Below, in pieces: positions 1 through 64,000 of a stretch of DNA of 64,000 nt. Positions within the stretch are counted from its first letter, which is position 1. The number at the start of each line of letters is the position of its first letter. The stretch covers positions 496,001 to 560,000 of the forward strand of contig NZ_JALKAO010000001.1 of NCBI RefSeq assembly GCF_023015985.1, given 5' to 3'. The notes below the pieces were generated by a model. The model was not told the origin of the DNA and did no database searches. It saw only the letters and a list, made by a program, of their open reading frames with translations. Source of the DNA: Marivita sp. S6314 (lineage in GTDB: Bacteria; Pseudomonadota; Alphaproteobacteria; Rhodobacterales; Rhodobacteraceae). A program made the translations under genes and the position numbers.

Positions 1-109
1 GGTACCCCAATGGATTGGTGTTGTCCGACCACGGCACTCGTGCGTCGCCCACATGTTTGCCGGGCAGGTCCAGATCGAATGTCACGGTAATACGGCTGTT
101 GGCACTCAT
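1..109 (-). CDS. N-terminus of a DoeB/EutE-like deacylase (succinylglutamate desuccinylase/aspartoacylase family), cut by the window edge
   Basis: The reverse strand reads from an ATG at 109 for 36 codons and runs off the left edge. The peptide has a short beta-rich start, then LPGKHVGDARVPWSDNTNPLG. That layout (xFDLDxPGK, then xxRVPxS) resembles the start of the zinc-dependent aspartoacylase/desuccinylase family, in particular the ectoine-utilisation deacetylases DoeB/EutE. Known members remove an acyl group from an N-acyl amino acid. No zinc ligand is visible because they lie further downstream. The gene is divergent from the amino-acid ABC importer, which fits a shared uptake and hydrolysis role. 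The family assignment rests on 36 residues only. Confidence 0.5.
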   Translation of the reverse strand, partial: MSANSRITVTFDLDLPGKHVGDARVPWSDNTNPLGY

Positions 110-251
110 CTCGACGCTCCGGTCGTTGGGGGATCGGGCCACAACACCGCAGACTGCGCGGAACATCAACTCTGCGATGCCCGTGAAAGTGGCACGACAT
201 GCAGCAGATCGTCAAACAAGGCCCAAAGCGCCGTCGAAAAACAAATATTTT

Positions 252-292
252 CCTTGCGTTCACAAGGACTACATTGGTTTGTTAGGCGTAAC
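252..292. promoter_or_regulatory. Two short palindromes in the divergent promoter region
   Basis: The 215-bp gap between the divergent deacylase and ABC-transporter genes has no coding signal. It holds CCTTG-N6-CAAGG (252-267) and GTTA-N4-TAAC (281-292) in an otherwise A/T-rich stretch. Either could be an operator for one or both directions. Neither copies the ATTAG-type palindrome seen near the LysR gene. Confidence 0.25.
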
Positions 293-324
293 CTCGGGGA
301 AAGATCAACGCATGGCAGTATTGC

Positions 325-1071
325 ATGTCGGGTGATGCGGCAATCATTACCTTTGACCATGTCGACAAGTTCTACGGCGATTTTCACGCGTTGAAGGACA
401 TCTCGATCAGCGTCCGCGAAGGCGAACGTATGGTGGTCTGTGGCCCGTCGGGATCGGGCAAGTCGACATTGATCCGCTGTATCAACGGGCTGGAGTTTCA
501 CAATTCGGGTGTTCTGACGGTCGACGGTGTCGAAGTGTACGAGGATTCCAAGGAGATTTATCGCTTGCGTCAGGAAGTCGGGATGGTCTTTCAGCAGTTC
601 AATCTGTTCCCGCATCTGACGGTGCTGGAAAACCTGACCATTGGCCCCATCAAGGTGCGCAAGGTGTCCCCATCAGAGGCCGAAGCCACCGCGCGCAAGT
701 ATCTTGAGCGTGTGCGCATTCCCGAACAGGCCGACAAATACCCGGCCGCGCTGTCAGGCGGGCAGCAGCAGCGCGTGGCGATTGCCCGGTCGCTGTGCAT
801 GGAAAGCCGCATCATGCTGTTTGATGAGCCGACATCCGCGCTGGATCCCGAGATGATCAACGAAGTGCTTGATGTGATGGTCGAGCTTGCGGACACCGGC
901 ATGACGATGGTGGTTGTGACCCATGAAATGGGCTTTGCGCGCAAGGTTGCGGACACGATGGTGTTCATGGATGGCGGCGAAATTGTTGAAACTGCCCCGC
1001 CTGAGAGGTTCTTTACCAATCCGGCCAGCGCGCGGTGCCGCGCGTTCCTTGACCAGATCCTGGACCATTAG
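325..1071 (+). CDS. Polar amino-acid type ABC transporter, ATP-binding subunit
   Basis: The 248-residue protein is a complete ATPase of the GlnQ/HisP group, which drives import of amino acids and related compounds across the inner membrane. Walker A is GPSGSGKS (about 40-47), the Q-loop glutamine is near 90, the signature is LSGGQQQ (143-149), Walker B is IMLFDE (163-168) and the switch histidine is H200. The start at 325 has no clear Shine-Dalgarno sequence, but no better in-frame start is visible. The stop abuts the ATG of the permease gene (TAGATG), so the two are probably co-translated. Family identification is secure. The substrate is not determined; the neighbours suggest a nitrogenous carboxylate used as nutrient. 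Confidence 0.95.
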   Translation: MSGDAAIITFDHVDKFYGDFHALKDISISVREGERMVVCGPSGSGKSTLIRCINGLEFHNSGVLTVDGVEVYEDSKEIYRLRQEVGMVFQQFNLFPHLTVLENLTIGPIKVRKVSPSEAEATARKYLERVRIPEQADKYPAALSGGQQQRVAIARSLCMESRIMLFDEPTSALDPEMINEVLDVMVELADTGMTMVVVTHEMGFARKVADTMVFMDGGEIVETAPPERFFTNPASARCRAFLDQILDH

Positions 1072-1917
1072 ATGACCGCGTCGGACACCAGTTTTGTTCC
1101 CAAGGGGCGCCCGCTTCCCCAGCGCCAGCCTTTGGCGCGCGTGATCGACTCGCTTGTTTTTTCGATTGTGCTTTATTCGGTGATCGTCGGGGGGATTGTC
1201 TTTCTCGCCTACAGCGGTGCGCAGGCGATGGGGTACAACTGGCAATGGTATCGCATCCCGCAATACTTCTACACGGTCACCGATGACGGCTTTCAGTGGG
1301 GTGAGATCAGCACGGGCCTTGTCAAAACGCTGACTCTGTCGGCCACGGCCTTTGCGCTGGCTGTCCTTCTTGGTCTGCTCACCGCGTTGTTGCGGCTGTC
1401 GGGGCTGGTGGTGTGCACGGCGGTGGCCGTCGGGTTTCTGGAACTGGTGCGCAACATCCCCCTGCTGGTGTTGCTTTATGTCTTTTATTACGTGCTTGGC
1501 CCGATCTTTGGCTTTGACCGCTACTGGGCCAGTATCCTGTGCCTTGCGGTGTTTCACGCCGTTCTGATTTCCGAGATTTTCCGCGCCGGGATCAATGCGG
1601 TGCCAAAAGGCCAATGGGAAGCGGCGACCTCGATCGGCATGTCCAAGGCGCAGGCCTATCGCTACATCATCCTGCCGCAATCGGTGCGCTTCATGTTGCC
1701 CCCGATGACGGGCGAAGCGGTGCACATGGTGAAATCCTCTGCGATTGTCAGCGTGATCGCCGTGGCCGAGCTGACCACGATTGGCCGCAACATCATTTCG
1801 GACACGTATATGAGCTTTGAAATTTGGTTCACGATTGCAGCAGTCTACATGGTTGTGACGCTGATCCTTTCGATCGGTGTGTCGTTTGTCGAAAGACGGT
1901 ACGCTGTTGACACATAA
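1072..1917 (+). CDS. Polar amino-acid type ABC transporter, permease subunit 1
   Basis: A 281-residue inner-membrane permease of the HisM/GlnP type. A long N-terminal segment with one membrane helix (about residues 30-50) precedes the usual transmembrane block. The EAA loop that docks the ATPase is visible around residues 182-203 (EAATSIGMSKAQAYRYIILP). The N-terminal extension resembles the AapQ/AapM arrangement, where two different permeases form the channel, and a second permease gene does follow at 2852. It starts directly on the stop of the ATPase gene. With the binding protein and the second permease it makes a full importer. Confidence 0.92.
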   Translation: MTASDTSFVPKGRPLPQRQPLARVIDSLVFSIVLYSVIVGGIVFLAYSGAQAMGYNWQWYRIPQYFYTVTDDGFQWGEISTGLVKTLTLSATAFALAVLLGLLTALLRLSGLVVCTAVAVGFLELVRNIPLLVLLYVFYYVLGPIFGFDRYWASILCLAVFHAVLISEIFRAGINAVPKGQWEAATSIGMSKAQAYRYIILPQSVRFMLPPMTGEAVHMVKSSAIVSVIAVAELTTIGRNIISDTYMSFEIWFTIAAVYMVVTLILSIGVSFVERRYAVDT

Positions 1918-1963
1918 CCCGCGCAACACATGTCGCGCATTCTTCAGAACAGGGAGTTCGAAA

Positions 1964-2797
1964 ATGAACATCACAAGACGATTTATGGGCGCCGCTCTGG
2001 GCCTTGCGCTGGCCACCACCGCCGGCCTTCCCGCCTTCGCACAAAGCACCGCGCAGCAGGTTGCCAGCGAAAGCGTCATTGAAACGATCAAGGAACGGGG
2101 CGTCATCAAGATTGGCCTGTCGCTGTTCAAACCGTGGTCCATGCGCGACCTGAACGGTGAACTGATTGGCTTTGAACTGGATGTGGGCCGTCAGCTGGCC
2201 GAAGACATGGGCGTTGAGGTCGAGTTTGTGCCAACCTCGTGGGACGGGATCATCCCGGCGCTGGTTTCGGGCAATTTCGACACCATCATCAGCGGCATGA
2301 CGATCACGCCTCAGCGCAATCTGACGGTCAACTTCACCGTTCCTTACGCGTATTCCGGCATGACCATTCTGGCCAATACGGCGATGACCGAAGGCTTCAC
2401 GCTTGAGGATTACAACAGCCCCGACGTGACCTTCGCCGCCCGCCGTGGCGCAACCCCGGCGGCGGTGATTGCGGATATGTTCCCCGAAGCCGAATTGCTG
2501 CTGTTTGACGAAGATGGTGCGGCAACGCAGGAGGTGCTGAACGGCAATGCCCACGCCACCATGTCGTCCGAACCCACCCCGTCAACCGAAGCACGCCTGA
2601 ACCCCGACGTGCTGAGCGTGCCGTTCAATCAGGCCTTCCAGGCCGGCGGTGAAGGCTTTGCCATCCGCAAGGGCGATCCCGATGCTCTGGCCTTCTTCAA
2701 CAGCTGGATCACCGCCAAGACCAACACTGGCTGGCTGAAAGAACGTCACGACTACTGGTTCCGTGGCAACGAATGGGCGTCTGAAGTCGCTGAATAA
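1964..2797 (+). CDS. Periplasmic substrate-binding protein of the amino-acid ABC transporter (family 3)
   Basis: The reading frame is open from 1877, but ATG 1964 is preferred. It follows GGGAG and begins a signal peptide (MNITRRFMGAALGLAL, cleavage after AFA near residue 26), giving 277 residues. The body is an SBP_bac_3 domain: VIKIGLSLFKPW at the start, ELIGFELDVG, and the TITPQR arginine that in this family holds the substrate alpha-carboxylate. The position where family members usually have an aspartate for the alpha-amino group reads ATMSSEPTP, so the amine end may be unusual (inference). A strong hairpin directly after the stop probably keeps this message abundant relative to the second permease. 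Confidence 0.92.
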   Translation: MNITRRFMGAALGLALATTAGLPAFAQSTAQQVASESVIETIKERGVIKIGLSLFKPWSMRDLNGELIGFELDVGRQLAEDMGVEVEFVPTSWDGIIPALVSGNFDTIISGMTITPQRNLTVNFTVPYAYSGMTILANTAMTEGFTLEDYNSPDVTFAARRGATPAAVIADMFPEAELLLFDEDGAATQEVLNGNAHATMSSEPTPSTEARLNPDVLSVPFNQAFQAGGEGFAIRKGDPDALAFFNSWITAKTNTGWLKERHDYWFRGNEWASEVAE

Positions 2798-2804
2798 CAA
2801 AGCC

Positions 2805-2831
2805 CGGCTCCCCGGATGATCCGGGGAGCCG
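2805..2831 (+). terminator. Intercistronic hairpin after the binding-protein gene
   Basis: A 12-bp perfect stem (CGGCTCCCCGGA pairing with TCCGGGGAGCCG) closes a 3-nt loop. It starts 7 bases after the stop codon and is followed by CCTTTCC rather than a long T-run. Such hairpins between a binding-protein gene and a downstream permease gene usually stabilise the upstream message or cause partial termination. Confidence 0.7.
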
Positions 2832-2851
2832 CCTTTCCGTCCGGATATCCC

Positions 2852-3727
2852 ATGTTGAACAAACTCAAAAAACTTCACTGGCTCGACTGGCTTGTGCTGG
2901 CCGTTGTGCTTGGGTTTTTTGCGTATATCTGGTGGAAGATCGAAGGCACGCTGAATTACAATTGGCGCTGGCATCTGATCCCGAATTATATTTTCCGCTA
3001 TCACACCGGCCGCGAAGAATGGTTCGCCAATGTGTTGATGCAGGGCCTGATCACCACCATCCGGATTTCCATCTACGCCAGTATTCTTGCGGTGATCCTG
3101 GGCACGATCCTTGGCATCGCGCGCTGCGCCAAGAACCTGACGGTGCGGATGCTGGCACGCACCTATCTTGAGTTTTTGCGGAATATCCCGCCCGTCGTCG
3201 TCATCTTTATCTTTTTCTTCTTTCTGTCCCAGCAGCTAATCACAGCGCTGAACATCGAAAGCTGGGCGCGCGAAATTGCGCGATCCGACAACAAGGCGGT
3301 CTGGGAATTCTTCTTTGGCGACATGCGGCGGTTCCCGTCGCTGATTTCCGGCGTGATTGTCCTGGCCCTGTTTGAAAGCGCCTTTGTCGGTGAAATCGTG
3401 CGCGCGGGGATTCAGTCGGTCGACAAGGGGCAACGCGAAGGCGCGCGGTCCATCGGGATGAACCGCTACCAGGAAATGCGCTACATCGTTCTGCCACAGG
3501 CGATGACCAAGGTCCTGCCCCCGATGGCGAACCAGTTCATCACGCTGATCAAGGACAGCGCGATCATCTCTCTGATCTCGGTACAGGAACTGACCTTCAA
3601 AACCGTCGAACTGGTGGCCTCAACACGCCTGATCTTTGAGGCGTGGATCACCACAGCGGCGTTCTACTTTGTCATATGTTTCGGGTTGTCGATGCTGTTC
3701 CGCAGGCTGGAAAACCGCAACCGTTAG
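2852..3727 (+). CDS. Polar amino-acid type ABC transporter, permease subunit 2
   Basis: The frame opens at 2816 inside the hairpin, but ATG 2852 (MLNKLKKLHWLDWLV) is the natural start, giving 291 residues. It is a HisM-type permease with an N-terminal helix, a periplasmic part (about 35-65), and the core helices beginning at VLMQGLITTIRIS. The EAA loop is REGARSIGMNRYQEMRYIVLP-like, near residue 200. It is the partner of permease 1 in a two-permease (Aap/His-type) importer. Its stop (TAG 3725-3727) overlaps the stop of the convergent M29-like gene by 4 bases. Confidence 0.92.
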   Translation: MLNKLKKLHWLDWLVLAVVLGFFAYIWWKIEGTLNYNWRWHLIPNYIFRYHTGREEWFANVLMQGLITTIRISIYASILAVILGTILGIARCAKNLTVRMLARTYLEFLRNIPPVVVIFIFFFFLSQQLITALNIESWAREIARSDNKAVWEFFFGDMRRFPSLISGVIVLALFESAFVGEIVRAGIQSVDKGQREGARSIGMNRYQEMRYIVLPQAMTKVLPPMANQFITLIKDSAIISLISVQELTFKTVELVASTRLIFEAWITTAAFYFVICFGLSMLFRRLENRNR

Positions 3728-4839
3728 GACACGGCCTCAAGCCCATGACCCGGCATGGGCAGACCCCAATCCTTTAGCCCCACATGGGCGTCCGGATGGG
3801 CAAAGATGCGGGCCACGTCTGGATACCGGTCCAGAACCGCCTGCCCGCCCCTGATGCGCGACGGGTGAAACACGCCGTTTTCCCAGACAGGGACGTCATC
3901 CAACCAGATCGTCGGATCCAGAACATTCCACGAAATTTCACCCGGCGCATAGGACCCGCAGGTGTGGAAATGCAGGATGCGCGGGTTGCCAAAGGCCGCC
4001 CCGCTCCAACGTTCGTAGTTTTCGCTGGCCTGTTTCAGGTATCCGCAACCGGGATGGATGCCCGCGTGCCAGGAATGCACGCAATCGCGGTCGATCCCGA
4101 AGGCCTGCGCGATCCGGTCATAATGGGCGTTCGCCAGCGCCACATCGCGATCCGAGCCTGTGAACCCCAGCAGGCGCCCCTGACGCATATGCGCCATCAC
4201 GCGCCCGTCAAATTCAACGGTGTAGTCGTCGTAATATCTCGATCCGGTGCCGGTCAAAAACCCGCAAAGCGCCACCTGTCCGGTAAAGCTTTGTGCGGGC
4301 ACCGGTTTGAACACCGACATCGGGAAACGCAGGACGGTCGTGTCCCCTGCCCCGATCCGTGGCATATCCGGCTGTCCTTCGAAATCCGTACCATGCGGGC
4401 AGGTCACGCGCACCATGCGCGAGGATTTCAGCGCCTTGGTCACAAGGTTCTTGAGGTCAACCATAGCCGCGTGCGGCGTCGTACCAAAGCACGACTCCAG
4501 CATCCCGTCGTCCAAGGCAAAGCTGACAACGATGCGGGTATCGGACGGCATGTCGCAAAACCGAAGCTGGTCGCCCAAGCGCGCCAGAAACACAACGATG
4601 TCCACCTTCTCCATCTGCGCGCGCAACCCGTCCGGCAGATCGGTGACATAGGGATCAAACCCGACATTGATCGTTTTGACCTTCAGGCCCAGATCCCGCG
4701 CCGCGCGCGACACCGCATTCAAGACCGACGCATCATAGTAGCCGTACTTGGCGGGTTCATACGCGATGAGGATACGCTCTCCCGGCTGCGCCTTTGCGCA
4801 GTTGAGTAGCATGTTGCCCGCTCCGGTCAGTTTGGTCAT
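3724..4839 (-). CDS. M29/NicX-superfamily-like protein of unknown reaction
   Basis: A 371-residue soluble protein with no signal peptide. The first half has alternating strands and helices and a segment RVTCPHGTDFEG resembling the active-site region of the M29 aminopeptidase-T superfamily, which also includes the ring-opening dioxygenase NicX (2,5-dihydroxypyridine). Possible metal ligands in the second half lie in HSWHAGIHPGCGY and LHFHTCGSYAPGE. I cannot align the full metal site, so peptidase, amidase and ring-cleaving oxygenase all remain possible. It faces the LysR gene head to head (90 bp apart), the classic arrangement of a LysR regulator and its target. Its tail overlaps the transporter's last gene. 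The link to transport and oxidation is inferred from context. Confidence 0.6.
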   Translation of the reverse strand: MTKLTGAGNMLLNCAKAQPGERILIAYEPAKYGYYDASVLNAVSRAARDLGLKVKTINVGFDPYVTDLPDGLRAQMEKVDIVVFLARLGDQLRFCDMPSDTRIVVSFALDDGMLESCFGTTPHAAMVDLKNLVTKALKSSRMVRVTCPHGTDFEGQPDMPRIGAGDTTVLRFPMSVFKPVPAQSFTGQVALCGFLTGTGSRYYDDYTVEFDGRVMAHMRQGRLLGFTGSDRDVALANAHYDRIAQAFGIDRDCVHSWHAGIHPGCGYLKQASENYERWSGAAFGNPRILHFHTCGSYAPGEISWNVLDPTIWLDDVPVWENGVFHPSRIRGGQAVLDRYPDVARIFAHPDAHVGLKDWGLPMPGHGLEAVS

Positions 4840-4914
4840 GGTCGGCCTTTCAAGTCATCTGAAACGTAAAAACAAACCGCCCGCGCAGGCCAATTGAATC
4901 CCGGCATAAAAGAC

Positions 4915-4929
4915 ATTAGTCATGCTAAT
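4915..4929. promoter_or_regulatory. LysR-type palindrome abutting the regulator start codon
   Basis: ATTAG-TCATG-CTAAT is a perfect inverted repeat containing the T-N11-A pattern typical of LysR sites. It ends exactly one base before ATG 4930. A near copy lies before the Rieske oxygenase at 5868. Its place between divergent genes suggests autoregulation plus control of the M29-like gene. Confidence 0.6.
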
Positions 4930-5844
4930 ATGATCTTGAATTTGCCTTTCGCCGCTCTACGCGCATTCGAGGCCGTGTCACGGCATGGCAGTTTTTCCGA
5001 GGCCGCCAATGAACTGGGCGTCGGGCAAAGCGCTGTCAGCCAACACGTGAAGTCACTGGAGGAATGGCTTGGTCAGGATCTGATCACCCGCGGGTCCCGC
5101 CGATCTTTCCCTACGCGGGACGGCGCGCGACTGGCGCTCAGCATCTCGGAAGGTCTCGGGCAAATCTCGGAAATCTGCGAAGACATCCGGGACAAGCACC
5201 GCGACGACAAGACCATCGTGATCAGTTGCCACCCCGGTTTCGCGTTTATCTGGTTGTTTCCAAGGCTTCTGAGCTTTGATCAGGCCCACCCGGAATTCGC
5301 CATTTCGATCACCACGGACACCGGTTTGCGCGGTTTTGCGCGGTCCGAAGCCGATATTGGCATCCGCTACGGCACCGGCGACTTTCCGGGCTACGAGGTG
5401 CTTCCGCTCATGCGCGAAGACCTGTCTCCGGTCTGCGCCCCCGGTCTGGTCACAGGCCCGAAACCCCTTCTCAGCCTCAAGGATCTTGCCTACCACACCC
5501 AGATCCGCGACGAATTTGCGCCCACCACCACCGAACTGCCGACGTGGGAATACTGGGCGCGCGAAAGCGGCCAGACGCTTCCCAAACCGGCCCGGACGCG
5601 AAGTTTTGGACAAACGAACATGGTGGTGCAGGCCGCCATTCAAGGGGATGGTGTGGCGTTGGGCCGCAGCCCATTGGTGATGGACGCCTTGCGGGATGGA
5701 CGCCTGATCAAACCCTTTGCAGAAACGGTGCCATCCCCGTTGAAATATTGGCTGGTCTACCCGGAAGATCAAAGAAAAAGCCGGAAAATCGCGCTTTTCG
5801 TGAAGTGGATCACAGCAGAAGCAGCAACTCAGAAACTGCGGTGA
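4930..5844 (+). CDS. LysR-family transcriptional regulator (GcvA-like)
   Basis: From ATG 4930 the protein has 304 residues, normal for the family, and begins MILNLPFAALRAFEAV, matching the usual GcvA-type start. The helix-turn-helix covers about residues 16-45 (FSEAANELGVGQSAVSQHVK). The effector-binding domain follows from about residue 90 (IVISCHPGFAFIWLFPRL). A TTG at 4894 would add 12 residues but lies upstream of the palindrome. With the ATG start there is no ribosome site between operator and gene, so the message may be leaderless or the true start may differ. It probably controls the divergent M29-like gene and the downstream Rieske oxygenase, both associated with ATTAG-type palindromes. 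Confidence 0.9.
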   Translation: MILNLPFAALRAFEAVSRHGSFSEAANELGVGQSAVSQHVKSLEEWLGQDLITRGSRRSFPTRDGARLALSISEGLGQISEICEDIRDKHRDDKTIVISCHPGFAFIWLFPRLLSFDQAHPEFAISITTDTGLRGFARSEADIGIRYGTGDFPGYEVLPLMREDLSPVCAPGLVTGPKPLLSLKDLAYHTQIRDEFAPTTTELPTWEYWARESGQTLPKPARTRSFGQTNMVVQAAIQGDGVALGRSPLVMDALRDGRLIKPFAETVPSPLKYWLVYPEDQRKSRKIALFVKWITAEAATQKLR

Positions 5845-5867
5845 CCCGCCGCAAACCCTGTCCGAAA

Positions 5868-5882
5868 ATTAGTTCTGTTAAT
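5868..5882. promoter_or_regulatory. Second LysR-type palindrome, upstream of the Rieske oxygenase
   Basis: ATTAG-TTCTG-TTAAT matches the 4915 site at both half-sites except one base, with the same 5-bp spacer and T-N11-A spacing. It sits 84 bp before the oxygenase start codon, a normal activator position. Two matched copies in about 1 kb support a real operator pair. Confidence 0.55.
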
Positions 5883-5966
5883 CCAAGAAATCAGTTGTTG
5901 GCTCTGGCGTCATTTTTCGTTCCGAGTCAGTCTGACGTCACCCATCCCTGATCCAAGAGGCCGCAC

Positions 5967-7004
5967 ATGTTCATCAAAAACGCCTGGTATGTCGCGGGAT
6001 GGTCAAAAGATTACGGACGATCCCTGACGCCCGAGACCTATCTTGGTGAGGCCGTGGTCATCTACCGCACCGAAGCGGGCGACCCGGTTGCGCTTGAGGA
6101 CGCCTGCCCGCATCGCAAACTTCCCCTGTCGGATGGCAATCTCAAGGGTGACACGGTGGAATGCGGCTATCACGGGCTGACTTTTGATTGCTCTGGTGCC
6201 TGTGTCGATGCCCCTACGCAGCGCGGGCAAATCCCGCGTCGCGCCGTGGTCAAATCCTACCCGGTGGTCGATCGGTACCGGTTGCTGTGGATCTGGATGG
6301 GCGATCCGGACAAAGCGGACCCTGACCTCATTTTCCCGATCGAGAACTTCGACAGTGACGACTGGGGCTACACCGACGGCGGCGTGCTCGACATTGACTG
6401 CAACTACCTATGGGTATGCGACAACCTGCTGGACCCCAGCCATGTCGCCTGGGTGCATGTGACCTCGTTCGCCGGTGCCGGCACGGATGATGGCCCGCTG
6501 GATGTGCGCAAAACCGACAACGGCGTGATCGTGTCGCGGTGGATCTACGGGCAACCGCCTTCGCCCTACTATGCCAATCTCGTGAAATTCGACGGGATCT
6601 GCGACCGCCTTCAGCATTACGAAATGGTGCTGCCGGGGATTGGACTGAACAAATCCATCTACACCCCACCGGGCACCGGCGGACCGGACAGCACACCGGT
6701 GGAAAACACCCTGATCAACATCTCGTACAACTTCATGACGCCGATCACCGAAGACAAAACCCGCTATTTCTGGTTCCAGCACCGCAACACCGATCCGCAT
6801 GACAAGACCGTGTCCGAGAAGATGAACGCAGGGGCGCGCATGGCCTTTGAGGAAGACCGCGCGGTACTGGAAAAGGTCCATACCGGCATGAAAAACCCGG
6901 CAACGCCCTATATCGATCTGGGGCTCGATGCAGGGGCGAAACTGTTCCGCCAGATGGTGTCCCGGACAATTGCCGCGGAACAGGCCGACCCCGCAGACGC
7001 CTGA
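5967..7004 (+). CDS. VanA-like Rieske non-heme iron oxygenase, terminal oxygenase subunit
   Basis: A 345-residue protein starting MFIKNAWYVAGWSKD, typical of the vanillate/dicamba O-demethylase group. The Rieske cluster ligands are C47-x-H49 and C66-x2-H69 (CPHRKLPLSDG, CGYHG). The mononuclear iron site includes the motif DNLLDPSHVAWVH (H159, H164) with an aspartate bridge. Characterised relatives demethylate or hydroxylate small aromatic or methylated carboxylates and need an electron-transfer partner. A LysR-type palindrome lies upstream. The gene ends 6 bp from the convergent Rieske-ferredoxin gene. No flavin reductase is visible nearby. Family is secure; the substrate is unknown, and the importer and LysR context suggests a catabolic role. 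Confidence 0.9.
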   Translation: MFIKNAWYVAGWSKDYGRSLTPETYLGEAVVIYRTEAGDPVALEDACPHRKLPLSDGNLKGDTVECGYHGLTFDCSGACVDAPTQRGQIPRRAVVKSYPVVDRYRLLWIWMGDPDKADPDLIFPIENFDSDDWGYTDGGVLDIDCNYLWVCDNLLDPSHVAWVHVTSFAGAGTDDGPLDVRKTDNGVIVSRWIYGQPPSPYYANLVKFDGICDRLQHYEMVLPGIGLNKSIYTPPGTGGPDSTPVENTLINISYNFMTPITEDKTRYFWFQHRNTDPHDKTVSEKMNAGARMAFEEDRAVLEKVHTGMKNPATPYIDLGLDAGAKLFRQMVSRTIAAEQADPADA

Positions 7005-7010
7005 CGCCAG

Positions 7011-7331
7011 TCAGATCAGGATCTGCACGATCCCGTTCTCAACCCGCGTCTGAAACATCCGCAACGGCACCCGCGACGGGGCCGCCTTGGCCGCCCCTGT
7101 GCGCGCATCAAACAGCCCCTGATGCAACGGGCATTCAATATATGTGCCGTCAAAATGTCCGTCACACAGGCTCGCCGCGCCATGGGTGCAGCGCGCAAGA
7201 CTGACAAACACCCCATCCCGCGCGTCATAAACCGCCAGATCCCGCGTGCCGAGCGTGACAGGTGTCACGTCTCCGGGTTCCAGATCCGCAACCGCCACCA
7301 CATCCTGCCAGGTCTTGTCGCGCTGCGTCAC
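7011..7331 (-). CDS. Rieske [2Fe-2S] ferredoxin
   Basis: A 106-residue single-domain Rieske ferredoxin. Cluster ligands are C48-x-H50 and C67-x2-H70 (CTHGAASLC, CPLHQG), as in the NirD/biphenyl-type small ferredoxins that carry electrons to oxygenases. The GTG start overlaps the stop of the upstream desaturase gene (GTGA), so translation is probably coupled and the two proteins made in ratio. It is therefore the likely electron donor for the desaturase/hydroxylase, and possibly for the convergent Rieske oxygenase too (inference). Confidence 0.88.
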   Translation of the reverse strand: MTQRDKTWQDVVAVADLEPGDVTPVTLGTRDLAVYDARDGVFVSLARCTHGAASLCDGHFDGTYIECPLHQGLFDARTGAAKAAPSRVPLRMFQTRVENGIVQILI

Positions 7332-8293
7332 GGCTTGGACGTGGGCGCATCGCTGCGCGGCTTGTGCCCGATCAACTGTTTGATGATGTCGACATGCGCG
7401 CCCAGATAGCCTCGCTTCTCCACATAGACATACCCACGCAGCTTTTCATGCAGCTTGGGCAAGGCGTGAAACGGCACCGAGGCCGCATAATGGTGTTCGG
7501 CGTGGTAGTTCATGTTCCAGCACAGGAACTGCATCGGCGCCCAGACCAGCGACGTCCGGGTGTTTTCCTTCATGTCGTCCACGTTGGGGCGCCCCACATG
7601 TTCGGTGAGCCGGATCGCCCGCATCACGGGCTCCCCCAGAAACAGCGGGATCATCCAGTACCACAGCACCCAGGACCAGCCAAACACCAGCGCGGCGGTG
7701 AAAACCACGCTGTAGAACGCAACCATCAGACGCGCTTCGCGAAAGATGATCGGGGCTTCGTGTTTGGTCAGAAAAGTCCGGTCTTCGTCGTTCAACCGAC
7801 CGGCCGCATTGCGCGCGATCTGCGAGAACTTGTTGCGCCAATAAGGCACCGACGAAATGTACCACAGGTATTTCCAGACCGAGATGGGCAGCTCGATCAA
7901 CTCGGGGTCCTGCCCCTTGAGTTGTGTATAGGTGTGGTGGTTGCAATGCTCATAGCGGAACTGCTGAAACGGCAGGATGATCGCATAGCCGCAAAGATTG
8001 CCAAACACATCATTCAGCTTGCGCGTCTTGAACGCCGTGTAGTGCACACATTCATGTTCGAGCGCGAAAAGATGCACGATCACAATGCCTTGTAAGAACA
8101 TGGCTGGCCAAACCCACACCGTCCCCAACGCCAGCGTGATCAGCGTCGAGGTCAGCCCAAGCACCGCAACAAACCCAACAACCCGCACCAACGCAGGCGC
8201 ATCGGATCGCGACATCAACGCCTTCAACTCCCGCCGCGTCAACGCGCCCTCCTGCATCGCCTGCGTGATCGGTGTGCGAACATCGGTTGTCAT
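7328..8293 (-). CDS. Membrane diiron fatty-acid desaturase/hydroxylase family protein
   Basis: A 321-residue integral membrane protein with the three histidine boxes of the desaturase/AlkB/CrtW superfamily: HECVH (80-84), HCNHH (116-120) and HAEHH (264-268). A further histidine in LTEHVG (232) is also usual. Hydrophobic pairs lie near residues 36-80 and 190-222. The superfamily uses a diiron centre and O2 to desaturate or hydroxylate lipids, alkanes or small hydrophobic substrates. Co-translation with a Rieske ferredoxin, rather than a rubredoxin or cytochrome b5, is notable. The neighbours argue for a catabolic hydroxylase as an alternative to lipid desaturation. Confidence 0.85.
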   Translation of the reverse strand: MTTDVRTPITQAMQEGALTRRELKALMSRSDAPALVRVVGFVAVLGLTSTLITLALGTVWVWPAMFLQGIVIVHLFALEHECVHYTAFKTRKLNDVFGNLCGYAIILPFQQFRYEHCNHHTYTQLKGQDPELIELPISVWKYLWYISSVPYWRNKFSQIARNAAGRLNDEDRTFLTKHEAPIIFREARLMVAFYSVVFTAALVFGWSWVLWYWMIPLFLGEPVMRAIRLTEHVGRPNVDDMKENTRTSLVWAPMQFLCWNMNYHAEHHYAASVPFHALPKLHEKLRGYVYVEKRGYLGAHVDIIKQLIGHKPRSDAPTSKP

Positions 8294-8518
8294 GTAATGC
8301 TCCTGCTACGACCCTGCGAAGACTATGCGCCACAAGCGCCCGGTGCAATCAGCACCCAGTGCCTTACGGGGCATAGCGCAGCTCATTTATCATCACGCCG
8401 TACGTAGTGCTGCGTCGAGCCAACACCAGCATCAGCCCACACCGGCACCGCAAATCGGCCCCCGACACACCAACGCGCTCGTCTGCGAAGAGCGTTATAT
8501 TCGGAAAATGGAGGAATA

Positions 8519-8608
8519 TGGCGGACAGGAAGGGATTCGAACCCTCGAGACGGTCTCCCGCCTACGCACTTTCCAGGCGCGCGCCTTCGACCACTCGGCC
8601 ACCTGTCC
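8519..8608 (-). tRNA. tRNA-Ser (anticodon GGA)
   Basis: The reverse strand folds into a class II tRNA with acceptor stem GGACAGG/CCTGTCC, a discriminator G and an encoded CCA. The anticodon loop is CTGGAAA (GGA, reading UCC/UCU). A long variable arm follows, and the T arm contains GGGTTCGAATCCC. Length is about 90 nt including CCA. The 225-bp stretch between it and the desaturase gene start holds nothing I can identify. Confidence 0.97.
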
Positions 8609-8676
8609 GAGGCCGTGTTTATGAGAAAGCCTAAGGGGGATGCAAGAGCGATTGTTGAGGAATTTTGGATTTCGGC

Positions 8677-9051
8677 CTAGGCTCTTGCGCCCTTGGCCGC
8701 TGTCGCAAGAAAAAGCACTGCGATCACGCATTCGATGGCGGCGGCGACAAGGATCGTGTCTTTGGCCTGACCGCTGAGCCAGGCATGCCCCCCGGTCACG
8801 GCCACACCCAGAAACGCCAGGCCGCAGATTGCGCAGAGGCTGGTCAGAAACTGTCCGTCCGGCAGCGATCTGGCCAGGCACAAAAGCACGCCCAGACCCA
8901 GCACCGCCGGGGCAAACCGACGGGCGGCAAAGTCCATTCCCGGATCGTAGGCCACCACATACAGTGAAAGATACGTCTGCGGCGCGATCAGAAGCACCGC
9001 CCCGATGGCGATGACGAAGAGGCCTGTCAGCAAGAGCAACACGCGCCGCAT
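8677..9051 (-). CDS. Small four-helix membrane protein, unknown function
   Basis: A 124-residue hydrophobic protein with about four predicted membrane helices (residues 3-25, 45-65, 70-88, 98-117). It starts MRRVLLLLTGLFVIAIG. The layout resembles the DUF4345 type of small membrane proteins, but I see no diagnostic motif. Its ATG overlaps the stop of the alanyl-tRNA editing gene by one base (TGATG). It is the last gene of the cfa-trgA-trgB-cysK-mscS-alaX operon. No function is proposed. Confidence 0.75.
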   Translation of the reverse strand: MRRVLLLLTGLFVIAIGAVLLIAPQTYLSLYVVAYDPGMDFAARRFAPAVLGLGVLLCLARSLPDGQFLTSLCAICGLAFLGVAVTGGHAWLSGQAKDTILVAAAIECVIAVLFLATAAKGARA

Positions 9052-9788
9052 CAGCTGTCCAGCGCGATGTTGACCCGGCGGTTTTGCTTGCCCTTGTTCT
9101 CTATCTTTCCAAAGACCACCCGGCCGATTTCTCCGGTCCGGGCAACATGGGTGCCACCGCAGGGCTGCAGATCAATCCGGTCCGCACCTTCGCCGATCTG
9201 GACAAGGCGAATACGCCCACCGCCGCGCGGTGGCTGTACGGACATGGTCTTGACCAGGGAAGGATTTGCGTCGAGCTCGGCTTCGGTGATCCAGGTGTCG
9301 CTGACGATCAGGTCCTGATCGATCAGGCGGTTCAGTTCGGCTTCCAGCGCGTCGCGGTCCTCGGGTGGTTCCGGCATCATGAAATCCAGACGTCCGCGCC
9401 CTGCCCCGATGGACCCGCCGGTCACGGGCAAAGGGATGACCACAGACAACAGGTGCAGCGCCGTGTGGATGCGCATGTGTTTGTGACGGCGTTCCCAATC
9501 CAGCCGCTGCACGACATGCGCGCCGACCGGGGGCAATGCAGCAGGCTCTGCCGGGACGAGGACAGACGCGGTGCCGTCGCCTTTGACGGTGGTGGCCACT
9601 GCGAGGGTCTGGCCGTCCCAATCGATCCAGCCGCTGTCGCCAGGTTGGCCGCCGCCAGTTGGATAAAACACCGATTGATCCAGGATCATTCCCCCTTCTG
9701 CGGTGTGTGCCACCACTTGCGCGGCCAGGTCACGGGCATACGGGTCTGTGCGATACGCGGGTTCCGGGGCGGGATTGCTGTCCGTCAT
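9051..9788 (-). CDS. AlaX-type alanyl-tRNA editing protein
   Basis: A 245-residue free-standing editing domain related to the AlaRS second half. It would deacylate mischarged tRNA-Ala (Ser or Gly) in trans. The zinc site is H108-x3-H112 (HTALH) and C210-x3-H214 (CGGTH). The glycine-rich GGSIGAGRGRLDF stretch and the N-terminal YPTGGGQPGD segment are typical of the larger AlaX type. The gene overlaps the upstream mscS-like stop (ATGA) and the downstream small gene by one base. It lies in the trg/cysK operon; co-expression with a cysteine synthase and a mechanosensitive channel hints at a stress-linked unit (inference). Confidence 0.92.
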   Translation of the reverse strand: MTDSNPAPEPAYRTDPYARDLAAQVVAHTAEGGMILDQSVFYPTGGGQPGDSGWIDWDGQTLAVATTVKGDGTASVLVPAEPAALPPVGAHVVQRLDWERRHKHMRIHTALHLLSVVIPLPVTGGSIGAGRGRLDFMMPEPPEDRDALEAELNRLIDQDLIVSDTWITEAELDANPSLVKTMSVQPPRGGGRIRLVQIGEGADRIDLQPCGGTHVARTGEIGRVVFGKIENKGKQNRRVNIALDS

Positions 9789-12154
9789 TGCGGAGCCTCC
9801 TTCACGTCTGACACGGGTTCGGGCTGTTCGCCGGTCTCTTGTGCGCCGGTCAACGCCTCGGGGTTGCGCAGCCAGATGTCGCGCTGCGCAAACGGGATTT
9901 CGATGCCTTCCTTCATGAAGGTCTCGGCGATCTGGTGGTTGACCTCGGTGCGGACCACAAGAGTCTTGGTCACATCGCGCAGGATCATGCGCACGTCGAA
10001 ATCCAGTGAATCCGCGCCGAAGCCTTTGAAATGCACGAACGGTGCGGGGTTCATCAGCACCATCTCGTGATTGCGCGCGATCTTGTAGAGGATGTCCTCG
10101 ACCTTGCGGGTGTCGGTGCCGTAGGCCACGCCCACATCCACGATCAACCGGCCCAGCACATTGCCGCGCGTGTAGTTGGTGACCGAGTTGGACACCAGGT
10201 CCGCATTGGGAACGATCACATCCGTCCGGTCAAAGGTCTCGATCCGGGTCGAGCGCACAGAGATATCGCGCACTGTCCCGTGCTGCCCGTTGACCTCGAT
10301 CCAGTCGCCTTCGGAAATCGGCCGTTCGATCAGCAGGATGATCCCGGACACAAAGTTCTGCACGATGTTCTGCAGGCCGAACCCGATACCCACCGACAGC
10401 GCACCTGCGACGAAGGCCAGCGCTGTGAGGTCAATGCCTGCTGCCGTGATCGCGATGACCGCCGACAGGAAAATCCCCAGATACCCGGTGCCAGACACGA
10501 TAGCCGTGCGCCCACCCTGATCAATCCGGGTTTTTGGCAGAACCGATCCGCGCAACCCGCTTTGCAGCAACCGCGTCAGCAGATACCCCATCGCGAAAAC
10601 CGCGATGAAGGTCAGGAAATCGGTCGGCGAAATGCGTGTGTCGCCAAAGGTAAACCCGGCCTGGAACCGTGCCCAAAGCTCGGTCAGGTCGGCCACGCGC
10701 GCGCCCCAGATAAGCGCCAAAAGCGGCAGCGCGACGATGGACAGGACAAGACCGGACAGAACCGGCAGCAGGCTTTGCGATTGGTCCAGTTCCCGACCGG
10801 TGATGAGGTGGAACAGGTCACCGATCAGGCGCTGCAGGATGAGCAGCAACGCGAACAACCCGAACGACGCAATGGTCGGAAAGATCATCGCCTGCGCGAC
10901 GTTCAGATACCCGACGGCCGACAGGACCGGCCCCAGTAGGCCAAGCACAATCGCCGCCTGCCCCACCAATCGGGCCAGACGGGCCGGAAAGGTCACATGT
11001 GCGGACGTGTCCTCTGTGTCGGGCGAGTCATTGGGCTCCGGGCCGGCTTTGCGCAGGATGCGCCCGAAACGGAACAGCAAAAGTCCGCACACCAGATGCA
11101 GAGGAAAGCTCCAGACCGCCTGTGTTTCCGGTGACACCTGCACCGTTTGGATCAGGTACCCCAGAAATACGCTTATGGCCAAAAAGACGGCAAGGATGGT
11201 CCCGTAATACCGCCCCGTTCTGCGTTCCTGCTGCGGCAGGGGGATGGTCCGGACATTGTCATCGCTGGAGAATGTTTCGTTCGCCAACCACCGGGTCAGC
11301 AGGAACGTCAGAATGACAATCGGCAGGATATAGGACATCTCGGCCCCGACCGGCCCCAGCAATCCGCTGACGTCGCCTGCCTGCACCACCAGCGTGACAC
11401 CGATCACCGGCAAGGCCAAGCGCGCCAGTGACAGCAAGGTGTTCCAGACACCGGTGCCGCGCCGCGTTCGTCTGCGCAGCCATTCGCCCAAGCGGTCAAT
11501 CCACCGCGGCGCGCGGAACACCAGCAGGATGGCGATGGCCAGCGTCAAAAGAATGGCCGGAAGATCGTCGATAAACTCGGTCCGGCGGTTTTCGTTGTTC
11601 CAATTGGTCGATATCTCGGACGATATTGTCCGGATCGGCGCGACAAGCTCGTCGAATGATCCGGGCCACAAGCGCGGATCAAGCGGTTCGGGGCCACGTT
11701 CCAGAAGCGCATCGGTCTGGCGCGCGCGAATGATCTCGTCGATCTCCTTGATCAGACCGTCCGCGCGGTTATACGCCTCTTCGGCGCGCTTGATCGGTGC
11801 CTCAAGCTCGGCGATTTGTGCCTGCAATTCATCGCGCCGCTGCGCCAGTTCGGCTGGCTCTTCGCCAGTATCCGGGATCGGACCCAGCGCATCCAGTTGC
11901 GATTGCAACGTCGCCAGACGTGGATCGGCGGCGCTTTGCTGCTGCAACAGGCGGTCCCGGAACGATGCAATCGAACTGCGCAAGTCTTCCAGTGCCGTGG
12001 ACGAAATGGAATTCGAATCCACCGCGGTTTCCGCGCGTTGGGCGACCTGTTCCCAGATATCAAAGTTGATGTCGTCGGACTGCGCCCAGACCGCAGAGGC
12101 CGCCATCAGCAGGACAAGCAGCGCGGCCCTGAAGGCTGATACGATCCGCGTCAT
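9785..12154 (-). CDS. MscS-family mechanosensitive channel with DUF3772-like periplasmic domain
   Basis: A 789-residue inner-membrane protein. It has a signal peptide (residues 1-24), then a long periplasmic coiled domain (25-200) of the DUF3772 kind seen in MscK/YbiO-like channels. About ten membrane helices follow, and then the MscS core: a pore helix region GIGFGLQNIVQNFVSGIILL (about 600-620), the beta domain (EGDWIEVNGQHGTVRDISVR) and the C-terminal alpha/beta part. The channel releases solutes on hypo-osmotic shock. The gene is joined to cysK upstream and alaX downstream by 4-bp overlaps, so it belongs to the trg operon. Family assignment is strong; the gating specialty is unknown. Confidence 0.93.
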   Translation of the reverse strand: MTRIVSAFRAALLVLLMAASAVWAQSDDINFDIWEQVAQRAETAVDSNSISSTALEDLRSSIASFRDRLLQQQSAADPRLATLQSQLDALGPIPDTGEEPAELAQRRDELQAQIAELEAPIKRAEEAYNRADGLIKEIDEIIRARQTDALLERGPEPLDPRLWPGSFDELVAPIRTISSEISTNWNNENRRTEFIDDLPAILLTLAIAILLVFRAPRWIDRLGEWLRRRTRRGTGVWNTLLSLARLALPVIGVTLVVQAGDVSGLLGPVGAEMSYILPIVILTFLLTRWLANETFSSDDNVRTIPLPQQERRTGRYYGTILAVFLAISVFLGYLIQTVQVSPETQAVWSFPLHLVCGLLLFRFGRILRKAGPEPNDSPDTEDTSAHVTFPARLARLVGQAAIVLGLLGPVLSAVGYLNVAQAMIFPTIASFGLFALLLILQRLIGDLFHLITGRELDQSQSLLPVLSGLVLSIVALPLLALIWGARVADLTELWARFQAGFTFGDTRISPTDFLTFIAVFAMGYLLTRLLQSGLRGSVLPKTRIDQGGRTAIVSGTGYLGIFLSAVIAITAAGIDLTALAFVAGALSVGIGFGLQNIVQNFVSGIILLIERPISEGDWIEVNGQHGTVRDISVRSTRIETFDRTDVIVPNADLVSNSVTNYTRGNVLGRLIVDVGVAYGTDTRKVEDILYKIARNHEMVLMNPAPFVHFKGFGADSLDFDVRMILRDVTKTLVVRTEVNHQIAETFMKEGIEIPFAQRDIWLRNPEALTGAQETGEQPEPVSDVKEAPQ

Positions 12155-13185
12155 GCGTCCTCGAATACGGTCGGAATTTCGGCAGGCTGCGCGTCAAGCC
12201 AAGCGGGCACGGGCAAGCCCTTTTCCTTCAGGAAGGCCGGGTTGAACAGTTTCGACTGGTAGCGCGTGCCGTAATCACACAGGATCGTCACGATCGTATG
12301 GCCCGGACCAAGGTCTTTTGCCATCCGGATCGCCCCCGCCAGGTTGATCCCCGATGATCCCCCAAGGCATAGACCTTCTTCGGCCAGCAGATCGAACACA
12401 ATCGGCAACGCCTCTTCGTCCGGAACCTGATAGGTGAAATCCGGTGTGAACCCTTCAAGGTTCGCCGTGATCCGGCCCTGCCCGATACCTTCAGTGATGG
12501 ACCCGCCGGTCGATGCAAATTCGCCGGTGGTGTAGAAGGAATAGAGCGCCGCACCCATTGGATCGGCGAGCCCGATCTTGACGCCTTTGGGCTGAAGAAC
12601 CTCGGCAACACCCGCCAGAGTGCCACCAGAGCCGACAGCGCAGATAAAGCCATCCACCTTGCCCTCGGTCTGTTCCCAGATCTCGGGCGCGGTTGTTTCC
12701 ACATGTGCCCGGCGATTGGCAACGTTGTCGAACTGGTTGGCCCAGATGGCCCCGTTCGGCGCGGTTTTGGCAATCTCCGCCGCCAGACGCCCGGAATAGC
12801 GCACGTAGTTGTTGGGGTTGCGATACGGGGCTGCGGGCACTTCGACCAGCTCTGCCCCGGCAAGCCGCAACATGTCTTTCTTTTCCTGGCTCTGGGTTTC
12901 CGGGATCACGATGATCGTCTTGAACCCCATCGACGCGCCCACAAGCGCAAGTCCAATGCCGGTATTGCCCGCCGTGCCTTCGACAATGGTGCCACCGGGT
13001 TTGAGTTTACCCGTCTCCAACGCGTCCTTGATGATATAAAGCGCCGCGCGGTCTTTGACGGACTGGCCCGGGTTCATGAACTCGGCCTTGCCCAAAATCG
13101 TGCAGCCGGTCAGCTCACTCGCCTTGCGCAATTTGATCAAAGGAGTGTTGCCGACAGCTTCGGCCAGTTCGCCTGCAAAACGCAT
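12151..13185 (-). CDS. cysK: Cysteine synthase A family (O-acetylserine sulfhydrylase), trg-linked
   Basis: ATG 13185 follows GAGGAAAAC and starts MRFAGELAEAVGNTPLIKL, giving 344 residues. An upstream in-frame start at 13242 would add 19 residues and overlap trgB. PLP-lysine K44 lies in NPGQSVKDRAA. The phosphate loop is GSGGTLAG, and the substrate loop is EGTAGNTGIGLA (about 69-80). The GSSGINLAG motif is also present. The enzyme makes cysteine from O-acetylserine and sulfide. In Rhodobacter sphaeroides, cysK follows trgAB at a tellurite-resistance locus, exactly the order seen here. Its C-terminus overlaps the start of the mscS-like gene by 4 bp. Confidence 0.93.
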   Translation of the reverse strand: MRFAGELAEAVGNTPLIKLRKASELTGCTILGKAEFMNPGQSVKDRAALYIIKDALETGKLKPGGTIVEGTAGNTGIGLALVGASMGFKTIIVIPETQSQEKKDMLRLAGAELVEVPAAPYRNPNNYVRYSGRLAAEIAKTAPNGAIWANQFDNVANRRAHVETTAPEIWEQTEGKVDGFICAVGSGGTLAGVAEVLQPKGVKIGLADPMGAALYSFYTTGEFASTGGSITEGIGQGRITANLEGFTPDFTYQVPDEEALPIVFDLLAEEGLCLGGSSGINLAGAIRMAKDLGPGHTIVTILCDYGTRYQSKLFNPAFLKEKGLPVPAWLDAQPAEIPTVFEDA

Positions 13186-13238
13186 GTTTTCCTCGTCCGG
13201 TTTGGTGATCATCGGTGTAGGCGTGCCACGCCCGAAAC

Positions 13239-14375
13239 TCAAGCAGCCGCCCGCAACCGCGCCCGGTGCGCCGACAGCCAGTACAGCATCATCACCAACG
13301 GACCCGCGTTGATTTCGCCCGTCTGGATCAGGTCCAAAGCGCGCTCAAAATCAAGCACATGGCTCCGGATATCCTCGTGTTCGGACACCAGCCCATTGAC
13401 CGAGCTTTCAAACCCGGACAAATCGGTAACCGCAAGGAAGCAATGAAAAAACTCGGTGGAATAGCCCGGCGACGCATAAACCCGCGTCATCAATTCAAGC
13501 GGTCCAAGATCCAGACCCGCCTCCTCGACCGCTTCGCGGCGCGCGGTATCCTCGGGGTTTTCGCCCGCGTCGACCAGACCCGCGATAGGTTCAAACATCC
13601 ACGGGTTCGGGTCCTCGCGCCACAACGGGCCGTAGCGCAATTGTTCGATCAACAAAACTTGATCCGACTTTGGATCATAGGGCAGCACAAGGGACGCATC
13701 GAAGGCCAGAAACGCCTCGCGTGACACCTCCGGGCTGCGCGCGCCGTCAAACCGGGTATGGTCCAACCGGAACTCCGCCAGTTCAAAGAAACCCCGAAAT
13801 CCCGGCAGCCGTTCGCGAACGGCAATGTCATCCGGCGCAGGCGACCGCCGCAGCGCCGCAGCGCCGGGTGTCTCGCGAGCCATCACGCGGGCCCAATGCC
13901 GCGCCATCAGGAACGGGCGCAATTGCGATGCGGCCTCCGCATCATAGCGGTCGCGCCGCGCCATCACATCGCGCGCCGTGCCCACCGCCATTTCGCCCCA
14001 GATCTGCACCCAGTCCTCAAGCACCCACGCCGCCCCGCGCGGCTGGTCCGACGACATCGGATAGAAACACACGGCCTGCCGTGGCGCTCCTTCTGCGATC
14101 ACGGTGATATCGGACAAATTGTAGGAAAACGCGCCTTCATAATAGGATAACCGCGCTTCTTCATCTTCTGTGACATCTGAAAACACCACACCTTCGGCGC
14201 TCTTGCCGGGCCAGTGTTCGATCATCGGATAGGCTTCATCCTTGACCCAGGACACCAGATGATCCGGCAGGCGCGCTGCTTCAAGCCGGGATGCCAGCGC
14301 TTTCTCCTCAACCCCCAAGACCGCGGCCAGCAATGGCGCATGGCACAGCGTTCCATAGAAAAACAACGCTCCCAC
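13239..14375 (-). CDS. trgB: TrgB: gamma-glutamylcyclotransferase-like domain fused to a NUDIX hydrolase
   Basis: A 378-residue two-domain protein. Residues 1-110 are an AIG2/GGCT-like fold with the substrate loop YGTL (7-10) and a candidate catalytic glutamate in YYEGAF (E80). Residues about 200-370 are a NUDIX domain with a complete box from G266 to L288 (RREAVEEAGL), most like ADP-ribose pyrophosphatase. The start is GTG 14375, 6 bp after trgA. Position between trgA and cysK identifies it as TrgB of the Rhodobacter tellurite-resistance locus. Its molecular role there is unknown; glutathione breakdown plus nucleotide-sugar cleavage is an inference from the two domains. Confidence 0.9.
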   Translation of the reverse strand: MGALFFYGTLCHAPLLAAVLGVEEKALASRLEAARLPDHLVSWVKDEAYPMIEHWPGKSAEGVVFSDVTEDEEARLSYYEGAFSYNLSDITVIAEGAPRQAVCFYPMSSDQPRGAAWVLEDWVQIWGEMAVGTARDVMARRDRYDAEAASQLRPFLMARHWARVMARETPGAAALRRSPAPDDIAVRERLPGFRGFFELAEFRLDHTRFDGARSPEVSREAFLAFDASLVLPYDPKSDQVLLIEQLRYGPLWREDPNPWMFEPIAGLVDAGENPEDTARREAVEEAGLDLGPLELMTRVYASPGYSTEFFHCFLAVTDLSGFESSVNGLVSEHEDIRSHVLDFERALDLIQTGEINAGPLVMMLYWLSAHRARLRAAA

Positions 14376-14381
14376 TGGATT

Positions 14382-14822
14382 CTATCTCCAGCGTCGCGCG
14401 GCAAATTCGGTGAAATACCCCGTCGCCAAGGCCCCGATCACAAAGGTGACCAGCATCATCGGGTTCAGCAGAACCTGTCCATATTCCAGACCGATCTCGA
14501 AAATCGCGGCAAACGCCTCGACCGGTCCGTCGTAGCGCCGTTTGAGCGACAGTTGGAACATCTCGTAACAGGCATGCAGGAACAGCGCCCATAAAATCAG
14601 GGCGGCCACCCCGGTCAGCCCGTTTGCGATGGCATCCTTGGTCCCGCGCCCAGCCCGTTTGCCAACCACGATCCACCCCACGACGCCGCCCAAGCCGGCA
14701 TTGAACAGCGAAAAATTTCCCCAGGCCTGAATCTCGGGCAGCAGGGTCTTTACCAGTTCTGATGAGAAATATGCCAAGGCCGCCAAACACAACGCTGCGA
14801 TCGTTTTGGCGGCGGTGGGCAT
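14382..14822 (-). CDS. trgA: TrgA family membrane protein (tellurite resistance)
   Basis: A 146-residue membrane protein with four helices (about 7-27, 39-55, 70-88, 115-137). It begins MPTAAKTIAALCLAALAYFSSELVK and contains the conserved GKRAGRGTKDAIANG loop. It matches the TrgA family by size, composition and genomic position ahead of trgB and cysK. In Rhodobacter sphaeroides trgAB raises tellurite resistance, by a mechanism not defined. It starts one base after the cfa stop, so it is probably co-transcribed with the lipid-modifying enzyme. Confidence 0.88.
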   Translation of the reverse strand: MPTAAKTIAALCLAALAYFSSELVKTLLPEIQAWGNFSLFNAGLGGVVGWIVVGKRAGRGTKDAIANGLTGVAALILWALFLHACYEMFQLSLKRRYDGPVEAFAAIFEIGLEYGQVLLNPMMLVTFVIGALATGYFTEFAARRWR

Positions 14823-14823
14823 G

Positions 14824-16032
14824 TCAGGTTGGTCTCGTAATGGTTATCTGCGTCACATCGCAGTTTCCGCTATGGAATGTCGACGCGCAAGAGGTCAGGT
14901 AAAAATTCCACATCCGCCGGAACCGGTCATCAAAGCCAAGGCTGGCCACCTGATCCCATTTTTCGTTGAACGTCTCGTGCCAGCGGCGCAGGGTCTGGCT
15001 GTAGCTTTCGCCGAACTCAATCGACTGCGCGACCTTCAGCCCGGCGCTTTCGACTTCCTGCCGCAGCACGGTCGGGCTGGGCAACATACCGCCGGGGAAG
15101 ATGTATTTCTGAATGAAATCAACGCCCCGATTGTAAATCTCCCAGCGGGAATCTTCGACCGTGATGATCTGAAGCGTCGCGTTTTTGCCGGGCTTGAGGC
15201 ATTTCTTTACCGAGTTGAAATAGGTCGGCCAGTATTTCTGCCCCACCGCTTCGAACATTTCGATGGATGCAATGCCGTCATATTGCCCGGTCTCGTCGCG
15301 GTAATCCTGCAGCTTGAAGGTCACACGATCCGACAATCCGGCTTTTTCGATCCGGTCAACCGCGTATTTGTACTGTTCCTCGCTGATGGTCAGCCCGGTC
15401 ACGTGCAGGCCCCGTTCCTTGGCCGCATATTCCGCAAACCCGCCCCAGCCACAGCCGATCTCAAGCACATGATCGCCCGGCTGTGCGCCCATCTGGTCCA
15501 CCATGCTGGCATATTTCGCGGTCTGCGCCTTTTCGGTGCTTTCCTGCCCGGTTTCGAAAATGGCCGAGGAATAGGTCATCGTATCGTCCAGCCACAACGC
15601 GTAGAACTCGTTGCCCAGATCATAGTGATAGCTGATGTTCTTCTTGGCCTGCCGCTTGGAATTTGATTGCAGCCAGAACCGCAATTGCTCGTACCAGCGC
15701 ACAAGGTTCATGCCGGGAAACCCGTCATAGACCTCGTTATTGTCGCCATGCACAAAGTCCATGAACGCCTGAAGGTCCGGTGTGCTCCACCACCCGTCCA
15801 GATAGGCATCGCTGAACCCCAGATCACCATCCCGGATCAACCGCGCGAACAGGTCGGTGTTGTGCACATGCACTTCCGCCACGGGGCCCGGCTCTGTGCC
15901 CTCTGCCCGAAACTGGCGGCCGTCCGGCAAAACAAAATCGATGCGGCCTTTCCGAAGCTTGTCCGCCATGGCAAACATCTGCGCAAAATAACGCGGCAAA
16001 TCTGATTGGCCTTCGGTCGAAGTCAGGATCAT
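14824..16032 (-). CDS. cfa: Cyclopropane-fatty-acyl-phospholipid synthase family methyltransferase
   Basis: From ATG 16032 the protein has 402 residues; the frame is open to 16077, but MILTSTEGQSDLPRYFAQ is the likely start. It has the N-terminal lipid-binding part and a SAM-methyltransferase core with motif I VLEIGCGWGGFAEYAA. The catalytic-site signatures SYHYDLGNEFYALWLD and YDGIASIEMFEAVG are present. The enzyme methylenates unsaturated acyl chains of membrane phospholipids. It is the first gene of the tight cfa-trgA-trgB-cysK-mscS-alaX run, linking membrane modification to the tellurite locus. Other activities in this family, such as branched or furan fatty acid synthesis, cannot be excluded. 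Confidence 0.9.
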   Translation of the reverse strand: MILTSTEGQSDLPRYFAQMFAMADKLRKGRIDFVLPDGRQFRAEGTEPGPVAEVHVHNTDLFARLIRDGDLGFSDAYLDGWWSTPDLQAFMDFVHGDNNEVYDGFPGMNLVRWYEQLRFWLQSNSKRQAKKNISYHYDLGNEFYALWLDDTMTYSSAIFETGQESTEKAQTAKYASMVDQMGAQPGDHVLEIGCGWGGFAEYAAKERGLHVTGLTISEEQYKYAVDRIEKAGLSDRVTFKLQDYRDETGQYDGIASIEMFEAVGQKYWPTYFNSVKKCLKPGKNATLQIITVEDSRWEIYNRGVDFIQKYIFPGGMLPSPTVLRQEVESAGLKVAQSIEFGESYSQTLRRWHETFNEKWDQVASLGFDDRFRRMWNFYLTSCASTFHSGNCDVTQITITRPT

Positions 16033-16168
16033 GCAGGGCTTCCACTGTCTAATTTGTGTGACACCTAACAAGACCACGATCGGTCAGGCAAGGTTTAACG
16101 CAAATTAGCCCCCGTTGGACAATGGCAAGACCTGATCACGGATAAGTGGCGGATTTTATTCACCTTGC

Positions 16169-16193
16169 GCTGCCCGACGCAACGTCAGGCAGC
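16169..16193 (-). terminator. Hairpin downstream of the photolyase gene
   Basis: GCTGCC-N-GACG pairs with CGTC-N-GGCAGC around a 3-nt loop, 14 bp past the photolyase stop. There is no T-run, so termination strength is uncertain. Confidence 0.4.
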
Positions 16194-16206
16194 CCTGCAA
16201 AGCCCA

Positions 16207-17622
16207 TCAAAAATCCCGGTTCTGATAGGCGTCCAAGGCCCGCTTGCGCCCCTCTTCGGGCGATACAATCGGGTCCGGGTACGCGTCATCCGCCGACATC
16301 GACCAGCTGCGCGGGATGGCGTCAAAATAATACACCGCGTCCTTGTGCGGTGTGCTGTATTCTTCGGCGATCCAGCGGCGGACATAGTCCCGGTCCTTGT
16401 CGAACTTGTCGAGCTGCGTGACCGGGTTGAACACCCGGAAATAGGGCGTCGCATCCGGCCCCGATCCCGCCGACCATTGCCAGCCCATCGCATTTGATGC
16501 GGGGTCCCAATCGATCAGACAGTCGTCAAACCAGCTTTGCCCGATTTTCCAGTGACACATCAGATGCTTGCACAGGTAGCTGGCCACGATCATCCGCCCC
16601 CGGTTGTGCATCCGCCCTGTGACATACATCTCGCGCATCGCAGCATCGACAAAGCGGATGCCGGTGCGCCCCTGCTTCCACGCCTTCACCTCGGCTTTGC
16701 GTTCGTCTTCGTTCCACGGAAACGCCGCCCATTCCTCGCGCCAATTGTCGTCCAGAATGCGCGGCGTGTGCCACATCAGGTGATAGGCAAATTCGCGCCA
16801 GACCAGCTCTTTCAGGAATGTCTCGGCCCCGGCCTTGCCCTCTTCTTTCGCGCGCTGGCCCGCGTGCCAGCACTGCGCCGGACTGATTTCCCCAAGTGCG
16901 AGGTTCTCGGACAGGCCAGACGTGCCATCCACCGCAGGCAGGTCGCGCGTTGTGTCATAATCGGCAATCTTGGAGGCAACAAACGCACCAAGTCGCGATT
17001 GCGCGGCCGCCTCCCCCAACCGCACGAAGGGACGCACGATCTCGGCCCCACGATTCATCGCGGCGCCCATCTCCCACGCATCCAGCGCTTCACTGTCCGG
17101 CCAGGTGTCGGGCGCAGGCAGGCGCGACGGCGCCGATAGCGGCGCCTCTACACCCCGGTCCCGCACCGATTTCCAGAACGGCGTATAGACCTTGTAAAAC
17201 CCGCCGGTCTTGGTCTCGGTCGTCCAGGGTTCAAACATCAGATGCCCGGTAAAGCTTTCGGCGACGACATCCGCGTCCTTCAACGCCGCCTTCACATCCG
17301 TGTCGCGGGCAACCGAAGCCGGGTCATAGGCGCGTTGCCAGTACACCGCCGTCGCGCCGGTTTCTTTCACCAGCGCCGGGATCACATCACGCGCATCGCC
17401 GGACCGCAGGATCAGCCGACTGCCCTTGTCTTCCAGCGCCTTGGCATAGTGCTCCAACCCCAGACCAAACCGCCATTTCGGCGCGGCCCCCAGATCATCC
17501 ACCGTGTCATCGCGCACGAAGACCGGAATCACGGGCCCGCCGCGTTTGACCGCCGCATCCAATGCCGCGTGATCGCTCAGCCGCAGATCGCGGCGTATCC
17601 AGACCAGAGTTGTCTCTGTCAT
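16207..17622 (-). CDS. phr: Deoxyribodipyrimidine photolyase
   Basis: ATG 17622 begins MTETTLVWIRRDLRLSDHAAL, the standard photolyase N-terminus, giving 471 residues. The alpha/beta antenna domain covers about 1-130. The helical FAD domain has the signatures TFLKELVWREFAYHLM, TGIRFVDAAMREMYVTGRMHNRGRM-like (interrupted here for length) and DPASNAMGWQWSAGSG. It is a class I CPD photolyase that repairs UV-induced pyrimidine dimers using light. The gene stands alone between terminator-like elements. A (6-4) photolyase or cryptochrome role is less likely, given the canonical motif NRGRM. Confidence 0.93.
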   Translation of the reverse strand: MTETTLVWIRRDLRLSDHAALDAAVKRGGPVIPVFVRDDTVDDLGAAPKWRFGLGLEHYAKALEDKGSRLILRSGDARDVIPALVKETGATAVYWQRAYDPASVARDTDVKAALKDADVVAESFTGHLMFEPWTTETKTGGFYKVYTPFWKSVRDRGVEAPLSAPSRLPAPDTWPDSEALDAWEMGAAMNRGAEIVRPFVRLGEAAAQSRLGAFVASKIADYDTTRDLPAVDGTSGLSENLALGEISPAQCWHAGQRAKEEGKAGAETFLKELVWREFAYHLMWHTPRILDDNWREEWAAFPWNEDERKAEVKAWKQGRTGIRFVDAAMREMYVTGRMHNRGRMIVASYLCKHLMCHWKIGQSWFDDCLIDWDPASNAMGWQWSAGSGPDATPYFRVFNPVTQLDKFDKDRDYVRRWIAEEYSTPHKDAVYYFDAIPRSWSMSADDAYPDPIVSPEEGRKRALDAYQNRDF

Positions 17623-17700
17623 CGTTCTGTCCCCATCGTCTTTGCACGCCACCTAAGCGCGGCCCTCGAAAGGTCAAACGCGCGCCTGTCTTCTCTGGTT

Positions 17701-17746
17701 CAAAAATACCTCGGGGGAGCGCCAAAGGCGCGGGGGCAGAGCCCCC
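17701..17746 (-). terminator. Double-hairpin terminator after the class V aminotransferase
   Basis: Reading the minus strand, GGGGGC-TCT-GCCCCC and then GCGCC-TTT-GGCGC are followed by CCGAGGTATTTTTG. The first stem adjoins the stop codon. The 3' part CCGAGGTATTTTTG recurs in the terminator after dmdA (22124-22162). Confidence 0.8.
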
Positions 17747-18945
17747 TACAGCACCGCGTCCAAAGCCTCGATCAGCTTGGTCACTTCGTCCTCCGACGTG
17801 TAATGCACAAAGCTGAGCCGCAACACACCCTTGTCCATATCCACCCCCATCGCCTCCAGGGCGCGCACGGCATAGAAATCCCCACCGCCGCACATAATGC
17901 CATGGCCCGCTAGCTCCGCCGCCACCTCTTCGCCCGACCGGTTCAGCGCCAAGGCCACCGTCGGCGCGCGCACCGCTGCATCGGAGGGACCAATCAACCG
18001 CACCGAATTGCGGTCCTTGACCGCGTCCAGCAGCGGCTGCAACACCCGCACCTCGTGATCGCGCATCAGGTCATGCGCGCCGGACGCCCCGACCCCGTGA
18101 TGCGCGCCCAGCGCCTCCATGTAATCCGCCATCCCGGCACAGGCCGCGACCTGCGCATGATCCGGCCCTGCGGGCGTGAACCGTTTATACAGGCTGTCTG
18201 CGTTGAAATAATGCCCCTGGTTCGGCAACAACATCCCAAGCGCGCGCCGGATCGCCATGATCCCCTGATGCGGGCCATAGGTTTTGTAGCTTGAAAACAG
18301 GTAGATATCCGGCCCCAACTGGCCGACATCGACAAACCCGTGTGGCGCATAGCTGACCCCGTCGACACAGACAAACGCCCCCGCCGCATGGCACAGTGCG
18401 GTGATCTCAAGCACCGGATTGATCTCGCCCACCACGTTTGAACAATGCGGGAAACACACCAGCCGCACCTTCTCGTCCAACAGGTCTTCCAGATCATCGG
18501 TGTCCAGATGCCCGGTCTCCGGGTCCACCTTCCATTCGCGCACTTCGAATCCCTCATCGGCCAATCGCCGCCACGGGCCGGTATTGGCCTCGTGGTCCTG
18601 ATTGGTCACGATGATCGCATCGCCGGGCGACATGAACTGCCGGAACGTCTGCGCCAGCACATAAGTGTTCTGCGTCGTGGACGGGCCAAAACTCACCTCG
18701 TCCGTCTCGACCCCCAAAAGCGCGGCAAGCCGTGCGCGCGCCTCGTCCATCTCTTCACCACCCAAACGCGACGCTGTGTAGTGGGAATAGGGCTGCACCT
18801 TGCGTTCGCGGTAAAACCGCGTCAGCCGGTCGATCACCGGCGCACAGGTATAGGACCCACCGGCGTTTTCGAAAAACGCCTGTCCCTGCAAAGACGGCTC
18901 AGAGAATGCCGGGAATTGCGACCGGACAAAATCGATATCAAGCAT
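17746..18945 (-). CDS. Class V aminotransferase (cysteine-desulfurase-like)
   Basis: ATG 18945 gives a 399-residue PLP enzyme starting MLDIDFVRSQFPAF. Family features are FFENAGGSYT near residue 30, the QDHEANTGPW segment, and VDGVSYAPHGFVDVGQLG around the PLP-binding aspartate. The PLP lysine lies in FSSYKTYGPHQGIM (about 222). The group covers selenocysteine lyase/desulfurase-like enzymes and kynureninase-type relatives; I see no clear catalytic cysteine loop, so I do not call it a desulfurase. The C-terminus (GGDFYAVRALEAMG) is typical. The frame is open to 18999, but that would add 18 atypical residues. Confidence 0.85.
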   Translation of the reverse strand: MLDIDFVRSQFPAFSEPSLQGQAFFENAGGSYTCAPVIDRLTRFYRERKVQPYSHYTASRLGGEEMDEARARLAALLGVETDEVSFGPSTTQNTYVLAQTFRQFMSPGDAIIVTNQDHEANTGPWRRLADEGFEVREWKVDPETGHLDTDDLEDLLDEKVRLVCFPHCSNVVGEINPVLEITALCHAAGAFVCVDGVSYAPHGFVDVGQLGPDIYLFSSYKTYGPHQGIMAIRRALGMLLPNQGHYFNADSLYKRFTPAGPDHAQVAACAGMADYMEALGAHHGVGASGAHDLMRDHEVRVLQPLLDAVKDRNSVRLIGPSDAAVRAPTVALALNRSGEEVAAELAGHGIMCGGGDFYAVRALEAMGVDMDKGVLRLSFVHYTSEDEVTKLIEALDAVL

Positions 18946-19021
18946 GACACACCCACGTATTGTTTCGCGCAGATGACCTTGCTTGCGCCACAGGGTCAAG
19001 CAGATGACCCGTCAAAGCCAA

Positions 19022-19049
19022 CGCCCCGACCAATCGCTTGGCCGGGGCG
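19022..19049 (-). terminator. Hairpin downstream of the BCCT transporter
   Basis: CGCCCCGACCAA pairs with TTGGCCGGGGCG (11 of 12 positions) around a 4-nt loop, 23 bases past the stop. It lacks a strong T-run on the minus strand. Confidence 0.6.
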
Positions 19050-19072
19050 CTGTTCGCGTGATGCGGTGCGGG

Positions 19073-20929
19073 TTACTCTGCCGGGCTGTTGGCCGCGTCG
19101 ACCTCGGCCGAGGTCGAGGCCACGCCCTGTTTCTGACGGTGGCTGTCACGCCAGATCGCCTTGAGCACCGAAATCCCCATCAGCACCATCACCGCCGAGA
19201 ACGGCAGCGCGCCAATGACCATCGCGGTCTGGATCGCACTCAGGCCACCGGCCATGATCAGACCACCGACAACCAATGCCAGCGCCGCCCCCCAGAACAG
19301 GATATGCGGGCGTGCTTTCGGGCCTTCGTCGCCCGCCGCGTTGATCGTGTTGATGATCAGCACCGCCGAGTCAGCAGACGTCACCAGATAGGTCAGCAAC
19401 AGGATCACAACAATCACCGACATAATCCAGGCCAGGTTTTCCGACAGCATGAACGCCAGCATGGCGAACAACTGATCCGACTGACCGGCCCCGACGATGG
19501 CCCCATCGGCGCCGCCGTTGAGTTCCAGATCAATCGCGGTGCCACCCACGATGGCGAACCAGACAAAGCACATCACCGCTGGAATGATGATCGCGCCCAG
19601 AACGTATTCCCGAACCGTCCGGCCCTTGGAAATCCGCGCAAGGAACACGCCGACAAACGGCGCAAACGCGATCCACCATGCCCAGTAGAAGATCGACCAC
19701 GCGCCCTGCCAACCGGACAAACGGCTGTCAGTGGCCGCCGCATAGGCCGCCGCGATATCCGCTTCGGGCAACGCAGCCGCTGCGGCTGGCAACCCTTCGG
19801 CAAAGGACTGCAACGATCCCCACGGGCTTGTCGCAGACCCGTAAATCGCCGCGATATCCTCGGCAGGCAACGCCTGAACCGCCGGCGGAACCGACGCAGT
19901 GAAGGCCTCCATCGGGGTCGGTGACCAGACCGTCAAGATGTTTCCGGGAATGGACAGGATGTAATCCCAGATCCCCACAAACAGCGCCTGAAGGCCAAAC
20001 ATCGTCGACCCGAAGATCAGGAAGAAGGCCAGGATGAAAAAGCTCAGGCCCATATTGATATTGGACAGCCACTTGATGCCCTTGCCCACACCGGACAGGG
20101 CCGACAACGTGGACGCGCCCATGATCACAAGAAGCGCGGTCACAATCGCCATGGTCGACATGGTCTGCCCGCCATCTTCGGTCGCGGTATAAAGCCAGTC
20201 ACCAAACCCGATCCGTGACAGGCCGGAAACAAACTGCTCCACACCGAATCCCAACGTCTGAGACACCCCAAGCACGGTGGCCACCACGGCGACAACGTCA
20301 ACAATATGCCCCGTTGTGCCCGACAGCGATTTGCCAAAGATCGGCACCAGCGCCGACCGGATCGTCAAAGGCAGATCACGCCGATACGAGAAATAGGCCA
20401 GTGACAGCCCCACGATGGCATAGGCCGCCCATGCCGCCAGACCCCAATGCGTAAAGGACCAGACATAGGCCTGCCGCACATTCTCTGCGCTGCTGCCTTC
20501 GGTGATGCCCTGGATGGTGCTTGGGTTGCTGCCCCAGTGATAGAGCGGCTCTGCCGTGGCAAAGGTCAACATCCCGATCCCGATCCCGGCCCCGAACATC
20601 ATGGAAAACCACGAAAAGTTCGAAAACTCCGGTGTGTCGTCATGGTGCCCCAGCTTCAGGCGTCCCGACGCCGGAAGGATCGCAAGGATCAGGCACACGG
20701 CGACAAAGAACGCCATGACGTAGACGTACCAGAAATTGAACGTCGCAAGGATCGCGCTGTTGATCCCCGCCAAGACCGCGCCGGATTGTTCAGGGAACGC
20801 AACCGCCCAGAGGATCAGCGCCCCCACGAGCAATTTGCCCGTGACGGTAACAAGCTTCGCAAAGCCCTTGTAAAACCCTTCATCTGCCGTCTTGATCGGC
20901 AGATCCATCAGGGGTGGTTTCAGTGCCAT
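19073..20929 (-). CDS. BCCT-family betaine/DMSP transporter
   Basis: A 618-residue membrane protein of the betaine/carnitine/choline transporter family. The glycine-rich helix FGAGIGIGMLTFATAEPLYHW (about 114-134, split here) and the family signature WAWWIAFAPFVGVFLARISK are present, with about 12 helices. The loop between helices 7 and 8 is long and alanine-rich (residues about 335-395). Known BCCT carriers import trimethylammonium or dimethylsulfonium zwitterions with Na+ or H+. The gene follows acuI and dmdA on the same strand, so DMSP is the favoured substrate by context; glycine betaine or choline is the alternative. Terminator hairpins on each side suggest its own promoter. Confidence 0.9.
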   Translation of the reverse strand: MALKPPLMDLPIKTADEGFYKGFAKLVTVTGKLLVGALILWAVAFPEQSGAVLAGINSAILATFNFWYVYVMAFFVAVCLILAILPASGRLKLGHHDDTPEFSNFSWFSMMFGAGIGIGMLTFATAEPLYHWGSNPSTIQGITEGSSAENVRQAYVWSFTHWGLAAWAAYAIVGLSLAYFSYRRDLPLTIRSALVPIFGKSLSGTTGHIVDVVAVVATVLGVSQTLGFGVEQFVSGLSRIGFGDWLYTATEDGGQTMSTMAIVTALLVIMGASTLSALSGVGKGIKWLSNINMGLSFFILAFFLIFGSTMFGLQALFVGIWDYILSIPGNILTVWSPTPMEAFTASVPPAVQALPAEDIAAIYGSATSPWGSLQSFAEGLPAAAAALPEADIAAAYAAATDSRLSGWQGAWSIFYWAWWIAFAPFVGVFLARISKGRTVREYVLGAIIIPAVMCFVWFAIVGGTAIDLELNGGADGAIVGAGQSDQLFAMLAFMLSENLAWIMSVIVVILLLTYLVTSADSAVLIINTINAAGDEGPKARPHILFWGAALALVVGGLIMAGGLSAIQTAMVIGALPFSAVMVLMGISVLKAIWRDSHRQKQGVASTSAEVDAANSPAE

Positions 20930-21017
20930 GATGAGTGTCCCTCCCAGTTTTCATCATTGTGAAGGGAAGCCTAGCACGAAAATCCACCATCGGTCACGTC
21001 ATTGTCACGAAAACCTG

Positions 21018-21044
21018 AATATTTTTAAATATTTTCAAATATTT
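21018..21044. repeat. Three AATATTT copies phased at exactly 10 bp
   Basis: AATATTT starts at 21018, 21028 and 21038 in an otherwise GC-rich genome, about 90 bp upstream of the BCCT start codon. Helically phased A/T blocks bend DNA or act as an UP element or a repeated protein site. The exact 10-bp period is seen directly; the function is inferred. Confidence 0.6.
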
Positions 21045-21061
21045 AGCTCAAGACACACAAA

Positions 21062-21085
21062 CCGGGGCGATCAAGGCCGCCCCGG
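21062..21085 (-). terminator. Terminator after acuI
   Basis: On the minus strand CCGGGGCG-N8-CGCCCCGG forms a perfect 8-bp stem, followed by TTTGTGTGTCTTG, 27 bases past the acuI stop. Confidence 0.8.
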
Positions 21086-21112
21086 CTGGTCGTCTCTGTC
21101 TGGCGCGCGCAA

Positions 21113-22102
21113 TCAGCCCGCGGCAACATCCACAACAACACGTCCCTTGACCTGACCCTTGAGGATATCCGACCCAAGTGTCGGCAAATCCGACAAACTG
21201 GCGGGCTGGATCATCGCATCCAGCTTGTCCATCGGCAGATCCCTGGCGATCCGGTCCCAGGCCCGCACCCGGTTGTCATAGGGCTGCATCACGCTGTCGA
21301 TCCCCAACAGGTTCACACCGCGCAGCAGAAACGGAATGACGGTGGCCGGCAGGTTCGCGCCACCGGCCAGACCGACGGCGGCAACCGACGCGCCGTACTG
21401 CATCTGCCCCAGAAGCCGGGCCAGCATCGCGCCCCCGACCGCATCCACGCAACCGCCCCAGGTCTCCCCTTCCAGCGGCCGCTTGGTCGCCTCGTTGATC
21501 TCGTCCCGTGCAACGATCTGTGTCGCACCTAACGATGTGAGGTAGTCCGCCTGCTCCGGACGCCCGGTCACAGCAGCCACCTCGTGCCCAAGATTGGCAA
21601 GGATCGCCGTCGCAACCGACCCGACCCCCCCGGCGGCCCCGGTCACCAGAACCGGACCGCTCTTGATGCCGTGGTCTTCCAGCGCCATCACCGCCAGCAT
21701 CGCGGTAAAGCCCGCCGTGCCCACCGCCATCGCATGCCGTGTATCCAGCCCGGCAGGCAGCGGCACCAGCCAATCGGCCTTGACCCGCGCCTTCTGCGCG
21801 TAGCCGCCCCAATGCGCCTCGCCGACACGCCAGCCGGTCAGAACAACCTTGTCGCCCGGCTTGTAGCGATCATCCTCCGACGCCTCGACGGTTCCGGCAA
21901 AGTCGATCCCCGGCACGTGCGGATAATTGCGCACAAGCCCGCCCCCCGGCCCGATGCACAAACCGTCCTTGTAGTTGACCGTCGAATATTCGACCGCCAC
22001 CGTCACCTCGCCTGCGGGCAGATCCTTCAAACCGATCTCTTCCACAGCGGCAGAGGTCTTGCCACTCTCCTCGTCCTTCCGAACGACCAACGCATTGAAC
22101 AT
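21113..22102 (-). CDS. acuI: AcuI-type acryloyl-CoA reductase (YhdH-like MDR family)
   Basis: ATG 22102 follows AAGGAGAACAGGG and begins MFNALVVRKDEESGK, giving 329 residues. It is a zinc-free medium-chain reductase: the quinone-oxidoreductase N-terminal fold with VNYKDGLCI, and a Rossmann fold with VTGAAGGVGSVATAILA (about 150-166). The AVGTAGFTAMLAVMALE segment is typical of AcuI/YhdH. AcuI reduces acryloyl-CoA to propionyl-CoA with NADPH and detoxifies acrylate from DMSP breakdown. Its place directly after dmdA is the classic roseobacter arrangement and supports the call. Usually acuR, a TetR-type repressor, is adjacent; none is present in this window. Confidence 0.9.
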   Translation of the reverse strand: MFNALVVRKDEESGKTSAAVEEIGLKDLPAGEVTVAVEYSTVNYKDGLCIGPGGGLVRNYPHVPGIDFAGTVEASEDDRYKPGDKVVLTGWRVGEAHWGGYAQKARVKADWLVPLPAGLDTRHAMAVGTAGFTAMLAVMALEDHGIKSGPVLVTGAAGGVGSVATAILANLGHEVAAVTGRPEQADYLTSLGATQIVARDEINEATKRPLEGETWGGCVDAVGGAMLARLLGQMQYGASVAAVGLAGGANLPATVIPFLLRGVNLLGIDSVMQPYDNRVRAWDRIARDLPMDKLDAMIQPASLSDLPTLGSDILKGQVKGRVVVDVAAG

Positions 22103-22123
22103 CCCTGTTCTCCTTCCTCTTGC

Positions 22124-22162
22124 CAAAAATACCTCGGAGAGCGCGAGAGGCTGGCCTCTCGC
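22124..22162 (-). terminator. Terminator between dmdA and acuI
   Basis: On the minus strand GCGAGAGGC and GCCTCTCGC form a 9-bp stem, then GCTCTCCGAGGTATTTTTG. The tail matches the terminator at 17701. Its position before the acuI ribosome site suggests acuI has its own promoter or is reached by read-through. Confidence 0.75.
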
Positions 22163-22171
22163 TCCCGCCGT

Positions 22172-23275
22172 CTACAACCAGAACGTCTCCCAGACCGATG
22201 CGGGTCGCACCTCATTGGGCAACACCACGTCCAGATCCGTGCCTTCATCCCAATGCGTCATCCGCACCATGCCAATGGCCACGTTGGTGCCAAAATCCGG
22301 CGAATAGGCGGCACTTGTCACCCGGCCCACCTGAACATCTCCGGCCATGATCGGCCAGACACGATCGCATCCCGGCACAGGATCGCCGTAAATCTCGATC
22401 GCGCGCACCTGGCGCACAGGTCCTTCCTGCGCCACGCGCAACAGCGCGTCCCGGCCGACACAGCCAATCGCCGTCTGCGTGTTGCAGAACTTGCCCAGCC
22501 CACATTCATGCGGCGTGTTGTTGTCCGTCATGTCGTTGCCATAACTCAGCAACCCGCCCTCGATCCGTTCGATCAGGTTGGGGCAGCCCGCATGCACATC
22601 CAGATCCTTGCCCGCCTCCATCAGCGCATTCCAAAGCGGCATGCCAAGGTCGCTGCCCTCGACATAGATCTCGAACCCGCCCTGCCGCGAATAGCCCGAC
22701 CGGGCCACCGCCAGATGACGCCCCTGGAACTCCAGCATCCGGAAGCGGAAGAACCGGATATCGCGCACCTCGTCGCCGAACACGCGGGCCATCAGATCAT
22801 CGGCTTTTGGCCCCTGCACCGCCAGCGGCGACACATCGGGTTCACACACCAGCACATCAAGCCGGAACCCGTAGACCAGCCCCTTGACCCAATACAGCAA
22901 ATCGCTGTCCGCAATCGAAATCCACCACCGATCCTCGGCCAGTTTGACCGCCACCGGATCGTTCAGCATCCCGCCCGTCTCATCCACGATGGGCACATAG
23001 TAACACTGTCCCGGCAACATCGACCGCAGATCGCGCGGCGTCAGCATCTGCATCAGACGCCCCGCATCCGGACCGCGCAGTTCCACCTGGCGTTCCGCCG
23101 CGACATCCCAAAGCTGCACCGCACTTTTCAGATGCCGGTAATCCTCTTCCACTGACCGGAACACCGTCGGCAACAACATGCGGTTATAGACCGTATAGGC
23201 CTTTACACCGGCCGCCTCCACGCCTTCGGAAAACGGGGTCCGCCGCAACCGGCGGGACCGAGAAATCAAAGCCAT
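22172..23275 (-). CDS. dmdA: DMSP demethylase DmdA
   Basis: ATG 23275, after GGGGAG, begins MALISRSRRLRRTPFSEGVE and gives 367 residues. The protein is a GcvT-fold, tetrahydrofolate-dependent methyltransferase. Its sequence follows the DmdA pattern closely from memory of the Ruegeria protein: RRTPFSxGVEAAGVKxYTVYN, VSPLAVQGPKADDLMARVFG, QGGFEIYVEGSDLGMPLWNAL and LLSYGNDMT. DmdA transfers a methyl group from DMSP to folate, giving methylmercaptopropionate. The adjacent acuI and BCCT genes support the role. Related GcvT-fold proteins (sarcosine or dimethylglycine enzymes) are the alternative, but motif identity and context favour DmdA. Confidence 0.9.
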   Translation of the reverse strand: MALISRSRRLRRTPFSEGVEAAGVKAYTVYNRMLLPTVFRSVEEDYRHLKSAVQLWDVAAERQVELRGPDAGRLMQMLTPRDLRSMLPGQCYYVPIVDETGGMLNDPVAVKLAEDRWWISIADSDLLYWVKGLVYGFRLDVLVCEPDVSPLAVQGPKADDLMARVFGDEVRDIRFFRFRMLEFQGRHLAVARSGYSRQGGFEIYVEGSDLGMPLWNALMEAGKDLDVHAGCPNLIERIEGGLLSYGNDMTDNNTPHECGLGKFCNTQTAIGCVGRDALLRVAQEGPVRQVRAIEIYGDPVPGCDRVWPIMAGDVQVGRVTSAAYSPDFGTNVAIGMVRMTHWDEGTDLDVVLPNEVRPASVWETFWL

Positions 23276-23357
23276 GCGCACTCCCCATGCACAAATGTCG
23301 GGATGGCGGGCGGGGCGTCGCGCCTGCGCGCGCGCCGCTCGACTTCCCGAACGGTGG

Positions 23358-23867
23358 TTACAACCAGGGCCCGTCTTCGGGCATAAACAAAAGATCGGTC
23401 ACAGGCGCCGTGGCCCCGGCGGCTGTCAGCATTGCGTGGATTTGCCCGCGGTGGTGGGTCTGGTGATTGAACAGATGCATCACACACAGATCAATCGGGT
23501 GTTCGAAGTCCTGATCCATCATCACCGAGCGCCACGTCACACGGCCCTTCAGATCCACCGTTTTGAGGTTTTCGGCCCAGCGCAAAATCCGGGCATCGGT
23601 CTTGTAGCGCTCCCCGGCCCAGACCGCAGGCGTCGCCGTCAGGGTCAGGTGGTCCCCCTCGGGCGCAGGGCCAATCCCCAGCCGCCACATCCAGACGCGG
23701 TCGCCCCACAAAAGATGGTTCGCGGTCTTGAACAAGGATCCGAAAAACGCCTTGCGCTCCTTGCGCAGCGCCGCATCGCTGAGCGTCGCAAACGCCTCGC
23801 GCAGCTGGCGGTTCTGCCAGGCATTGTACCGCGCCAGTGTCACGCAATACTCCCGCGTCACATGCAT
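23358..23867 (-). CDS. DinB-family four-helix metal-binding protein
   Basis: ATG 23867 begins MHVTREYCVTLARYNAWQN and gives 169 residues; an earlier start at 23945 would overlap the upstream gene. The DinB/YfiT fold is shown by the first-helix YNAWQNRQL, the histidine in TANHLLWGDRVWMWRLG (about residue 48) and the pair in HLFNHQTHHRGQIHAML (about 125-140), which form a three-histidine metal site. Some members are bacillithiol or mycothiol-type transferases; most are uncharacterised. It starts one base after the DUF1326 stop (TAAAATG), so it is the third gene of the DUF2182-DUF1326-DinB operon. Confidence 0.88.
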   Translation of the reverse strand: MHVTREYCVTLARYNAWQNRQLREAFATLSDAALRKERKAFFGSLFKTANHLLWGDRVWMWRLGIGPAPEGDHLTLTATPAVWAGERYKTDARILRWAENLKTVDLKGRVTWRSVMMDQDFEHPIDLCVMHLFNHQTHHRGQIHAMLTAAGATAPVTDLLFMPEDGPWL

Positions 23868-23868
23868 T

Positions 23869-24573
23869 TTACTTCGGTCCCGACCAGTCGATCGGGCAAA
23901 TCTCGGCCGACTTGCCGCCGAAATCCCAGATGCGACCGTAATCACGTACTTTCGATTTCACGCCGCGCGCCGCGATGATGTCTGGCCCCATCCAATACTT
24001 GGAATTGGTGATCATCACCGGATGATCCGGATCACCGCCGTCGATCATCTCGATCTCGCCCTGGATCTTCCGCCCGATGTAAAGCCCGCGCTTCTTACCA
24101 TCGCGCACAATCTCGACCTTCTCACGCTCCGCTCCGACAATGTCACTCACCAGCATGGTGAACAGACCCGTGGTTCCACCGGCAGCCCCGCTAAAAATCT
24201 GCAGGATACCGTTATACGCCTTCCCGCTCGCGCGCTCATCCACATAGGCCGCGACTTTCCAGCCACCTTCGGCCATGCGGCCGGGGATTTCGACCATCAG
24301 ACCGACATTCAGCCCAGACAGGTCCTCACCCTCGTAATGACCCTCATCAATGGCAATCGCCATCCAGGCATAACAGTGCCCTTCCGTCGGAGGATGCGCG
24401 CCAAGGCTGACCACACAGGGACAGAACACAGTACACGAACAGTTCAGGAACAGCTCGCCTTTAATCGCCCACTCCGTCGGCGTCATCCGCCGCCGCTTGG
24501 GGTTGTCCATCCGCTGGTCGATCCGCTGGCTGACCGGCAACCGGTCCGCATCAGGGCGTTTTTTCACAGCCAT
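23869..24573 (-). CDS. DUF1326 cysteine-rich protein
   Basis: ATG 24573, after GGGAGG, gives 234 residues; a GTG at 24588 is possible but weaker. The N-terminal 30 residues are basic. A cysteine cluster follows: C45, C47, C51, C53 (NCSCTVFCPC) and C67 (GHC), a likely metal or redox site. The rest is beta-rich (WKVAAYVDERASG, LQIFSGAAGGTTGLF). DUF1326 proteins have no assigned reaction. The frame overlaps the end of DUF2182 in the same operon, and the two domains are regularly neighbours in genomes. A cysteine-rich soluble protein encoded beside a Met/Cys-rich membrane protein suggests metal handling (inference). Confidence 0.85.
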   Translation of the reverse strand: MAVKKRPDADRLPVSQRIDQRMDNPKRRRMTPTEWAIKGELFLNCSCTVFCPCVVSLGAHPPTEGHCYAWMAIAIDEGHYEGEDLSGLNVGLMVEIPGRMAEGGWKVAAYVDERASGKAYNGILQIFSGAAGGTTGLFTMLVSDIVGAEREKVEIVRDGKKRGLYIGRKIQGEIEMIDGGDPDHPVMITNSKYWMGPDIIAARGVKSKVRDYGRIWDFGGKSAEICPIDWSGPK

Positions 24574-24574
24574 C

Positions 24575-25363
24575 TTATCCTCCCACAATCACGGGCCAGC
24601 CGATCACTGCGGCACCTGCCGCGATCAGAGCAACGCCCATTGGTTTTGTTGTATAATGCCCGATCTGGGGCAGCTTTTCGATCACCATGAACAGCGTCGC
24701 CAGCCCCATCCAGGCCAGGTTCATCACCCCGCCGACAAAGCCCAGCGCCATGAACCCCCAGCAACAGCCCACGCAGAACACGCCAAGGCCCAGACCCATG
24801 CGCACCCCACCCAGACCGCCGGTTCTCCAGCGCGTCAGGAAGTACGACATCGGGCTGTGGCAAACGCCGTGACAGACCTCTTTCACCTTTGTGAACTGGA
24901 ACGCGCCGACAAGAACCAGCAGACCACCCTGCACCCAATTGCTGCGGGCGATGCCCAGCATGTCGACCACGCCACCAAAGAGAAGCGCCAGTTGCACGGC
25001 GGTGATCAGCGCCGCGAAGGCCACCCAGATTACGCCATACCCCAAAAGCACGCCCCACCACCCGATACGGGTGCCATTGGCACTGACCATCAGGTCTTCA
25101 TAGGCCCGCAGGGTCGGCACCATGGTGGGCAACATCATCGCCGCCATCATGATCGCCCACATGGTAAACAGCGGTCCGAACTCGGCCATGGGCATATACA
25201 TGTCCATCCGCGGGTCCATAGTCTGCATGGCCTGGCCCATCGGCCCCGGTCGCCCCAAAAGGTCGAGGTCCATGCCGATCGCCATCATGTACAGAAAGAC
25301 CCACGACCCAAGGATCGCCCCAAAGAACGTCAGCCATCCAATTGTGCGAAATGTGCCCTGCAC
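24575..25363 (-). CDS. DUF2182 predicted metal-binding membrane protein
   Basis: A 262-residue membrane protein with about seven helices and a GTG start at 25363. Eighteen of the first 100 residues are methionine, including MWAIMMAAMMLPTM. Further candidate ligands are C164-H165 and C168-H169 (CHGVCH), and C197, C200, C201 (CVGCC). The family is annotated only as predicted metal-binding. Methionine-rich membrane helices recall copper transport or copper-site proteins. It is the first gene of the operon with DUF1326 and DinB, divergent from a FadR-type regulator across a perfect palindrome, so the regulator probably controls it. Confidence 0.88.
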   Translation of the reverse strand: MQGTFRTIGWLTFFGAILGSWVFLYMMAIGMDLDLLGRPGPMGQAMQTMDPRMDMYMPMAEFGPLFTMWAIMMAAMMLPTMVPTLRAYEDLMVSANGTRIGWWGVLLGYGVIWVAFAALITAVQLALLFGGVVDMLGIARSNWVQGGLLVLVGAFQFTKVKEVCHGVCHSPMSYFLTRWRTGGLGGVRMGLGLGVFCVGCCWGFMALGFVGGVMNLAWMGLATLFMVIEKLPQIGHYTTKPMGVALIAAGAAVIGWPVIVGG

Positions 25364-25400
25364 GCGGTCGCCTCCCCAGACTCACCTTGACCTGATCAAT

Positions 25401-25422
25401 GTCAGACAATTAAATGTCTGAC
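25401..25422. promoter_or_regulatory. Perfect palindromic operator for the FadR-type regulator
   Basis: GTCAGACA and TGTCTGAC flank ATTAAA, with 8-bp perfect arms. The site lies in the 61-bp gap between the divergent DUF2182 and regulator genes, ending two bases before the regulator's ATG. It fits a GntR/FadR dimer site that represses both directions. Confidence 0.75.
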
Positions 25423-25424
25423 AA

Positions 25425-26177
25425 ATGAAAAATGCAAAACAAGCCCCCAGCCTGTCCGTCCAGATCGCCGACGCCATCCGCGCCGCGATTGTCGAGGGCG
25501 CGCTTCTTGTCGGTGACCGCCTGCCGTCCGAGGCTGAACTGGCCGAGCAACACGGCGTGTCCCGGGCGACGGTGCGCGAAGCGCTCAAACGGCTTGCCGC
25601 GCAATCCCTGATCCGCACCGAACGCGGGGCGTTTGGCGGGGCCTTCATCAACCATCTGTCCTACGATGAGGCCCGACCGCAGCAAGTCACCACCTCAACG
25701 CTGTTGCTGGGCATGAATGCCGTCAGTTTTCAGGTCGCCTGCGAAGCACGCTATGCGCTGGAGCGCAGCTGCACGTCGCTGGCCGCGGAACGGCGCACGG
25801 ACGCCCTGCTGGACACGATGCGCTCTGAAATCGCGCGCCAATCCGACCCGGACCTGACAGACGAGGCCTTCTGCGCCTCGGACGTGGCGTTCCACCGCGC
25901 GCTGGTCGACAGCGCGGCGAACGAAGTGCTGAGCTATCATCTGGCCGGCAGCGTTGAGGCCATGCAGCCTCTGATGAACATGATCACTTTTACAGCCCGG
26001 TCGCGGGCCGAGATCGTTCGATTGCACCACCAGATCGTTACAGCTTTGGTGGAGCGGCGATCAAATCAAATTGACGAGGCTCTGACGGCGCTTGAACACT
26101 ACACGATTACCTTGGGCCAGACCGTGATGCAGCGACGCCGGACAGACGGCATGTCAAAGGATGGCCTGACATCCTGA
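25425..26177 (+). CDS. GntR-family regulator, FadR subfamily
   Basis: A 250-residue protein with an N-terminal winged helix (about 8-75: GDRLPSEAELAEQHGVSRATVREALKRL, shown here in parts, then RGAFGGAF) and an all-helical FCD effector domain (about 95-235). That domain contains the D..FH, H and H residues of its metal/ligand site (VAFHRALVDSAANE, RLHHQIVTAL). The start is ATG 25425, right after the palindrome. It is divergent from the DUF2182 operon and most likely regulates it and itself. The ligand is unknown; FCD regulators commonly sense small carboxylates. Control of the nearby dmdA is possible but untested. Confidence 0.9.
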   Translation: MKNAKQAPSLSVQIADAIRAAIVEGALLVGDRLPSEAELAEQHGVSRATVREALKRLAAQSLIRTERGAFGGAFINHLSYDEARPQQVTTSTLLLGMNAVSFQVACEARYALERSCTSLAAERRTDALLDTMRSEIARQSDPDLTDEAFCASDVAFHRALVDSAANEVLSYHLAGSVEAMQPLMNMITFTARSRAEIVRLHHQIVTALVERRSNQIDEALTALEHYTITLGQTVMQRRRTDGMSKDGLTS

Positions 26178-26221
26178 CGCGGCTTTCGAGTGCACTTCAC
26201 CATTTCTTTGCATCTGCGTGA

Positions 26222-26245
26222 AAGAATCTTCGTACGAAGATTCTT
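26222..26245. terminator. Perfect 24-nt palindrome between convergent genes
   Basis: AAGAATCTTCG-TA-CGAAGATTCTT lies between the ends of the FadR-type gene and ccdA. On the minus strand it runs into TTTC; on the plus strand into GGGGC. It is best read as a terminator for ccdA or a shared one. Confidence 0.6.
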
Positions 26246-26284
26246 GGGGCGCTCTAGTAAATTCTGGGGACTCTGACGGAGAGG

Positions 26285-27037
26285 CTACCCGAGCAGCGCA
26301 AGACCCGGAAAGGTTTCCAACAACCAGAATGCAAAGCTGGTGAACGCGCCCGTGACAAGGGCCACACCCACGACAACCAGCAACGCCCCCATCGCCAGTT
26401 CGATCTTGCGCATATGCTTCTTGATCCGGTTCATCAGACCCATCGCGCGGGTCATGAACATCGCAGCCAACAAAAACGGAATACCCAAACCCGCCGCATA
26501 AACGCCCAGCAGCACGGTTCCCCGCGCCACAGACGCCTCGGACGCGGCCAAGGACAGGATCGCCCCCAGTTGCGGACCAATGCACGGCGTCCAGCCAAAG
26601 GCAAAGGCCAGCCCCAGAACATAGGCCCCGAACGCCGATCCGCCTTGCTCCCCGGCCTCCAGCCGCTTTTCCTGATCCAGGAACGGGATCCGGAACACAC
26701 CCAGAAAGTGCAGACCAAACAGGATCACCACAACCCCGGAGGCCTGCGCCAGCTGTGTCTGGTATTCGAGGAAAAACGCCCCGAAGGCCGACGCGGTAAA
26801 GCCCAGCAGGATAAAGATCGTCGACAGCCCAAGCACAAAGAACAGCGCCGCAAGCACCGCCCGTCTGCGTCCCGATCCGCCCTGCTCCATCTCGGACACG
26901 CTCACGCCGGACATATAGGCCAGGTAGGGCGGCACAATCGGCAGAACGCACGGGCTCAGGAACGACAGCGCGCCTGCCAGCAAGGCAATGCTCATGGCCG
27001 GGAACAGGGCGGCGTCGATGATCTGGAATTCCAACAT
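26285..27037 (-). CDS. ccdA: CcdA-type thiol-disulfide transporter for cytochrome c biogenesis
   Basis: ATG 27037 (MLEFQIIDAALFPAM) gives 250 residues; a TTG at 27055 would add six. The protein has six membrane helices and the two conserved cysteine motifs of CcdA: LSPCVLPIVPPYLAYMSG near residue 30 and GWTPCIGPQLGAIL near 150. CcdA carries reducing equivalents from cytoplasmic thioredoxin to the periplasm for cytochrome c maturation. It is monocistronic, divergent from the tusA-like gene. A DsbD-like detoxification role is the alternative. Confidence 0.92.
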   Translation of the reverse strand: MLEFQIIDAALFPAMSIALLAGALSFLSPCVLPIVPPYLAYMSGVSVSEMEQGGSGRRRAVLAALFFVLGLSTIFILLGFTASAFGAFFLEYQTQLAQASGVVVILFGLHFLGVFRIPFLDQEKRLEAGEQGGSAFGAYVLGLAFAFGWTPCIGPQLGAILSLAASEASVARGTVLLGVYAAGLGIPFLLAAMFMTRAMGLMNRIKKHMRKIELAMGALLVVVGVALVTGAFTSFAFWLLETFPGLALLG

Positions 27038-27141
27038 ATCTTGGACATATGCCAACGCGCCAACCCTGTCACGCGACGCACGGTCACATGATCGTGCCAG
27101 ACCGGTGGACAGACCGCCGCACTGCGCCTAAGTCGGTGCGT

Positions 27142-27363
27142 ATGACTGACGATCTTGATGCCACCGGACTGCTGTGTCCCCTGCCCGTTCTCAAAGCCCG
27201 CAAGCGCCTGATGGGTCTGCCCCCTGGTGCATCACTCACGCTGCGCACCGATGATCCCGCAGCCATCGTGGACGTCCCGCATTTTTGCAATGAGGCCGGT
27301 CACAAACTGGTCAGCAGCCAGGAAGACGGCCCTGACATGGTCTGGGTGATTCAGAAGGCCTGA
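27142..27363 (+). CDS. TusA-family sulfur carrier protein
   Basis: ATG 27142 begins MTDDLDATGLLCPLPVLKAR and gives 73 residues, the usual TusA size. The invariant cysteine C12 is in the LLCPLPVLKARK motif. The second half has the conserved acidic strand LTLRTDDPAAIVDVPHFC. TusA-type proteins pass persulfide sulfur to tRNA thiolation, molybdenum cofactor or sulfur oxidation partners. No partner gene is adjacent; ccdA is divergent upstream, another thiol-related protein. Which pathway it serves is not shown by the sequence. Confidence 0.9.
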   Translation: MTDDLDATGLLCPLPVLKARKRLMGLPPGASLTLRTDDPAAIVDVPHFCNEAGHKLVSSQEDGPDMVWVIQKA

Positions 27364-27369
27364 ACGCAA

Positions 27370-27396
27370 AACGCCCCGTGAAAATCACGAGGCGTT
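27370..27396. terminator. Bidirectional terminator between tusA-like gene and rne
   Basis: AACGCC-N-CGTG pairs with CACG-N-GGCGTT around AAAAT, located between two convergent stop codons. Confidence 0.7.
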
Positions 27397-27416
27397 CTGT
27401 CAGGTTTCGATCAGGT

Positions 27417-30350
27417 TCAGCGCCCCAGAGACCACCATCCCCGCCGCTTCTTCTTTGGCGCGTCATCCGTGGCTGTCTCTGACTCTGCCGGTTCCGGCGC
27501 GGGGTTGGGCGCGGGGGCTGCAGGCTCCGGCGCATCTGCGACCACCGTGTCCGCTGCGACAGGCGCCGCAGGTGCCACCGCGTCATCAGCAACCGGCTGC
27601 GCAGGGGCTTCAGCTTCCGCAACGACGGTCTCCGCTGTTGCAACCGCCTCTGCCGCGACCACTGTTTCGGCCTCTGGTGTCGGAGCTTTCTTCGCCCGAC
27701 TGCGGCGTGCGGGCTTCTTCTCAGCCGCGTCTGACGCGGGCTCCGCGCCCTCTACAGGCTCCGCTTTCTTTCGCGTGCGGGCCCGTGGCTTTTTCTTCGG
27801 TGCCGCGTCTTCTGCCGCATCATCGGGCGTGTCTGCCTGCGCCTCGGTGTCAGCCGGAGCCTCTGCGTCCGCCTTTTTCTTGCGCGCGGGTGTTTTGCGC
27901 GCGCGGGTTTTCTTGGGGGCCGGGGCCTCCTTTGCTGCATCCGCGGGGGCCTCTGACGACGTCACAGCGGCATCGGTAGCGGGTTCGGCCGCGCCCTCTG
28001 CCTCTGCCGCAGGGGCATCTGCCTTCGGCTTGCGAGTCCGGCTGCGTGTGCGTTTGGGCTTGGCCGGCGCATCCTCTTCCGAAGCATCGGTCCCGTCCGC
28101 ACTGTCTGTCTTAGGCGTATCAGACGCGGCCTCTGCCGCCTCGTCCGGCGCATCACTCGACTCGTCCGGTGCAGAACCGTTCCCTTCGGACGCCGCCTCG
28201 GATCCGGTCTCGCCATCTTCCTGACGATCGCGGTTGCGATTGCGGCCCCGACCACCCCGACGCGACCGACGACGGCGCTTCTTGGGCTTCTGATCGTCAT
28301 CTTCCGACGCCTCGACCACCTCGTCCGTCTGGTCATCGTCTTCCGATGCCGCATCCTCGTCGATCTGATCCATCAGGGACGTATCCACCGACACGACCGG
28401 CGCAGTTGCCTCAGCAACCGACCGGGTCGCGGTTTTGAACTTCTCCATCGTGAAGTCCGGGCTGACCATGTGCACATCGCCTTCGATGCGCACCGACAGG
28501 CCATAGCGGGCTTCGATCTGCGCCACATGTTCGCGCTTCTGGTTCATCAGGAAGTTCGCAATGGAAACCGGACACCGGACCAGCACTTCGCGCGACCGGC
28601 GGCGCACGCCCTCTTCCTCGATCTGGCGCAGCACCTGCAGCGCCATGTTGTCGTCAGACCGGATCAGCCCAGTGCCATGACAGGCCGGACACGGCTGTGT
28701 CGTCGCCTCGATCATGCCGGGACGCAGACGCTGTCGGCTCATCTCCATGAGGCCAAAGCCGGAGATCCTGCCCACCTGGATGCGAGCGCGGTCGTTCTTG
28801 AGCTTGTCCTTGATGCGCTTTTCCACGGCGGCGTTGTTCTTGCGCTCGTCCATGTCGATGAAGTCGATCACGATAAGGCCCGCAAGGTCACGCAGACGCA
28901 ACTGACGCGCCACCTCTTCGGCGGCTTCCAGGTTGGTCTTCAGCGCGGTTTCCTCGATGGACCCCTCTTTCGTGGCCCGACCCGAGTTCACGTCGATGGC
29001 CACCAATGCTTCGGTGACACCGATCACGATATACCCGCCGGACTTGAGCTGCACCGTCGGGTTGAACATGCCCGACAGATACGATTCCACCTGATGGCGC
29101 GCAAAAAGCGGCATCGGGTCGATGTAGTTTTTAACGTTTTTGGCGTGGGACGGCATGATCATCTTCATGAAGTCCTTGGCGATGCGGTAGCCGCGTTCGC
29201 CTTCGACCAATACTTCGTCAATCTCGCGATTATAGAGGTCGCGGATCGACCGTTTGATCAGATCGCCCTCTTCGTAAATCTTGGCAGGCGCAATCGACTT
29301 GAGCGTCAATTCGCGGATCTGCTCCCACAGGCGCTGCAGATATTCGTAGTCGCGCTTGATCTCGGTCTTGGTGCGCTTGGCCCCCGCCGTCCGGATGATC
29401 AGACCCGCGCCCTGTGGCACGTCTATTTCGTTGGCAATCTCTTTCAGCTTCTTGCGGTCCGGTGCGTTGGTGATCTTGCGGGAAATCCCGCCCCCACGCG
29501 CCGTGTTCGGCATAAGCACACAGTAACGACCCGCCAGCGACAGATACGTGGTCAGGGCAGCACCCTTGTTGCCGCGCTCTTCTTTCACAACCTGCACCAG
29601 AAGGATCTGGCGCACTTTGATCACTTCCTGGATCTTGTAGCGCTTGGGACGTGGCTTGCGCTTCGGACGGATGTCGTCCTGGGTGTCGTCATCGGCAACC
29701 GATTCAATGCTCTCGTCGCGGTCCGACGGCTGCGCCTTGTCCTCGTCATCCTCATCGTCGTCATCGCTCGACGCGTCGTCAGATGATGTATCCGCCTCTG
29801 CCGTGTCCTGCGTCAAAGCCTCGTCTTCGTCGGGCTCGTCCACCGGTGTGTCGGCAACGGTTTCCATCGGCGACAGACCTTCGGCGCTGTCTGAATCTTC
29901 GGTCAGGTCAATGGTTTCCATGCCGGAAATCTCGTCCGACACGTCTTTGGTGGCGACGGCATCATCCGTTTCGGCCTTGGCCGCCTTGGACCGGCCCCGA
30001 CCCCGCCCCCGGCGGGATTTCGGTTTCTCGTCTTCCTCGTCGCGCTTGGCCTGCGATTCCGCGTAGGCGCGCTCTTCTTCAAGCAGCGCTTCACGATCCG
30101 CGACAGGGATCTGATAATAATCCGGATGGATTTCCGAGAACGCAAGGAACCCGTGGCGATTGCCGCCGTAATCGACAAACGCCGCCTGAAGCGACGGTTC
30201 GACCCGTGTTACTTTTGCGAGATAGATGTTGCCAGCAAGCTGGCGCTTGTTTTCGGACTCAAAGTCAAATTCCTCGACCTTGTTTCCATCGACCACCACA
30301 ACGCGGGTTTCTTCCGCGTGGGTGGCATCGATAAGCATTTTCTTAGGCAT
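27417..30350 (-). CDS. rne: Ribonuclease E
   Basis: ATG 30350 begins MPKKMLIDATHAEETRVVVV, the conserved alphaproteobacterial start, giving 977 residues. The open frame upstream to 30713 is leader. The S1 domain (about 36-275) is split by an acidic, low-complexity insert (about 82-238). Catalytic aspartates are in AIDVNSG (D453) and DFIDMDE (D496/D499). The zinc link is CPACHG (C554, C557). The C-terminal third is an Ala/Lys/Glu-rich disordered scaffold ending KKKRRGWWSLGR. RNase E cuts single-stranded RNA and organises the degradosome. The acidic S1 insert is a feature of this order. Its gene has a long leader, as expected if autoregulated. Confidence 0.96.
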   Translation of the reverse strand: MPKKMLIDATHAEETRVVVVDGNKVEEFDFESENKRQLAGNIYLAKVTRVEPSLQAAFVDYGGNRHGFLAFSEIHPDYYQIPVADREALLEEERAYAESQAKRDEEDEKPKSRRGRGRGRSKAAKAETDDAVATKDVSDEISGMETIDLTEDSDSAEGLSPMETVADTPVDEPDEDEALTQDTAEADTSSDDASSDDDDEDDEDKAQPSDRDESIESVADDDTQDDIRPKRKPRPKRYKIQEVIKVRQILLVQVVKEERGNKGAALTTYLSLAGRYCVLMPNTARGGGISRKITNAPDRKKLKEIANEIDVPQGAGLIIRTAGAKRTKTEIKRDYEYLQRLWEQIRELTLKSIAPAKIYEEGDLIKRSIRDLYNREIDEVLVEGERGYRIAKDFMKMIMPSHAKNVKNYIDPMPLFARHQVESYLSGMFNPTVQLKSGGYIVIGVTEALVAIDVNSGRATKEGSIEETALKTNLEAAEEVARQLRLRDLAGLIVIDFIDMDERKNNAAVEKRIKDKLKNDRARIQVGRISGFGLMEMSRQRLRPGMIEATTQPCPACHGTGLIRSDDNMALQVLRQIEEEGVRRRSREVLVRCPVSIANFLMNQKREHVAQIEARYGLSVRIEGDVHMVSPDFTMEKFKTATRSVAEATAPVVSVDTSLMDQIDEDAASEDDDQTDEVVEASEDDDQKPKKRRRRSRRGGRGRNRNRDRQEDGETGSEAASEGNGSAPDESSDAPDEAAEAASDTPKTDSADGTDASEEDAPAKPKRTRSRTRKPKADAPAAEAEGAAEPATDAAVTSSEAPADAAKEAPAPKKTRARKTPARKKKADAEAPADTEAQADTPDDAAEDAAPKKKPRARTRKKAEPVEGAEPASDAAEKKPARRSRAKKAPTPEAETVVAAEAVATAETVVAEAEAPAQPVADDAVAPAAPVAADTVVADAPEPAAPAPNPAPEPAESETATDDAPKKKRRGWWSLGR

Positions 30351-30805
30351 AAAGTCCGTTTGCACAGCTTTCGCCGCCTCCGATCCGGTAGATCGAGATG
30401 GGATAAACAGTGTCTTGTCATGGCGATTGGTGGCGCAGCGGCTGGCCGGGGCGACGTGCCCCGTTGCTCTAGCCTCGTGTCTTGCGCGCGTATCATCGCG
30501 TTTCTTCTCCGATACATGCCGGAACCCGGCTGCATCCGTTGCGAACCTGATGTATAAAGCGTCAGGCGTTTGTAAAAGGCCTTGCGGCCGTATCAGCCTA
30601 TTCCGACTCCAGGGCACTTTGCCGAAATACGGAATAGCGAAACTCTTGGCCCGGACACCGCATCGCGGACAGGGCTGGTTCCCAACATAAGGCGAGACCC
30701 CGCCCCGATACAATGGGCAATCGTCGCTTTTCTGTTTTGTCGTGGCATCCTAAGCTCTGCCCCCTAATAAAGTCACAACATACGTTCCACCAAAGGCCCG
30801 TCCCC
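30351..30805. other. rne leader and divergent promoter region (455 bp)
   Basis: No supported gene lies here. The rne reading frame stays open to 30713, but the extra residues (Cys/Arg-rich, no conservation pattern) look non-coding. A leader of up to about 350 nt would match the long autoregulatory 5' UTRs known for rne. The right part must hold both the rne and ybaK-type promoters; TTGTGA on the minus strand near 30775 is a possible -35, with no convincing -10. Confidence 0.5.
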
Positions 30806-31276
30806 ATGAGCAAAAGCCTGAAACGCGTGCGCGCCGCACTGGACGCCGCCGGACTGCCCGCCGACATCCGCGATGTCGGGCAGGCCCGCACGGCACAAGA
30901 GGCGGCAGATGCCGTTGGTTGCCACCTCGACCAGATCGCGAAATCAATTATCTTCCGCGCCGACAGCAGCGGCGAAGCGGTGCTGTTCCTGACCGCAGGG
31001 GGCAACACGGTCGATACCGCCAAGGCGTCTGCCTGCGCCCAAGAGCCGCTGGGCAAAGCGGATGCGACGCTGATCCGGGCGCAAACCGGCTTTGCCATCG
31101 GCGGCGTCGCCCCTATCGGGCATCTGACCCCGATCCGTGCCTGGCTGGATCCCAGATTGCTGGATTTCGACGTGGTTTGGGCCGCAGCGGGCACCCCACG
31201 GCATGTTTTTCCGCTTGATCCGGCGGTGCTTCCAAAAATTTCGAACGCACAAACATCTGATTTTGTTACGAAATAA
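30806..31276 (+). CDS. YbaK/ProX-type aminoacyl-tRNA deacylase
   Basis: ATG 30806 (MSKSLKRVRAALDAAGL) gives 156 residues; the frame is open to 30713. It is a compact YbaK-fold domain with the conserved lysine in DQIAKSIIFRA, the GxNxVDxxK segment GGNTVDTAKASACAQ, and the signature IGGVAPIGH (about 101-109). Family members hydrolyse Cys- or Ala-tRNA-Pro in trans. It is transcribed away from rne. The exact mischarged tRNA substrate is not shown. It is the second free-standing tRNA editing protein in the window, after the AlaX-type gene. Confidence 0.92.
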   Translation: MSKSLKRVRAALDAAGLPADIRDVGQARTAQEAADAVGCHLDQIAKSIIFRADSSGEAVLFLTAGGNTVDTAKASACAQEPLGKADATLIRAQTGFAIGGVAPIGHLTPIRAWLDPRLLDFDVVWAAAGTPRHVFPLDPAVLPKISNAQTSDFVTK

Positions 31277-31281
31277 AAGTA

Positions 31282-31359
31282 AATGTAAAAAACATTCACA
31301 TTCTCTCTTGCAAACTCCGCCCAAAGTCCCGATTTATTCAATGTGAAAGACATTCACAT
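31282..31359. promoter_or_regulatory. Pair of AATGT-N5-ACATTCACAT operators before DUF2852
   Basis: AATGT-AAAAA-ACATT (31282-31296) and AATGT-GAAAG-ACATT (31340-31354) are two perfect palindromes with the same arms and spacer. Both continue into CACAT. They are 58 bp apart, and the second ends 22 bp before ATG 31382. Such spacing (about 5.5 turns) suits two dimers of one regulator. I do not recognise the regulator. Confidence 0.65.
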
Positions 31360-31381
31360 CACACAAACAACGGAGTTAACC

Positions 31382-31801
31382 ATGAGCACCATCGCCGCCC
31401 CCGCTTCCCTTCCGGCCCGTCAGGGTTGGTTTTCCCGCACCGAGGCTTGGCTGGATAACAAGGGCAAAGGTGCCTGGATCGCAGCAATGGTCCTTGGCTT
31501 TATCTTCTTCTGGCCCGTCGGCCTGGCCCTTCTGGCCTATATGATCTGGAGCAAACGCATGTTCAGCAAATCCTGCAGCACCCGCCGCATGTCACCCAAA
31601 TTCACCACCATGCGGTCCTCTGGCAACACGGCTTTTGATGCCTACAAGAACGAAACCCTGCGTCGTCTCGAAGAAGAGCAGGAAAACTTTGAAGCGTTCC
31701 TGGAGCGTCTGCGCGAAGCCAAAGACAAGTCCGAGTTCGACCAGTTCATGGACGAACGCGCCAAGTCGGCCAAAGAAGCGCGTGAAAGCGAAGACGCCTG
31801 A
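31382..31801 (+). CDS. DUF2852 family membrane-associated protein
   Basis: ATG 31382, after GGAG, gives 139 residues. Residues about 30-57 form one or two membrane helices (GAWIAAMVLGFIFFWPVGLALLAYMIW, cited in part). A basic, Ser/Met-rich stretch follows, and then a long charged C-terminal helix (about 85-139: EEEQENFEAFLERLREAKD) likely to be a coiled coil. DUF2852 has no known function. The gene has an unusually elaborate upstream region with twin palindromes and ends at a strong terminator, so it is a separately regulated unit just before the RDD gene. Confidence 0.85.
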   Translation: MSTIAAPASLPARQGWFSRTEAWLDNKGKGAWIAAMVLGFIFFWPVGLALLAYMIWSKRMFSKSCSTRRMSPKFTTMRSSGNTAFDAYKNETLRRLEEEQENFEAFLERLREAKDKSEFDQFMDERAKSAKEARESEDA

Positions 31802-31817
31802 TCCGCGACACCACCTT

Positions 31818-31838
31818 GTGGTCCCGTACAGGGACCAC
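31818..31838 (+). terminator. Rho-independent terminator after DUF2852
   Basis: GTGGTCCC-GTACA-GGGACCAC, an 8-bp perfect stem followed by TTTATA, 17 bases past the stop. Confidence 0.85.
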
Positions 31839-31874
31839 TTTATACCCCTGGACAGCAAAAGACGGTTTTGAACG

Positions 31875-32324
31875 ATGTACGCGACCCACCCCTACCCCAA
31901 CCTGCCCGACCCGATGGTCCAGCCCGAGTTCTACGACTCCGTGGTCATCAAACGCGGCCTTGCGTGGGTCATTGACGCAGCGCTGATCCTGATGCTGGTG
32001 ATCCCGGCCGTGGTCATGACGGCGTTCATCGGGCTGTTTTTCCTGCCGCTGATGTTTCTGGTGGTCGGCTTCGTCTACCGCGTGGCGACCATCACGGGCG
32101 GATCGGCCACCTGGGGCATGCGCCTCATGTCGATCGAATTCCGCGACCAGCGGGGCGAATACTTCGACTTCTCGCAGGCGCTGATGCACACCCTGGGATA
32201 CACTGTGTCGATGTCGGTCTTCCCGCTGCAACTGATCTCGATTGCGATGATGTTCCTGACCGAGCGCGGTCAAGGTCTGACCGACTTGCTTCTGGGAACA
32301 GTCGCCATCAATCGCCGGGCGTGA
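31875..32324 (+). CDS. RDD family membrane protein
   Basis: A 149-residue membrane protein with the RDD layout: KRGLAWVIDAALILMLV at the first helix (Arg, Asp, Asp signature), a second helix (50-72), GGSATWGMRLMSIEFRD between helices, and a final helical region (about 105-128) with the GLTDLLLGTVAI ending. Some RDD proteins exchange ions or act as auxiliary membrane components, but most are uncharacterised. The start follows TTTTGAACG, with a weak ribosome site. It lies between two clear terminators, so it is transcribed alone. Confidence 0.9.
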   Translation: MYATHPYPNLPDPMVQPEFYDSVVIKRGLAWVIDAALILMLVIPAVVMTAFIGLFFLPLMFLVVGFVYRVATITGGSATWGMRLMSIEFRDQRGEYFDFSQALMHTLGYTVSMSVFPLQLISIAMMFLTERGQGLTDLLLGTVAINRRA

Positions 32325-32356
32325 CGCTCTCCCCCCAAGCGTTACCCCAGGGCAAG

Positions 32357-32386
32357 CCCCGCCTGAAACGGCGGGGTTTTGTTTTT
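32357..32386 (+). terminator. Rho-independent terminator after RDD gene
   Basis: CCCCGCC-TGAAAC-GGCGGGG followed by TTTTGTTTTTG, a textbook terminator. Confidence 0.92.
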
Positions 32387-32406
32387 GTCACATCGCGTCG
32401 CGCGTC

Positions 32407-32643
32407 TCAGGGCACACGCCCCGCCGGGCCATCGCGGTAATACGCCAAGACAAAAACCCGAATGGCCGAGGCCAACCCCACATCCATCCCGCGCCCTTCG
32501 TCGATTTCGGCTGCCAAGGCGTTGATCGGCTGCCCCCGTTCTGCGGCAATATCGCGAAAGGCCCGCCAGAACGTGTCTTCCAAAGACACCGACGTGCGAT
32601 GCCCCCGCAGGGTCAAAGACCGCTTGACCGGCCGCCCGCTCAT
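32407..32643 (-). CDS. Small ribbon-helix-helix domain protein
   Basis: A 78-residue protein: MSGRPVKRSLTLRGHRTSVS forms the DNA-contacting strand, and LEDTFWRAFRDIAAERG and INALAAEIDEG the two helices of an RHH_4-type fold. Such small proteins may bind DNA as dimers. The ATG overlaps the stop of the upstream DUF4169 gene (ATGA), so the two are translated together. Target unknown. Confidence 0.85.
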   Translation of the reverse strand: MSGRPVKRSLTLRGHRTSVSLEDTFWRAFRDIAAERGQPINALAAEIDEGRGMDVGLASAIRVFVLAYYRDGPAGRVP

Positions 32644-32813
32644 GTCGTGGATTTGCCGTCCAGATCACGCTGGGCCTTCGCAGCCCGCGCAGTCTCAAGG
32701 TCTTTCTGAGCCTTCGTCCGCCCGAACTTCACCGCGTTCTCATCCGCCTTGGCGCGCTTGTCATCCCGCGCCTTGGCTTTGCGAAACTGGTTGAGATTGG
32801 TGACTTTGTTCAT
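32640..32813 (-). CDS. DUF4169 small basic protein
   Basis: The minus strand from ATG 32813 encodes 57 residues: MNKVTNLNQFRKAKARDDKR at the start, then a Lys/Ala/Glu-rich helix (AKADENAVKFGRTKAQKDLE) to KSTT. The composition and the NLNQFRKAKAR start match DUF4169, a small highly charged helical protein found next to RHH proteins in Rhodobacterales. It overlaps the RHH gene by 4 bp. No function is known. The charged single helix and the adjacent RHH protein suggest the two may bind each other (inference). Confidence 0.82.
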   Translation of the reverse strand: MNKVTNLNQFRKAKARDDKRAKADENAVKFGRTKAQKDLETARAAKAQRDLDGKSTT

Positions 32814-32871
32814 ACCCCGAACTTACAAGGCTCAGCCCGGAATTCCAGTGCCCCGCGCCCCACTCCAACCC

Positions 32872-33639
32872 TTAAGCCGGTTTTTCCAACCACCACACTT
32901 GCTCGTTGGGGTAGTCATGCGCCCATTCCGCCGGCACCCAGCATCGCATCTCAGTCATGTCCTTTGGCGCACAGACTTCCTTGTAGTCCCGCACGACGAA
33001 CCCAATCTCGCGAAACAGCGCCAGCCAGTCCGCAAAGGTGAGGTTAAAGCACACGCCGCTGGGGTCGATTTCAACCTCGGTCCAATCTGCCCCCCACATC
33101 CCGCGATAGGGTCTGTGCAGCGTCCTGTCACACGGCGCGCCATTCAGCGGCGTACAGATGATCGACAGCGGATGGTTGCCCAGAAAAACAAGCTGGCCAC
33201 CGGGCCGCAACAACCGCCACGCTTCACGCAGCCAAACCTCGGGGCGGCACCAGATCGCGGCCCCGTATTCCGAGATGGCAAAATCAAAAGACGCATCGGG
33301 CAACCCGGTTGCTTCCGCATCGCCTTCGATGAACGTGATGTCGGCGCTGTGCTGGCCAGCCAGGGTGCGCGCTGTCTCTAACTGACCGCGCGATATGTCG
33401 ATCCCGGTCGCGCGCGCCCCGCGCCGCGCCATCCACGCAGAGACGTAGCCCGTCCCGCACCCCAGCTCGATGGCGTCTTTCCCGTCCAGTGTTTCGGGCA
33501 ACAGGGCGAGCGACGTGTTCGGCAGCCCCCAAATCCCCCATTGTGGATCGGACACCCAAAGACGCTCTCCCATCGCGACCCAGTTGCTTGCGTCGTCGTT
33601 CCAGACATCGCGATTTATGGAAACGTGGTCTTTGGTCAT
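32872..33639 (-). CDS. Class I SAM-dependent methyltransferase
   Basis: ATG 33639 (MTKDHVSINRDVWNDDASNW) gives 255 residues; the open frame to 33714 overlaps a terminator stem. Motif I is AIELGCGTGYVSAWMA (about residues 60-75), followed by GIDISRGQLETA, GDAEATGLPDASFDFAISE and LLRPGGQLVFLG, the standard UbiE-like Rossmann methyltransferase order. The substrate cannot be read from the sequence. It is downstream of fumC but separated by a terminator. Confidence 0.9.
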   Translation of the reverse strand: MTKDHVSINRDVWNDDASNWVAMGERLWVSDPQWGIWGLPNTSLALLPETLDGKDAIELGCGTGYVSAWMARRGARATGIDISRGQLETARTLAGQHSADITFIEGDAEATGLPDASFDFAISEYGAAIWCRPEVWLREAWRLLRPGGQLVFLGNHPLSIICTPLNGAPCDRTLHRPYRGMWGADWTEVEIDPSGVCFNLTFADWLALFREIGFVVRDYKEVCAPKDMTEMRCWVPAEWAHDYPNEQVWWLEKPA

Positions 33640-33668
33640 GGCGGTCACACAGGTCTTGGAAACAACAA

Positions 33669-33698
33669 AGGGCTCCCGCGATATTCCGCGAAAGCCCT
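33669..33698 (-). terminator. Terminator after fumC
   Basis: On the minus strand AGGGCTTTCGCG pairs with CGCGGGAGCCCT (12 bp, two G-U) around GAATAT, then TTGTTGTTT. Confidence 0.8.
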
Positions 33699-33747
33699 CC
33701 GAAAACCAAACCAAATTATGCGGGCGCTCTAAAACGCCCCGGTTGTC

Positions 33748-35142
33748 TTAGCTCTTCGGCCCGATCATCTGCTCTGGCCGCACCACCTTGTCGAACGTCT
33801 CGGCGTCCACAAAGCCCAAGGCAATGGCCTCTTCCTTCAGCGTCGTGCCATTCTTGTGCGCCGTTTTCGCCACGGTGGTCGCGTTGTCATAGCCAATGGT
33901 CGGCGCGAGCGCCGTCACGAGCATCAGCGATTCCTTCATCAGCTTGTCGATGCGCGGCTCGTTGGCCTGAATGCCCAGCAGCATCCGCTCGGTAAAGCTG
34001 TCCGCCGCGTCGCCCAAAAGCTGGATGGATTGCAACAGGTTATAGCTCATCATCGGGTTGTAGACGTTCAGTTCAAAATGACCCTGAGAGCCTGCAAACT
34101 TGATCGCCGCATCATTGCCCATCACATGGGCCGCGACCTGCGTCAAAGCCTCGGCCTGCGTCGGGTTCACCTTGCCGGGCATGATCGACGATCCCGGCTC
34201 GTTTTCGGGCAGGATCAACTCGCCAAGGCCCGAGCGAGGCCCCGACCCCAGCAAGCGGATATCGTTGGCGATCTTGTAGCAAGACCCCGCCACCGTCGCC
34301 AACGCGCCCGACATGAACACCATCGCATCATGCGCCGCCAGTGCCTCGAACTTGTTGGGCGCGGTGACAAAGGGCAGACCCGTGATCTCGGCCATGTTCG
34401 CGGCAACAGTCTCACCCCAGCCCTGCTTGGTGTTCAGCCCCGTACCAACAGCGGTACCGCCCTGCGCCAGCTCGTAAATCCCCGGCAGACACGTCTCGAC
34501 CCGCGCAATCCCTTGCCGGATCTGATGCGCGTAGCCGGAAAATTCCTGCCCCAAGGTCAGCGGCGTCGCGTCCTGCGTATGCGTGCGACCGATTTTGATG
34601 ATGTCCTTGAATTCCTCGGATTTCTGCTCAAGCCCCGATGCCAGCTTCTCCAGCCCCGGCATCAGCACATCGCGCACCATCATCGCCGTCGCAATATGCA
34701 TCGCGGTCGGGAACGTATCGTTCGACGACTGGCCCATGTTGCAGTGATCGTTCGGGTGCACAGGGTCCTTGGACCCGATCACACCACCCAGGATTTCAAT
34801 CGCACGGTTCGCGATGACCTCGTTCGAGTTCATGTTCGACTGCGTGCCCGACCCGGTCTGCCACACGACCAGCGGGAAGTTGTCGTCGAACTTGCCGTCC
34901 ACAACCTCGCCCGCCGCCTGAATGATCGCATCCGCCAAACGCGGGTCCAGATCACCAGACGCCTTGTTCGCCATCGCGCAGGCCTTCTTGATCACGCCCA
35001 GCGCGCGGACAATCGCCACCGGCTGCTTTTCCCAGCCGATCGGGAAGTTCATGATCGAGCGTTGCGTCTGCGCGCCCCAGTACTTGTCTGCGGGGACCTC
35101 CAAAGGGCCAAAGCTGTCGGATTCGGTGCGGGTCTGAGCCAT
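33748..35142 (-). CDS. fumC: Class II fumarate hydratase
   Basis: A 464-residue class II fumarase, the iron-free type. N-terminal [42 protein letters not shown], the catalytic-histidine region [20 protein letters not shown], and the superfamily signature [13 protein letters not shown] (about 318-330) are all present. It interconverts fumarate and malate in the TCA cycle. It is followed by a strong terminator and preceded by sspB on the same strand (77 bp gap). Confidence 0.97.
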
Positions 35143-35219
35143 GAGAGCCTCCTACGGTATACGGTTGCATGCCGTTTAGCGGCATCGGTCGCGCGGAGCA
35201 ATCGCCAAACTGGCGCAGG

Positions 35220-35714
35220 TTACTTGCGGAACGTGTCCAGACTGACCACATCCGCCTCTTTCTTTGCCGGGGCGGGCTCTTCCGCAGCGGCCGGTGTTTC
35301 CACCACATCCGTCACCGCCCGCGGTGCGGGCACAAGCGCGGTGTCCTCAGCCGAGTCCTCGTCCGAACTTTCAAAACGAAGCCCAAATTCGACCGATGGA
35401 TCAACAAAGGTGAGAATCGCATCATAGGGGATGTACAACCGCTCAGGCGCATCGCCGAAATTCAGCGTGACCGCGAAACCGTCGCCGGTCACCTCCAGAT
35501 TGTCAAACCAGTGCTGCATCACAACGGTCATTTCACCGGGATACCGGTCCGACAACCAATCCGCGATCTCCACATCCGGATGACCGGTGTCGAACGTGAT
35601 GAAAAAGTGATGCTCTCCGGGCAGCCCGTCCTTGTGCACATCCTCCAGCACATTGCGGATCAGCCCCCGCATCGCCTGATGCATTAGACGTCCATAGTTG
35701 ATGCCAGTCGTCAT
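35220..35714 (-). CDS. sspB: SspB-family ClpXP adaptor protein (alphaproteobacterial type)
   Basis: ATG 35714 (MTTGINYGRLMHQAMRGLI) gives 164 residues; the longer open frame to 35915 overlaps the DUF1194 gene. The substrate-binding domain (about 1-120) has the conserved FFITFDTGHPDVEI and MTVVMQHWFDNL strands. An acidic/Ala-Pro linker follows, and the tail ADVVSLDTFRK fits the ClpX-docking peptide role. SspB delivers ssrA-tagged proteins to ClpXP. The ssrA gene itself lies about 2.5 kb away. The alpha-type adaptor differs from the enteric one in sequence but serves the same role in Caulobacter. Confidence 0.92.
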   Translation of the reverse strand: MTTGINYGRLMHQAMRGLIRNVLEDVHKDGLPGEHHFFITFDTGHPDVEIADWLSDRYPGEMTVVMQHWFDNLEVTGDGFAVTLNFGDAPERLYIPYDAILTFVDPSVEFGLRFESSDEDSAEDTALVPAPRAVTDVVETPAAAEEPAPAKKEADVVSLDTFRK

Positions 35715-35808
35715 GCCAAAAACCCCCGTGTCGCTTTCAATCATATTGCATAAAACGGAAAACAAAAGAGCAGGACACCCGCTAAATTCGGCAAGTGGCG
35801 AAAAACCG

Positions 35809-36462
35809 TTATCCGAAAACCGTGCTGATTTCGCGCAGGATTTTTCGACGGATCGCACGCGCGTAATCGCGGTGCCCGCGCGCGGTTTCGACGAACCCGT
35901 CCGCCGTGATGACATTGCGCGTGTAGTAGTTGGTGATGGCGCGGCCCAGCCCTTCGATGGCTAGCCCGTTGATCGTCACCCCTGCCCGTTCGGCGGCACG
36001 CCGGATCGGGCCCACTTTGCCGCCGGCATTGGGCGTGCCGTCACCGGACATGTCGATCACACGCCGCGTGCAGTCCGGACCCCGATCAAAATGGCGCAGG
36101 GCTTTGTTCATCGCCTCGGCGGGCGCGGTGTTCGACATCACGAACGCCCGTGGCAGACGCTGCACCGCATTTGCAAACAACTGCACATGGCTCGGGCTCA
36201 GCATCTGCGTCCAGTCTAGACTGACCTCCTGCGCGTCTACCCCGGACCATTGAATGACACTGAGCGCCACCTGATCCCGCACAAGGATTTCGGCAATTTC
36301 GGGATCGCGCAGGGCCGTCGCCAACCCGTCGATCTGGAGCCGGAACTCTCCGGGATCGACCGAATTGGACACATCCATGGCGAGGATCAGCGCCGTGCGA
36401 CACGCCTGCGCCGGTTGGGCCAGACAAAGACATATGAGAAGCGCGCGCCACAGCATCGGCAT
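35809..36462 (-). CDS. DUF1194 secreted von Willebrand A-like protein
   Basis: A 217-residue protein with a signal peptide (MPMLWRALLICLCLAQPAQA). It has a VWA-like domain whose metal-site motif is DVSNS (DxSxS, about 30-34), a threonine in the middle region, and MSGDGTPNAGGK (about 143-154) as the last MIDAS-type aspartate motif. The C-terminus ends GHRDYARAIRRKILREI. Function is unknown; VWA domains mediate metal-dependent protein contacts, here in the periplasm. It is divergent from the winged-helix regulator gene, which could control it (inference). Confidence 0.88.
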   Translation of the reverse strand: MPMLWRALLICLCLAQPAQACRTALILAMDVSNSVDPGEFRLQIDGLATALRDPEIAEILVRDQVALSVIQWSGVDAQEVSLDWTQMLSPSHVQLFANAVQRLPRAFVMSNTAPAEAMNKALRHFDRGPDCTRRVIDMSGDGTPNAGGKVGPIRRAAERAGVTINGLAIEGLGRAITNYYTRNVITADGFVETARGHRDYARAIRRKILREISTVFG

Positions 36463-36603
36463 TATAGATGACTGCCTCCCGGCTTAGGTCAAGCGAAACC
36501 GTCGTATCGTTGCCAGCGTCAACGCAAACGCCCAGGTCGATGGCCTGCCTTGGCAAAGCCACGTGATCCAGTAAGGTGACGCCATACTTTGCATCGAGTT
36601 TTC

Positions 36604-38118
36604 ATGCCCCCATCTGCCCCGACGTTTTCAATAGACCCGTCCAGCCGTGTCGCACGCCTCAACGGCGCGGCACTGTCGCTTGGCGCGCGGGCGTTCGATG
36701 TATTGGCCTATCTGAACACCCACAGCGCGCGCGTCGTCACAAAGGGCGAACTTCTTGAAAGTGTTTGGGGCGGTCTGGCGGTTGAGGAAAGCAATCTGAC
36801 GGTCCAGATCTCTGCGCTGCGCAAGGCCTTGGGGCCAAAGTCCATCGCAACAGTGCCGGGCGTCGGATACAAACTGGCCCTGAACGAAACGCCTGATCCG
36901 GTCGCTGAAGGTCCAGACCTCCCGGACACGCCATCCCTGGCGGTTTTGCCGTTTGCCAACCTGACCGGGCAAGCCTCGCAAGAGTATCTGGTCGATGGGA
37001 TCGCAACCGAACTGATCGGGGCCCTGACCCGCATCGGCGGATTGTTTGTGATCGCCGCGTCGTCAAGCTTTGCCTACAAGGGCGAAGCGGTTCAATTGGC
37101 AGATGTCGGGCGCGCGCTGGGTGTGCGCTACGTGCTTGAGGGCTCGGTACAGCAGGCAGGCTCGGCACTGCGGATTTCGGTCCAACTGGTCGAGGCCGCA
37201 ACGGGCCGCGCCATCTGGACGGATCGGTTCTCGGGCACGCTCGACGATATCTTTGACCTTCAGGACCGGCTTACCGAAAGTGTGGCCGCCGCAATCGAAC
37301 CAACCTTGCGGTCCGCCGAAGCGCTGCGCAGCCGCGAAAAACCCCAAAACGACCTGCGCGCCTACGATATCTGTTTGCAGGTCGAACCCCTGATGCGATT
37401 CACAGCCAAGCCAGACGACTTTCAGCGCGCCTTTGCCATGCTGGACGAAGCCGTCGCCCTTGATCCCGACTACCTCTACGCCCGCGCACTGCGCTGCTGG
37501 GCCTACACCATTGCCTGCGGCGGGCGCTTTTTTTCCGTGGATGATGCCAAGCACATCCTGCCCGACGCCTACGCCATCCTTGATCGCGGCACAGACGATG
37601 CCACGTCCCTGACCTATGCCGCGCACAGCCTCGCTTACCTTGATAAAGGGGCCGAGATTGGGCTGGTTGGCATGCGCAAGGCCAAAGCGCTGAACCCGAA
37701 CTCGGTCACCGTGCTGTGTTCATCCGGCTGGCTGCATGCCTATGTCGGCGATTTCGACATCGCCCTGAGGGATATCGAACGCGCCTTGCGTCTTAATCCG
37801 CTGGACCCGAACACCGGATTTGTCCGCAGCGCGCTTGGGCCGATCCTTCTGGGTCTCGGACGGGTAAGCGAAGCGGTCGAAATGCTTGAGCAATCCTACC
37901 ACGAGGCGCCCACCTACGGGTCAACCGTGTTCACGCTGATGCACTCTTACTGGCGTGCGGATCGACTGGACGATGCAAAACGCATGGCGCATGAGTTGCT
38001 GAAGATAATTCCTGGGCTGACATTGAAACACCCATTGGCATCGACGCCCTTCAAATACCCCCCGCATCTGCAGCTCTTCAAAGACTGCCACAGGGCGGTC
38101 GGTATTCCCGAGGAATAA
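36604..38118 (+). CDS. Winged-helix (OmpR-type) regulator with TolB/FlgO-like and TPR domains
   Basis: ATG 36604 (MPPSAPTFSIDPSSRVAR) gives 504 residues. Residues about 5-95 are an OmpR/CadC-type DNA-binding domain (GARAFDVLAYLNTHS, NLTVQISALRKALG, TVPGVGYKL). Residues about 115-225 resemble the FlgO/TolB-like domain common to this architecture (LAVLPFANLT, EYLVDGIATELIGAL, GVRYVLEGSV). The rest is TPR-rich (LDEAVALDPDYLYARALRCW, AKALNPNSVTVLCSSGWLHA, ALRLNPLDP). There is no membrane helix, so unlike CadC it is cytosolic. Similar proteins occur as adenylate-cyclase-like fusions, but no cyclase domain is present. Targets unknown; it is divergent from DUF1194. Confidence 0.88.
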   Translation: MPPSAPTFSIDPSSRVARLNGAALSLGARAFDVLAYLNTHSARVVTKGELLESVWGGLAVEESNLTVQISALRKALGPKSIATVPGVGYKLALNETPDPVAEGPDLPDTPSLAVLPFANLTGQASQEYLVDGIATELIGALTRIGGLFVIAASSSFAYKGEAVQLADVGRALGVRYVLEGSVQQAGSALRISVQLVEAATGRAIWTDRFSGTLDDIFDLQDRLTESVAAAIEPTLRSAEALRSREKPQNDLRAYDICLQVEPLMRFTAKPDDFQRAFAMLDEAVALDPDYLYARALRCWAYTIACGGRFFSVDDAKHILPDAYAILDRGTDDATSLTYAAHSLAYLDKGAEIGLVGMRKAKALNPNSVTVLCSSGWLHAYVGDFDIALRDIERALRLNPLDPNTGFVRSALGPILLGLGRVSEAVEMLEQSYHEAPTYGSTVFTLMHSYWRADRLDDAKRMAHELLKIIPGLTLKHPLASTPFKYPPHLQLFKDCHRAVGIPEE

Positions 38119-38166
38119 ACGACGCCATTTCGGGCGATGCGAAACTGCTCTGCATTAGAGGAAAGT

Positions 38167-38478
38167 GCAGGCTTCTGTTGCCAGGTGCCTGCGAACCCCG
38201 CCTGACGCTGCTAGGCATCAGGGCTTAATTTTCGGTAACTCCGACTGCTTACGCAGCCATTGCGACCGGAGCATTGTTGTCATTTGCAACTATACTATGT
38301 GAACCGATAACGGTGGTATCTCACCGAGACAAAGCTAACGTGTTTAGACGTTCGTCGATCCTATTTCGACCCCATGTTCCTGCAAATGACAGGGATTTGG
38401 TGGAGTCGCCGGGTACCGCCCCCGGGTCCGAGCCGCTTATTGAACGCGCGTTTATGTCCATAGTCCTCTTGCGAAGAC
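38167..38478 (-). ncRNA. ssrA: Circularly permuted two-piece tmRNA (ssrA)
   Basis: On the minus strand the acceptor piece comes first and ends CGACTCCACCA at 38398, with a T arm of CCGGG-GGCGGTA-CCCGG. A 24-nt intervening sequence (38374-38397) follows, then the coding piece beginning GGGGTCG at 38373. GGGGTCG pairs with CGACTCC over seven base pairs including the G3-U70 pair that specifies alanine. The coding piece carries TAGTTGCAAATGAC and the tag frame 38249-38287, giving ANDNNAPVAMAA and TAA, close to Rhodobacter tags. A stem GCAGGC/GCCTGC (38167-38192) ends the transcript. The 5' end is estimated from the promoter; mature ends of the pieces are approximate. tmRNA rescues stalled ribosomes and tags proteins for ClpXP. 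Confidence 0.95.
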
Positions 38479-38484
38479 AGGTTA

Positions 38485-38513
38485 GATATCGGGTGTTTGC
38501 CCGGCGATTTCAA
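38485..38513 (-). promoter_or_regulatory. Predicted ssrA promoter
   Basis: On the minus strand TTGAAA (38508-38513) and GATATC (38485-38490) are separated by 17 bp. This would start transcription near 38478, just ahead of the acceptor-piece stem GTCTTC-GCAA-GAGGAC. Confidence 0.6.
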
Positions 38514-38595
38514 GGTCCAATCGCAGAATGCCGAACCTTGTTTTTGCGATCATTCGCGGCAATGCTGGCCCCCACCAGCCAGGGGACAGCCAGAT

Positions 38596-39198
38596 ATGAC
38601 ATCCGACCGCACGGTTTCCTTCACCCAGATGAAAGACGGCACCAAAGACGACTACCTGTTGCTTGAGGAACTTGAGAAACCCTATCTGGGCCTGACCGCG
38701 GACCGCGTGCTGGATGAACTACGCAGGCAAGGCGAAGCCACGCTGGAAGGCTACCGCATCACCCGCCTACAGCACGGCCTACAATCGGCCACCCGCGCTG
38801 AAACCGATGGCGCGGACATTGACTGGATCGTCGGCGCGCTGTTGCACGATGTGGGCGACGGTCTTGCCCCGCAGAACCACGACCGCTTCTCAGCCGAGGT
38901 GATCCGCCCGTTCGTACGCTGGGAAGTCGCATGGGTGGTCGAACACCACGGCATTTTCCAGATGCTCTATTACGGCCACCATTATGGCTGGGACCGCAAC
39001 GCGCGGGACCGGTTCAAGGATCACCCCTGTTTCCAGTCCTGCGCCGATTTCTGCGAACGCTGGGATCAATCCTCGTTTGATCCCGACTACCCAATGAAAC
39101 CGCTGGCGCATTTTGAACCGATGGTGCGCGATGTCTTCGCCCGCCAGGCTTACGATCCGGCGGTGATCCGCGAGGGTGAGGTTATCGGACTGCCCTGA
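38596..39198 (+). CDS. HD-domain protein of the PhnZ-like oxygenase type
   Basis: ATG 38596 (MTSDRTVSFTQMKDGTKDDY) gives 200 residues; an upstream extension would run into the ssrA promoter. Metal-ligand motifs are present in the PhnZ/TmpB order: LQHGLQSATRAE (first histidine), LLHDVGDG (HD pair), and WVVEHHGIFQM (histidine). In that family two irons and O2 cleave phosphonates or related hydroxy compounds. Proteins with this fold also act as phosphohydrolases, so reaction and substrate stay open. There is no phosphonate transport gene nearby. Confidence 0.8.
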   Translation: MTSDRTVSFTQMKDGTKDDYLLLEELEKPYLGLTADRVLDELRRQGEATLEGYRITRLQHGLQSATRAETDGADIDWIVGALLHDVGDGLAPQNHDRFSAEVIRPFVRWEVAWVVEHHGIFQMLYYGHHYGWDRNARDRFKDHPCFQSCADFCERWDQSSFDPDYPMKPLAHFEPMVRDVFARQAYDPAVIREGEVIGLP

Positions 39199-39306
39199 CA
39201 GACCAAGCGACTTTAAAGACTCACAGGCCAACACGAAAAACCGGATTATCCCAAGGCGATGCGCCGCCAGACGCGCCAAGTCGAGACGCCATGGTTCGTC
39301 AGAACT

Positions 39307-39348
39307 TTGATCGATATCAACACAGGACCGAGACTGCGTAGTACACTG
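39307..39348 (+). promoter_or_regulatory. FNR-type box and promoter of the universal stress protein gene
   Basis: TTGAT-CGAT-ATCAA (39307-39320) is a perfect match to the FNR/FnrL consensus TTGAT-N4-ATCAA. TACACT at 39342-39347 is a plausible -10; a start near 39355 would put the box centre at -41.5, the class II activation position. This predicts induction at low oxygen. Confidence 0.8.
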
Positions 39349-39370
39349 TTCCCAGCCATGGGAGGGAAAG

Positions 39371-39787
39371 ATGTATTCACGCATTCTCGTACCGGTCGAT
39401 ATGGACAATACCGACAAGCTGACCAAAGCCATCACGCTTGCCATAGACACAGCCAAGACCAATTCCGCAGCTCTGATCTTTGTCGACGTGGTGGACGCCG
39501 TCCCCACCACATCACGCACAACCGAAGGTGAGAAAATGGCGGATCGCCTGACCGCGTTTGCAGACGATCTTGGCAAAACGCACGGTGTCGACATCTCGGC
39601 ACATGTTGCCCTGCGCAGCGATCTGCATCTGAATGTCGGAGCCGATATCATCACCGCGGCCAAGGACACGGGCTGCGATCTGATCGTCATGGCCAGCCAC
39701 ATGCCAGGCATGAAAGACTATTTCCTGTCTTCAAACGCAGGCCACGTTGCGTCCCATGCCCCGGTGTCAGTCTACGTGGTGCGCTAG
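39371..39787 (+). CDS. Universal stress protein (UspA family)
   Basis: A 138-residue single UspA domain: MYSRILVPVDMDNTDKL at the start, SAALIFVDVVD, and DLIVMASHMPGMKDYFLSSNAGHVASHAPVSVYVVR-type C-terminus with the G-x2-G-x9-G[S/N] ATP motif only partly kept (the last glycine is replaced by NAGH). It follows GGGAGGG and has an FNR box upstream, so it is probably an oxygen-limitation stress protein, as usp genes are in related bacteria under FnrL. Confidence 0.92.
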   Translation: MYSRILVPVDMDNTDKLTKAITLAIDTAKTNSAALIFVDVVDAVPTTSRTTEGEKMADRLTAFADDLGKTHGVDISAHVALRSDLHLNVGADIITAAKDTGCDLIVMASHMPGMKDYFLSSNAGHVASHAPVSVYVVR

Positions 39788-39791
39788 GCCG

Positions 39792-40142
39792 TTACAGATT
39801 GGCAAACACCAGCCACGCGGCCAGCGCAGCCTCAATCGCAAAGTACAAAAACGCCTTGGCAAAGGGCGGCTTGTCCATAAGCAGCGACACCGCCCGGCCC
39901 GTCGCCGCCCCGGCATAGGCAAAGCCAAGCATCGCGTAAGCCAAGGGCGCGCCGATGATCAGGCACGCAAGTCCAGCCCCCACGAACAACCCGCCGACCG
40001 AGGCGCGCATTTCGGAATAGCCCATATTCGACCCATCCGGCGCGAGATCAAGCGCGCTTGCGGTGAATTTCGGGGCCAGAAATCCGAACGCGCCGAACCC
40101 GATGGTCAAAAGGGCGGCAAGGATATTGAGGATGTCGGTCAT
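39792..40142 (-). CDS. DUF4345-like small membrane protein
   Basis: ATG 40142 (MTDILNILAALLTIGFGAFG) gives 116 residues with four helices (about 4-22, 46-68, 70-88, 95-114). The segment GFLAPKFTASALDLAPDGS and MGYSEMRASVGGLFVGAGL fit the DUF4345/AGROH133-type small membrane family. Function is unknown. It converges on the usp gene (4 bp between stops) and is divergent from the hydrolase gene. Confidence 0.82.
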   Translation of the reverse strand: MTDILNILAALLTIGFGAFGFLAPKFTASALDLAPDGSNMGYSEMRASVGGLFVGAGLACLIIGAPLAYAMLGFAYAGAATGRAVSLLMDKPPFAKAFLYFAIEAALAAWLVFANL

Positions 40143-40263
40143 GGGCGTCCCATTCGTGGTGTCATGCAGAACACATAGCCCGCCACACGACAAAACCACC
40201 AAACAATTGGCGCATTTGCGTGCCAGTGGTACACTGCGCAAAACACAATTGAGCAGTTCGCCC

Positions 40264-41520
40264 ATGCCCGCTTCGTCCCAACACGTGCGCCGACGCAAGG
40301 TGTTCTATATCCCCGGCTATGACCCGTTCCCGCCGCGCCGGTACCGCGAACTTTACCGCAAGGAAGGCGCAAAACAGGCCGAGATTTCGGGCTACGGGTT
40401 GCGCGTGTCGGCCCAACCGCAGGACGACGGGTATGGCTGGCAGGCCTCCGGGTCGTTTGACGACACACGGGTCGAGGCGGATTTCGAAGTTCTGATCTGG
40501 TCCGACATCGTGCGCTCCAGCATGTCGAACACGATCCCGGGCACCTATTGGCAACTTGTCCGCACCAGCTGGACCTATATCGCGTCCGGCACGTTGCGGC
40601 GTCTGGCGGTCCTGCCCAAAGGTCCTCTGATCGCGGCGCTCTACCCGATCGGGGTGCTGATCCTGCAATTGATTGCCGCCCTTCTGGTGGCGCATCTGGT
40701 GGGCTGGGGTCTTAGCACCCTGTTTCAGGCCGCCGCTCTTTGGCTGCTGGGCGATGGCGCGGTTACCCGCTGGGGGATGGCGCTGCTCTACTGGACGCCG
40801 TTCTTTGTAATCGTTGTCCTGATCCTACGCTGGTTCAAGGCGCAGGACCGTAAGATCTATGCCTATTACCTGATGCATGATTTTGCCTTTTCCGCCAGCC
40901 GCAAGGGCGCAACCCCAAAACCGTTGCAGGACCGGATGGACCTGTTTCGTGGCCAGATCGCATCGGCCCTGTTGCAGGACTATGACGAAGTGCTGGTGGT
41001 CGGCCATTCCTCGGGCGCGCATCTGGCGGTGTCCATCCTGGCCGATCTTTTGCGCGACATGCCCGACCCACCCACAGCGCTGTCCTTTCTCAGCCTCGGC
41101 CACGTGATCCCGATGGTGTCTTTCCTGCCCGACGCCCATCGCCTGCGCGCCGACCTGCAGTTCCTGTCGGAACGCGACGAGATCGTGTGGGTCGATGTCA
41201 CCGCCCCCGGCGACGGATGCTCCTATGCGCTCTGCGATCCGGTCGGCACGTCCGGTGTGGCCACCCGCGACAAGCAATGGCCGCTGGTGTTCTCGGCGCA
41301 ATTTTCGCGCAGCATGGGGGAGGTTGAATGGGAAAAGATGCGGCGCAAGTTCTTCAAGCTGCATTTCCAGTATCTCTGCGCCTTCCAGCAGCCCCTGGAT
41401 TATGACTATTTCCAGATCACCGCAGGTCCGATGACGCTGGGTCGCCGCTATGCCGGACGCCCCCCGTCGAAAAGCCGGATTGATGTGCCCGTGTCGAAAT
41501 ACACCTCGACCACACCGTGA
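40264..41520 (+). CDS. Membrane-anchored alpha/beta-hydrolase-like protein
   Basis: ATG 40264 (MPASSQHVRRRKVFYIPGYD) gives 418 residues. FYIPGYDP is a lipase/esterase first-strand motif. Two or three membrane helices lie at about 115-190. The second soluble half has VLVVGHSSGAHLAVSIL, a GxSxG nucleophile elbow (GHSSG, about 245), and LSFLSLGHVIPMV. No lid or signal peptide is seen, so the active site probably faces the cytoplasm. Its stop overlaps the GTG of the P450 gene (GTGA), linking the two. The substrate may be a lipid-like ester, but this is inference. Confidence 0.75.
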   Translation: MPASSQHVRRRKVFYIPGYDPFPPRRYRELYRKEGAKQAEISGYGLRVSAQPQDDGYGWQASGSFDDTRVEADFEVLIWSDIVRSSMSNTIPGTYWQLVRTSWTYIASGTLRRLAVLPKGPLIAALYPIGVLILQLIAALLVAHLVGWGLSTLFQAAALWLLGDGAVTRWGMALLYWTPFFVIVVLILRWFKAQDRKIYAYYLMHDFAFSASRKGATPKPLQDRMDLFRGQIASALLQDYDEVLVVGHSSGAHLAVSILADLLRDMPDPPTALSFLSLGHVIPMVSFLPDAHRLRADLQFLSERDEIVWVDVTAPGDGCSYALCDPVGTSGVATRDKQWPLVFSAQFSRSMGEVEWEKMRRKFFKLHFQYLCAFQQPLDYDYFQITAGPMTLGRRYAGRPPSKSRIDVPVSKYTSTTP

Positions 41521-42866
41521 TCGCCCCCAAACCACCATCCCGCCCCGACCGCGTGTCGCTGTGGCGCTATATGCGCCTGTTTCGCCGCGATATCCTGTCG
41601 GCGCAGCCCGAACGGCTTTACCGCGCGTGGATGGCCGAATTTCGCACGCCGTTTTTTCGGTCCTATCTTGCCAATGACCCGGCCCTGCTGCGCACCATTC
41701 TGAAAGACCGGCCTTCGGAGTTTCCCAAATCCAACCGCATCGGCGAAGGTCTGCGCCCGCTTCTGGGCAACGCGGTGTTTCTGACCAATGGCGCGACATG
41801 GGAAAAGCAACGCCGCATCATTGATCCGGCTTTTGAACGCGGACGTCTGGCCAATAGCCTGCCTGCCATGTGGGACGCGGGCAACGCGATGGTCGCGCGG
41901 GTGCTGGACCAGATCGGCAGCGGCGCAGAGGTCGAGATCGAAGAGATCACCAGCCATGCCGCCGCCGACGTGATCTTTCGCACGCTGTTCTCATTGCCCA
42001 TCGAAGACGCCACCGCCAGCGCCGTGTTCCACGAATTTCGCCGCTACCAACGCGCGCAGCCGATCCTGAACCTGGCCGCCTTTGTGCCCCTGCCCCGGTG
42101 GATGCCACGGTTCCACAAGCCAGACACCAAAGCCGCCGCCACGCGCATCCGCGCGCTTATCACCGACCTCACCCACCGGCGGATGCAAGAGATCAGGAAC
42201 GGCACCGCGCCGGACGATCTGGCCACCCGCATCATGACCACGCCGGACCCGGAAACGGGCGAAACCTTCACCGTGAAGGACATGGTTGATCAGGTCGCGA
42301 TCTTCTTTCTTGCCGGACACGAAACCAGCGCCAGCGCGCTCGCCTGGGCGCTCTATCTCTGTGCCGCAGACCCGAAATGGCAGACCGCCATCGCGGACGA
42401 GGCGCAGCACCTGACAACCCCGAAAGACGTCAAACGCCTGACCACCAGCCGCGACGTGTTCCGCGAAACGCTGCGGCTTTATCCCCCGGTTCCGATGATG
42501 GTGCGCGAAACCACCCGGCCCGAGACATTCCGCAAACGCGCCATCCCCAAAGCCGCGCAACTGGTGCTTAGCCCGTGGCACCTGCACCGCCACACGCGCC
42601 TTTGGGACGACCCGGATGTGTTCGACCCCGCGCGCTGGCAGATGCCCGAAAGCAAGCAATCCATCCGCGACGCCTATATGCCGTTCAGCACCGGCCCCCG
42701 CGTCTGCCCCGGCGCGGGGTTTGCGATGGCCGAAGGGCCGCTCTTGCTGTCGATGCTGCTGCGCGCCGTAAGCCTGTCACCGGTGGCGGGCAAGGCACCG
42801 CAACCTGTGGCCCATCTGACCGTGCGCGCGAAAGACGGAATCTGGCTCCACGCCACGCTGCGTTAG
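41517..42866 (+). CDS. Cytochrome P450
   Basis: A 449-residue P450 with a GTG start overlapping the hydrolase stop. The I-helix motif is AGHETSA (from residue 266), the ExxR motif is in RETLRLYPPVPMMVRET, and the haem-binding loop is FSTGPRVCPGAGFA with cysteine ligand C397. The sequence is closest in style to the CYP4/BM3-like or CYP1103-type bacterial enzymes that oxidise fatty acids or terpenes. No ferredoxin or reductase gene is near. Translational coupling to an alpha/beta hydrolase suggests a two-step ester hydrolysis and oxidation, direction unknown. Confidence 0.93.
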   Translation: MIAPKPPSRPDRVSLWRYMRLFRRDILSAQPERLYRAWMAEFRTPFFRSYLANDPALLRTILKDRPSEFPKSNRIGEGLRPLLGNAVFLTNGATWEKQRRIIDPAFERGRLANSLPAMWDAGNAMVARVLDQIGSGAEVEIEEITSHAAADVIFRTLFSLPIEDATASAVFHEFRRYQRAQPILNLAAFVPLPRWMPRFHKPDTKAAATRIRALITDLTHRRMQEIRNGTAPDDLATRIMTTPDPETGETFTVKDMVDQVAIFFLAGHETSASALAWALYLCAADPKWQTAIADEAQHLTTPKDVKRLTTSRDVFRETLRLYPPVPMMVRETTRPETFRKRAIPKAAQLVLSPWHLHRHTRLWDDPDVFDPARWQMPESKQSIRDAYMPFSTGPRVCPGAGFAMAEGPLLLSMLLRAVSLSPVAGKAPQPVAHLTVRAKDGIWLHATLR

Positions 42867-42952
42867 CGCTAACCACCTGAATATCCACTATCTTTTTTCG
42901 GCCACCTGTTTTAGGACACGCGCAACACAGCACGCATATCTGGGGATTTCGA

Positions 42953-43840
42953 ATGACCAACACCGCCATGGCAGAGCGTATCGCAACCGGCGCAGGCTTT
43001 ATCGCAGCACTTGATCAAAGCGGCGGTTCGACCCCCAAGGCCTTGAAACTCTACGGGGTTTCCGAAGACGCCTACAGCACCGATGAAGAAATGTTCGTCC
43101 TGATCCACCAGATGCGCTGCCGCATCATGACCGCCCCCGACTTTACATCGGACAAGGTGCTGGGCGCGATCCTGTTCGAACGCACCATGCGCGACACGGT
43201 CGATGGCACACCGGTTCCAACCTATCTTTGGGAAAACCGGGGTGTTGTACCGTTCCTCAAGATCGACAAGGGGCTTGAGGACAAAGCCGATGGCGCGCAA
43301 GTAATGAAGCCGATGCCCGGCCTTGAGGCGCTTCTGGCTGACGCCAAATCCATGGGGGTCTTCGGCACCAAGGAACGGTCGGTGATCCACGAAGCGGATG
43401 CCACCGGGATCAAGGCGGTTGTCGCCCAGCAGTTCGAGGTCGCAAAGACCGTCTGCGCCGCGGGCCTTGTGCCGATCATCGAACCCGAAGTTGACATCAA
43501 CAGCCCCACAAAGGCCGAAGCAGAAGACATTCTGCACGGAGAACTTCTGAACCATCTCAATGCGTTGAACGACGATCAGAATGTGATGCTCAAGCTCACG
43601 ATCCCGTCCGAAGACTGCCTTTACGTCGATCTGGCCGACCACCCCCGCGTGTTGCGCGTGGTCGCGCTGTCGGGCGGCTACAGCACCGATGACGCCTGCG
43701 CGCGCCTGTCGCGCAACACCAATATGATCGCCAGCTTTTCGCGTGCGCTGGCCGAAGGTCTGACGCATCAGATGACCGATGCCGAGTTTAACACGGCGCT
43801 TGGCAGCAACATCACCCAGATCTTCGACGCGTCAAAATAA
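42953..43840 (+). CDS. Class I fructose-bisphosphate aldolase
   Basis: A 295-residue Schiff-base aldolase with GFIAALDQSGGSTPKAL at the start, the PTYLWENRGVVPFLKIDKGL segment, and IIEPEVDI and VMLKLTIPSE, where the Schiff-base lysine lies. It matches the short bacterial class I family (FBA class I, about 295 residues). It cleaves fructose 1,6-bisphosphate to triose phosphates and works in reverse for gluconeogenesis. It is a single gene with its own upstream region. Confidence 0.92.
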   Translation: MTNTAMAERIATGAGFIAALDQSGGSTPKALKLYGVSEDAYSTDEEMFVLIHQMRCRIMTAPDFTSDKVLGAILFERTMRDTVDGTPVPTYLWENRGVVPFLKIDKGLEDKADGAQVMKPMPGLEALLADAKSMGVFGTKERSVIHEADATGIKAVVAQQFEVAKTVCAAGLVPIIEPEVDINSPTKAEAEDILHGELLNHLNALNDDQNVMLKLTIPSEDCLYVDLADHPRVLRVVALSGGYSTDDACARLSRNTNMIASFSRALAEGLTHQMTDAEFNTALGSNITQIFDASK

Positions 43841-43848
43841 GCCGCGCC

Positions 43849-44976
43849 TCAGGTGGGCGGCGATGCCGCCTGCCCCGCATAGGTGATCCGCCGCAGCACC
43901 CATTCAAACGGCCCAAGCCGCGCCTGCGTCCGCCACAGCGTCAGCAGCAGGATCAACGCTCCGGTCACCCCAATCGCAACCAGCGTTGCCGTGCCGCGCC
44001 CCAGGTCTTCCCAAAGCCCGAACCCGTACTCGGAAAACAGGGTCGACAGGATGATGGATTGCCCAAGGTAAATGCTCAGGCTCGACCCGCCCGCCGCCAG
44101 CGCGCGGTCCATAACCGGCCCCCGTGGTCGTGACACAGCGGCAATCGCCCCCAGATACCCAAGCGTCGCCACGGGCGCGACGACAAGGGTCAGTGCCGCG
44201 CCGGGCAACGCGGGCCCCCATTGCCAAAGCGCAGAGCCGATCAGGCTCAGCGCAACACCGGGCAACAGGCACCAGCGCCGCGCGCGGTGCCACAACGGAT
44301 GATCCGCCTGATCAATCATGCCCGATTTCACCGCCGCAAGGCCCAGGCAGAACCAGCCCAGCGCCGACACCCCTTGCGTGATCAACGCCGTGGGCATCAC
44401 GACGGCAAACCCGATGGTGCGGAAAATCACCGCGTCGATGAAACCGCCCTCGCCCAAGGCCGCGCGTTCGAAGTCCAGAAACTCCGCAGGAATATCTGAC
44501 GGCGCCAGAAACAGCGGCGTGCCAACCACCACCTGACAGATCACAAGCCCCGTGCCCACGCGGACAAGGCGGCGCACCTCCCAGTTGCGGAACAGATACA
44601 GGATCGACCCGGTCACCGCGTAGATGAACAGAATGTCACCGGGAAAGAACAGGCATCCGTGCAGCACCCCCAGCAGCACCAGCCCCAGCATCCGGTTGCG
44701 ATAGAGCGTGCCGAACGCCAGACCTTGCCGCGCGGCAGAGCGCATGAGGAATCCCAGCCCCACCCCGAACATGAAGGAAAACAACCCGTAGGTCTTGAGA
44801 AGCGCCAGCCCGTTGACCAGCAAAAGCGTGATCGCATCTGCCGGGGTTTCTGCAATCGGATCGGTCAGGTTGACCAGCGCGGAAAACGCAATGAACTGAA
44901 CATTCACCACCACGATGCCAAACAGCGCCACAAGACGCAGATAGTCCGGCATCAAGGCCCGTTCGCGCTGCGCCAT
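43849..44976 (-). CDS. DUF418 family membrane protein
   Basis: A 375-residue membrane protein with about ten helices. The family's DYLRLVALFGIVVVNVQF start, LFSFMFGVGLGFLM and a C-terminal DUF418 region (LAAGGSSLSIYLGQSIILSTLF, LWRTQARLGPFEWVLRRITY) are present. The fold resembles acyltransferase-3 like membrane proteins, but no reaction is known. It follows the DUF924 gene by 29 bp on the same strand, probably in one operon. Confidence 0.9.
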   Translation of the reverse strand: MAQRERALMPDYLRLVALFGIVVVNVQFIAFSALVNLTDPIAETPADAITLLLVNGLALLKTYGLFSFMFGVGLGFLMRSAARQGLAFGTLYRNRMLGLVLLGVLHGCLFFPGDILFIYAVTGSILYLFRNWEVRRLVRVGTGLVICQVVVGTPLFLAPSDIPAEFLDFERAALGEGGFIDAVIFRTIGFAVVMPTALITQGVSALGWFCLGLAAVKSGMIDQADHPLWHRARRWCLLPGVALSLIGSALWQWGPALPGAALTLVVAPVATLGYLGAIAAVSRPRGPVMDRALAAGGSSLSIYLGQSIILSTLFSEYGFGLWEDLGRGTATLVAIGVTGALILLLTLWRTQARLGPFEWVLRRITYAGQAASPPT

Positions 44977-45005
44977 AGGTCCTCCCAGACAGGCAGGTTA
45001 AGGCG

Positions 45006-45584
45006 TTACCCGGCTTTCCTGACCTCTTCCACGGTGGACCCGTAGCCCCCATTATCGACATAGCGTTTTTCGACCGGCGTGAATGCCCGTGACAGCGCCG
45101 TGTTGCGGTACGGAAAGCGGCCAAACTTGCGGATCACCTCGCGATGCGCGCGGGCATGCAGCAGGTTGCTGCCACCGTCCTCGGGCATCCGGTCCAGCAA
45201 CAACCGCACACAGCGATCCTGATCACACAGGTTTTCCGAATGCATCAACGGCAGGTAAAAGAATTGCCGCGCCGGTTCGTCGATCTTGAGATCCCAGTTC
45301 TTGCCAATCGCCTGCTTGGCCGCCGCCAGCGCAAGGCGGTCAGACGCGAAGGCAGCGCTGCTGCCCCGGAACATGTTGCGCGGGAATTGATCCAGCAAAA
45401 TGACATAGGCCAGCGTGCCGCTTGGATAGGTCAGCCATTGCGCGTAGCGCCCGTCCATCGCGTTGTGCCAGCTGGTTTCGAACCTGTCCCGGATCGACTG
45501 ATCCAGCTCGTCCGATGCCTTGTACCATCCATCTGGCCCGACGTCGTCCAGCCAAAAACTCAATACTTCTTCAGGCGTGACCAT
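45006..45584 (-). CDS. DUF924 family protein
   Basis: A 192-residue soluble helical protein with TPR-like packing: VLSFWLDDVGPDGWYK at the start, YVILLDQFPRNMFRGSSAAFASD in the middle, and FFYLPLMHSENLCDQDRCV and ARAHREVIRKFGRFPYRN towards the end. These are the signatures of DUF924. No function is known. It is the first gene of a likely operon with DUF418. Confidence 0.92.
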   Translation of the reverse strand: MVTPEEVLSFWLDDVGPDGWYKASDELDQSIRDRFETSWHNAMDGRYAQWLTYPSGTLAYVILLDQFPRNMFRGSSAAFASDRLALAAAKQAIGKNWDLKIDEPARQFFYLPLMHSENLCDQDRCVRLLLDRMPEDGGSNLLHARAHREVIRKFGRFPYRNTALSRAFTPVEKRYVDNGGYGSTVEEVRKAG

Positions 45585-45713
45585 CGTTCTCTCCTGATCC
45601 CTAACGCGCGGTCCCCCATCAATTTAGGAACGGTAGCCAAGAAAACCTAGGGGAAACAGTCACTTTTCATGTCAGCTTCGACACATGGCATAACCGTTGT
45701 GCCCCAGCGACAA

Positions 45714-47006
45714 TCATGTGCCGTAGGTCGCCTGGCTCTCCTCTTCGGCCGCCTGCGCTTCGGCTTCCGCCTCGGCCGTCTCGATCGCCCATTCCGACGC
45801 AAGTTCAACCGTGACCGGCGACGCGGTAGGCATCATGGTCTGATAGGCGCTGGTGTCTTCGACGGATGGCGATGCACGCTGGGTCATCCGGTAGACCGCA
45901 TAGCCCGCCATCACGACCAGCACCGCTGACAGCAGCAGGAAAAACCCCGGAGGTCCGAACACCTGCATCGCATAGCCGATAACCAGCGGTCCGGTGATCG
46001 CGCCCAACCCGTTCACGAACAACAACCCGGCAGAGGCCGACGCCATGTCTTCGTATTCCAGAAAGTCGTTGGTGTAGGCGATCAACAGCGAATAAAGCGG
46101 GTTCGACAGCCCTCCGATCAAGAACGCGGACCCCAAAAGCACGTAGAAGCTGCCCCCCAGGATCATGCCACAGATCGACGCCAACCCGGCAATTGCCGCC
46201 GACAGCGCAATCAAAACCCGCCGGTCGGTGCGATCAGACAGCCACCCGATGGGATACTGAAACAACAGCGCACCAATGTAGAACGCTGCTGTAAACATCG
46301 GGATCTGGTTGATGCTCAGCCCCGCTTCGGTGGCATAGACCGCCGCCATCCCGAACTGCGCGGCAAACACGCTGCCCATCAGGAACATGCCGACAAACCC
46401 CAAAGGCGACACATTGAACAGTTCGCGCAAGCTCATCGGCTTGGTGCTTTCGAATGCCGGGGTTGGCGAAATCGACAAAAGGATCGGCGCAAAGGCAATT
46501 GAAACCAGAACGGACGGGATCACGAACAACAGATAGCCGGACGGATCGGGCACAACCAAAAGCCCCTGCGCAATGATAATGCCCAGCATCTGCACGATCA
46601 TGTACGCCGACAGCGCCTGACCGCGGGTTTCATTGGTCGAGGAATTGTTCAGCCAGCTTTCCGCCGTCACGTAGACGCCACAAAAGCAAAACCCGATCAG
46701 GACCCGGCCTAGCATCCACACGATGGGATCCTGGATCGTCGGAAACAGCAGCAACGCCGCCGACACAAGTGATCCAAGCGCCGCAAACACCCGCACGTGC
46801 CCCACGCGCCGGATCATGTTGGGCGTGACCTGCGAAGCCAGCAGGAAGCCCGCGAAATAGGCCGACATGACCACCGACATCTCGAAGGACGAAAACCCGA
46901 GATTCGAGCCACGCACCCCGAGAAGCGAGCCTTGCAACCCGTTGCCCAGCATCAAAAGCAGCATGCCCAAAAGCAGCGGCCACGACGTTTTGAAAACGCT
47001 CAACAT
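45714..47006 (-). CDS. MFS transporter (YcaD-like)
   Basis: ATG 47006 (MLSVFKTSWPLLLGMLLLML) gives 430 residues with 12 helices. Features include QGSLLGVRGSNLGFSSFEMS after helix 1, GFCFCGVYVTAESWLNNSS in helix 4, and IGWLSDRTDRRVLIALSA in the central loop. These are typical of the YcaD/CynX-like transporters. The C-terminal 50 residues are acidic and Ala/Glu-rich, unusual for a carrier. Substrate unknown. Confidence 0.88.
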   Translation of the reverse strand: MLSVFKTSWPLLLGMLLLMLGNGLQGSLLGVRGSNLGFSSFEMSVVMSAYFAGFLLASQVTPNMIRRVGHVRVFAALGSLVSAALLLFPTIQDPIVWMLGRVLIGFCFCGVYVTAESWLNNSSTNETRGQALSAYMIVQMLGIIIAQGLLVVPDPSGYLLFVIPSVLVSIAFAPILLSISPTPAFESTKPMSLRELFNVSPLGFVGMFLMGSVFAAQFGMAAVYATEAGLSINQIPMFTAAFYIGALLFQYPIGWLSDRTDRRVLIALSAAIAGLASICGMILGGSFYVLLGSAFLIGGLSNPLYSLLIAYTNDFLEYEDMASASAGLLFVNGLGAITGPLVIGYAMQVFGPPGFFLLLSAVLVVMAGYAVYRMTQRASPSVEDTSAYQTMMPTASPVTVELASEWAIETAEAEAEAQAAEEESQATYGT

Positions 47007-47138
47007 AAGCCCATGCCTTTCTTGCTGGTCCTGCGCGCCAATTGGCACGATGCTGCCCTTGGCTAGACGTTCAAAGCGACCGCTTCAATCAAACCCGCGA
47101 CTTTTTTCGCCCCATACAAGGTTTCCCGCTGATGGTGG

Positions 47139-48185
47139 TCACGGAATAAGCAGCGAACTGTCACCATAGGAAAAGAACCGGTACTTGTTTTCGATGGCAT
47201 GGGCATAAATCTCCTTCACGCGATCCTGCCCCATCAGCGCCGAGACCAGCATCATCAGGGTGGATTTCGGCAGGTGGAAATTGGTCATCAACCCGTCGGT
47301 GACCTGAAACCTGAACCCCGGATAGATAAAGATATCCGTGTCGCCCTCCCACGGGGCGATGGTGCCGCCGTGCGCCGCGCTTTCGATCAGGCGCAGCGCG
47401 GTGGTGCCCACCGGGAGGACACGCCCGCCCGCCGCCTTGGTCGCGGCAATCTCGTCTGCGGCCGTTGCGCTGACCTTGCCCCATTCCGCGTGCATCTTGT
47501 GGGTGGTCACGTCCTCGACCTTGACCGGCAGGAACGTGCCCGCGCCCACATGCAGCGTGACAAAGCTCATCTGGACACCGCGCGCCTGAAGCGCGGCAAC
47601 AAGCGCTTCGTCGAAATGCAGCGACGCCGTGGGCGCGGCAACCGCCCCGGAATTGCGCGCCCAGATGGTCTGGTAGTCTTCCTTGTCCTGCGCATCGGCA
47701 GGCCGTTTGGCCGCGATATAGGGCGGCAAGGGCATCGCCCCGGCTTCGGCCAGCGCGGCATCGAAATCATCGCCGCTCAGGTTGAACCGCAACCGCGCCT
47801 GCCCGTCAGAACGCGCTTCAAGCGTTGCCGAGAGATCGTCGGAAAAGGTAATGTCCTCACCGTCTTTGACCTTTTTCAACGGTTTGACCAAAGCCGACCA
47901 GGAGCCATCGGCGTTGGGTTCCAGCAACGTCACCTCGATCTTTGCCACAGACGGCCCTGCGGCCCCATCGCGTCTGCGCTGGCCAAACAACCGCGCCGGG
48001 ATCACCTTGGTATCGTTCAGCACCAGCCGGTCGGTCGGACGCAGGATTTGCGGCAATTCGTTGACGATCCGATCCGCGATCCCGCCCGCCTCGGCATGCA
48101 GCAGGCGCGCGGAGGACCGGGGCGACGCGGGCCGCGTGGCAATCAGGGCTTCGGGCAGATGGAAATCGAAATCGCTGAGTTTCAT
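47139..48185 (-). CDS. queA: S-adenosylmethionine:tRNA ribosyltransferase-isomerase
   Basis: ATG 48185 ([20 protein letters not shown]) gives 348 residues. Diagnostic stretches are [56 protein letters not shown] and [19 protein letters not shown]. QueA makes epoxyqueuosine in tRNA by moving the ribosyl part of SAM onto preQ1 at position 34. It stands alone here; tgt or queF are not in the window. Confidence 0.97.
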
Positions 48186-48243
48186 GGTCTTGCATCCCTC
48201 TGGCACAGGTCGGGCCAGCCCATAGCGAACTCAGGCGCGCAAC

Positions 48244-48283
48244 AAAAGCAGTCACTGCTTTTGAAAATCCTTGCAGGGATTTT
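48244..48283. terminator. Two adjacent hairpins between the AsmA-like gene and queA
   Basis: AAAAGCAG-TCA-CTGCTTTT (48244-48262) is followed at once by AAAATCC-N6-GGATTTT (48264-48283). The second stem overlaps the AsmA-like stop codon. On the minus strand it acts as a terminator with A/T-rich ends. Confidence 0.75.
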
Positions 48284-51200
48284 ATTCCCCCGGTGTTGGC
48301 GGTGGTCTGCGGAATATCTCGCGGAACATGCCCGGTGTGAAGGCCGATAACGGGTTCACCGACACCTGCGGATCAGACGCCGGTCCGGTCAGATTGAAAT
48401 TGAACCCGATCAACCCTTCGCCCTTGCGGGTAAAAATACTGCCGATCCCGTTCAGAAAAAAGATCGGTGACAGCACGCCTTGCAGGTCCAAAGTGCTTGT
48501 CGTCAGGTTGTAGATGCCATCCATCGAGATGCCCATGGATGGCCCCGTGGCACTTGATCGGGTGAGCAACAACCGATCCGGCGTCAGCCGGAACCGCGCC
48601 TCGACCTCGCTGAACAGGATGCCGGGGCCTTCCAGCTGATCCAGAAGTCCAACAATGCTGATCGCGTCCAGCAGCGACGCAATCCCCGGCGCATCGCGCA
48701 GCCGTGTGTTGGTCACATCCAGCGCGCCGTCATAGCTGCCCGGTTGTCCCGCCACCGGGGCCAGCGCCAATGTCAGGTCCCCGCCCGCCACGGTTTTCAG
48801 GATACCCGCCTCGCGGAACACCCGACCGGCATTGTCGGACCGGATGCGAAACGCCGTGCCGCCCGCTTGCGGCAACGCCTCTCCGGTGATCGGGGCCTTG
48901 CCGTTCAGATTTGCCGTGAACGCCCCGGACAGCCCGCGGGCCGAGGTCAGGTCCGCGCGAAAATCCGTCAGCCGGATGCTGTTGGAGACCTGCAATTCGT
49001 TCAGGTTCAGCGCCAGTGGCACCGATCCCCCCGGCCCGCCGCCGCCCTGCCCCCGGCCAAACGGCGCGTTGCGCAAATCGACCCGCCCGCCGTTGATCCG
49101 CACCGCAGGCGGCACCCCGGCGCCGCGCCCGACCAAAGTGACCGGCGCGTCCAGCCAGCCGCCCACCTTGACCCGCTCCAGATCAATCGCGGCCAGTGAT
49201 CCATTGGCGTTCAATCGCACGGCGCCACGGGCCTCCAGCCCGGGGCCGGTCAGGCTCAGCGTGTCGATGCGGGCCGGTCGGTCCAGCACACCCGCCACCC
49301 GCAGCGCACCTGTGGCCCCCCGCGACAGCGACCAGCCGATGGGCGGCAGGCTCAACCCGATGCCGGACAGGGTGGACGTCAGTTCAAAGGCCGGCGGTTG
49401 CCCGCGCCGCAGATCTACGCGCAATTGCCCCGATCCGCTGCCCGACACGGCCCCGTCGGGCAAGGCCACGCCAAAGGCACGGGCGGCGTCGGCCGACAGG
49501 GTCACGTGGCCTTCAACCACGCTGGTCGCCGCAGGCGCGCCCGGTTTCGGCAGCGGCAGCGTCCACGCGCCGACGAACGGCACACCGGAAAGCTGCGCCG
49601 CCCCGGACACACGCAGCGCATCGTTCGTCACCGAAATGTCCAGAGCCCGTGCCGTCAAAGACCGGTTGGGCACGATGGCGTCGCTGGACACCTGCGTGGC
49701 GCGCCCCTGGAACGCTAATACCATGTCCGGAAATTTCAATCCCCGCCGCAGCGGCAAGACAAGCGATCCATCAAACCGCACGCGCCCGGACAACAGGTCC
49801 ACCGGGCGATTGGCCTTTTGCATCAGTTCGACACGCGGGCTGTCAAGATACGACAGCAGCGCCTCGATCTGGCCTTCCCCGGCGACAGTGACCTGCCCCT
49901 CAGCCGGGCGCTGCCGGGTATCAGGAATAACAAAACTCGACCCCGCGATCTTGATCGGCCCGCCCTGCGGGGGAGTGACCGTGCCGTCGCGGACCCGCAC
50001 CGCGAACCGCGTGCCGTTCAGCGTCAGGGTTCCCGAGCCGTCTTTGACCACCGGCAAGGTGCGTGTGTACCGCACCTGCGCGTCGTCGAACGCCGCGTTC
50101 AGGTAGACGATGGGCCGCGCCCCATCCTGGGACCGCAGAGCAAATTGCCCGGTTTCGATCGTGCCACCCTGAATGTTCTCGACCACCCATGTCCGGGTCC
50201 GCGCGGCCAGGGACGTGGGCCAGATCCGCAACAGCGCCTCGGGTGTCAACTGGCCCACCGTGCCATCCAGCCTGTAGGCCCAGGCCTCGTCCGTGGCAGA
50301 CACCGCGCCGGAGACCCGCACCGGAACCTGCGGATCGTCGATCCAGACACGGCCCAGATCAACCTTGAACGGATCAAGGCGCAGCCGGAAATCCACCTCG
50401 GCCCGGTCCAGTGCGATGGGGCGTTCCAGCACGGTGTCCTCGGCGGCCTCAAGCGTCGTGAACCGCACCTGCCCCAGCATTTCGGTGGGCACACCATCGC
50501 GCAGATCCCGCACCGTGGCGCGGCCTTCGGCCACCGCCCGGCCCAAAGCGCTGTCCACGGACAGTTCGGTGAACACGATCTGCGACCGGTCGGGATCAAA
50601 GGTGAAGTAACTGCGCGCCGCATTGAACGGAATTGGCGGCGTATCCGTGCCGGGCTGCACGACGCCCTTGTCGATCTGCAAGGTGGCGTTCAACAGGCCC
50701 AGCGATCCGTCTTCGCGCATCGTCGCCCGCAGCGAACCCGAGATCGGGGCCCGCAGCGCCCCCAGCCACGCCAGCGCGGGTCCTTGGGTGGCAATGTCCT
50801 GCGACGGCATATCGTCCAGCGACACGCCAAAGGTCACCGCCGTGTCGCCAATGGGCGAGGACGCATCCAGTTGCAGCCGTGTCGCCGTCGCACCACCGCC
50901 AAGCAGGGCAAAGTCACCCGACAGGCGCAGCAGGTCATTGTCGCGCGACAGCCGCAACCGCCCGCCATCCACCGTCCAGCCGCGCCGCGCGCGCGCATCC
51001 TCGAACCGCAGGGTCAGCGCGTCGGCCTCAACGCTTTGCAGTTTCGACAAACGCGCATCCGACAACAGCCGGTCAATCTCGGTCACCAGCGTGGGCACGT
51101 CCGGTGTGTTGCCGTCCAGCGCAAACGCATCGCCCAGCGCCAGGCCCAGTTGACCGGCGCGGTTGCGGGTCAGGGTCACGAAAGCCCCGCTGACATTCAG

Positions 51201-51575
51201 ATCGCGTAACACGATCTGGCGGCGTAGCAGGTCATGCACCGCCAGTCCGATCTCCACGTCCGACAACACCGCCACCGGCGCGCCTTCGGAGGTGCGCACA
51301 TCCACATCCAGCAGAATAATCCGGGTGCGCCCGTCCGGCTCCACCCGGACCTGCACATCACCAAAGAGCACCTCAAAGCCCGGCAGGGTTTCGGCCAGAC
51401 GCAGCTCAACCGCGTCGCGCACCCAATCGGGTGCGGACAGGCTTTTGCCGACAATGGCCCAGCCGGTGCCGACCACCGCAAGCGACAAGGCAAGAACAAG
51501 GCCCAGAATCCACCGCCCCCGGCGGCGACGCCGTGGTGTTTCGGTGTTTTTTGTGTCCGTTTCCGGGTCTGTCAC
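48282..51575 (-). CDS. AsmA/YhdP-like large envelope protein (DUF3971)
   Basis: A 1097-residue protein with a GTG start at 51575, a basic N-terminus and one signal-anchor helix (about 23-43). It continues as a long periplasmic beta-rich body. The repeat-like segments (for example LRLAETLPGFEVLFGDVQV, DGRTRIILLDVDVRT and the C-terminal ITGEALPQAGGTAFRIRSDN) fit the DUF3971 and AsmA-2 domains of YhdP/TamB-type proteins. Such proteins form hydrophobic grooves thought to carry phospholipids between membranes. It is divergent from the peroxiredoxin gene across an inverted repeat. Confidence 0.88.
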   Translation of the reverse strand: MTDPETDTKNTETPRRRRRGRWILGLVLALSLAVVGTGWAIVGKSLSAPDWVRDAVELRLAETLPGFEVLFGDVQVRVEPDGRTRIILLDVDVRTSEGAPVAVLSDVEIGLAVHDLLRRQIVLRDLNVSGAFVTLTRNRAGQLGLALGDAFALDGNTPDVPTLVTEIDRLLSDARLSKLQSVEADALTLRFEDARARRGWTVDGGRLRLSRDNDLLRLSGDFALLGGGATATRLQLDASSPIGDTAVTFGVSLDDMPSQDIATQGPALAWLGALRAPISGSLRATMREDGSLGLLNATLQIDKGVVQPGTDTPPIPFNAARSYFTFDPDRSQIVFTELSVDSALGRAVAEGRATVRDLRDGVPTEMLGQVRFTTLEAAEDTVLERPIALDRAEVDFRLRLDPFKVDLGRVWIDDPQVPVRVSGAVSATDEAWAYRLDGTVGQLTPEALLRIWPTSLAARTRTWVVENIQGGTIETGQFALRSQDGARPIVYLNAAFDDAQVRYTRTLPVVKDGSGTLTLNGTRFAVRVRDGTVTPPQGGPIKIAGSSFVIPDTRQRPAEGQVTVAGEGQIEALLSYLDSPRVELMQKANRPVDLLSGRVRFDGSLVLPLRRGLKFPDMVLAFQGRATQVSSDAIVPNRSLTARALDISVTNDALRVSGAAQLSGVPFVGAWTLPLPKPGAPAATSVVEGHVTLSADAARAFGVALPDGAVSGSGSGQLRVDLRRGQPPAFELTSTLSGIGLSLPPIGWSLSRGATGALRVAGVLDRPARIDTLSLTGPGLEARGAVRLNANGSLAAIDLERVKVGGWLDAPVTLVGRGAGVPPAVRINGGRVDLRNAPFGRGQGGGGPGGSVPLALNLNELQVSNSIRLTDFRADLTSARGLSGAFTANLNGKAPITGEALPQAGGTAFRIRSDNAGRVFREAGILKTVAGGDLTLALAPVAGQPGSYDGALDVTNTRLRDAPGIASLLDAISIVGLLDQLEGPGILFSEVEARFRLTPDRLLLTRSSATGPSMGISMDGIYNLTTSTLDLQGVLSPIFFLNGIGSIFTRKGEGLIGFNFNLTGPASDPQVSVNPLSAFTPGMFREIFRRPPPTPGE

Positions 51576-51580
51576 TGGAA

Positions 51581-51656
51581 GCGCAATCCTGTAGACTTAT
51601 CCTCTTGGAAGGCAGATTACCTGTCTTCCTCACAAACGTCTTCTAAAGGATTGCGC
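51581..51656 (+). promoter_or_regulatory. Nested inverted repeats covering the peroxiredoxin ribosome site
   Basis: GCGCAATCCT (51581-51590) is the exact complement of AGGATTGCGC (51647-51656), which contains the AAAGGA ribosome site and ends two bases before ATG 51658. Inside lies a second stem, GGAAGGCAG with CTGTCTTCC (51607-51629). If both fall within the message, the ribosome site would be paired. They could also be a shared operator for the divergent genes. Confidence 0.5.
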
Positions 51657-51657
51657 C

Positions 51658-52125
51658 ATGAGCGACACATTGGAAAAAGCGCCGGATTTCACCCTTCCCG
51701 TTCAGGGCGGTGCGCAAAGCGAGGTTTCGCTGTCCGACCTGCGCGGCACACCGGTTGTCTTGTTTTTCTACCCGCGTGATGACACGTCGGGCTGCACAAA
51801 GGAAAACGAGGCGTTCACCGCGCTGCAGGATGACTTTGCCCAGATCGGGGTTCAGGTGTTCGGCATCTCCAAGGACAGTCTGGCCAGCCATGAAAAGTTC
51901 ATGGCCAAGAAAAACCTGACTGTCCCGCTTTTGTCCGATGAGCACGGGACCACCTCCGAGGACTTCGGCGTCTGGAAGGAAAAATCCATGTACGGCAAAA
52001 AGTTCATGGGGATCGAACGCTCGACCTTCCTGATTGATGGCGAAGGCCGCATTGCGCGGGAATGGCGCAAGGTGAAGGTGCCCGGTCACGCGGAAGAGGT
52101 GCTCGACGCCGCCAAGGCGCTGTAA
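51658..52125 (+). CDS. bcp: Peroxiredoxin of the BCP/PrxQ type, single cysteine
   Basis: A 155-residue thioredoxin-fold peroxidase. The active-site region is FFYPRDDTSGCTKENEAF with peroxidatic cysteine C46. It is the only cysteine in the protein, so the resolving cysteine found five residues later in many BCP proteins is absent and the enzyme must use an external thiol. GISKDSLASHEKFMAKKNL is the conserved helix after the second strand. It reduces hydrogen peroxide and organic peroxides. A double palindrome follows the stop. Confidence 0.94.
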   Translation: MSDTLEKAPDFTLPVQGGAQSEVSLSDLRGTPVVLFFYPRDDTSGCTKENEAFTALQDDFAQIGVQVFGISKDSLASHEKFMAKKNLTVPLLSDEHGTTSEDFGVWKEKSMYGKKFMGIERSTFLIDGEGRIAREWRKVKVPGHAEEVLDAAKAL

Positions 52126-52135
52126 AGCGGCGAGC

Positions 52136-52178
52136 GGATGCGTCGACGCATCCGGGATGCTCCGTTGACGGAGCATCC
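52136..52178 (+). terminator. Double palindrome after the peroxiredoxin gene
   Basis: GGATGCGTCGACGCATCC (52136-52153) and GGATGCTCCG-N4-CGGAGCATCC (52155-52178) share the arm GGATGC. The second is followed by GCCCTTGGCTTTT. Likely a terminator; the arms could also pair with each other in alternative folds. Confidence 0.75.
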
Positions 52179-52217
52179 GCCCTTGGCTTTTGGTGCACGG
52201 CCTGACAGGACAGGCGC

Positions 52218-53027
52218 ATGACAACACTTTGTGACATGGCGGTGGATGTTCTGACCACCGCAGACGGACGCGAGAAAACCGCGAAATCGCGCGCATATGC
52301 AGCCCAGTGGTTCGCCGCCCGCGCAGCAGGTGCGCCGATCGAGATTGGACGCGCCGACCCACCGCTGCGCCCGTCCCGCCCGACGGCACCTGAATTGCTG
52401 AACCCCCGCGACGTGCCAAAACGCAAACCCGGCAGCCCGCAGGGCCGCATCGCGCTGTTGCATGCGGTGGCGCATATCGAACTGAACGCAGTCGATCTGC
52501 ATTGGGACATCATCCCACGCTTTGCGCATATCACCATGCCCATCGGGTTCTATGACGACTGGGTCAAGGCGGCTGACGAGGAGTCAAAGCACTTCAACCT
52601 GATGTGTGATTGTCTGGAAGAGCTGGACAGTCACTATGGGGCCCTGCCCGCCCATGCGGGCATGTGGCGGGCGGCAGAGGACACGGTTGATGATTTCATG
52701 GGACGGCTGGCCGTGGTCCCGATGGTGCTGGAAGCACGCGGGCTGGACGTGACCCCCGGCATGATCGAGATCTTTCGCAAGGCCGACGCCAACAGCGCGG
52801 TTTCCGCGCTCGAAGTGATCTACGGCGAAGAGGTTGGTCATGTGGCCTATGGCTCGAAATGGTTTCACTTCCTGTGCGGCCGGCACGAGATGGATCCGAA
52901 AGACGCCTTTCACGGGCTGGTGCGAAAATACTTCAAAGGCGCGCTAAAACCCCCCTTCAACGAAGAAAAACGAGCCGAAGCCGGGTTGCCGCCGGATTTC
53001 TACTGGCCGCTGACCGAACCGGTTTAG
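52218..53027 (+). CDS. DUF455 ferritin-like protein
   Basis: A 269-residue helical protein. Paired acidic/histidine motifs suggest a diiron ferritin-like core: AVAHIELNAVDLHWD (E, H), AADEESKHFNLM (E, H) and IYGEEVGHVAYG (E, H). The pattern matches DUF455, related to the rubrerythrin and MiaE-like groups. No reaction is assigned. The gene is separated from the peroxiredoxin gene by a terminator, but both face the same way and both could serve oxidative stress (inference). Confidence 0.9.
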   Translation: MTTLCDMAVDVLTTADGREKTAKSRAYAAQWFAARAAGAPIEIGRADPPLRPSRPTAPELLNPRDVPKRKPGSPQGRIALLHAVAHIELNAVDLHWDIIPRFAHITMPIGFYDDWVKAADEESKHFNLMCDCLEELDSHYGALPAHAGMWRAAEDTVDDFMGRLAVVPMVLEARGLDVTPGMIEIFRKADANSAVSALEVIYGEEVGHVAYGSKWFHFLCGRHEMDPKDAFHGLVRKYFKGALKPPFNEEKRAEAGLPPDFYWPLTEPV

Positions 53028-53240
53028 CCCAAGACCCCGCGTCAGCGCGATAAACCGCCGCAGCTAACCCTTGGACAGATAGGCGAAATCTTGCCACTTC
53101 GGCGGTTGACCGCGTGACGGATCGAATCGCTGGTCCAAAAATGTTGCCAATTTCTGAATGTGACGGTACAGCCGTAACGGATACGCGTCCGGGTTGGGGC
53201 TACGAGGCGCGAAAAAGGGACGGATTAGGGGAACATACAG

Positions 53241-54554
53241 GTGCGCACGCGAATTGCGATTAAACTGCATGGCATACTCGAAAGATTTTTTCCGGAACGC
53301 CGCCTATTCCTGCGATCCGACACCGATACACGATTCATCCGACTGAAATCCGGCACGCAAGCGCTGGCCTTCGGGGGCGCATCGCTTGTGTTGGCATGGA
53401 GCATTATCGCAACCGCGATCCTGCTGATGGATTCAATCGGGTCGGGCAACTTCCGCGAACAGGCACGTCGGGATCTGGAAACCTATCAGCTGCGGCTGAA
53501 CATCCTGTCCGAAGAACGCGACGCCCGCGCCGCCGAAGCGGTGGCCGCACAGGAACGGTTCAACAGCGCGCTGGAACAGGTATCGGTCATGCAGTCGAAA
53601 CTGCTCGATGCCGAAACCCGCAGCGTCGAGATGGAAACCGGCCTTGAAGCGGTTCAGCTGAAACTGCGCGACGCCATCCGGGCGCGTGAAGAGGTCCGCA
53701 CCGAACTGGCCACATTGCGCACCGAGATCGAAGAAGGCGGCACGGCGCTGGCCTCTGCCGGGGCGGTGGATACCACGACGCTCGATTTCCTGTCCTCTGC
53801 GCTGGCCCGCACCGCCAAGGAACGCGATCAGGTTGTCGCCGATGCGCAGGACGCCTTGGTCCGCGCCGACGAGATGGCGACCGAGATCAAGCTGATGGCC
53901 GAAAAGAACGACACGATTTTCCGCCAGCTTGAAGAAGCCATGACCGTGTCGGTCAAACCGCTCGACAAGATGTTTTCCGCAGCGGGCATGAACCCCGACA
54001 CCATTCTCAACCAGGTGCGCCGCGGCTATTCCGGACAGGGTGGCCCGCTGATGCCGCTGAGCTTCTCGACCCGCGGCGAAGAGCCGTCGGAAGATGTGCT
54101 GCGCGCCAACCGCATCCTGAACCAGATGGACCGGTTGAACCTCTACCGCATCGCGGCTGAAAAAGCGCCGTTTGCGATGCCGCTGAAAGATTCGTTTCGC
54201 TTCACATCCGGGTTTGGATATCGCTGGGGTCGCCTGCATGCCGGAACCGATTTTGCCGCAGCCCATGGCACACCGATCTATGCCACGGCGGACGGTGTTG
54301 TGACCTTCGCGGGCTGGCAGTCAGGATATGGTAGGCTCGTCAAGATCCAGCATGAATTTGGCATCGAAACGCGCTACGCGCATAACTCGAAAATCTATGT
54401 GAAGAAGGGCCAACGGGTCTCGCGCGGGGATCGCATCTCTGCTATGGGGAACACTGGACGCTCAACCGGCACCCACTTGCACTACGAGGTACGTGTCGGC
54501 GGCAAGCCCGTTAACCCCATGATCTATATCAAGGCTGCAAACGATGTTTTCTAA
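53241..54554 (+). CDS. M23 family murein metallopeptidase with coiled-coil region
   Basis: A 437-residue envelope protein starting at GTG 53241 after AGGGGAAC. A signal-anchor helix (about 48-68) is followed by a long coiled coil (about 75-240), then a LytM/M23 domain (about 310-430). Zinc-site motifs are GRLHAGTDFA (H and D) and THLHYEVRVGG (HxH). The domain SGFGYRWGRLH is typical of active endopeptidases. It probably cuts peptidoglycan cross-links. Its last 11 bases overlap the bactofilin gene, an arrangement known from cell-shape modules. Confidence 0.93.
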   Translation: MRTRIAIKLHGILERFFPERRLFLRSDTDTRFIRLKSGTQALAFGGASLVLAWSIIATAILLMDSIGSGNFREQARRDLETYQLRLNILSEERDARAAEAVAAQERFNSALEQVSVMQSKLLDAETRSVEMETGLEAVQLKLRDAIRAREEVRTELATLRTEIEEGGTALASAGAVDTTTLDFLSSALARTAKERDQVVADAQDALVRADEMATEIKLMAEKNDTIFRQLEEAMTVSVKPLDKMFSAAGMNPDTILNQVRRGYSGQGGPLMPLSFSTRGEEPSEDVLRANRILNQMDRLNLYRIAAEKAPFAMPLKDSFRFTSGFGYRWGRLHAGTDFAAAHGTPIYATADGVVTFAGWQSGYGRLVKIQHEFGIETRYAHNSKIYVKKGQRVSRGDRISAMGNTGRSTGTHLHYEVRVGGKPVNPMIYIKAANDVF

Positions 54555-55047
54555 AAGCAAAATCAACGAGCCCGGTCCCAAGGCCGACGAGGGCAGCGCG
54601 CCGAAGCCGGCCATGCCAGAATCTTCGCGCCCCGCGGCGACCGAATTCAAGGCATCTGCCCCCAAGGCAAAGCCGGCCGCATCCACGCTGTCGAGCGACC
54701 TGCACATCACAGGGAACCTCAAGACAACGGGCGACATCAATGTTGAAGGCACAGTCGAGGGCGACATCCGCGCGCATCTCCTGACCGTCGGCGAAACCGC
54801 CACCGTCAAAGGTGAAGTGATTGCAGACGACGTTGTCGTGAATGGCCGCGTCGTGGGCCGAGTGCGTGGCTTGAAAGTCCGCCTGACCGCGACCGCGCGT
54901 GTCGAGGGTGACATCATCCACAAGACCATCGCGATCGAATCCGGTGCGCATTTCGAAGGCTCCGTGCAGCGCCAGGACGACCCGCTGAATGGCGGCAAGT
55001 CCAAGCCCGTTGCCGCCGCCGCGGCACCGGCTGCATCGAACGGCTAA
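54544..55047 (+). CDS. Bactofilin (polymer-forming cytoskeletal protein)
   Basis: A 167-residue protein with flexible Ala/Pro/Lys-rich ends and a central bactofilin beta-helix (about 48-140): LHITGNLKTTGDINVEGTVE, ETATVKGEVIADDVVVNG, RVEGDIIHKTIAIESGAHFE. Bactofilins polymerise without nucleotide at the inner membrane and position wall enzymes. The start lies inside the M23 gene, so the two are co-translated, which supports a bactofilin-guided hydrolase role as known for CcmA and Csd1 in Helicobacter. Confidence 0.95.
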   Translation: MFSKSKINEPGPKADEGSAPKPAMPESSRPAATEFKASAPKAKPAASTLSSDLHITGNLKTTGDINVEGTVEGDIRAHLLTVGETATVKGEVIADDVVVNGRVVGRVRGLKVRLTATARVEGDIIHKTIAIESGAHFEGSVQRQDDPLNGGKSKPVAAAAAPAASNG

Positions 55048-55072
55048 CCGATCCTGCACTGACTATTGAATG

Positions 55073-55096
55073 GGCCGCCTTCGGGTGGCCTTTCTT
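55073..55096 (+). terminator. Rho-independent terminator after bactofilin
   Basis: GGCCGCC-TTCG-GGTGGCC (7 bp, one G-U, UUCG loop) then TTTCTT. Confidence 0.88.
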
Positions 55097-55146
55097 ATTT
55101 CGGACACGCGGTGCTGGCCCTGCCAGCGCGCCGCATGCAGACGAAC

Positions 55147-55410
55147 CTATTGCCGCCGCCCCTTCCAGCCGCCGCGCCGTTTCGGCGTCTTTGCCGCCGA
55201 CAGACCTTCGGTCAGAACCTGCGTCATCGGATGATCCGCAACCGGGTGCCGCGCCAGCAGCGTGGTGATCAGCGCGGGGCTGTCCGCGTCCACCGGCACA
55301 GCCAGAGCCCAGTCCAGAAAGATCGACCGGCACTCTTCATAGGTGATGCCGTCGATCTTGTAGGATTCCGCGATCAGGCCCTTGGGGTCCGTTGCGTCGC
55401 CTTTTTTCAT
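55147..55410 (-). CDS. Small conserved hypothetical protein downstream of glnE
   Basis: An 87-residue soluble protein (MKKGDATDPKGLIAESYKID) with a basic C-terminus KTPKRRGGWKGRRQ. I recognise no domain. It starts 4 bp after the glnE stop, so it is translated with glnE. Composition (GITYEECRSIFLDWALAVP) suggests a small helical fold. It may be an accessory of nitrogen control, by position only. Confidence 0.75.
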   Translation of the reverse strand: MKKGDATDPKGLIAESYKIDGITYEECRSIFLDWALAVPVDADSPALITTLLARHPVADHPMTQVLTEGLSAAKTPKRRGGWKGRRQ

Positions 55411-55413
55411 GGC

Positions 55414-58206
55414 TCACTCCTCTTCTTCGACATCCGGCAAAACCGCATTGATGATGTCGGCCGCCCGCCGGGTGTCCCGGTCCAGCCTGTCCTGCAGATC
55501 GGCCACATCCGTGGTGCCGGTGATCCGGCACAGGAACTCTGCCCCGCTGCCATTGTTTTTGTCCGGTTCCATCGTGGTTTCCGAAATCAAACGCGCGCCG
55601 ATCTGAAGCGACCAGCACAGGCGATAGACGTCACACAGCGTGTCCGCATCGGCCTTGGTCAGGACACCGCACTCTGCCCCGGCCTGAAGCGCGTCCGGGA
55701 TCGTGCCAAGCGTGCGCCCCGCCAGCAAGGCTGCGGCCTGCGCCATCAGTTCAATGTCCTGCATCCGCCCCTGCCCCAGCTTGGCATCCCAGGGGTTGCC
55801 GGTGCCCTTGGCCGACGCAATGCGCTGCCGCATGATCGCAACCTCGCGCAGGATCGTGTCGACATCGCGCGACGCGGTCATAACCTCGGTCTGGACCGCC
55901 TGCACGTCCGTCGCCAAAGCCTTGGGCCCCGCCACCACCCGCGCGCGTGTCAGCGCCAGATGTTCCCAGACCCAGGCATCGCTGATCTGGTAGTCGCGAT
56001 AGGAGGTCAGGCTGGTCGCCACCGGTCCCTGATTGCCGGACGGGCGCAGCCGCATGTCGACCTCGTACAGACGCCCTTCGGCCATCGGCACCGTCATCGC
56101 GGTGATCAGCGCCTGCGTCAGCCGCGCGTAATACGGGCGCGATGCCAGCGGGCGGCGTCCGTCGGACATGTCCACATCCGCAGGATCGTAGATCACGATC
56201 AGGTCAAGGTCCGACCGCGCGTGCAGGCGACGCGACCCAAGGCTGCCCATGCCCAGAACCACCGCCCCCCGTCCGGGGGCCGGTCCATGTTTGCGCGCGA
56301 ATTCTTCGTGTACGACAGGCGACAGTGCGCCCAGCGTGGCATCGGCAAGGTCGGCGTATTGACGCCCCGCCTCTTCCGCGTCGATCAGGCCGCGCAGCAG
56401 GTGCACGCCAATTCGGAAGTGCCATTCCTTGCCCCAGCGCCGCCCGGTGTTCAGCTTGTTTTCGTAATCCGCTTCCTGCGACAGCACATCCTGCAACGTG
56501 GCCAGCAACGCCTCCTGCCCCGGCCAGTCCGAGAAAAAGTCACCGCCGATCACGGCATCAAACACCGACGCGTTGCGCGACAGGTAGCGGGCCAGATCAG
56601 GCGACACGCCGACGATGTCGATCAACAGGTCAATCAGATGCGGGTTGGCTTCGAACAGCGAAAACACCTGCACCCCGGCGGGCAGACCACTTAGGAACCC
56701 ATCGAAAGCGGCCAGCGCGTCCTGCGGATTGGACGTCTTGGCCAGTCGCCGCAGGATTTCGGGGCGCAGGCGTTGGAATATTCCGCTGCCCCGGGCCGAG
56801 CGCAGCGCCGGGTATGTGCGCCAGCGGCTGACCGTTTCCGAGGTGGCCAGATCTTCGGGGATGTCGCCCGGTGCCTCGGTCGATGTTTCACCCCCAAAGA
56901 ACCCTTCGGTCAGGGTGTGCACCTCTTCGAGCCGCGCTTGCAGGTCCGATTGCAGGCTGGCCCGGTCGGTGCCCATGAACGCGGCAAGCCGGTCGAACCC
57001 TTCGTCGGATTGCGGCAGGTCATGGGTTTGCGCGTCGCGGATCATCTGCACCCGGTGCTCGACCTCGCGGTGCGACCGGTAATGCTGGGTCAACGTGTCA
57101 GCAACGTCTTCAGGCACCCAGCCCTTTTGCGCCAGAACGGACAGACCCGGCACCGTGCCCCGAACGCGCAGGTCCGGGTCGCGGCCACCGGCGATGATCT
57201 GGCGGGTCTGGGTGAAGAACTCGATTTCCCGAATGCCGCCACGGCCCAGCTTCATATTGTGACTGGGAAGCGTGATCGGCCCCCCCAGACCTTTGTGTTC
57301 GCGGATGCGTTCGACCATGTCATGGGCATCCTGAATGGCGGCGAAATCCAGATGCTTGCGCCAGACAAACGGCTTGAGCGTCTTCAGAAACGCCTCCCCT
57401 GCCGCAAGATCGCCAGCGGCAGGACGGGCCTTGATATAGGCCGCACGTTCCCATGTCCGGCCGACGCTTTCATAATACCGCTCTGCCGTTTCCATCGCGA
57501 TGCAGACCGGCGTGACAGACGGGTCGGGACGCAGCCGCAGGTCGGTGCGAAAGACATAACCTTCGCCCGTCAGGTCGCTAAGCATCCCGCACATCTTGCG
57601 CGTCGCCCGCACAAAGCTGGCGCGCGCATCGTGGTAGTCGTCGGGTTCGAACCGGGTTTCGTCGAACAGGCAGATCAGATCGACGTCCGAGCTGTAGTTC
57701 AGTTCACCCGCGCCCATCTTGCCCATAGCAAGCGCCACCATGCCGCCCGCCTGTTCGGCGTCGTCGGGCGTCTGCCCCGGCAGCTTGCCGCGTTTGATCT
57801 CGGCCCCGACAGTAGCGCGCAGGGCCAGGTGCACGGCCAGATCGGCGAAATCCGACAGTGCCTGGGTGACGGTTTCTAGTGGCCACACCCCTGCCAGATC
57901 CGCCAGCCCCGTCATCAGCGCAACGCGGCGCTTGGCCCGCCGCAGTTCAGACGGCAGCACATCGGGCGCGGTATCGCGCAATGCGCTGTAGATATCCTGC
58001 AGCGCCTGTTCGGGCGCATCCAGCGCCGGGGCCAGCCACGCCTGTTCCTTTTCGATCAGGGATTTGAGATACGGGCTGCATCCGCCCGTCCCGGCAATCA
58101 GCTTTGCCACATCGCCCGTGGCCCAGGGTGTGGCGGACAAAGCGTCCTGCCCGTGATCGGGATCGAACGCGTGGGGAAGTCGGGTGATACGGCTGGCAAA
58201 ATTCAT
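55414..58206 (-). CDS. glnE: Bifunctional glutamine-synthetase adenylyltransferase/deadenylylase
   Basis: A 930-residue two-domain enzyme. The N-terminal nucleotidyltransferase half has GELNYSSDVDLICLFD (GxLxxxSDxDL, about 170-185) and the C-terminal half has GSLGSRRLHARSDLDLIVIY (about 660-680), the paired catalytic motifs of GlnE. RGGIREIEFFTQTRQI and MQDIELMAQAAALLAG are the linker motifs of each half. GlnE adenylylates and deadenylylates glutamine synthetase in response to PII. Length is normal for the family. Confidence 0.97.
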   Translation of the reverse strand: MNFASRITRLPHAFDPDHGQDALSATPWATGDVAKLIAGTGGCSPYLKSLIEKEQAWLAPALDAPEQALQDIYSALRDTAPDVLPSELRRAKRRVALMTGLADLAGVWPLETVTQALSDFADLAVHLALRATVGAEIKRGKLPGQTPDDAEQAGGMVALAMGKMGAGELNYSSDVDLICLFDETRFEPDDYHDARASFVRATRKMCGMLSDLTGEGYVFRTDLRLRPDPSVTPVCIAMETAERYYESVGRTWERAAYIKARPAAGDLAAGEAFLKTLKPFVWRKHLDFAAIQDAHDMVERIREHKGLGGPITLPSHNMKLGRGGIREIEFFTQTRQIIAGGRDPDLRVRGTVPGLSVLAQKGWVPEDVADTLTQHYRSHREVEHRVQMIRDAQTHDLPQSDEGFDRLAAFMGTDRASLQSDLQARLEEVHTLTEGFFGGETSTEAPGDIPEDLATSETVSRWRTYPALRSARGSGIFQRLRPEILRRLAKTSNPQDALAAFDGFLSGLPAGVQVFSLFEANPHLIDLLIDIVGVSPDLARYLSRNASVFDAVIGGDFFSDWPGQEALLATLQDVLSQEADYENKLNTGRRWGKEWHFRIGVHLLRGLIDAEEAGRQYADLADATLGALSPVVHEEFARKHGPAPGRGAVVLGMGSLGSRRLHARSDLDLIVIYDPADVDMSDGRRPLASRPYYARLTQALITAMTVPMAEGRLYEVDMRLRPSGNQGPVATSLTSYRDYQISDAWVWEHLALTRARVVAGPKALATDVQAVQTEVMTASRDVDTILREVAIMRQRIASAKGTGNPWDAKLGQGRMQDIELMAQAAALLAGRTLGTIPDALQAGAECGVLTKADADTLCDVYRLCWSLQIGARLISETTMEPDKNNGSGAEFLCRITGTTDVADLQDRLDRDTRRAADIINAVLPDVEEEE

Positions 58207-58675
58207 GGCCGCAGATGGCCATGTGTTCAGGGAAAGTGCAATGGGGCACGGTTTTTACGCGCCTGAGCATCGTCCTTGGGCAAAGACCCAAGGACCTGTT
58301 TGGTCTGAAGTCCCCGGGTCAAGCCCGAGGATCACGGTCTGAAGATAAAGAAGCGGCGCCGCCCTTTGGGTCTGACACGTCTCTTGTTGTTTCGGGTTGC
58401 CCCGTGACCTGTGCCCGTTCGGGCCTACGTGAAACCGGTTTCTCATGGTCGGCCTTTCGGCCTATGAGAGACGTGTCGTTCTGTGGTGTCGCGGCATGGG
58501 AGTGACCCTTCCCGCTCGATGCGCATCGTGGGCACGGGTATGCGGCAAAGAAGGTTAACGGTCAGACAATCATGCGTTCGGCGAGCCAAGCCGCTGGCGT
58601 GACGGTTGATCCAGCCTCCGCGACTATGCCAAGACTGTGCGCGACGCGCCCTGACGGGCCAGAAAGGACCACACC
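58207..58675. other. Gene-free 469-bp stretch rich in inverted repeats
   Basis: No convincing reading frame. It contains GTCCTTGGG-N6-CCCAAGGAC, a CCCCGGGTCAAGCCCGAGG unit, and an 11-bp inverted pair GACACGTCTCT (58374-58384) with AGAGACGTGTC (58467-58477) enclosing 82 nt. That interior has further stems such as GCCCG-TTC-GGGC and GGCC-TTTC-GGCC. It may be an untranslated structured RNA or a small repeated intergenic element. The remainder up to the VOC gene shows nothing recognisable. Confidence 0.6.
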
Positions 58676-59092
58676 ATGATTGCCTATGTCACGGTCGGCG
58701 CAGACGACATCGCGCGCGCCAAGCGGTTTTACACGGCGTTCCTGCCCGCCCTTGGCTACACGTTGGAAGAAGGCGCCGAAGGGCTGAGCTTCACGTTACC
58801 GGTTGCCCCGGGCAAAACCCCGGTCCATCCGGATTTCTACGTCAAACCGCCCTTTGACGGGCATCCGGCCTCAGCCGGGAACGGGGCTATGGTGGCGTTT
58901 GAAGCGCGCAGCCAGGCGCAGGTGCACGACCTGCACGCGGCGGCATTGGCCGCAGGTGGCACGGACGAAGGCCAGCCCGGTTTTCGCGCGTCATATGGTG
59001 CTCATTTCTATGTCAGCTACCTGCGTGACCCGCAGGGCAACAAGATCGCGCTGTTTTCCAGCAATCCTGATGAACCGGGACGGGATGGTTAG
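58676..59092 (+). CDS. VOC-superfamily (glyoxalase-like) protein
   Basis: A 138-residue single-domain VOC protein after AGAAAGGA: MIAYVTVGADDIARAKRFYTA at the start, LGYTLEEGAEGLSF, and YVSYLRDPQGNKIALFSS at the end, with the metal-site glutamate largely replaced. This is the usual glyoxalase/bleomycin-resistance-like fold of small dioxygenase or lyase relatives. The substrate is unknown. Confidence 0.9.
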   Translation: MIAYVTVGADDIARAKRFYTAFLPALGYTLEEGAEGLSFTLPVAPGKTPVHPDFYVKPPFDGHPASAGNGAMVAFEARSQAQVHDLHAAALAAGGTDEGQPGFRASYGAHFYVSYLRDPQGNKIALFSSNPDEPGRDG

Positions 59093-59142
59093 CCAGCGCT
59101 GACCGGCGGGACCCGCCGCGCACAGCGCGACCTATGAAAAGC

Positions 59143-60351
59143 CTAGACCCGGCGCAGCGCCAGCACCGCGTTCAGGCCGCCGAAGGCAAAGGCGTTCGAC
59201 AGGGCCACCTCGACATGCGCGTCGCGCGCCACGTTGGGGACCACGTCCAGCGCGCATTCGGGGTCGGGCTCGTCATATCCGATGGTGGGGGCGATGACAC
59301 CGTCGCGGACGGCCATGATGCAGGCCAGCAATTCGATGGCTCCGGTGCCGCCGATGCAGTGGCCGTGCATGGATTTCGTCGAGGACATCATGACCTGATC
59401 CGCATGCGCGCCGAACACATCCGCGACAGCGGCGCATTCGGTTTTATCGTTGGCGGCGGTTCCGGTGCCGTGGGCGTTGATGTAGCCCACGTCCTCGGGG
59501 TTGAGTTTCGCATCCGCCAAGGCCCCGGCAATGGCGCGTGCGGCGCCGTTTTTCGACGGCATCACGATGTCGGACGCGTCCGAGGTCATGGCAAAGCCCA
59601 CCACTTCGGCCAGGATATCCGCACCACGGGCTGTGGCGTGATCATAGTCTTCAAAGACAAACACACCTGCCCCTTCGCCCTGCACCATGCCGTTGCGATT
59701 GGCGCTGAACGGGCGGCAGGCGTCTTTGGACATGACGCGCAGCCCTTCCCATGCCTTCACCCCGCCAAAGCACAACATGGATTCCGATCCGCCGGTGATC
59801 ATCACCGGGGCCATCCCGCCATGCACCATCTGGAACGCCTGGGACATGGCGTGGTTCGACGACGCGCAGGCGGTGGAGACGGTGAAGGACGGGCCCTTGA
59901 GGTTGAACTCCATCGACACGTGGCTGGCGGCGGCGTTGTTCATCAGTTTAGGCACCACGAACGGGTGCACCCGGTTCTTGCCATCCTCGTAAACCGACCG
60001 GTAATTTTCGTCGAGCGTCGTCATCCCGCCCCCCGAATTGCCAAGGATGACACCGGAGCGCGCTGCCAGATCACCCGAGAATTCCAGCCCCGACTGCGCC
60101 AGCGCTTCGCGCGCGGCGATCAGGGTGAACTGGGTGAAACGGTCATAGAGCGACAGTTGCTGGCGGTTGAAATAGGTCTCGCCATGAAAGTCATGCACCT
60201 GCGCGCCGATCTGGATGGCCAGCCGGTCGACATCCTGAAACGACAGCGCCCCGATCCCGCACCGGCCTTCGCGCATCGCGGCAAGTGTGTCGGGCACATT
60301 CAACCCCAGCGCATTGATCGTGCCCGCCCCGGTGATGACCACCCGTTTCAT
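59143..60351 (-). CDS. Beta-ketoacyl-ACP synthase (FabF/NodE-like)
   Basis: A 402-residue condensing enzyme. The nucleophile is C162 (VSTACASS). The two histidines lie in NAHGTGTAAND (H294) and the SMHGHCIGGTGAIE segment (about 328-341), and the conserved lysine is K326. This is a complete FabF-type active site. It lies 4 bp after the acyl carrier protein gene and in an operon with the LpxD-like acyltransferase, so it probably extends an acyl chain on that dedicated carrier rather than serving general fatty acid synthesis. NodF/NodE pairs show the same ACP and synthase arrangement. Confidence 0.93.
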   Translation of the reverse strand: MKRVVITGAGTINALGLNVPDTLAAMREGRCGIGALSFQDVDRLAIQIGAQVHDFHGETYFNRQQLSLYDRFTQFTLIAAREALAQSGLEFSGDLAARSGVILGNSGGGMTTLDENYRSVYEDGKNRVHPFVVPKLMNNAAASHVSMEFNLKGPSFTVSTACASSNHAMSQAFQMVHGGMAPVMITGGSESMLCFGGVKAWEGLRVMSKDACRPFSANRNGMVQGEGAGVFVFEDYDHATARGADILAEVVGFAMTSDASDIVMPSKNGAARAIAGALADAKLNPEDVGYINAHGTGTAANDKTECAAVADVFGAHADQVMMSSTKSMHGHCIGGTGAIELLACIMAVRDGVIAPTIGYDEPDPECALDVVPNVARDAHVEVALSNAFAFGGLNAVLALRRV

Positions 60352-60355
60352 GGCA

Positions 60356-60616
60356 TCAGCCCTTTTGCGCAGCGATCAGCCGTTCGATCCCCGCGATCAC
60401 GCTGGAAACTGAGGTGATGTCAAAGTCGCTTTTTTCCGGTTCATTGGCGTTGAACGGCACGTCGATGTCGAATTCTTCTTCCAGCGCAAAGATGCATTCG
60501 ACCAGCCCCATGCTGTCGATGCCAAGGTCGTCCATCGTATCCGTTTCGGCAACATCGGACGGTTCGATCATGGCCTGTTCTGCGATGATGCGGATGACCC
60601 GCTCTTGCACGCTCAT
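60356..60616 (-). CDS. Dedicated acyl carrier protein
   Basis: ATG 60616 (MSVQERVIRIIAEQ) gives 86 residues. The phosphopantetheine serine is S35 in DDLGIDSMGLVECIF. The helix after it is acidic (ALEEEFDIDVPF), and the C-terminal part (about 55-86) is longer than in housekeeping ACP, similar to AcpXL and NodF types. It lies between the LpxD-like and ketoacyl synthase genes, so it likely carries the specific acyl chain that those enzymes build and transfer. Confidence 0.9.
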   Translation of the reverse strand: MSVQERVIRIIAEQAMIEPSDVAETDTMDDLGIDSMGLVECIFALEEEFDIDVPFNANEPEKSDFDITSVSSVIAGIERLIAAQKG

Positions 60617-60655
60617 GTCCCACACCCTGAATTTCGGTTCCAGTTGCCGCGTGAT

Positions 60656-61747
60656 TTAGTCACTCGCGTCTGTCTTTGAAACTGATTTCTTGAGGGACGC
60701 CACGTCGGCGATCAGGCGCGGCAGGCGGCGCAACTGTTTGTAAAGCTCAAGCTGGGTGTCCATTTTCATCGCCGGATAGCCCAGCATCACGCGCCCCGCG
60801 GGCACGTTGGACAGCACTTTGGTGGCCCCGCCGGTGATGACATTGTCGCCGATAAACAGGTTGTCGCTGACCCCGGTTTGTCCGCCCAGCACCACGTTGT
60901 TGCCAATGCGGCTGGACCCGGCGATCCCCACTTGCGCGCAGATCAGGCAGTCATTGCCGATCACCACGTTGTGGCCCACCTGCGCGAGGTTATCAAACTT
61001 GCAGCCATTGCCGATGCGCGTGTCGCGCACCGTTCCGCGATCCACGCAGGCGTTCGCGCCCAGTTCCACATCGTCCCCGATGGTCACGCCGCCAAGCGAA
61101 TGGATACGCGCATAGTTTTGTGCCTTGGCATCGCCCTGATCGCCCAGCGTTTCGCGCACGGCCTCTGCGGCTGATGGCTCGGGCGTGACAAAGGAAAACC
61201 CGTCGGCCCCTACAGTGGCGTTGAAATGCGCGATGAAGTTGGACCCGATCGTGACCTCATGCCCGATGCGCACGCCGGGATGGAGCAACGCGTCGCGCCC
61301 GATCCGCGTGCCATGTCCGACATAGACATGTGCGCCAAGGGTTGCGCCCTGCCCGATGACGGCCCCGGCCCCGATGACGCAGAACGGGCCGATGCTGACA
61401 TCCGCTTCGATCACGGCAGACGGGTCGACACTGGCAGAGGGGTGAATGCCCGCCGGGTAGCGCGGGCCGGCATCCATCATCGCGGACAGACCCGACATGG
61501 CGTAGCGCGGGCGCGGCGCCAGAAGCGCGGCGGACAGGTTCAGCGCCTGCCAGTCTGCCCCGTCCCACAGCATCGCGGCGCGCGCGTCCCCGTGGGACAA
61601 TTGCCCTGCAAATTCGGGCTTCATCGCCAGCGCAAGATCGGTCGCGCCCGCATCGGCCGGTTCTGACACACCGTGAACGGTCAGCGACACGTCGCCTTCC
61701 GCACGGATGCCAAGTGCGCGGGCGATCTCTGCGATGGTGTAGGACAT
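60656..61747 (-). CDS. LpxD-like UDP-3-O-acylglucosamine N-acyltransferase
   Basis: A 363-residue protein with the LpxD layout. An N-terminal uridine-binding domain (about 1-95, VHGVSEPADAGATDLALAMK) is followed by a left-handed beta-helix of hexapeptide repeats (about 100-315, for example IGPFCVIGAGAVIGQGATLG), with the catalytic histidine in NLAQVGHNVVIGN. The C-terminus is helical. LpxD normally N-acylates UDP-glucosamine in lipid A synthesis. The gene is not next to lpxA or fabZ as usual, but beside its own ACP and ketoacyl synthase, suggesting a second, specialised LpxD. Confidence 0.92.
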   Translation of the reverse strand: MSYTIAEIARALGIRAEGDVSLTVHGVSEPADAGATDLALAMKPEFAGQLSHGDARAAMLWDGADWQALNLSAALLAPRPRYAMSGLSAMMDAGPRYPAGIHPSASVDPSAVIEADVSIGPFCVIGAGAVIGQGATLGAHVYVGHGTRIGRDALLHPGVRIGHEVTIGSNFIAHFNATVGADGFSFVTPEPSAAEAVRETLGDQGDAKAQNYARIHSLGGVTIGDDVELGANACVDRGTVRDTRIGNGCKFDNLAQVGHNVVIGNDCLICAQVGIAGSSRIGNNVVLGGQTGVSDNLFIGDNVITGGATKVLSNVPAGRVMLGYPAMKMDTQLELYKQLRRLPRLIADVASLKKSVSKTDASD

Positions 61748-61776
61748 GACGGTCTCCGGCCTGACTGGCCGAAGGT

Positions 61777-63390
61777 TTAGCTTTGAATACCACCGATCTC
61801 CACCCCTGCTGCGCTCAGGGCGTTCCAGATGCGTGCATCGCGGTTATAGATATCGCGGCGGTACTGAACCTGGCCTTTGGCGGTCGTGAAGGCGGTGCGG
61901 TAGATCAGATGGACCGGCACATGCTGATCCAGGTTGACCCGCGTTTCCTGACCGGACCGCAACCGCGACCGAAAGAACCCTTCGGGATCGTCGGTCTGCA
62001 TCGCCAACAACGCATGGGCAAAATCATGCGGATCGTTCAGGCGTACGCAGCCGTGGCTGAAGGTGCGGACCTCGCGCGAGAACAGGGATTTTGCAGGCGT
62101 ATCATGCAGATAGATGTTGTACTTGTTTGGGAACATGAATTTCACCGTCCCCAGCGCATTGCGCGGGCCGGGCTTTTGACGCATCGCAAACGGGAAGGTC
62201 CGGTTGGTGTATCCGGCAAAGCTGCGGTTGCGGCTGACGACACGGCCCCGGCTGTCGGTAATCTCAAGATGCCCCACCGCGCCGGGATTGGCGCGCAGTT
62301 TGGGCAGGTATTCGTTCACGATGATGGATCGCGGCACGTACCAGCTTGGGTTGATGACCATGTGGTCCATTTCGTCGGAAAATTCCGGTGTCTGGCGATC
62401 AATATCCTGATGGCCGATCACCGACCGGGTCTCAAAGGTCAGTTTGCCGTGATCAAAGATGCGCGCTTTGAAATCCGTGAGGTTCACAAGGATGTGGCGA
62501 TCGCCAAGCCCGTCCGGCCGGTTGATCCAGCGTTCCCGCTCCATCGCGACGATCACGGATTTGAGCCGCTCCTGCGGCGTCTTGTTCAGTTCCGCGATTG
62601 TCCCGGCACCGGCAACGCCGTCTGCCGTCAGGCCGTGCATCTCTTGAAAGCTGCGGACGGCTTCGGTGATGGCCGTGTTGTAACGCGCGGTCACCGTGCG
62701 ATCGAGATACCCCATGGCAATCAGCCGGTCGCGCAACGCGATCACGCCCGCGCCGGTGTTGCCCGGCTCAAGCTTGCGGGAGGGCACGGTCGGGCCCCAT
62801 CCGCCATGGGCAATCGTGTGTTCCAGCCGCATCTTGGACTTCATCAGCCGCGCGTATTCATGCGATTGCGGTGCAAGCGAGGACAGGAATGCGCGTGGCG
62901 TGTCGGACATCAACCCGTCAAGATAGTAGGAAGCGTCGCGGCGCGGGATCTCGCGGACGATTTCGCCGACCACACGTTTGGGCGTGTCGATAACCCCGGT
63001 CTGCAAGTCGCGAGCAAAGCTCAGGTAAAGTTCGGTCAGCGACACTTCGAGCGCGCCGCGATCATATCCGGTGCCAACAGAGGCCATCTGCGTCAGCAGC
63101 GCCTGCGTGTTGTAGCGTTCGGCCGGAAGGCCGTGATGCGCGGCAGTGCTCAGCGCGTCCAGAAGAGCGGTGCGGCGTTCGAAATCGGCATCTGTGCCGC
63201 CGGTCCAGATCGGGGCGAATCCCCTCTCACGGTAAAACGCGGCGATTTGATCGTCCCGGGACACGTTCTCTGCAACAGCCTGCTGGAACGCCGTAACCTG
63301 CACGGCATTTGCATCATTCGGCGCAAAATACGAGGCCGCAACAATGGCCATGACCGCTGTACTTCGCAGAACCGTCCGGTGAAACATCAA
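61777..63390 (-). CDS. L,D-transpeptidase (YcbB/LdtD type)
   Basis: A 537-residue secreted protein: signal peptide (about 1-29), a helical scaffold domain (30-200) with the PIWTGG loop, a peptidoglycan-binding domain (about 205-275, GVIALRDRLIAMGYLDR), then the YkuD catalytic domain (about 300-500). The active-site motif is SHGCVRLNDP with cysteine C448. The family cross-links peptidoglycan by 3-3 bonds or attaches proteins to the wall. It is the first gene of an operon with the lpxD-like, acp and ketoacyl synthase genes, and is divergent from the DUF882 gene. Confidence 0.95.
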   Translation of the reverse strand: MMFHRTVLRSTAVMAIVAASYFAPNDANAVQVTAFQQAVAENVSRDDQIAAFYRERGFAPIWTGGTDADFERRTALLDALSTAAHHGLPAERYNTQALLTQMASVGTGYDRGALEVSLTELYLSFARDLQTGVIDTPKRVVGEIVREIPRRDASYYLDGLMSDTPRAFLSSLAPQSHEYARLMKSKMRLEHTIAHGGWGPTVPSRKLEPGNTGAGVIALRDRLIAMGYLDRTVTARYNTAITEAVRSFQEMHGLTADGVAGAGTIAELNKTPQERLKSVIVAMERERWINRPDGLGDRHILVNLTDFKARIFDHGKLTFETRSVIGHQDIDRQTPEFSDEMDHMVINPSWYVPRSIIVNEYLPKLRANPGAVGHLEITDSRGRVVSRNRSFAGYTNRTFPFAMRQKPGPRNALGTVKFMFPNKYNIYLHDTPAKSLFSREVRTFSHGCVRLNDPHDFAHALLAMQTDDPEGFFRSRLRSGQETRVNLDQHVPVHLIYRTAFTTAKGQVQYRRDIYNRDARIWNALSAAGVEIGGIQS

Positions 63391-63732
63391 CCACTCTCCC
63401 TAAATCGTACAATTACAACGCCTTACACGCGTCTTGGTTTCATATCGTCTTGATGGATGAACGCAGTGTCCATTCACAAAAGGGTTTTTCAATCATTTTG
63501 GTGCCAATTTGCGGCAATGCTGCACCGGCAAATCAGGTGTAGCGTAACTTTAACACACCTGAGGCAATTAAGCAGGTTTTTGCCGAAAAACCTTGAAACA
63601 AAATATTTACCCCAAGTTTAGGTTTTTTTGGGATTCGTGTTGTGTCATAGTCACGCCACGATCAGGCATACGGCAGGTTCGCGGAACGGCGCGGACAGAC
63701 GACCAAGTGAACACGGGACAGGCACTTAATCC
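63391..63732. other. Divergent promoter region between the transpeptidase and DUF882 genes (342 bp)
   Basis: No gene. It contains a perfect hairpin AGGTTTTT-GCCG-AAAAACCT (63574-63593) and an A/T-rich stretch with CCCC and GGG blocks around TTTTTTT (about 63610-63632). Promoters for both directions must lie here; I cannot pick a convincing -35/-10 pair. Confidence 0.5.
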
Positions 63733-64000
63733 ATGACTGACATAGCATCTGGCGGCATCACGCGTCGCGGACTTCTCGCAGCATTTGCAGCGACGGCAGT
63801 CACCGCGGCACCCAGCTACTCAAACGCAGCAGGCTTTCTGCGCGGCGGGGGCGATATCCGACGGATCCGCATGTATTCTGGCCGCACCGGTGAACGGATC
63901 GACATGATCTACTGGATCGAAGGCAAGTATATCAAAGACGCCGTCCGCGAAGTGAACCACTTCATGCGGGACTGGCGGACCAATGACGTGAAATCGGTTG
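63733..64000 (+). CDS. DUF882 family (YcbK-like) secreted protein, 3' end cut by the window
   Basis: ATG 63733 opens a frame that runs to the edge (89 codons seen). It begins MTDIASGGITRRGLLAAFAA, a Tat-type signal with twin arginines and an SNAAG cleavage region. The mature part reads MYSGRTGERIDMIYWIEGKY and REVNHFMRDWRTND, the start of DUF882 (M15-like, YcbK in E. coli). YcbK is next to the L,D-transpeptidase gene ycbB in E. coli, as it is here. It is probably a Tat-exported peptidoglycan enzyme. Confidence 0.9.
   Translation, partial: MTDIASGGITRRGLLAAFAATAVTAAPSYSNAAGFLRGGGDIRRIRMYSGRTGERIDMIYWIEGKYIKDAVREVNHFMRDWRTNDVKSV

Follow-up and report, generated by a model that had tools for sequence, protein, structure and literature searches.

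In E. coli, lpxD of the Raetz pathway lies within bamA-skp-lpxD-fabZ-lpxA-lpxB. Two rhizobial systems devote a special acyl carrier protein (ACP) and ketoacyl synthase (KS) to envelope or signal lipids. In NodF/NodE, carrier and synthase are encoded adjacently, with an amino-sugar N-acylating enzyme, NodA, alongside. The AcpXL cluster, which provides rhizobial lipid A with its very long chains, contains a dehydratase, an alcohol dehydrogenase and LpxXL. The peptidoglycan genes ldtD and mepK are adjacent and co-directional in E. coli K-12.

On the chemical side, lipid A of Paracoccus versutus (formerly Thiobacillus versutus) contains 3-oxo-14:0. PMC5923411 describes the rare 3-oxo chains in lipid A of both R. 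sphaeroides and R. capsulatus. For Rhodobacter the reported amide-linked chain is 3-oxo-14:0, accompanied by some 3-OH-14:0, and amide-linked 3-oxo-14:0 is also reported for Ectothiorhodospira halophila. The same paper states that the usual total fatty acid procedure missed the 3-oxo acid, and that Rhodobacter lipid A is a natural endotoxin antagonist and the model for eritoran. A contrary review places 3-OH-14:0 on both amides of R. sphaeroides (PMC7956469). In the open-access literature, most subscription journals being outside its scope, we found no 3-oxo lipid A chemistry for roseobacters or Paracoccus and no paper naming genes for the 3-oxo chain; nor did we see any lipid A chemistry for Marivita sp. 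S6314.

The window analysed here is a 64,000-nucleotide stretch of Marivita sp. S6314, and five genes at its end, placed there by the original prediction, are confirmed by coordinates and by domain and family assignments. An L,D-transpeptidase gene (LdtD; 61777..63390, minus strand; Scaffold, PG_binding_1 and YkuD domains, SHGCVR motif) heads a minus-strand run. It is followed by lpxD, whose product we call LpxD2 for the distinct clade to which it belongs (60656..61747, minus strand; 363 aa, catalytic His259), by a dedicated ACP (60356..60625, minus strand; 89 aa, with the phosphopantetheine serine within DLGIDSMGLVE), and by a NodE-type beta-ketoacyl-ACP synthase, the final gene of the cluster (KS; 59143..60351, minus strand; 402 aa). 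The spacing between these genes, 4, 30 and 29 bases from KS to ldtD, is operon-like. MepK (DUF882; 63733..64000, plus strand) is divergent and runs past the window end. No sigma-70-like promoter was detected, against 1.6 expected in shuffles, and no reductase or dehydratase is encoded within it. The ACP/KS pair has lpxD, ldtD and a glyoxalase-like gene as neighbours, and nodABC is absent beside it.

LpxD2 passes the LpxD model TIGR01853 (278.1 bits against a cut-off of 242.5). It had been called a second LpxD, yet a search of the Marivita genome found no other lpxD; it is a different type of LpxD, not an additional copy. In the fabZ-lpxA-lpxI-lpxB locus the gap between fabZ and the ORF at the skp position is 62 bases, so that locus holds no lpxD. 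The original prediction had named, as evidence against itself, a genome with this lpxD alone and a single fabF-type partner for it; because no other lpxD was found, half of that objection applies, but the other half does not, since a FabF-type KS and a FabB-type KS are each encoded elsewhere in the genome. As the sole lpxD found, LpxD2 is predicted to be the N-acyltransferase acting on UDP-3-O-acyl-glucosamine.

LpxD2 proteins form a clade of 33 rows (support 100/99) apart from the canonical clade of 13 rows (100/99), and carry an insertion of about 20 residues, at about residues 190-210, after E. coli residue 187. Ser replaces E. coli Gln197 in 33/33 LpxD2 rows, and the aromatic residue at 313 and Arg/Lys at 315, each present in 13/14 canonical rows, are mostly missing. 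The catalytic residues are intact: His259, Asn260 and Gly277 correspond to E. coli His239, Asn240 and Gly257, and are invariant in all 47 alignment rows. PMC6286764 describes His239 as catalytic and Gly257 as the oxyanion residue. The predicted model has both the left-handed beta-helix and the N-terminal domain expected of an LpxD; the top 11 matches in a structure search are all LpxD structures (Z 21.1-22.0, 324-334 residues aligned), with rmsd of 12.9-14.6 and a model pLDDT of 75.8 that falls below 50 at residues 182-216.

The KS matches ketoacyl synthase domains, and its Cys162, His294, Lys326 and His331 align with Cys164, His304, Lys336 and His341 of E. coli FabF. It had been described as a FabF/NodE-type synthase. 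The NodE part is borne out by the tree, in which KS falls in a clade of 42 rows (100/100) together with two NodE-position synthases, to which it is 50-51% identical, while 7 FabF/FabB rows lie on the other side. These reference NodF and NodE proteins were named from their position beside nodABC; their records read acyl carrier protein and ketoacyl synthase family protein. The FabF part fares less well: KS scores 452.4 on the FabF equivalog TIGR03150 (cut-off 493.75), but clears the cut-off of the wider synthase II subfamily model NF005589 (435.4; cut-off 387). The ACP has a PP-binding domain (PF00550, 41.2 bits against 20.8) and lies under the cut-off of all 13 NCBIfam models listed. Neither carrier type first proposed for it is supported. 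On NF005079, presumably the AcpXL-type model, it reaches 37.6 against a cut-off of 83, and in BLAST comparisons E. coli AcpP is the better match (40.5%, E 5e-13), a NodF giving 24.6% over 57 aa (E 1e-5). An AcpP-like gene distinct from the cluster ACP lies elsewhere in the genome (C34). The locus thus resembles NodF/NodE with NodA in its KS clade, in its adjacent carrier and synthase, and in the N-acylating enzyme beside them, but the acyltransferase is LpxD, the nod genes are absent, NodF is no close match for the ACP, and the product is presumably lipid A. Like the AcpXL cluster, it would devote a special ACP and a special KS to lipid A, but the typed Marivita genes include no dehydratase, alcohol dehydrogenase or LpxXL.

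The lpxD-acp-KS trio is probably a module for lipid A N-acylation that has an acyl supply of its own. Within the family, the Rhodobacteraceae, KS is present in 196/196 genomes. Among the matches listed for both, it comes after lpxD on the same strand in 118/118 genomes, at a distance of 325-465 nt that would fit an ACP, and the gene order is therefore not due to chance. The ACP is also present at 30/30 of the best-scoring lpxD loci and 30/30 of the KS loci. Paracoccus ferrooxidans has the same gene order, and lpxD-KS adjacency recurs in P. versutus, P. pantotrophus and Pseudorhodobacter turbinis. A rule of exactly one lpxD per family genome does not fully hold, as one genome (G122) has two loci at the cut-off; another (G141) has KS and no LpxD match.

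The L,D-transpeptidase is below the LdtD equivalog NF007891 (219.1 against 425), with its YkuD domain above its own cut-off, and the full 189-aa MepK taken from the genome scores 220.6 bits on NF053624 against 185. The pairing had been likened to a divergent YcbK-like gene beside E. coli ycbB: the two genes adjoin in both organisms, but they are divergent in Marivita and co-directional in E. coli. The idea that the entire operon couples lipid A N-acylation to 3-3 peptidoglycan cross-linking draws on LdtD lying directly upstream of lpxD in 28/30 fetched family loci, and on divergent MepK past LdtD in 5/5 longer loci and in P. ferrooxidans. Against it, the fetched stretches around 22 KS loci from other families, some cut by contig ends, contain no LdtD or MepK match of at least 35 aa, and the E. 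coli ldtD-mepK pair stands without lpxD. We regard this coupling as improbable. As far as seen, LdtD and MepK are neighbours of the trio within the family only, and we treat them as outside the acyl machine.

Outside the family we considered 380 alphaproteobacterial genomes. LpxD2 occurs in 24 and KS in 22; 15 carry both, against a chance expectation of about 1.4, and the two co-occur beyond chance by Fisher test. The contiguous trio is found in 13 of the 22 KS-bearing genomes, from ten families. In three genomes (G296, G499, G576) an lpxB precedes the trio, and in another (G217) the LpxD2 gene follows fabZ-lpxA-lpxI-lpxB; lipid A is therefore the likely target. KS occurs without LpxD2 in 7 of the 22, and eight LpxD2 genomes have KS matches of only 32-40%, so the pair is not obligatory. 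A phylum-wide draw found KS in 24 genomes outside the family, and in none of the 22 newly fetched (G760 left out; G324 has the trio) does LpxD2 lie beside KS; one of these 22 (G598) is a canonical FabF.

Alternatively, the genes could be mere neighbours, lpxD having arrived once and stayed linked by descent while acp and KS serve another lipid. NodE-type ACP/KS pairs lacking lpxD are found in many genomes, and LdtD and MepK demonstrate that other envelope genes can become linked here. That account is improbable given that ten other families have the trio with its gene order unchanged, the co-occurrence of the LpxD2 type with KS, and the fact that LpxD2 is a distinct clade and not a relocated canonical lpxD. 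The original link between a dedicated ACP/KS and an amino-sugar N-acyltransferase is supported by the NodE-type KS clade and by a trio kept in the family and recurring in ten others. A single clade of trio synthases inside the NodE-type clade is not supported by a 60-row tree, which needs 10 changes, four or more of them imposed by well-supported branches, but may be compatible with a 49-row KS tree, which needs 2, with only 1 so forced.

In the module as we picture it, the NodE-type synthase would join an acyl chain to malonyl on the dedicated ACP. LpxD2 would then transfer the chain from that carrier to UDP-3-O-acyl-glucosamine, at its 2-amino group, as a step of the ordinary lipid A pathway. 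The analysis shows gene order, conservation, co-occurrence, tree positions, intact catalytic residues and no other lpxD in the search; the private hand-over is a likely inference. If true, lipid A N-acylation would have a private carrier and would run on a synthase of the kind used to acylate nod factors. Because the cluster encodes no reductase or dehydratase, the beta-keto group may stay partly unreduced on the carrier, which would give amide-linked 3-oxo-14:0 and some 3-OH-14:0. We put forward this 3-oxo product tentatively. Equally conjectural is the wider proposal that the trio accounts genetically for amide-linked 3-oxo-acyl lipid A throughout the Rhodobacter-Paracoccus-roseobacter family and in scattered other alphaproteobacteria, with the NodE-type synthase making 3-oxo-14:0 on the private carrier, FabG reducing it poorly there and the LpxD2 clade transferring it. 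The cluster may in this way explain the rare 3-oxo chains of Rhodobacter; it offers two small candidate genes for the chain, and the question of its genes is therefore directly testable.

It is also conceivable, if rather unlikely, that the ACP and KS set chain length and not oxidation state. LpxA would then draw on the general pool for a short 3-hydroxy chain, the pair would lengthen the chain for LpxD, FabG would reduce it normally, and LpxD2 would transfer an ordinary 3-hydroxy chain. An altered beta-hydroxyl pocket was expected for a 3-oxo substrate, but the alignment reveals it to be unaltered: the E. coli beta-hydroxyl-binding Asp is retained in 32/33 LpxD2 rows, and the pocket Gln position is Q, H or M in LpxD2 and canonical rows alike. 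At the position of E. coli Met290, a chain-length ruler according to PMC6286764, Lys/Val occurs in 15/18 family rows versus Gly in 11/14 canonical rows. R. sphaeroides lipid A, according to PMC7956469, bears C10 ester and C14 amide chains. Length alone, however, needs no second carrier, as E. coli LpxD uses AcpP. Moreover, the KS is NodE-type, and nodEF is required for alpha,beta-unsaturated, and thus incompletely reduced, chains (PMC9048898).

The kept Asp counts against the 3-oxo part of our reading, as do the eight LpxD2 genomes without KS, the many KS genomes without LpxD2, and the outcome of an independent test in gammaproteobacteria, in which photoactive yellow protein (PYP) served as the marker for Halorhodospira-like MAGs. 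We take the reference PYP to be that of H. halophila, and this species to be the Ectothiorhodospira halophila of the 3-oxo report. Two MAGs (G196 and G197), recorded as Ectothiorhodospiraceae MAG and assigned as Halorhodospira-like here, have PYP 95% and 90% identical. In these assemblies (1.8 and 2.5 Mb, with no completeness stated), no KS match exceeds 41% and 39%, respectively, and the second KS has no adjoining ACP or LpxD match. The test gave no support to the 3-oxo reading, these MAGs being without the module; in the tree, the LpxD of G196 is canonical.

The end of the window carries a minus-strand run of four genes, transcribed in the order L,D-transpeptidase (ldtD, 61777-63390), lpxD (60656-61747), acyl carrier protein (acp, 60356-60625), and ketoacyl synthase (KS, 59143-60351). 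Counting back from KS, the genes are separated by 4, 30, and 29 bases. The gene for MepK, a DUF882 protein, is divergent from this run; it starts at 63733 on the plus strand and extends beyond the window end. Read past that end, MepK is 189 aa in full length and scores above its curated cut-off. Reading genes and families here confirmed the gene calls of the original prediction. The adjoining bactofilin, glnE, and glyoxalase-like genes (54544-59092) are ordinary by family search. An open frame of 556 aa lies antisense to the L,D-transpeptidase gene (61783-63453, plus strand) and appears to be one of those that arise by chance in GC-rich DNA.

The gene had been taken for a second lpxD. A PF04613 search of the source genome (39 contigs, 99.99% completeness) returned a single locus, and the window protein gave, apart from its own locus, only two weak matches, on contigs C34 and C11. 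The former is LpxA, above its family cut-off, and the latter, judging from the length of its frame and the weakness of the match, is taken to be GlmU. On C34, the lipid A locus contains fabZ, lpxA, lpxI, and lpxB in order, with lpxI below its curated cut-off. Only 62 bases separate an ORF in the skp position (named by place; end 5382) from fabZ (start 5445), and therefore, with the E. coli order as reference, the canonical lpxD slot is empty. Thus the window gene is not a second copy but the only lpxD found in the genome. KS, however, is not the only FabF-type synthase. The genome has two others that stand alone (40% and 33% identical), placed with FabF and FabB in the tree, and a further KS match lies within a 2169-aa frame. 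Of the two circumstances that would refute the original prediction, the genome therefore shows one (a single lpxD) and not the other (a single FabF-type synthase).

This lpxD belongs to a distinct kind, here called lpxD2. Searching 385 genomes with the window protein gave 29 matches at E 4.9e-65 or better (five from the family, 24 from the 380 others), and then a clear gap to the next match at 2.8e-50. In a tree of 46 rows, a branch (100/99) divides the 33 LpxD2 rows from the 13 rows of canonical LpxD, which come from alpha- and gammaproteobacteria. KS is also present in 15 of the 24 non-family LpxD2 genomes, against an arithmetic expectation of about 1.4 by chance. Fisher tests gave p 7e-16 when genomes were counted and 2e-11 when families were (both genes in 11 families; 172 families assumed from the highest family code), both counts carrying shared ancestry. 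Of the nine genomes lacking KS at the cut-off, G217 carries it split between two contigs (pieces of 52% and 63%), and the other eight have KS matches of only 32-40%.

Three genomes (G296, G499, and G576) have both kinds of LpxD. Their canonical lpxD adjoins an LpxA-like match, and in G576 a fabZ-lpxA-lpxI-lpxB run was read. In the same genomes (loci L191, L189, and L187, respectively), lpxB lies directly upstream of the lpxD2-acp-KS trio; that of G576 is above its family cut-off and is a second lpxB in the genome. These genes may serve a second lipid A-like glycolipid. In G217 (L281), lpxD2 comes last, after fabZ-lpxA-lpxI-lpxB, and the canonical slot before fabZ gave no lpxD match. Given such neighbors, lipid A, rather than another glycolipid, is the likely target of LpxD2.

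Conservation of the gene order was followed across 196 genomes drawn evenly from the order, all of which belong to one family. We call this family Rhodobacteraceae in the wide sense because the KS of Paracoccus ferrooxidans sits within its clade in the tree. LpxD was matched at E 1e-10 in 195 of the 196, in 191 of them above cut-off, and KS at E 1e-100 in all 196. Among the matches listed for both genes (118 genomes), KS in every case comes 325-465 nt after lpxD and shares its strand. ACP and KS accompany lpxD in all of the 30 best-scoring lpxD loci and LdtD in 28, within the fetched flank; conversely, 30/30 KS loci of the family have ACP and lpxD. MepK lies beyond LdtD, divergent, in each of five hand-picked longer loci. 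The order in P. ferrooxidans is DUF882, peptidoglycan-binding protein, lpxD, acp, KS, and KS adjoins lpxD in P. versutus, P. pantotrophus, and Pseudorhodobacter turbinis. One exception, G122, has two LpxD loci reaching the cut-off. Another, the single-contig genome G141, has KS and no LpxD match at E 1e-15; it is possible that lipid A has been lost there. As an observation the original prediction is sound. The result goes beyond it, to an LpxD clade of its own that probably has a private supply, across the whole family, and falls short of it on the second copy and on coordination of the cluster with the cell wall.

The trio also recurs outside the family. At E 1e-100, KS was found in 27/385 alphaproteobacterial genomes: the five listed family members and, at 44-56% identity, 22 of the remaining 380. 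All 22 loci were fetched. Thirteen of them, from ten families, have the three genes side by side with order and strand unchanged (L185, L187, L188, L189, L190, L191, L192, L193, L195, L197, L201, L202, and L204; acp of L197 from the gene call). The trio is probably whole in G515, where two contig ends fall at lpxD. In G427 lpxD adjoins acp and KS is elsewhere, and window-type LpxD was not found in the other seven genomes. No LdtD or MepK match of at least 35 aa occurs within the stretches fetched around the 22 loci. In a phylum-wide draw, 51 of 398 genomes passed the KS cut-off, 24 of them non-family. One, G324, has the trio, and G760 was left out of the fetched loci. None of the 22 newly fetched loci has window-type LpxD beside KS, and therefore this type of KS extends beyond the module. 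One of these 22, G598, was rejected as a NodE-type KS, being canonical FabF.

We compared 47 LpxD rows in E. coli numbering (33 new-clade, 14 canonical). All share the catalytic His, the Asn that follows it, and the oxyanion Gly. The predicted fold of the window protein is that of LpxD, with low confidence in a new-clade insertion of about 20 residues after position 187. The insertion is placed just after Phe183, which contacts bound acyl chains in the E. coli enzyme, according to an excerpt of PMC6286764. Gln197, found in 14/14 canonical rows, is Ser in 33/33 new-clade rows, and the Gly184 position is Ser in 32/33. At the position of His276 (window residue 296), 16 of 18 family rows have Asn, and every other row, new-clade or canonical, has His; in E. 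coli, His276 contacts the pyrophosphate, and its loss lowers kcat 32-fold (PMC6286764). Gln236 varies in the new clade as in canonical rows. Near the carrier-contact positions, canonical rows have an aromatic at 313 (13/14) and Arg/Lys at 315 (13/14); the new clade mostly lacks these, and 315 is Glu or Asp in 18/18 family rows, all in a loose alignment. Judged from sequence, this altered region would fit a changed carrier.

Alongside the synthase and the carrier, the genes of the cluster, typed by family, include no reductase or dehydratase; therefore the cluster alone would yield a 3-oxo chain. Excerpts of PMC5923411 give 3-oxo chains in lipid A of R. sphaeroides and R. capsulatus, and amide-linked 3-oxo-14:0 in Spiribacter salinus and Ectothiorhodospira halophila. 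In the simplest account, LpxD2 would take the 3-oxo chain off its private carrier before reduction or in competition with it, and this would also account for mixtures of 3-oxo and 3-OH chains. However, the beta-hydroxyl contact Asp232 is retained in 32/33 new-clade rows, which, as residue evidence, does not favor a 3-oxo substrate. R. sphaeroides amides are also given as 3-OH-14:0 (PMC7956469, in excerpt), KS was not found in the Halorhodospira-like MAGs (G196 and G197), and LpxD2 occurs without KS in some genomes. The main rival is that the ACP/KS pair instead acts in chain length.

KS had been described as FabF/NodE-type, of which the NodE part stands. All 60 KS rows keep the catalytic Cys, His, Lys, and His, and the KS clade (42 rows, 100/100) includes two NodE-position synthases, apart from FabF and FabB. 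Identity is 50-51% to these, whose names, like those of the NodF references, were assigned from place beside nodA, nodB, and nodC, versus 38-39% to FabF. According to PMC9048898, in an excerpt that interchanges the roles of NodF and NodE, nodEF are required for acyl chains with alpha,beta-unsaturation, and such chains are incompletely reduced. The proposed NodF-type carrier was not borne out; by BLAST the ACP is not NodF-like. NodE-type ACP/KS pairs are also found without lpxD in other bacteria, and therefore the pair resembles a transferable supply unit that counts lpxD among its clients. By eye, such pairs lie beside an aminotransferase-like gene in L264 (2620-6274), L260, and L267 (families f217 and f197), with a phosphatase-like gene also in L264 and L260. 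L256 and L258 (family f174) have the pair too; inspection by eye showed no nod genes there, and in L256 the pair adjoins what appear by eye to be urease-like genes.
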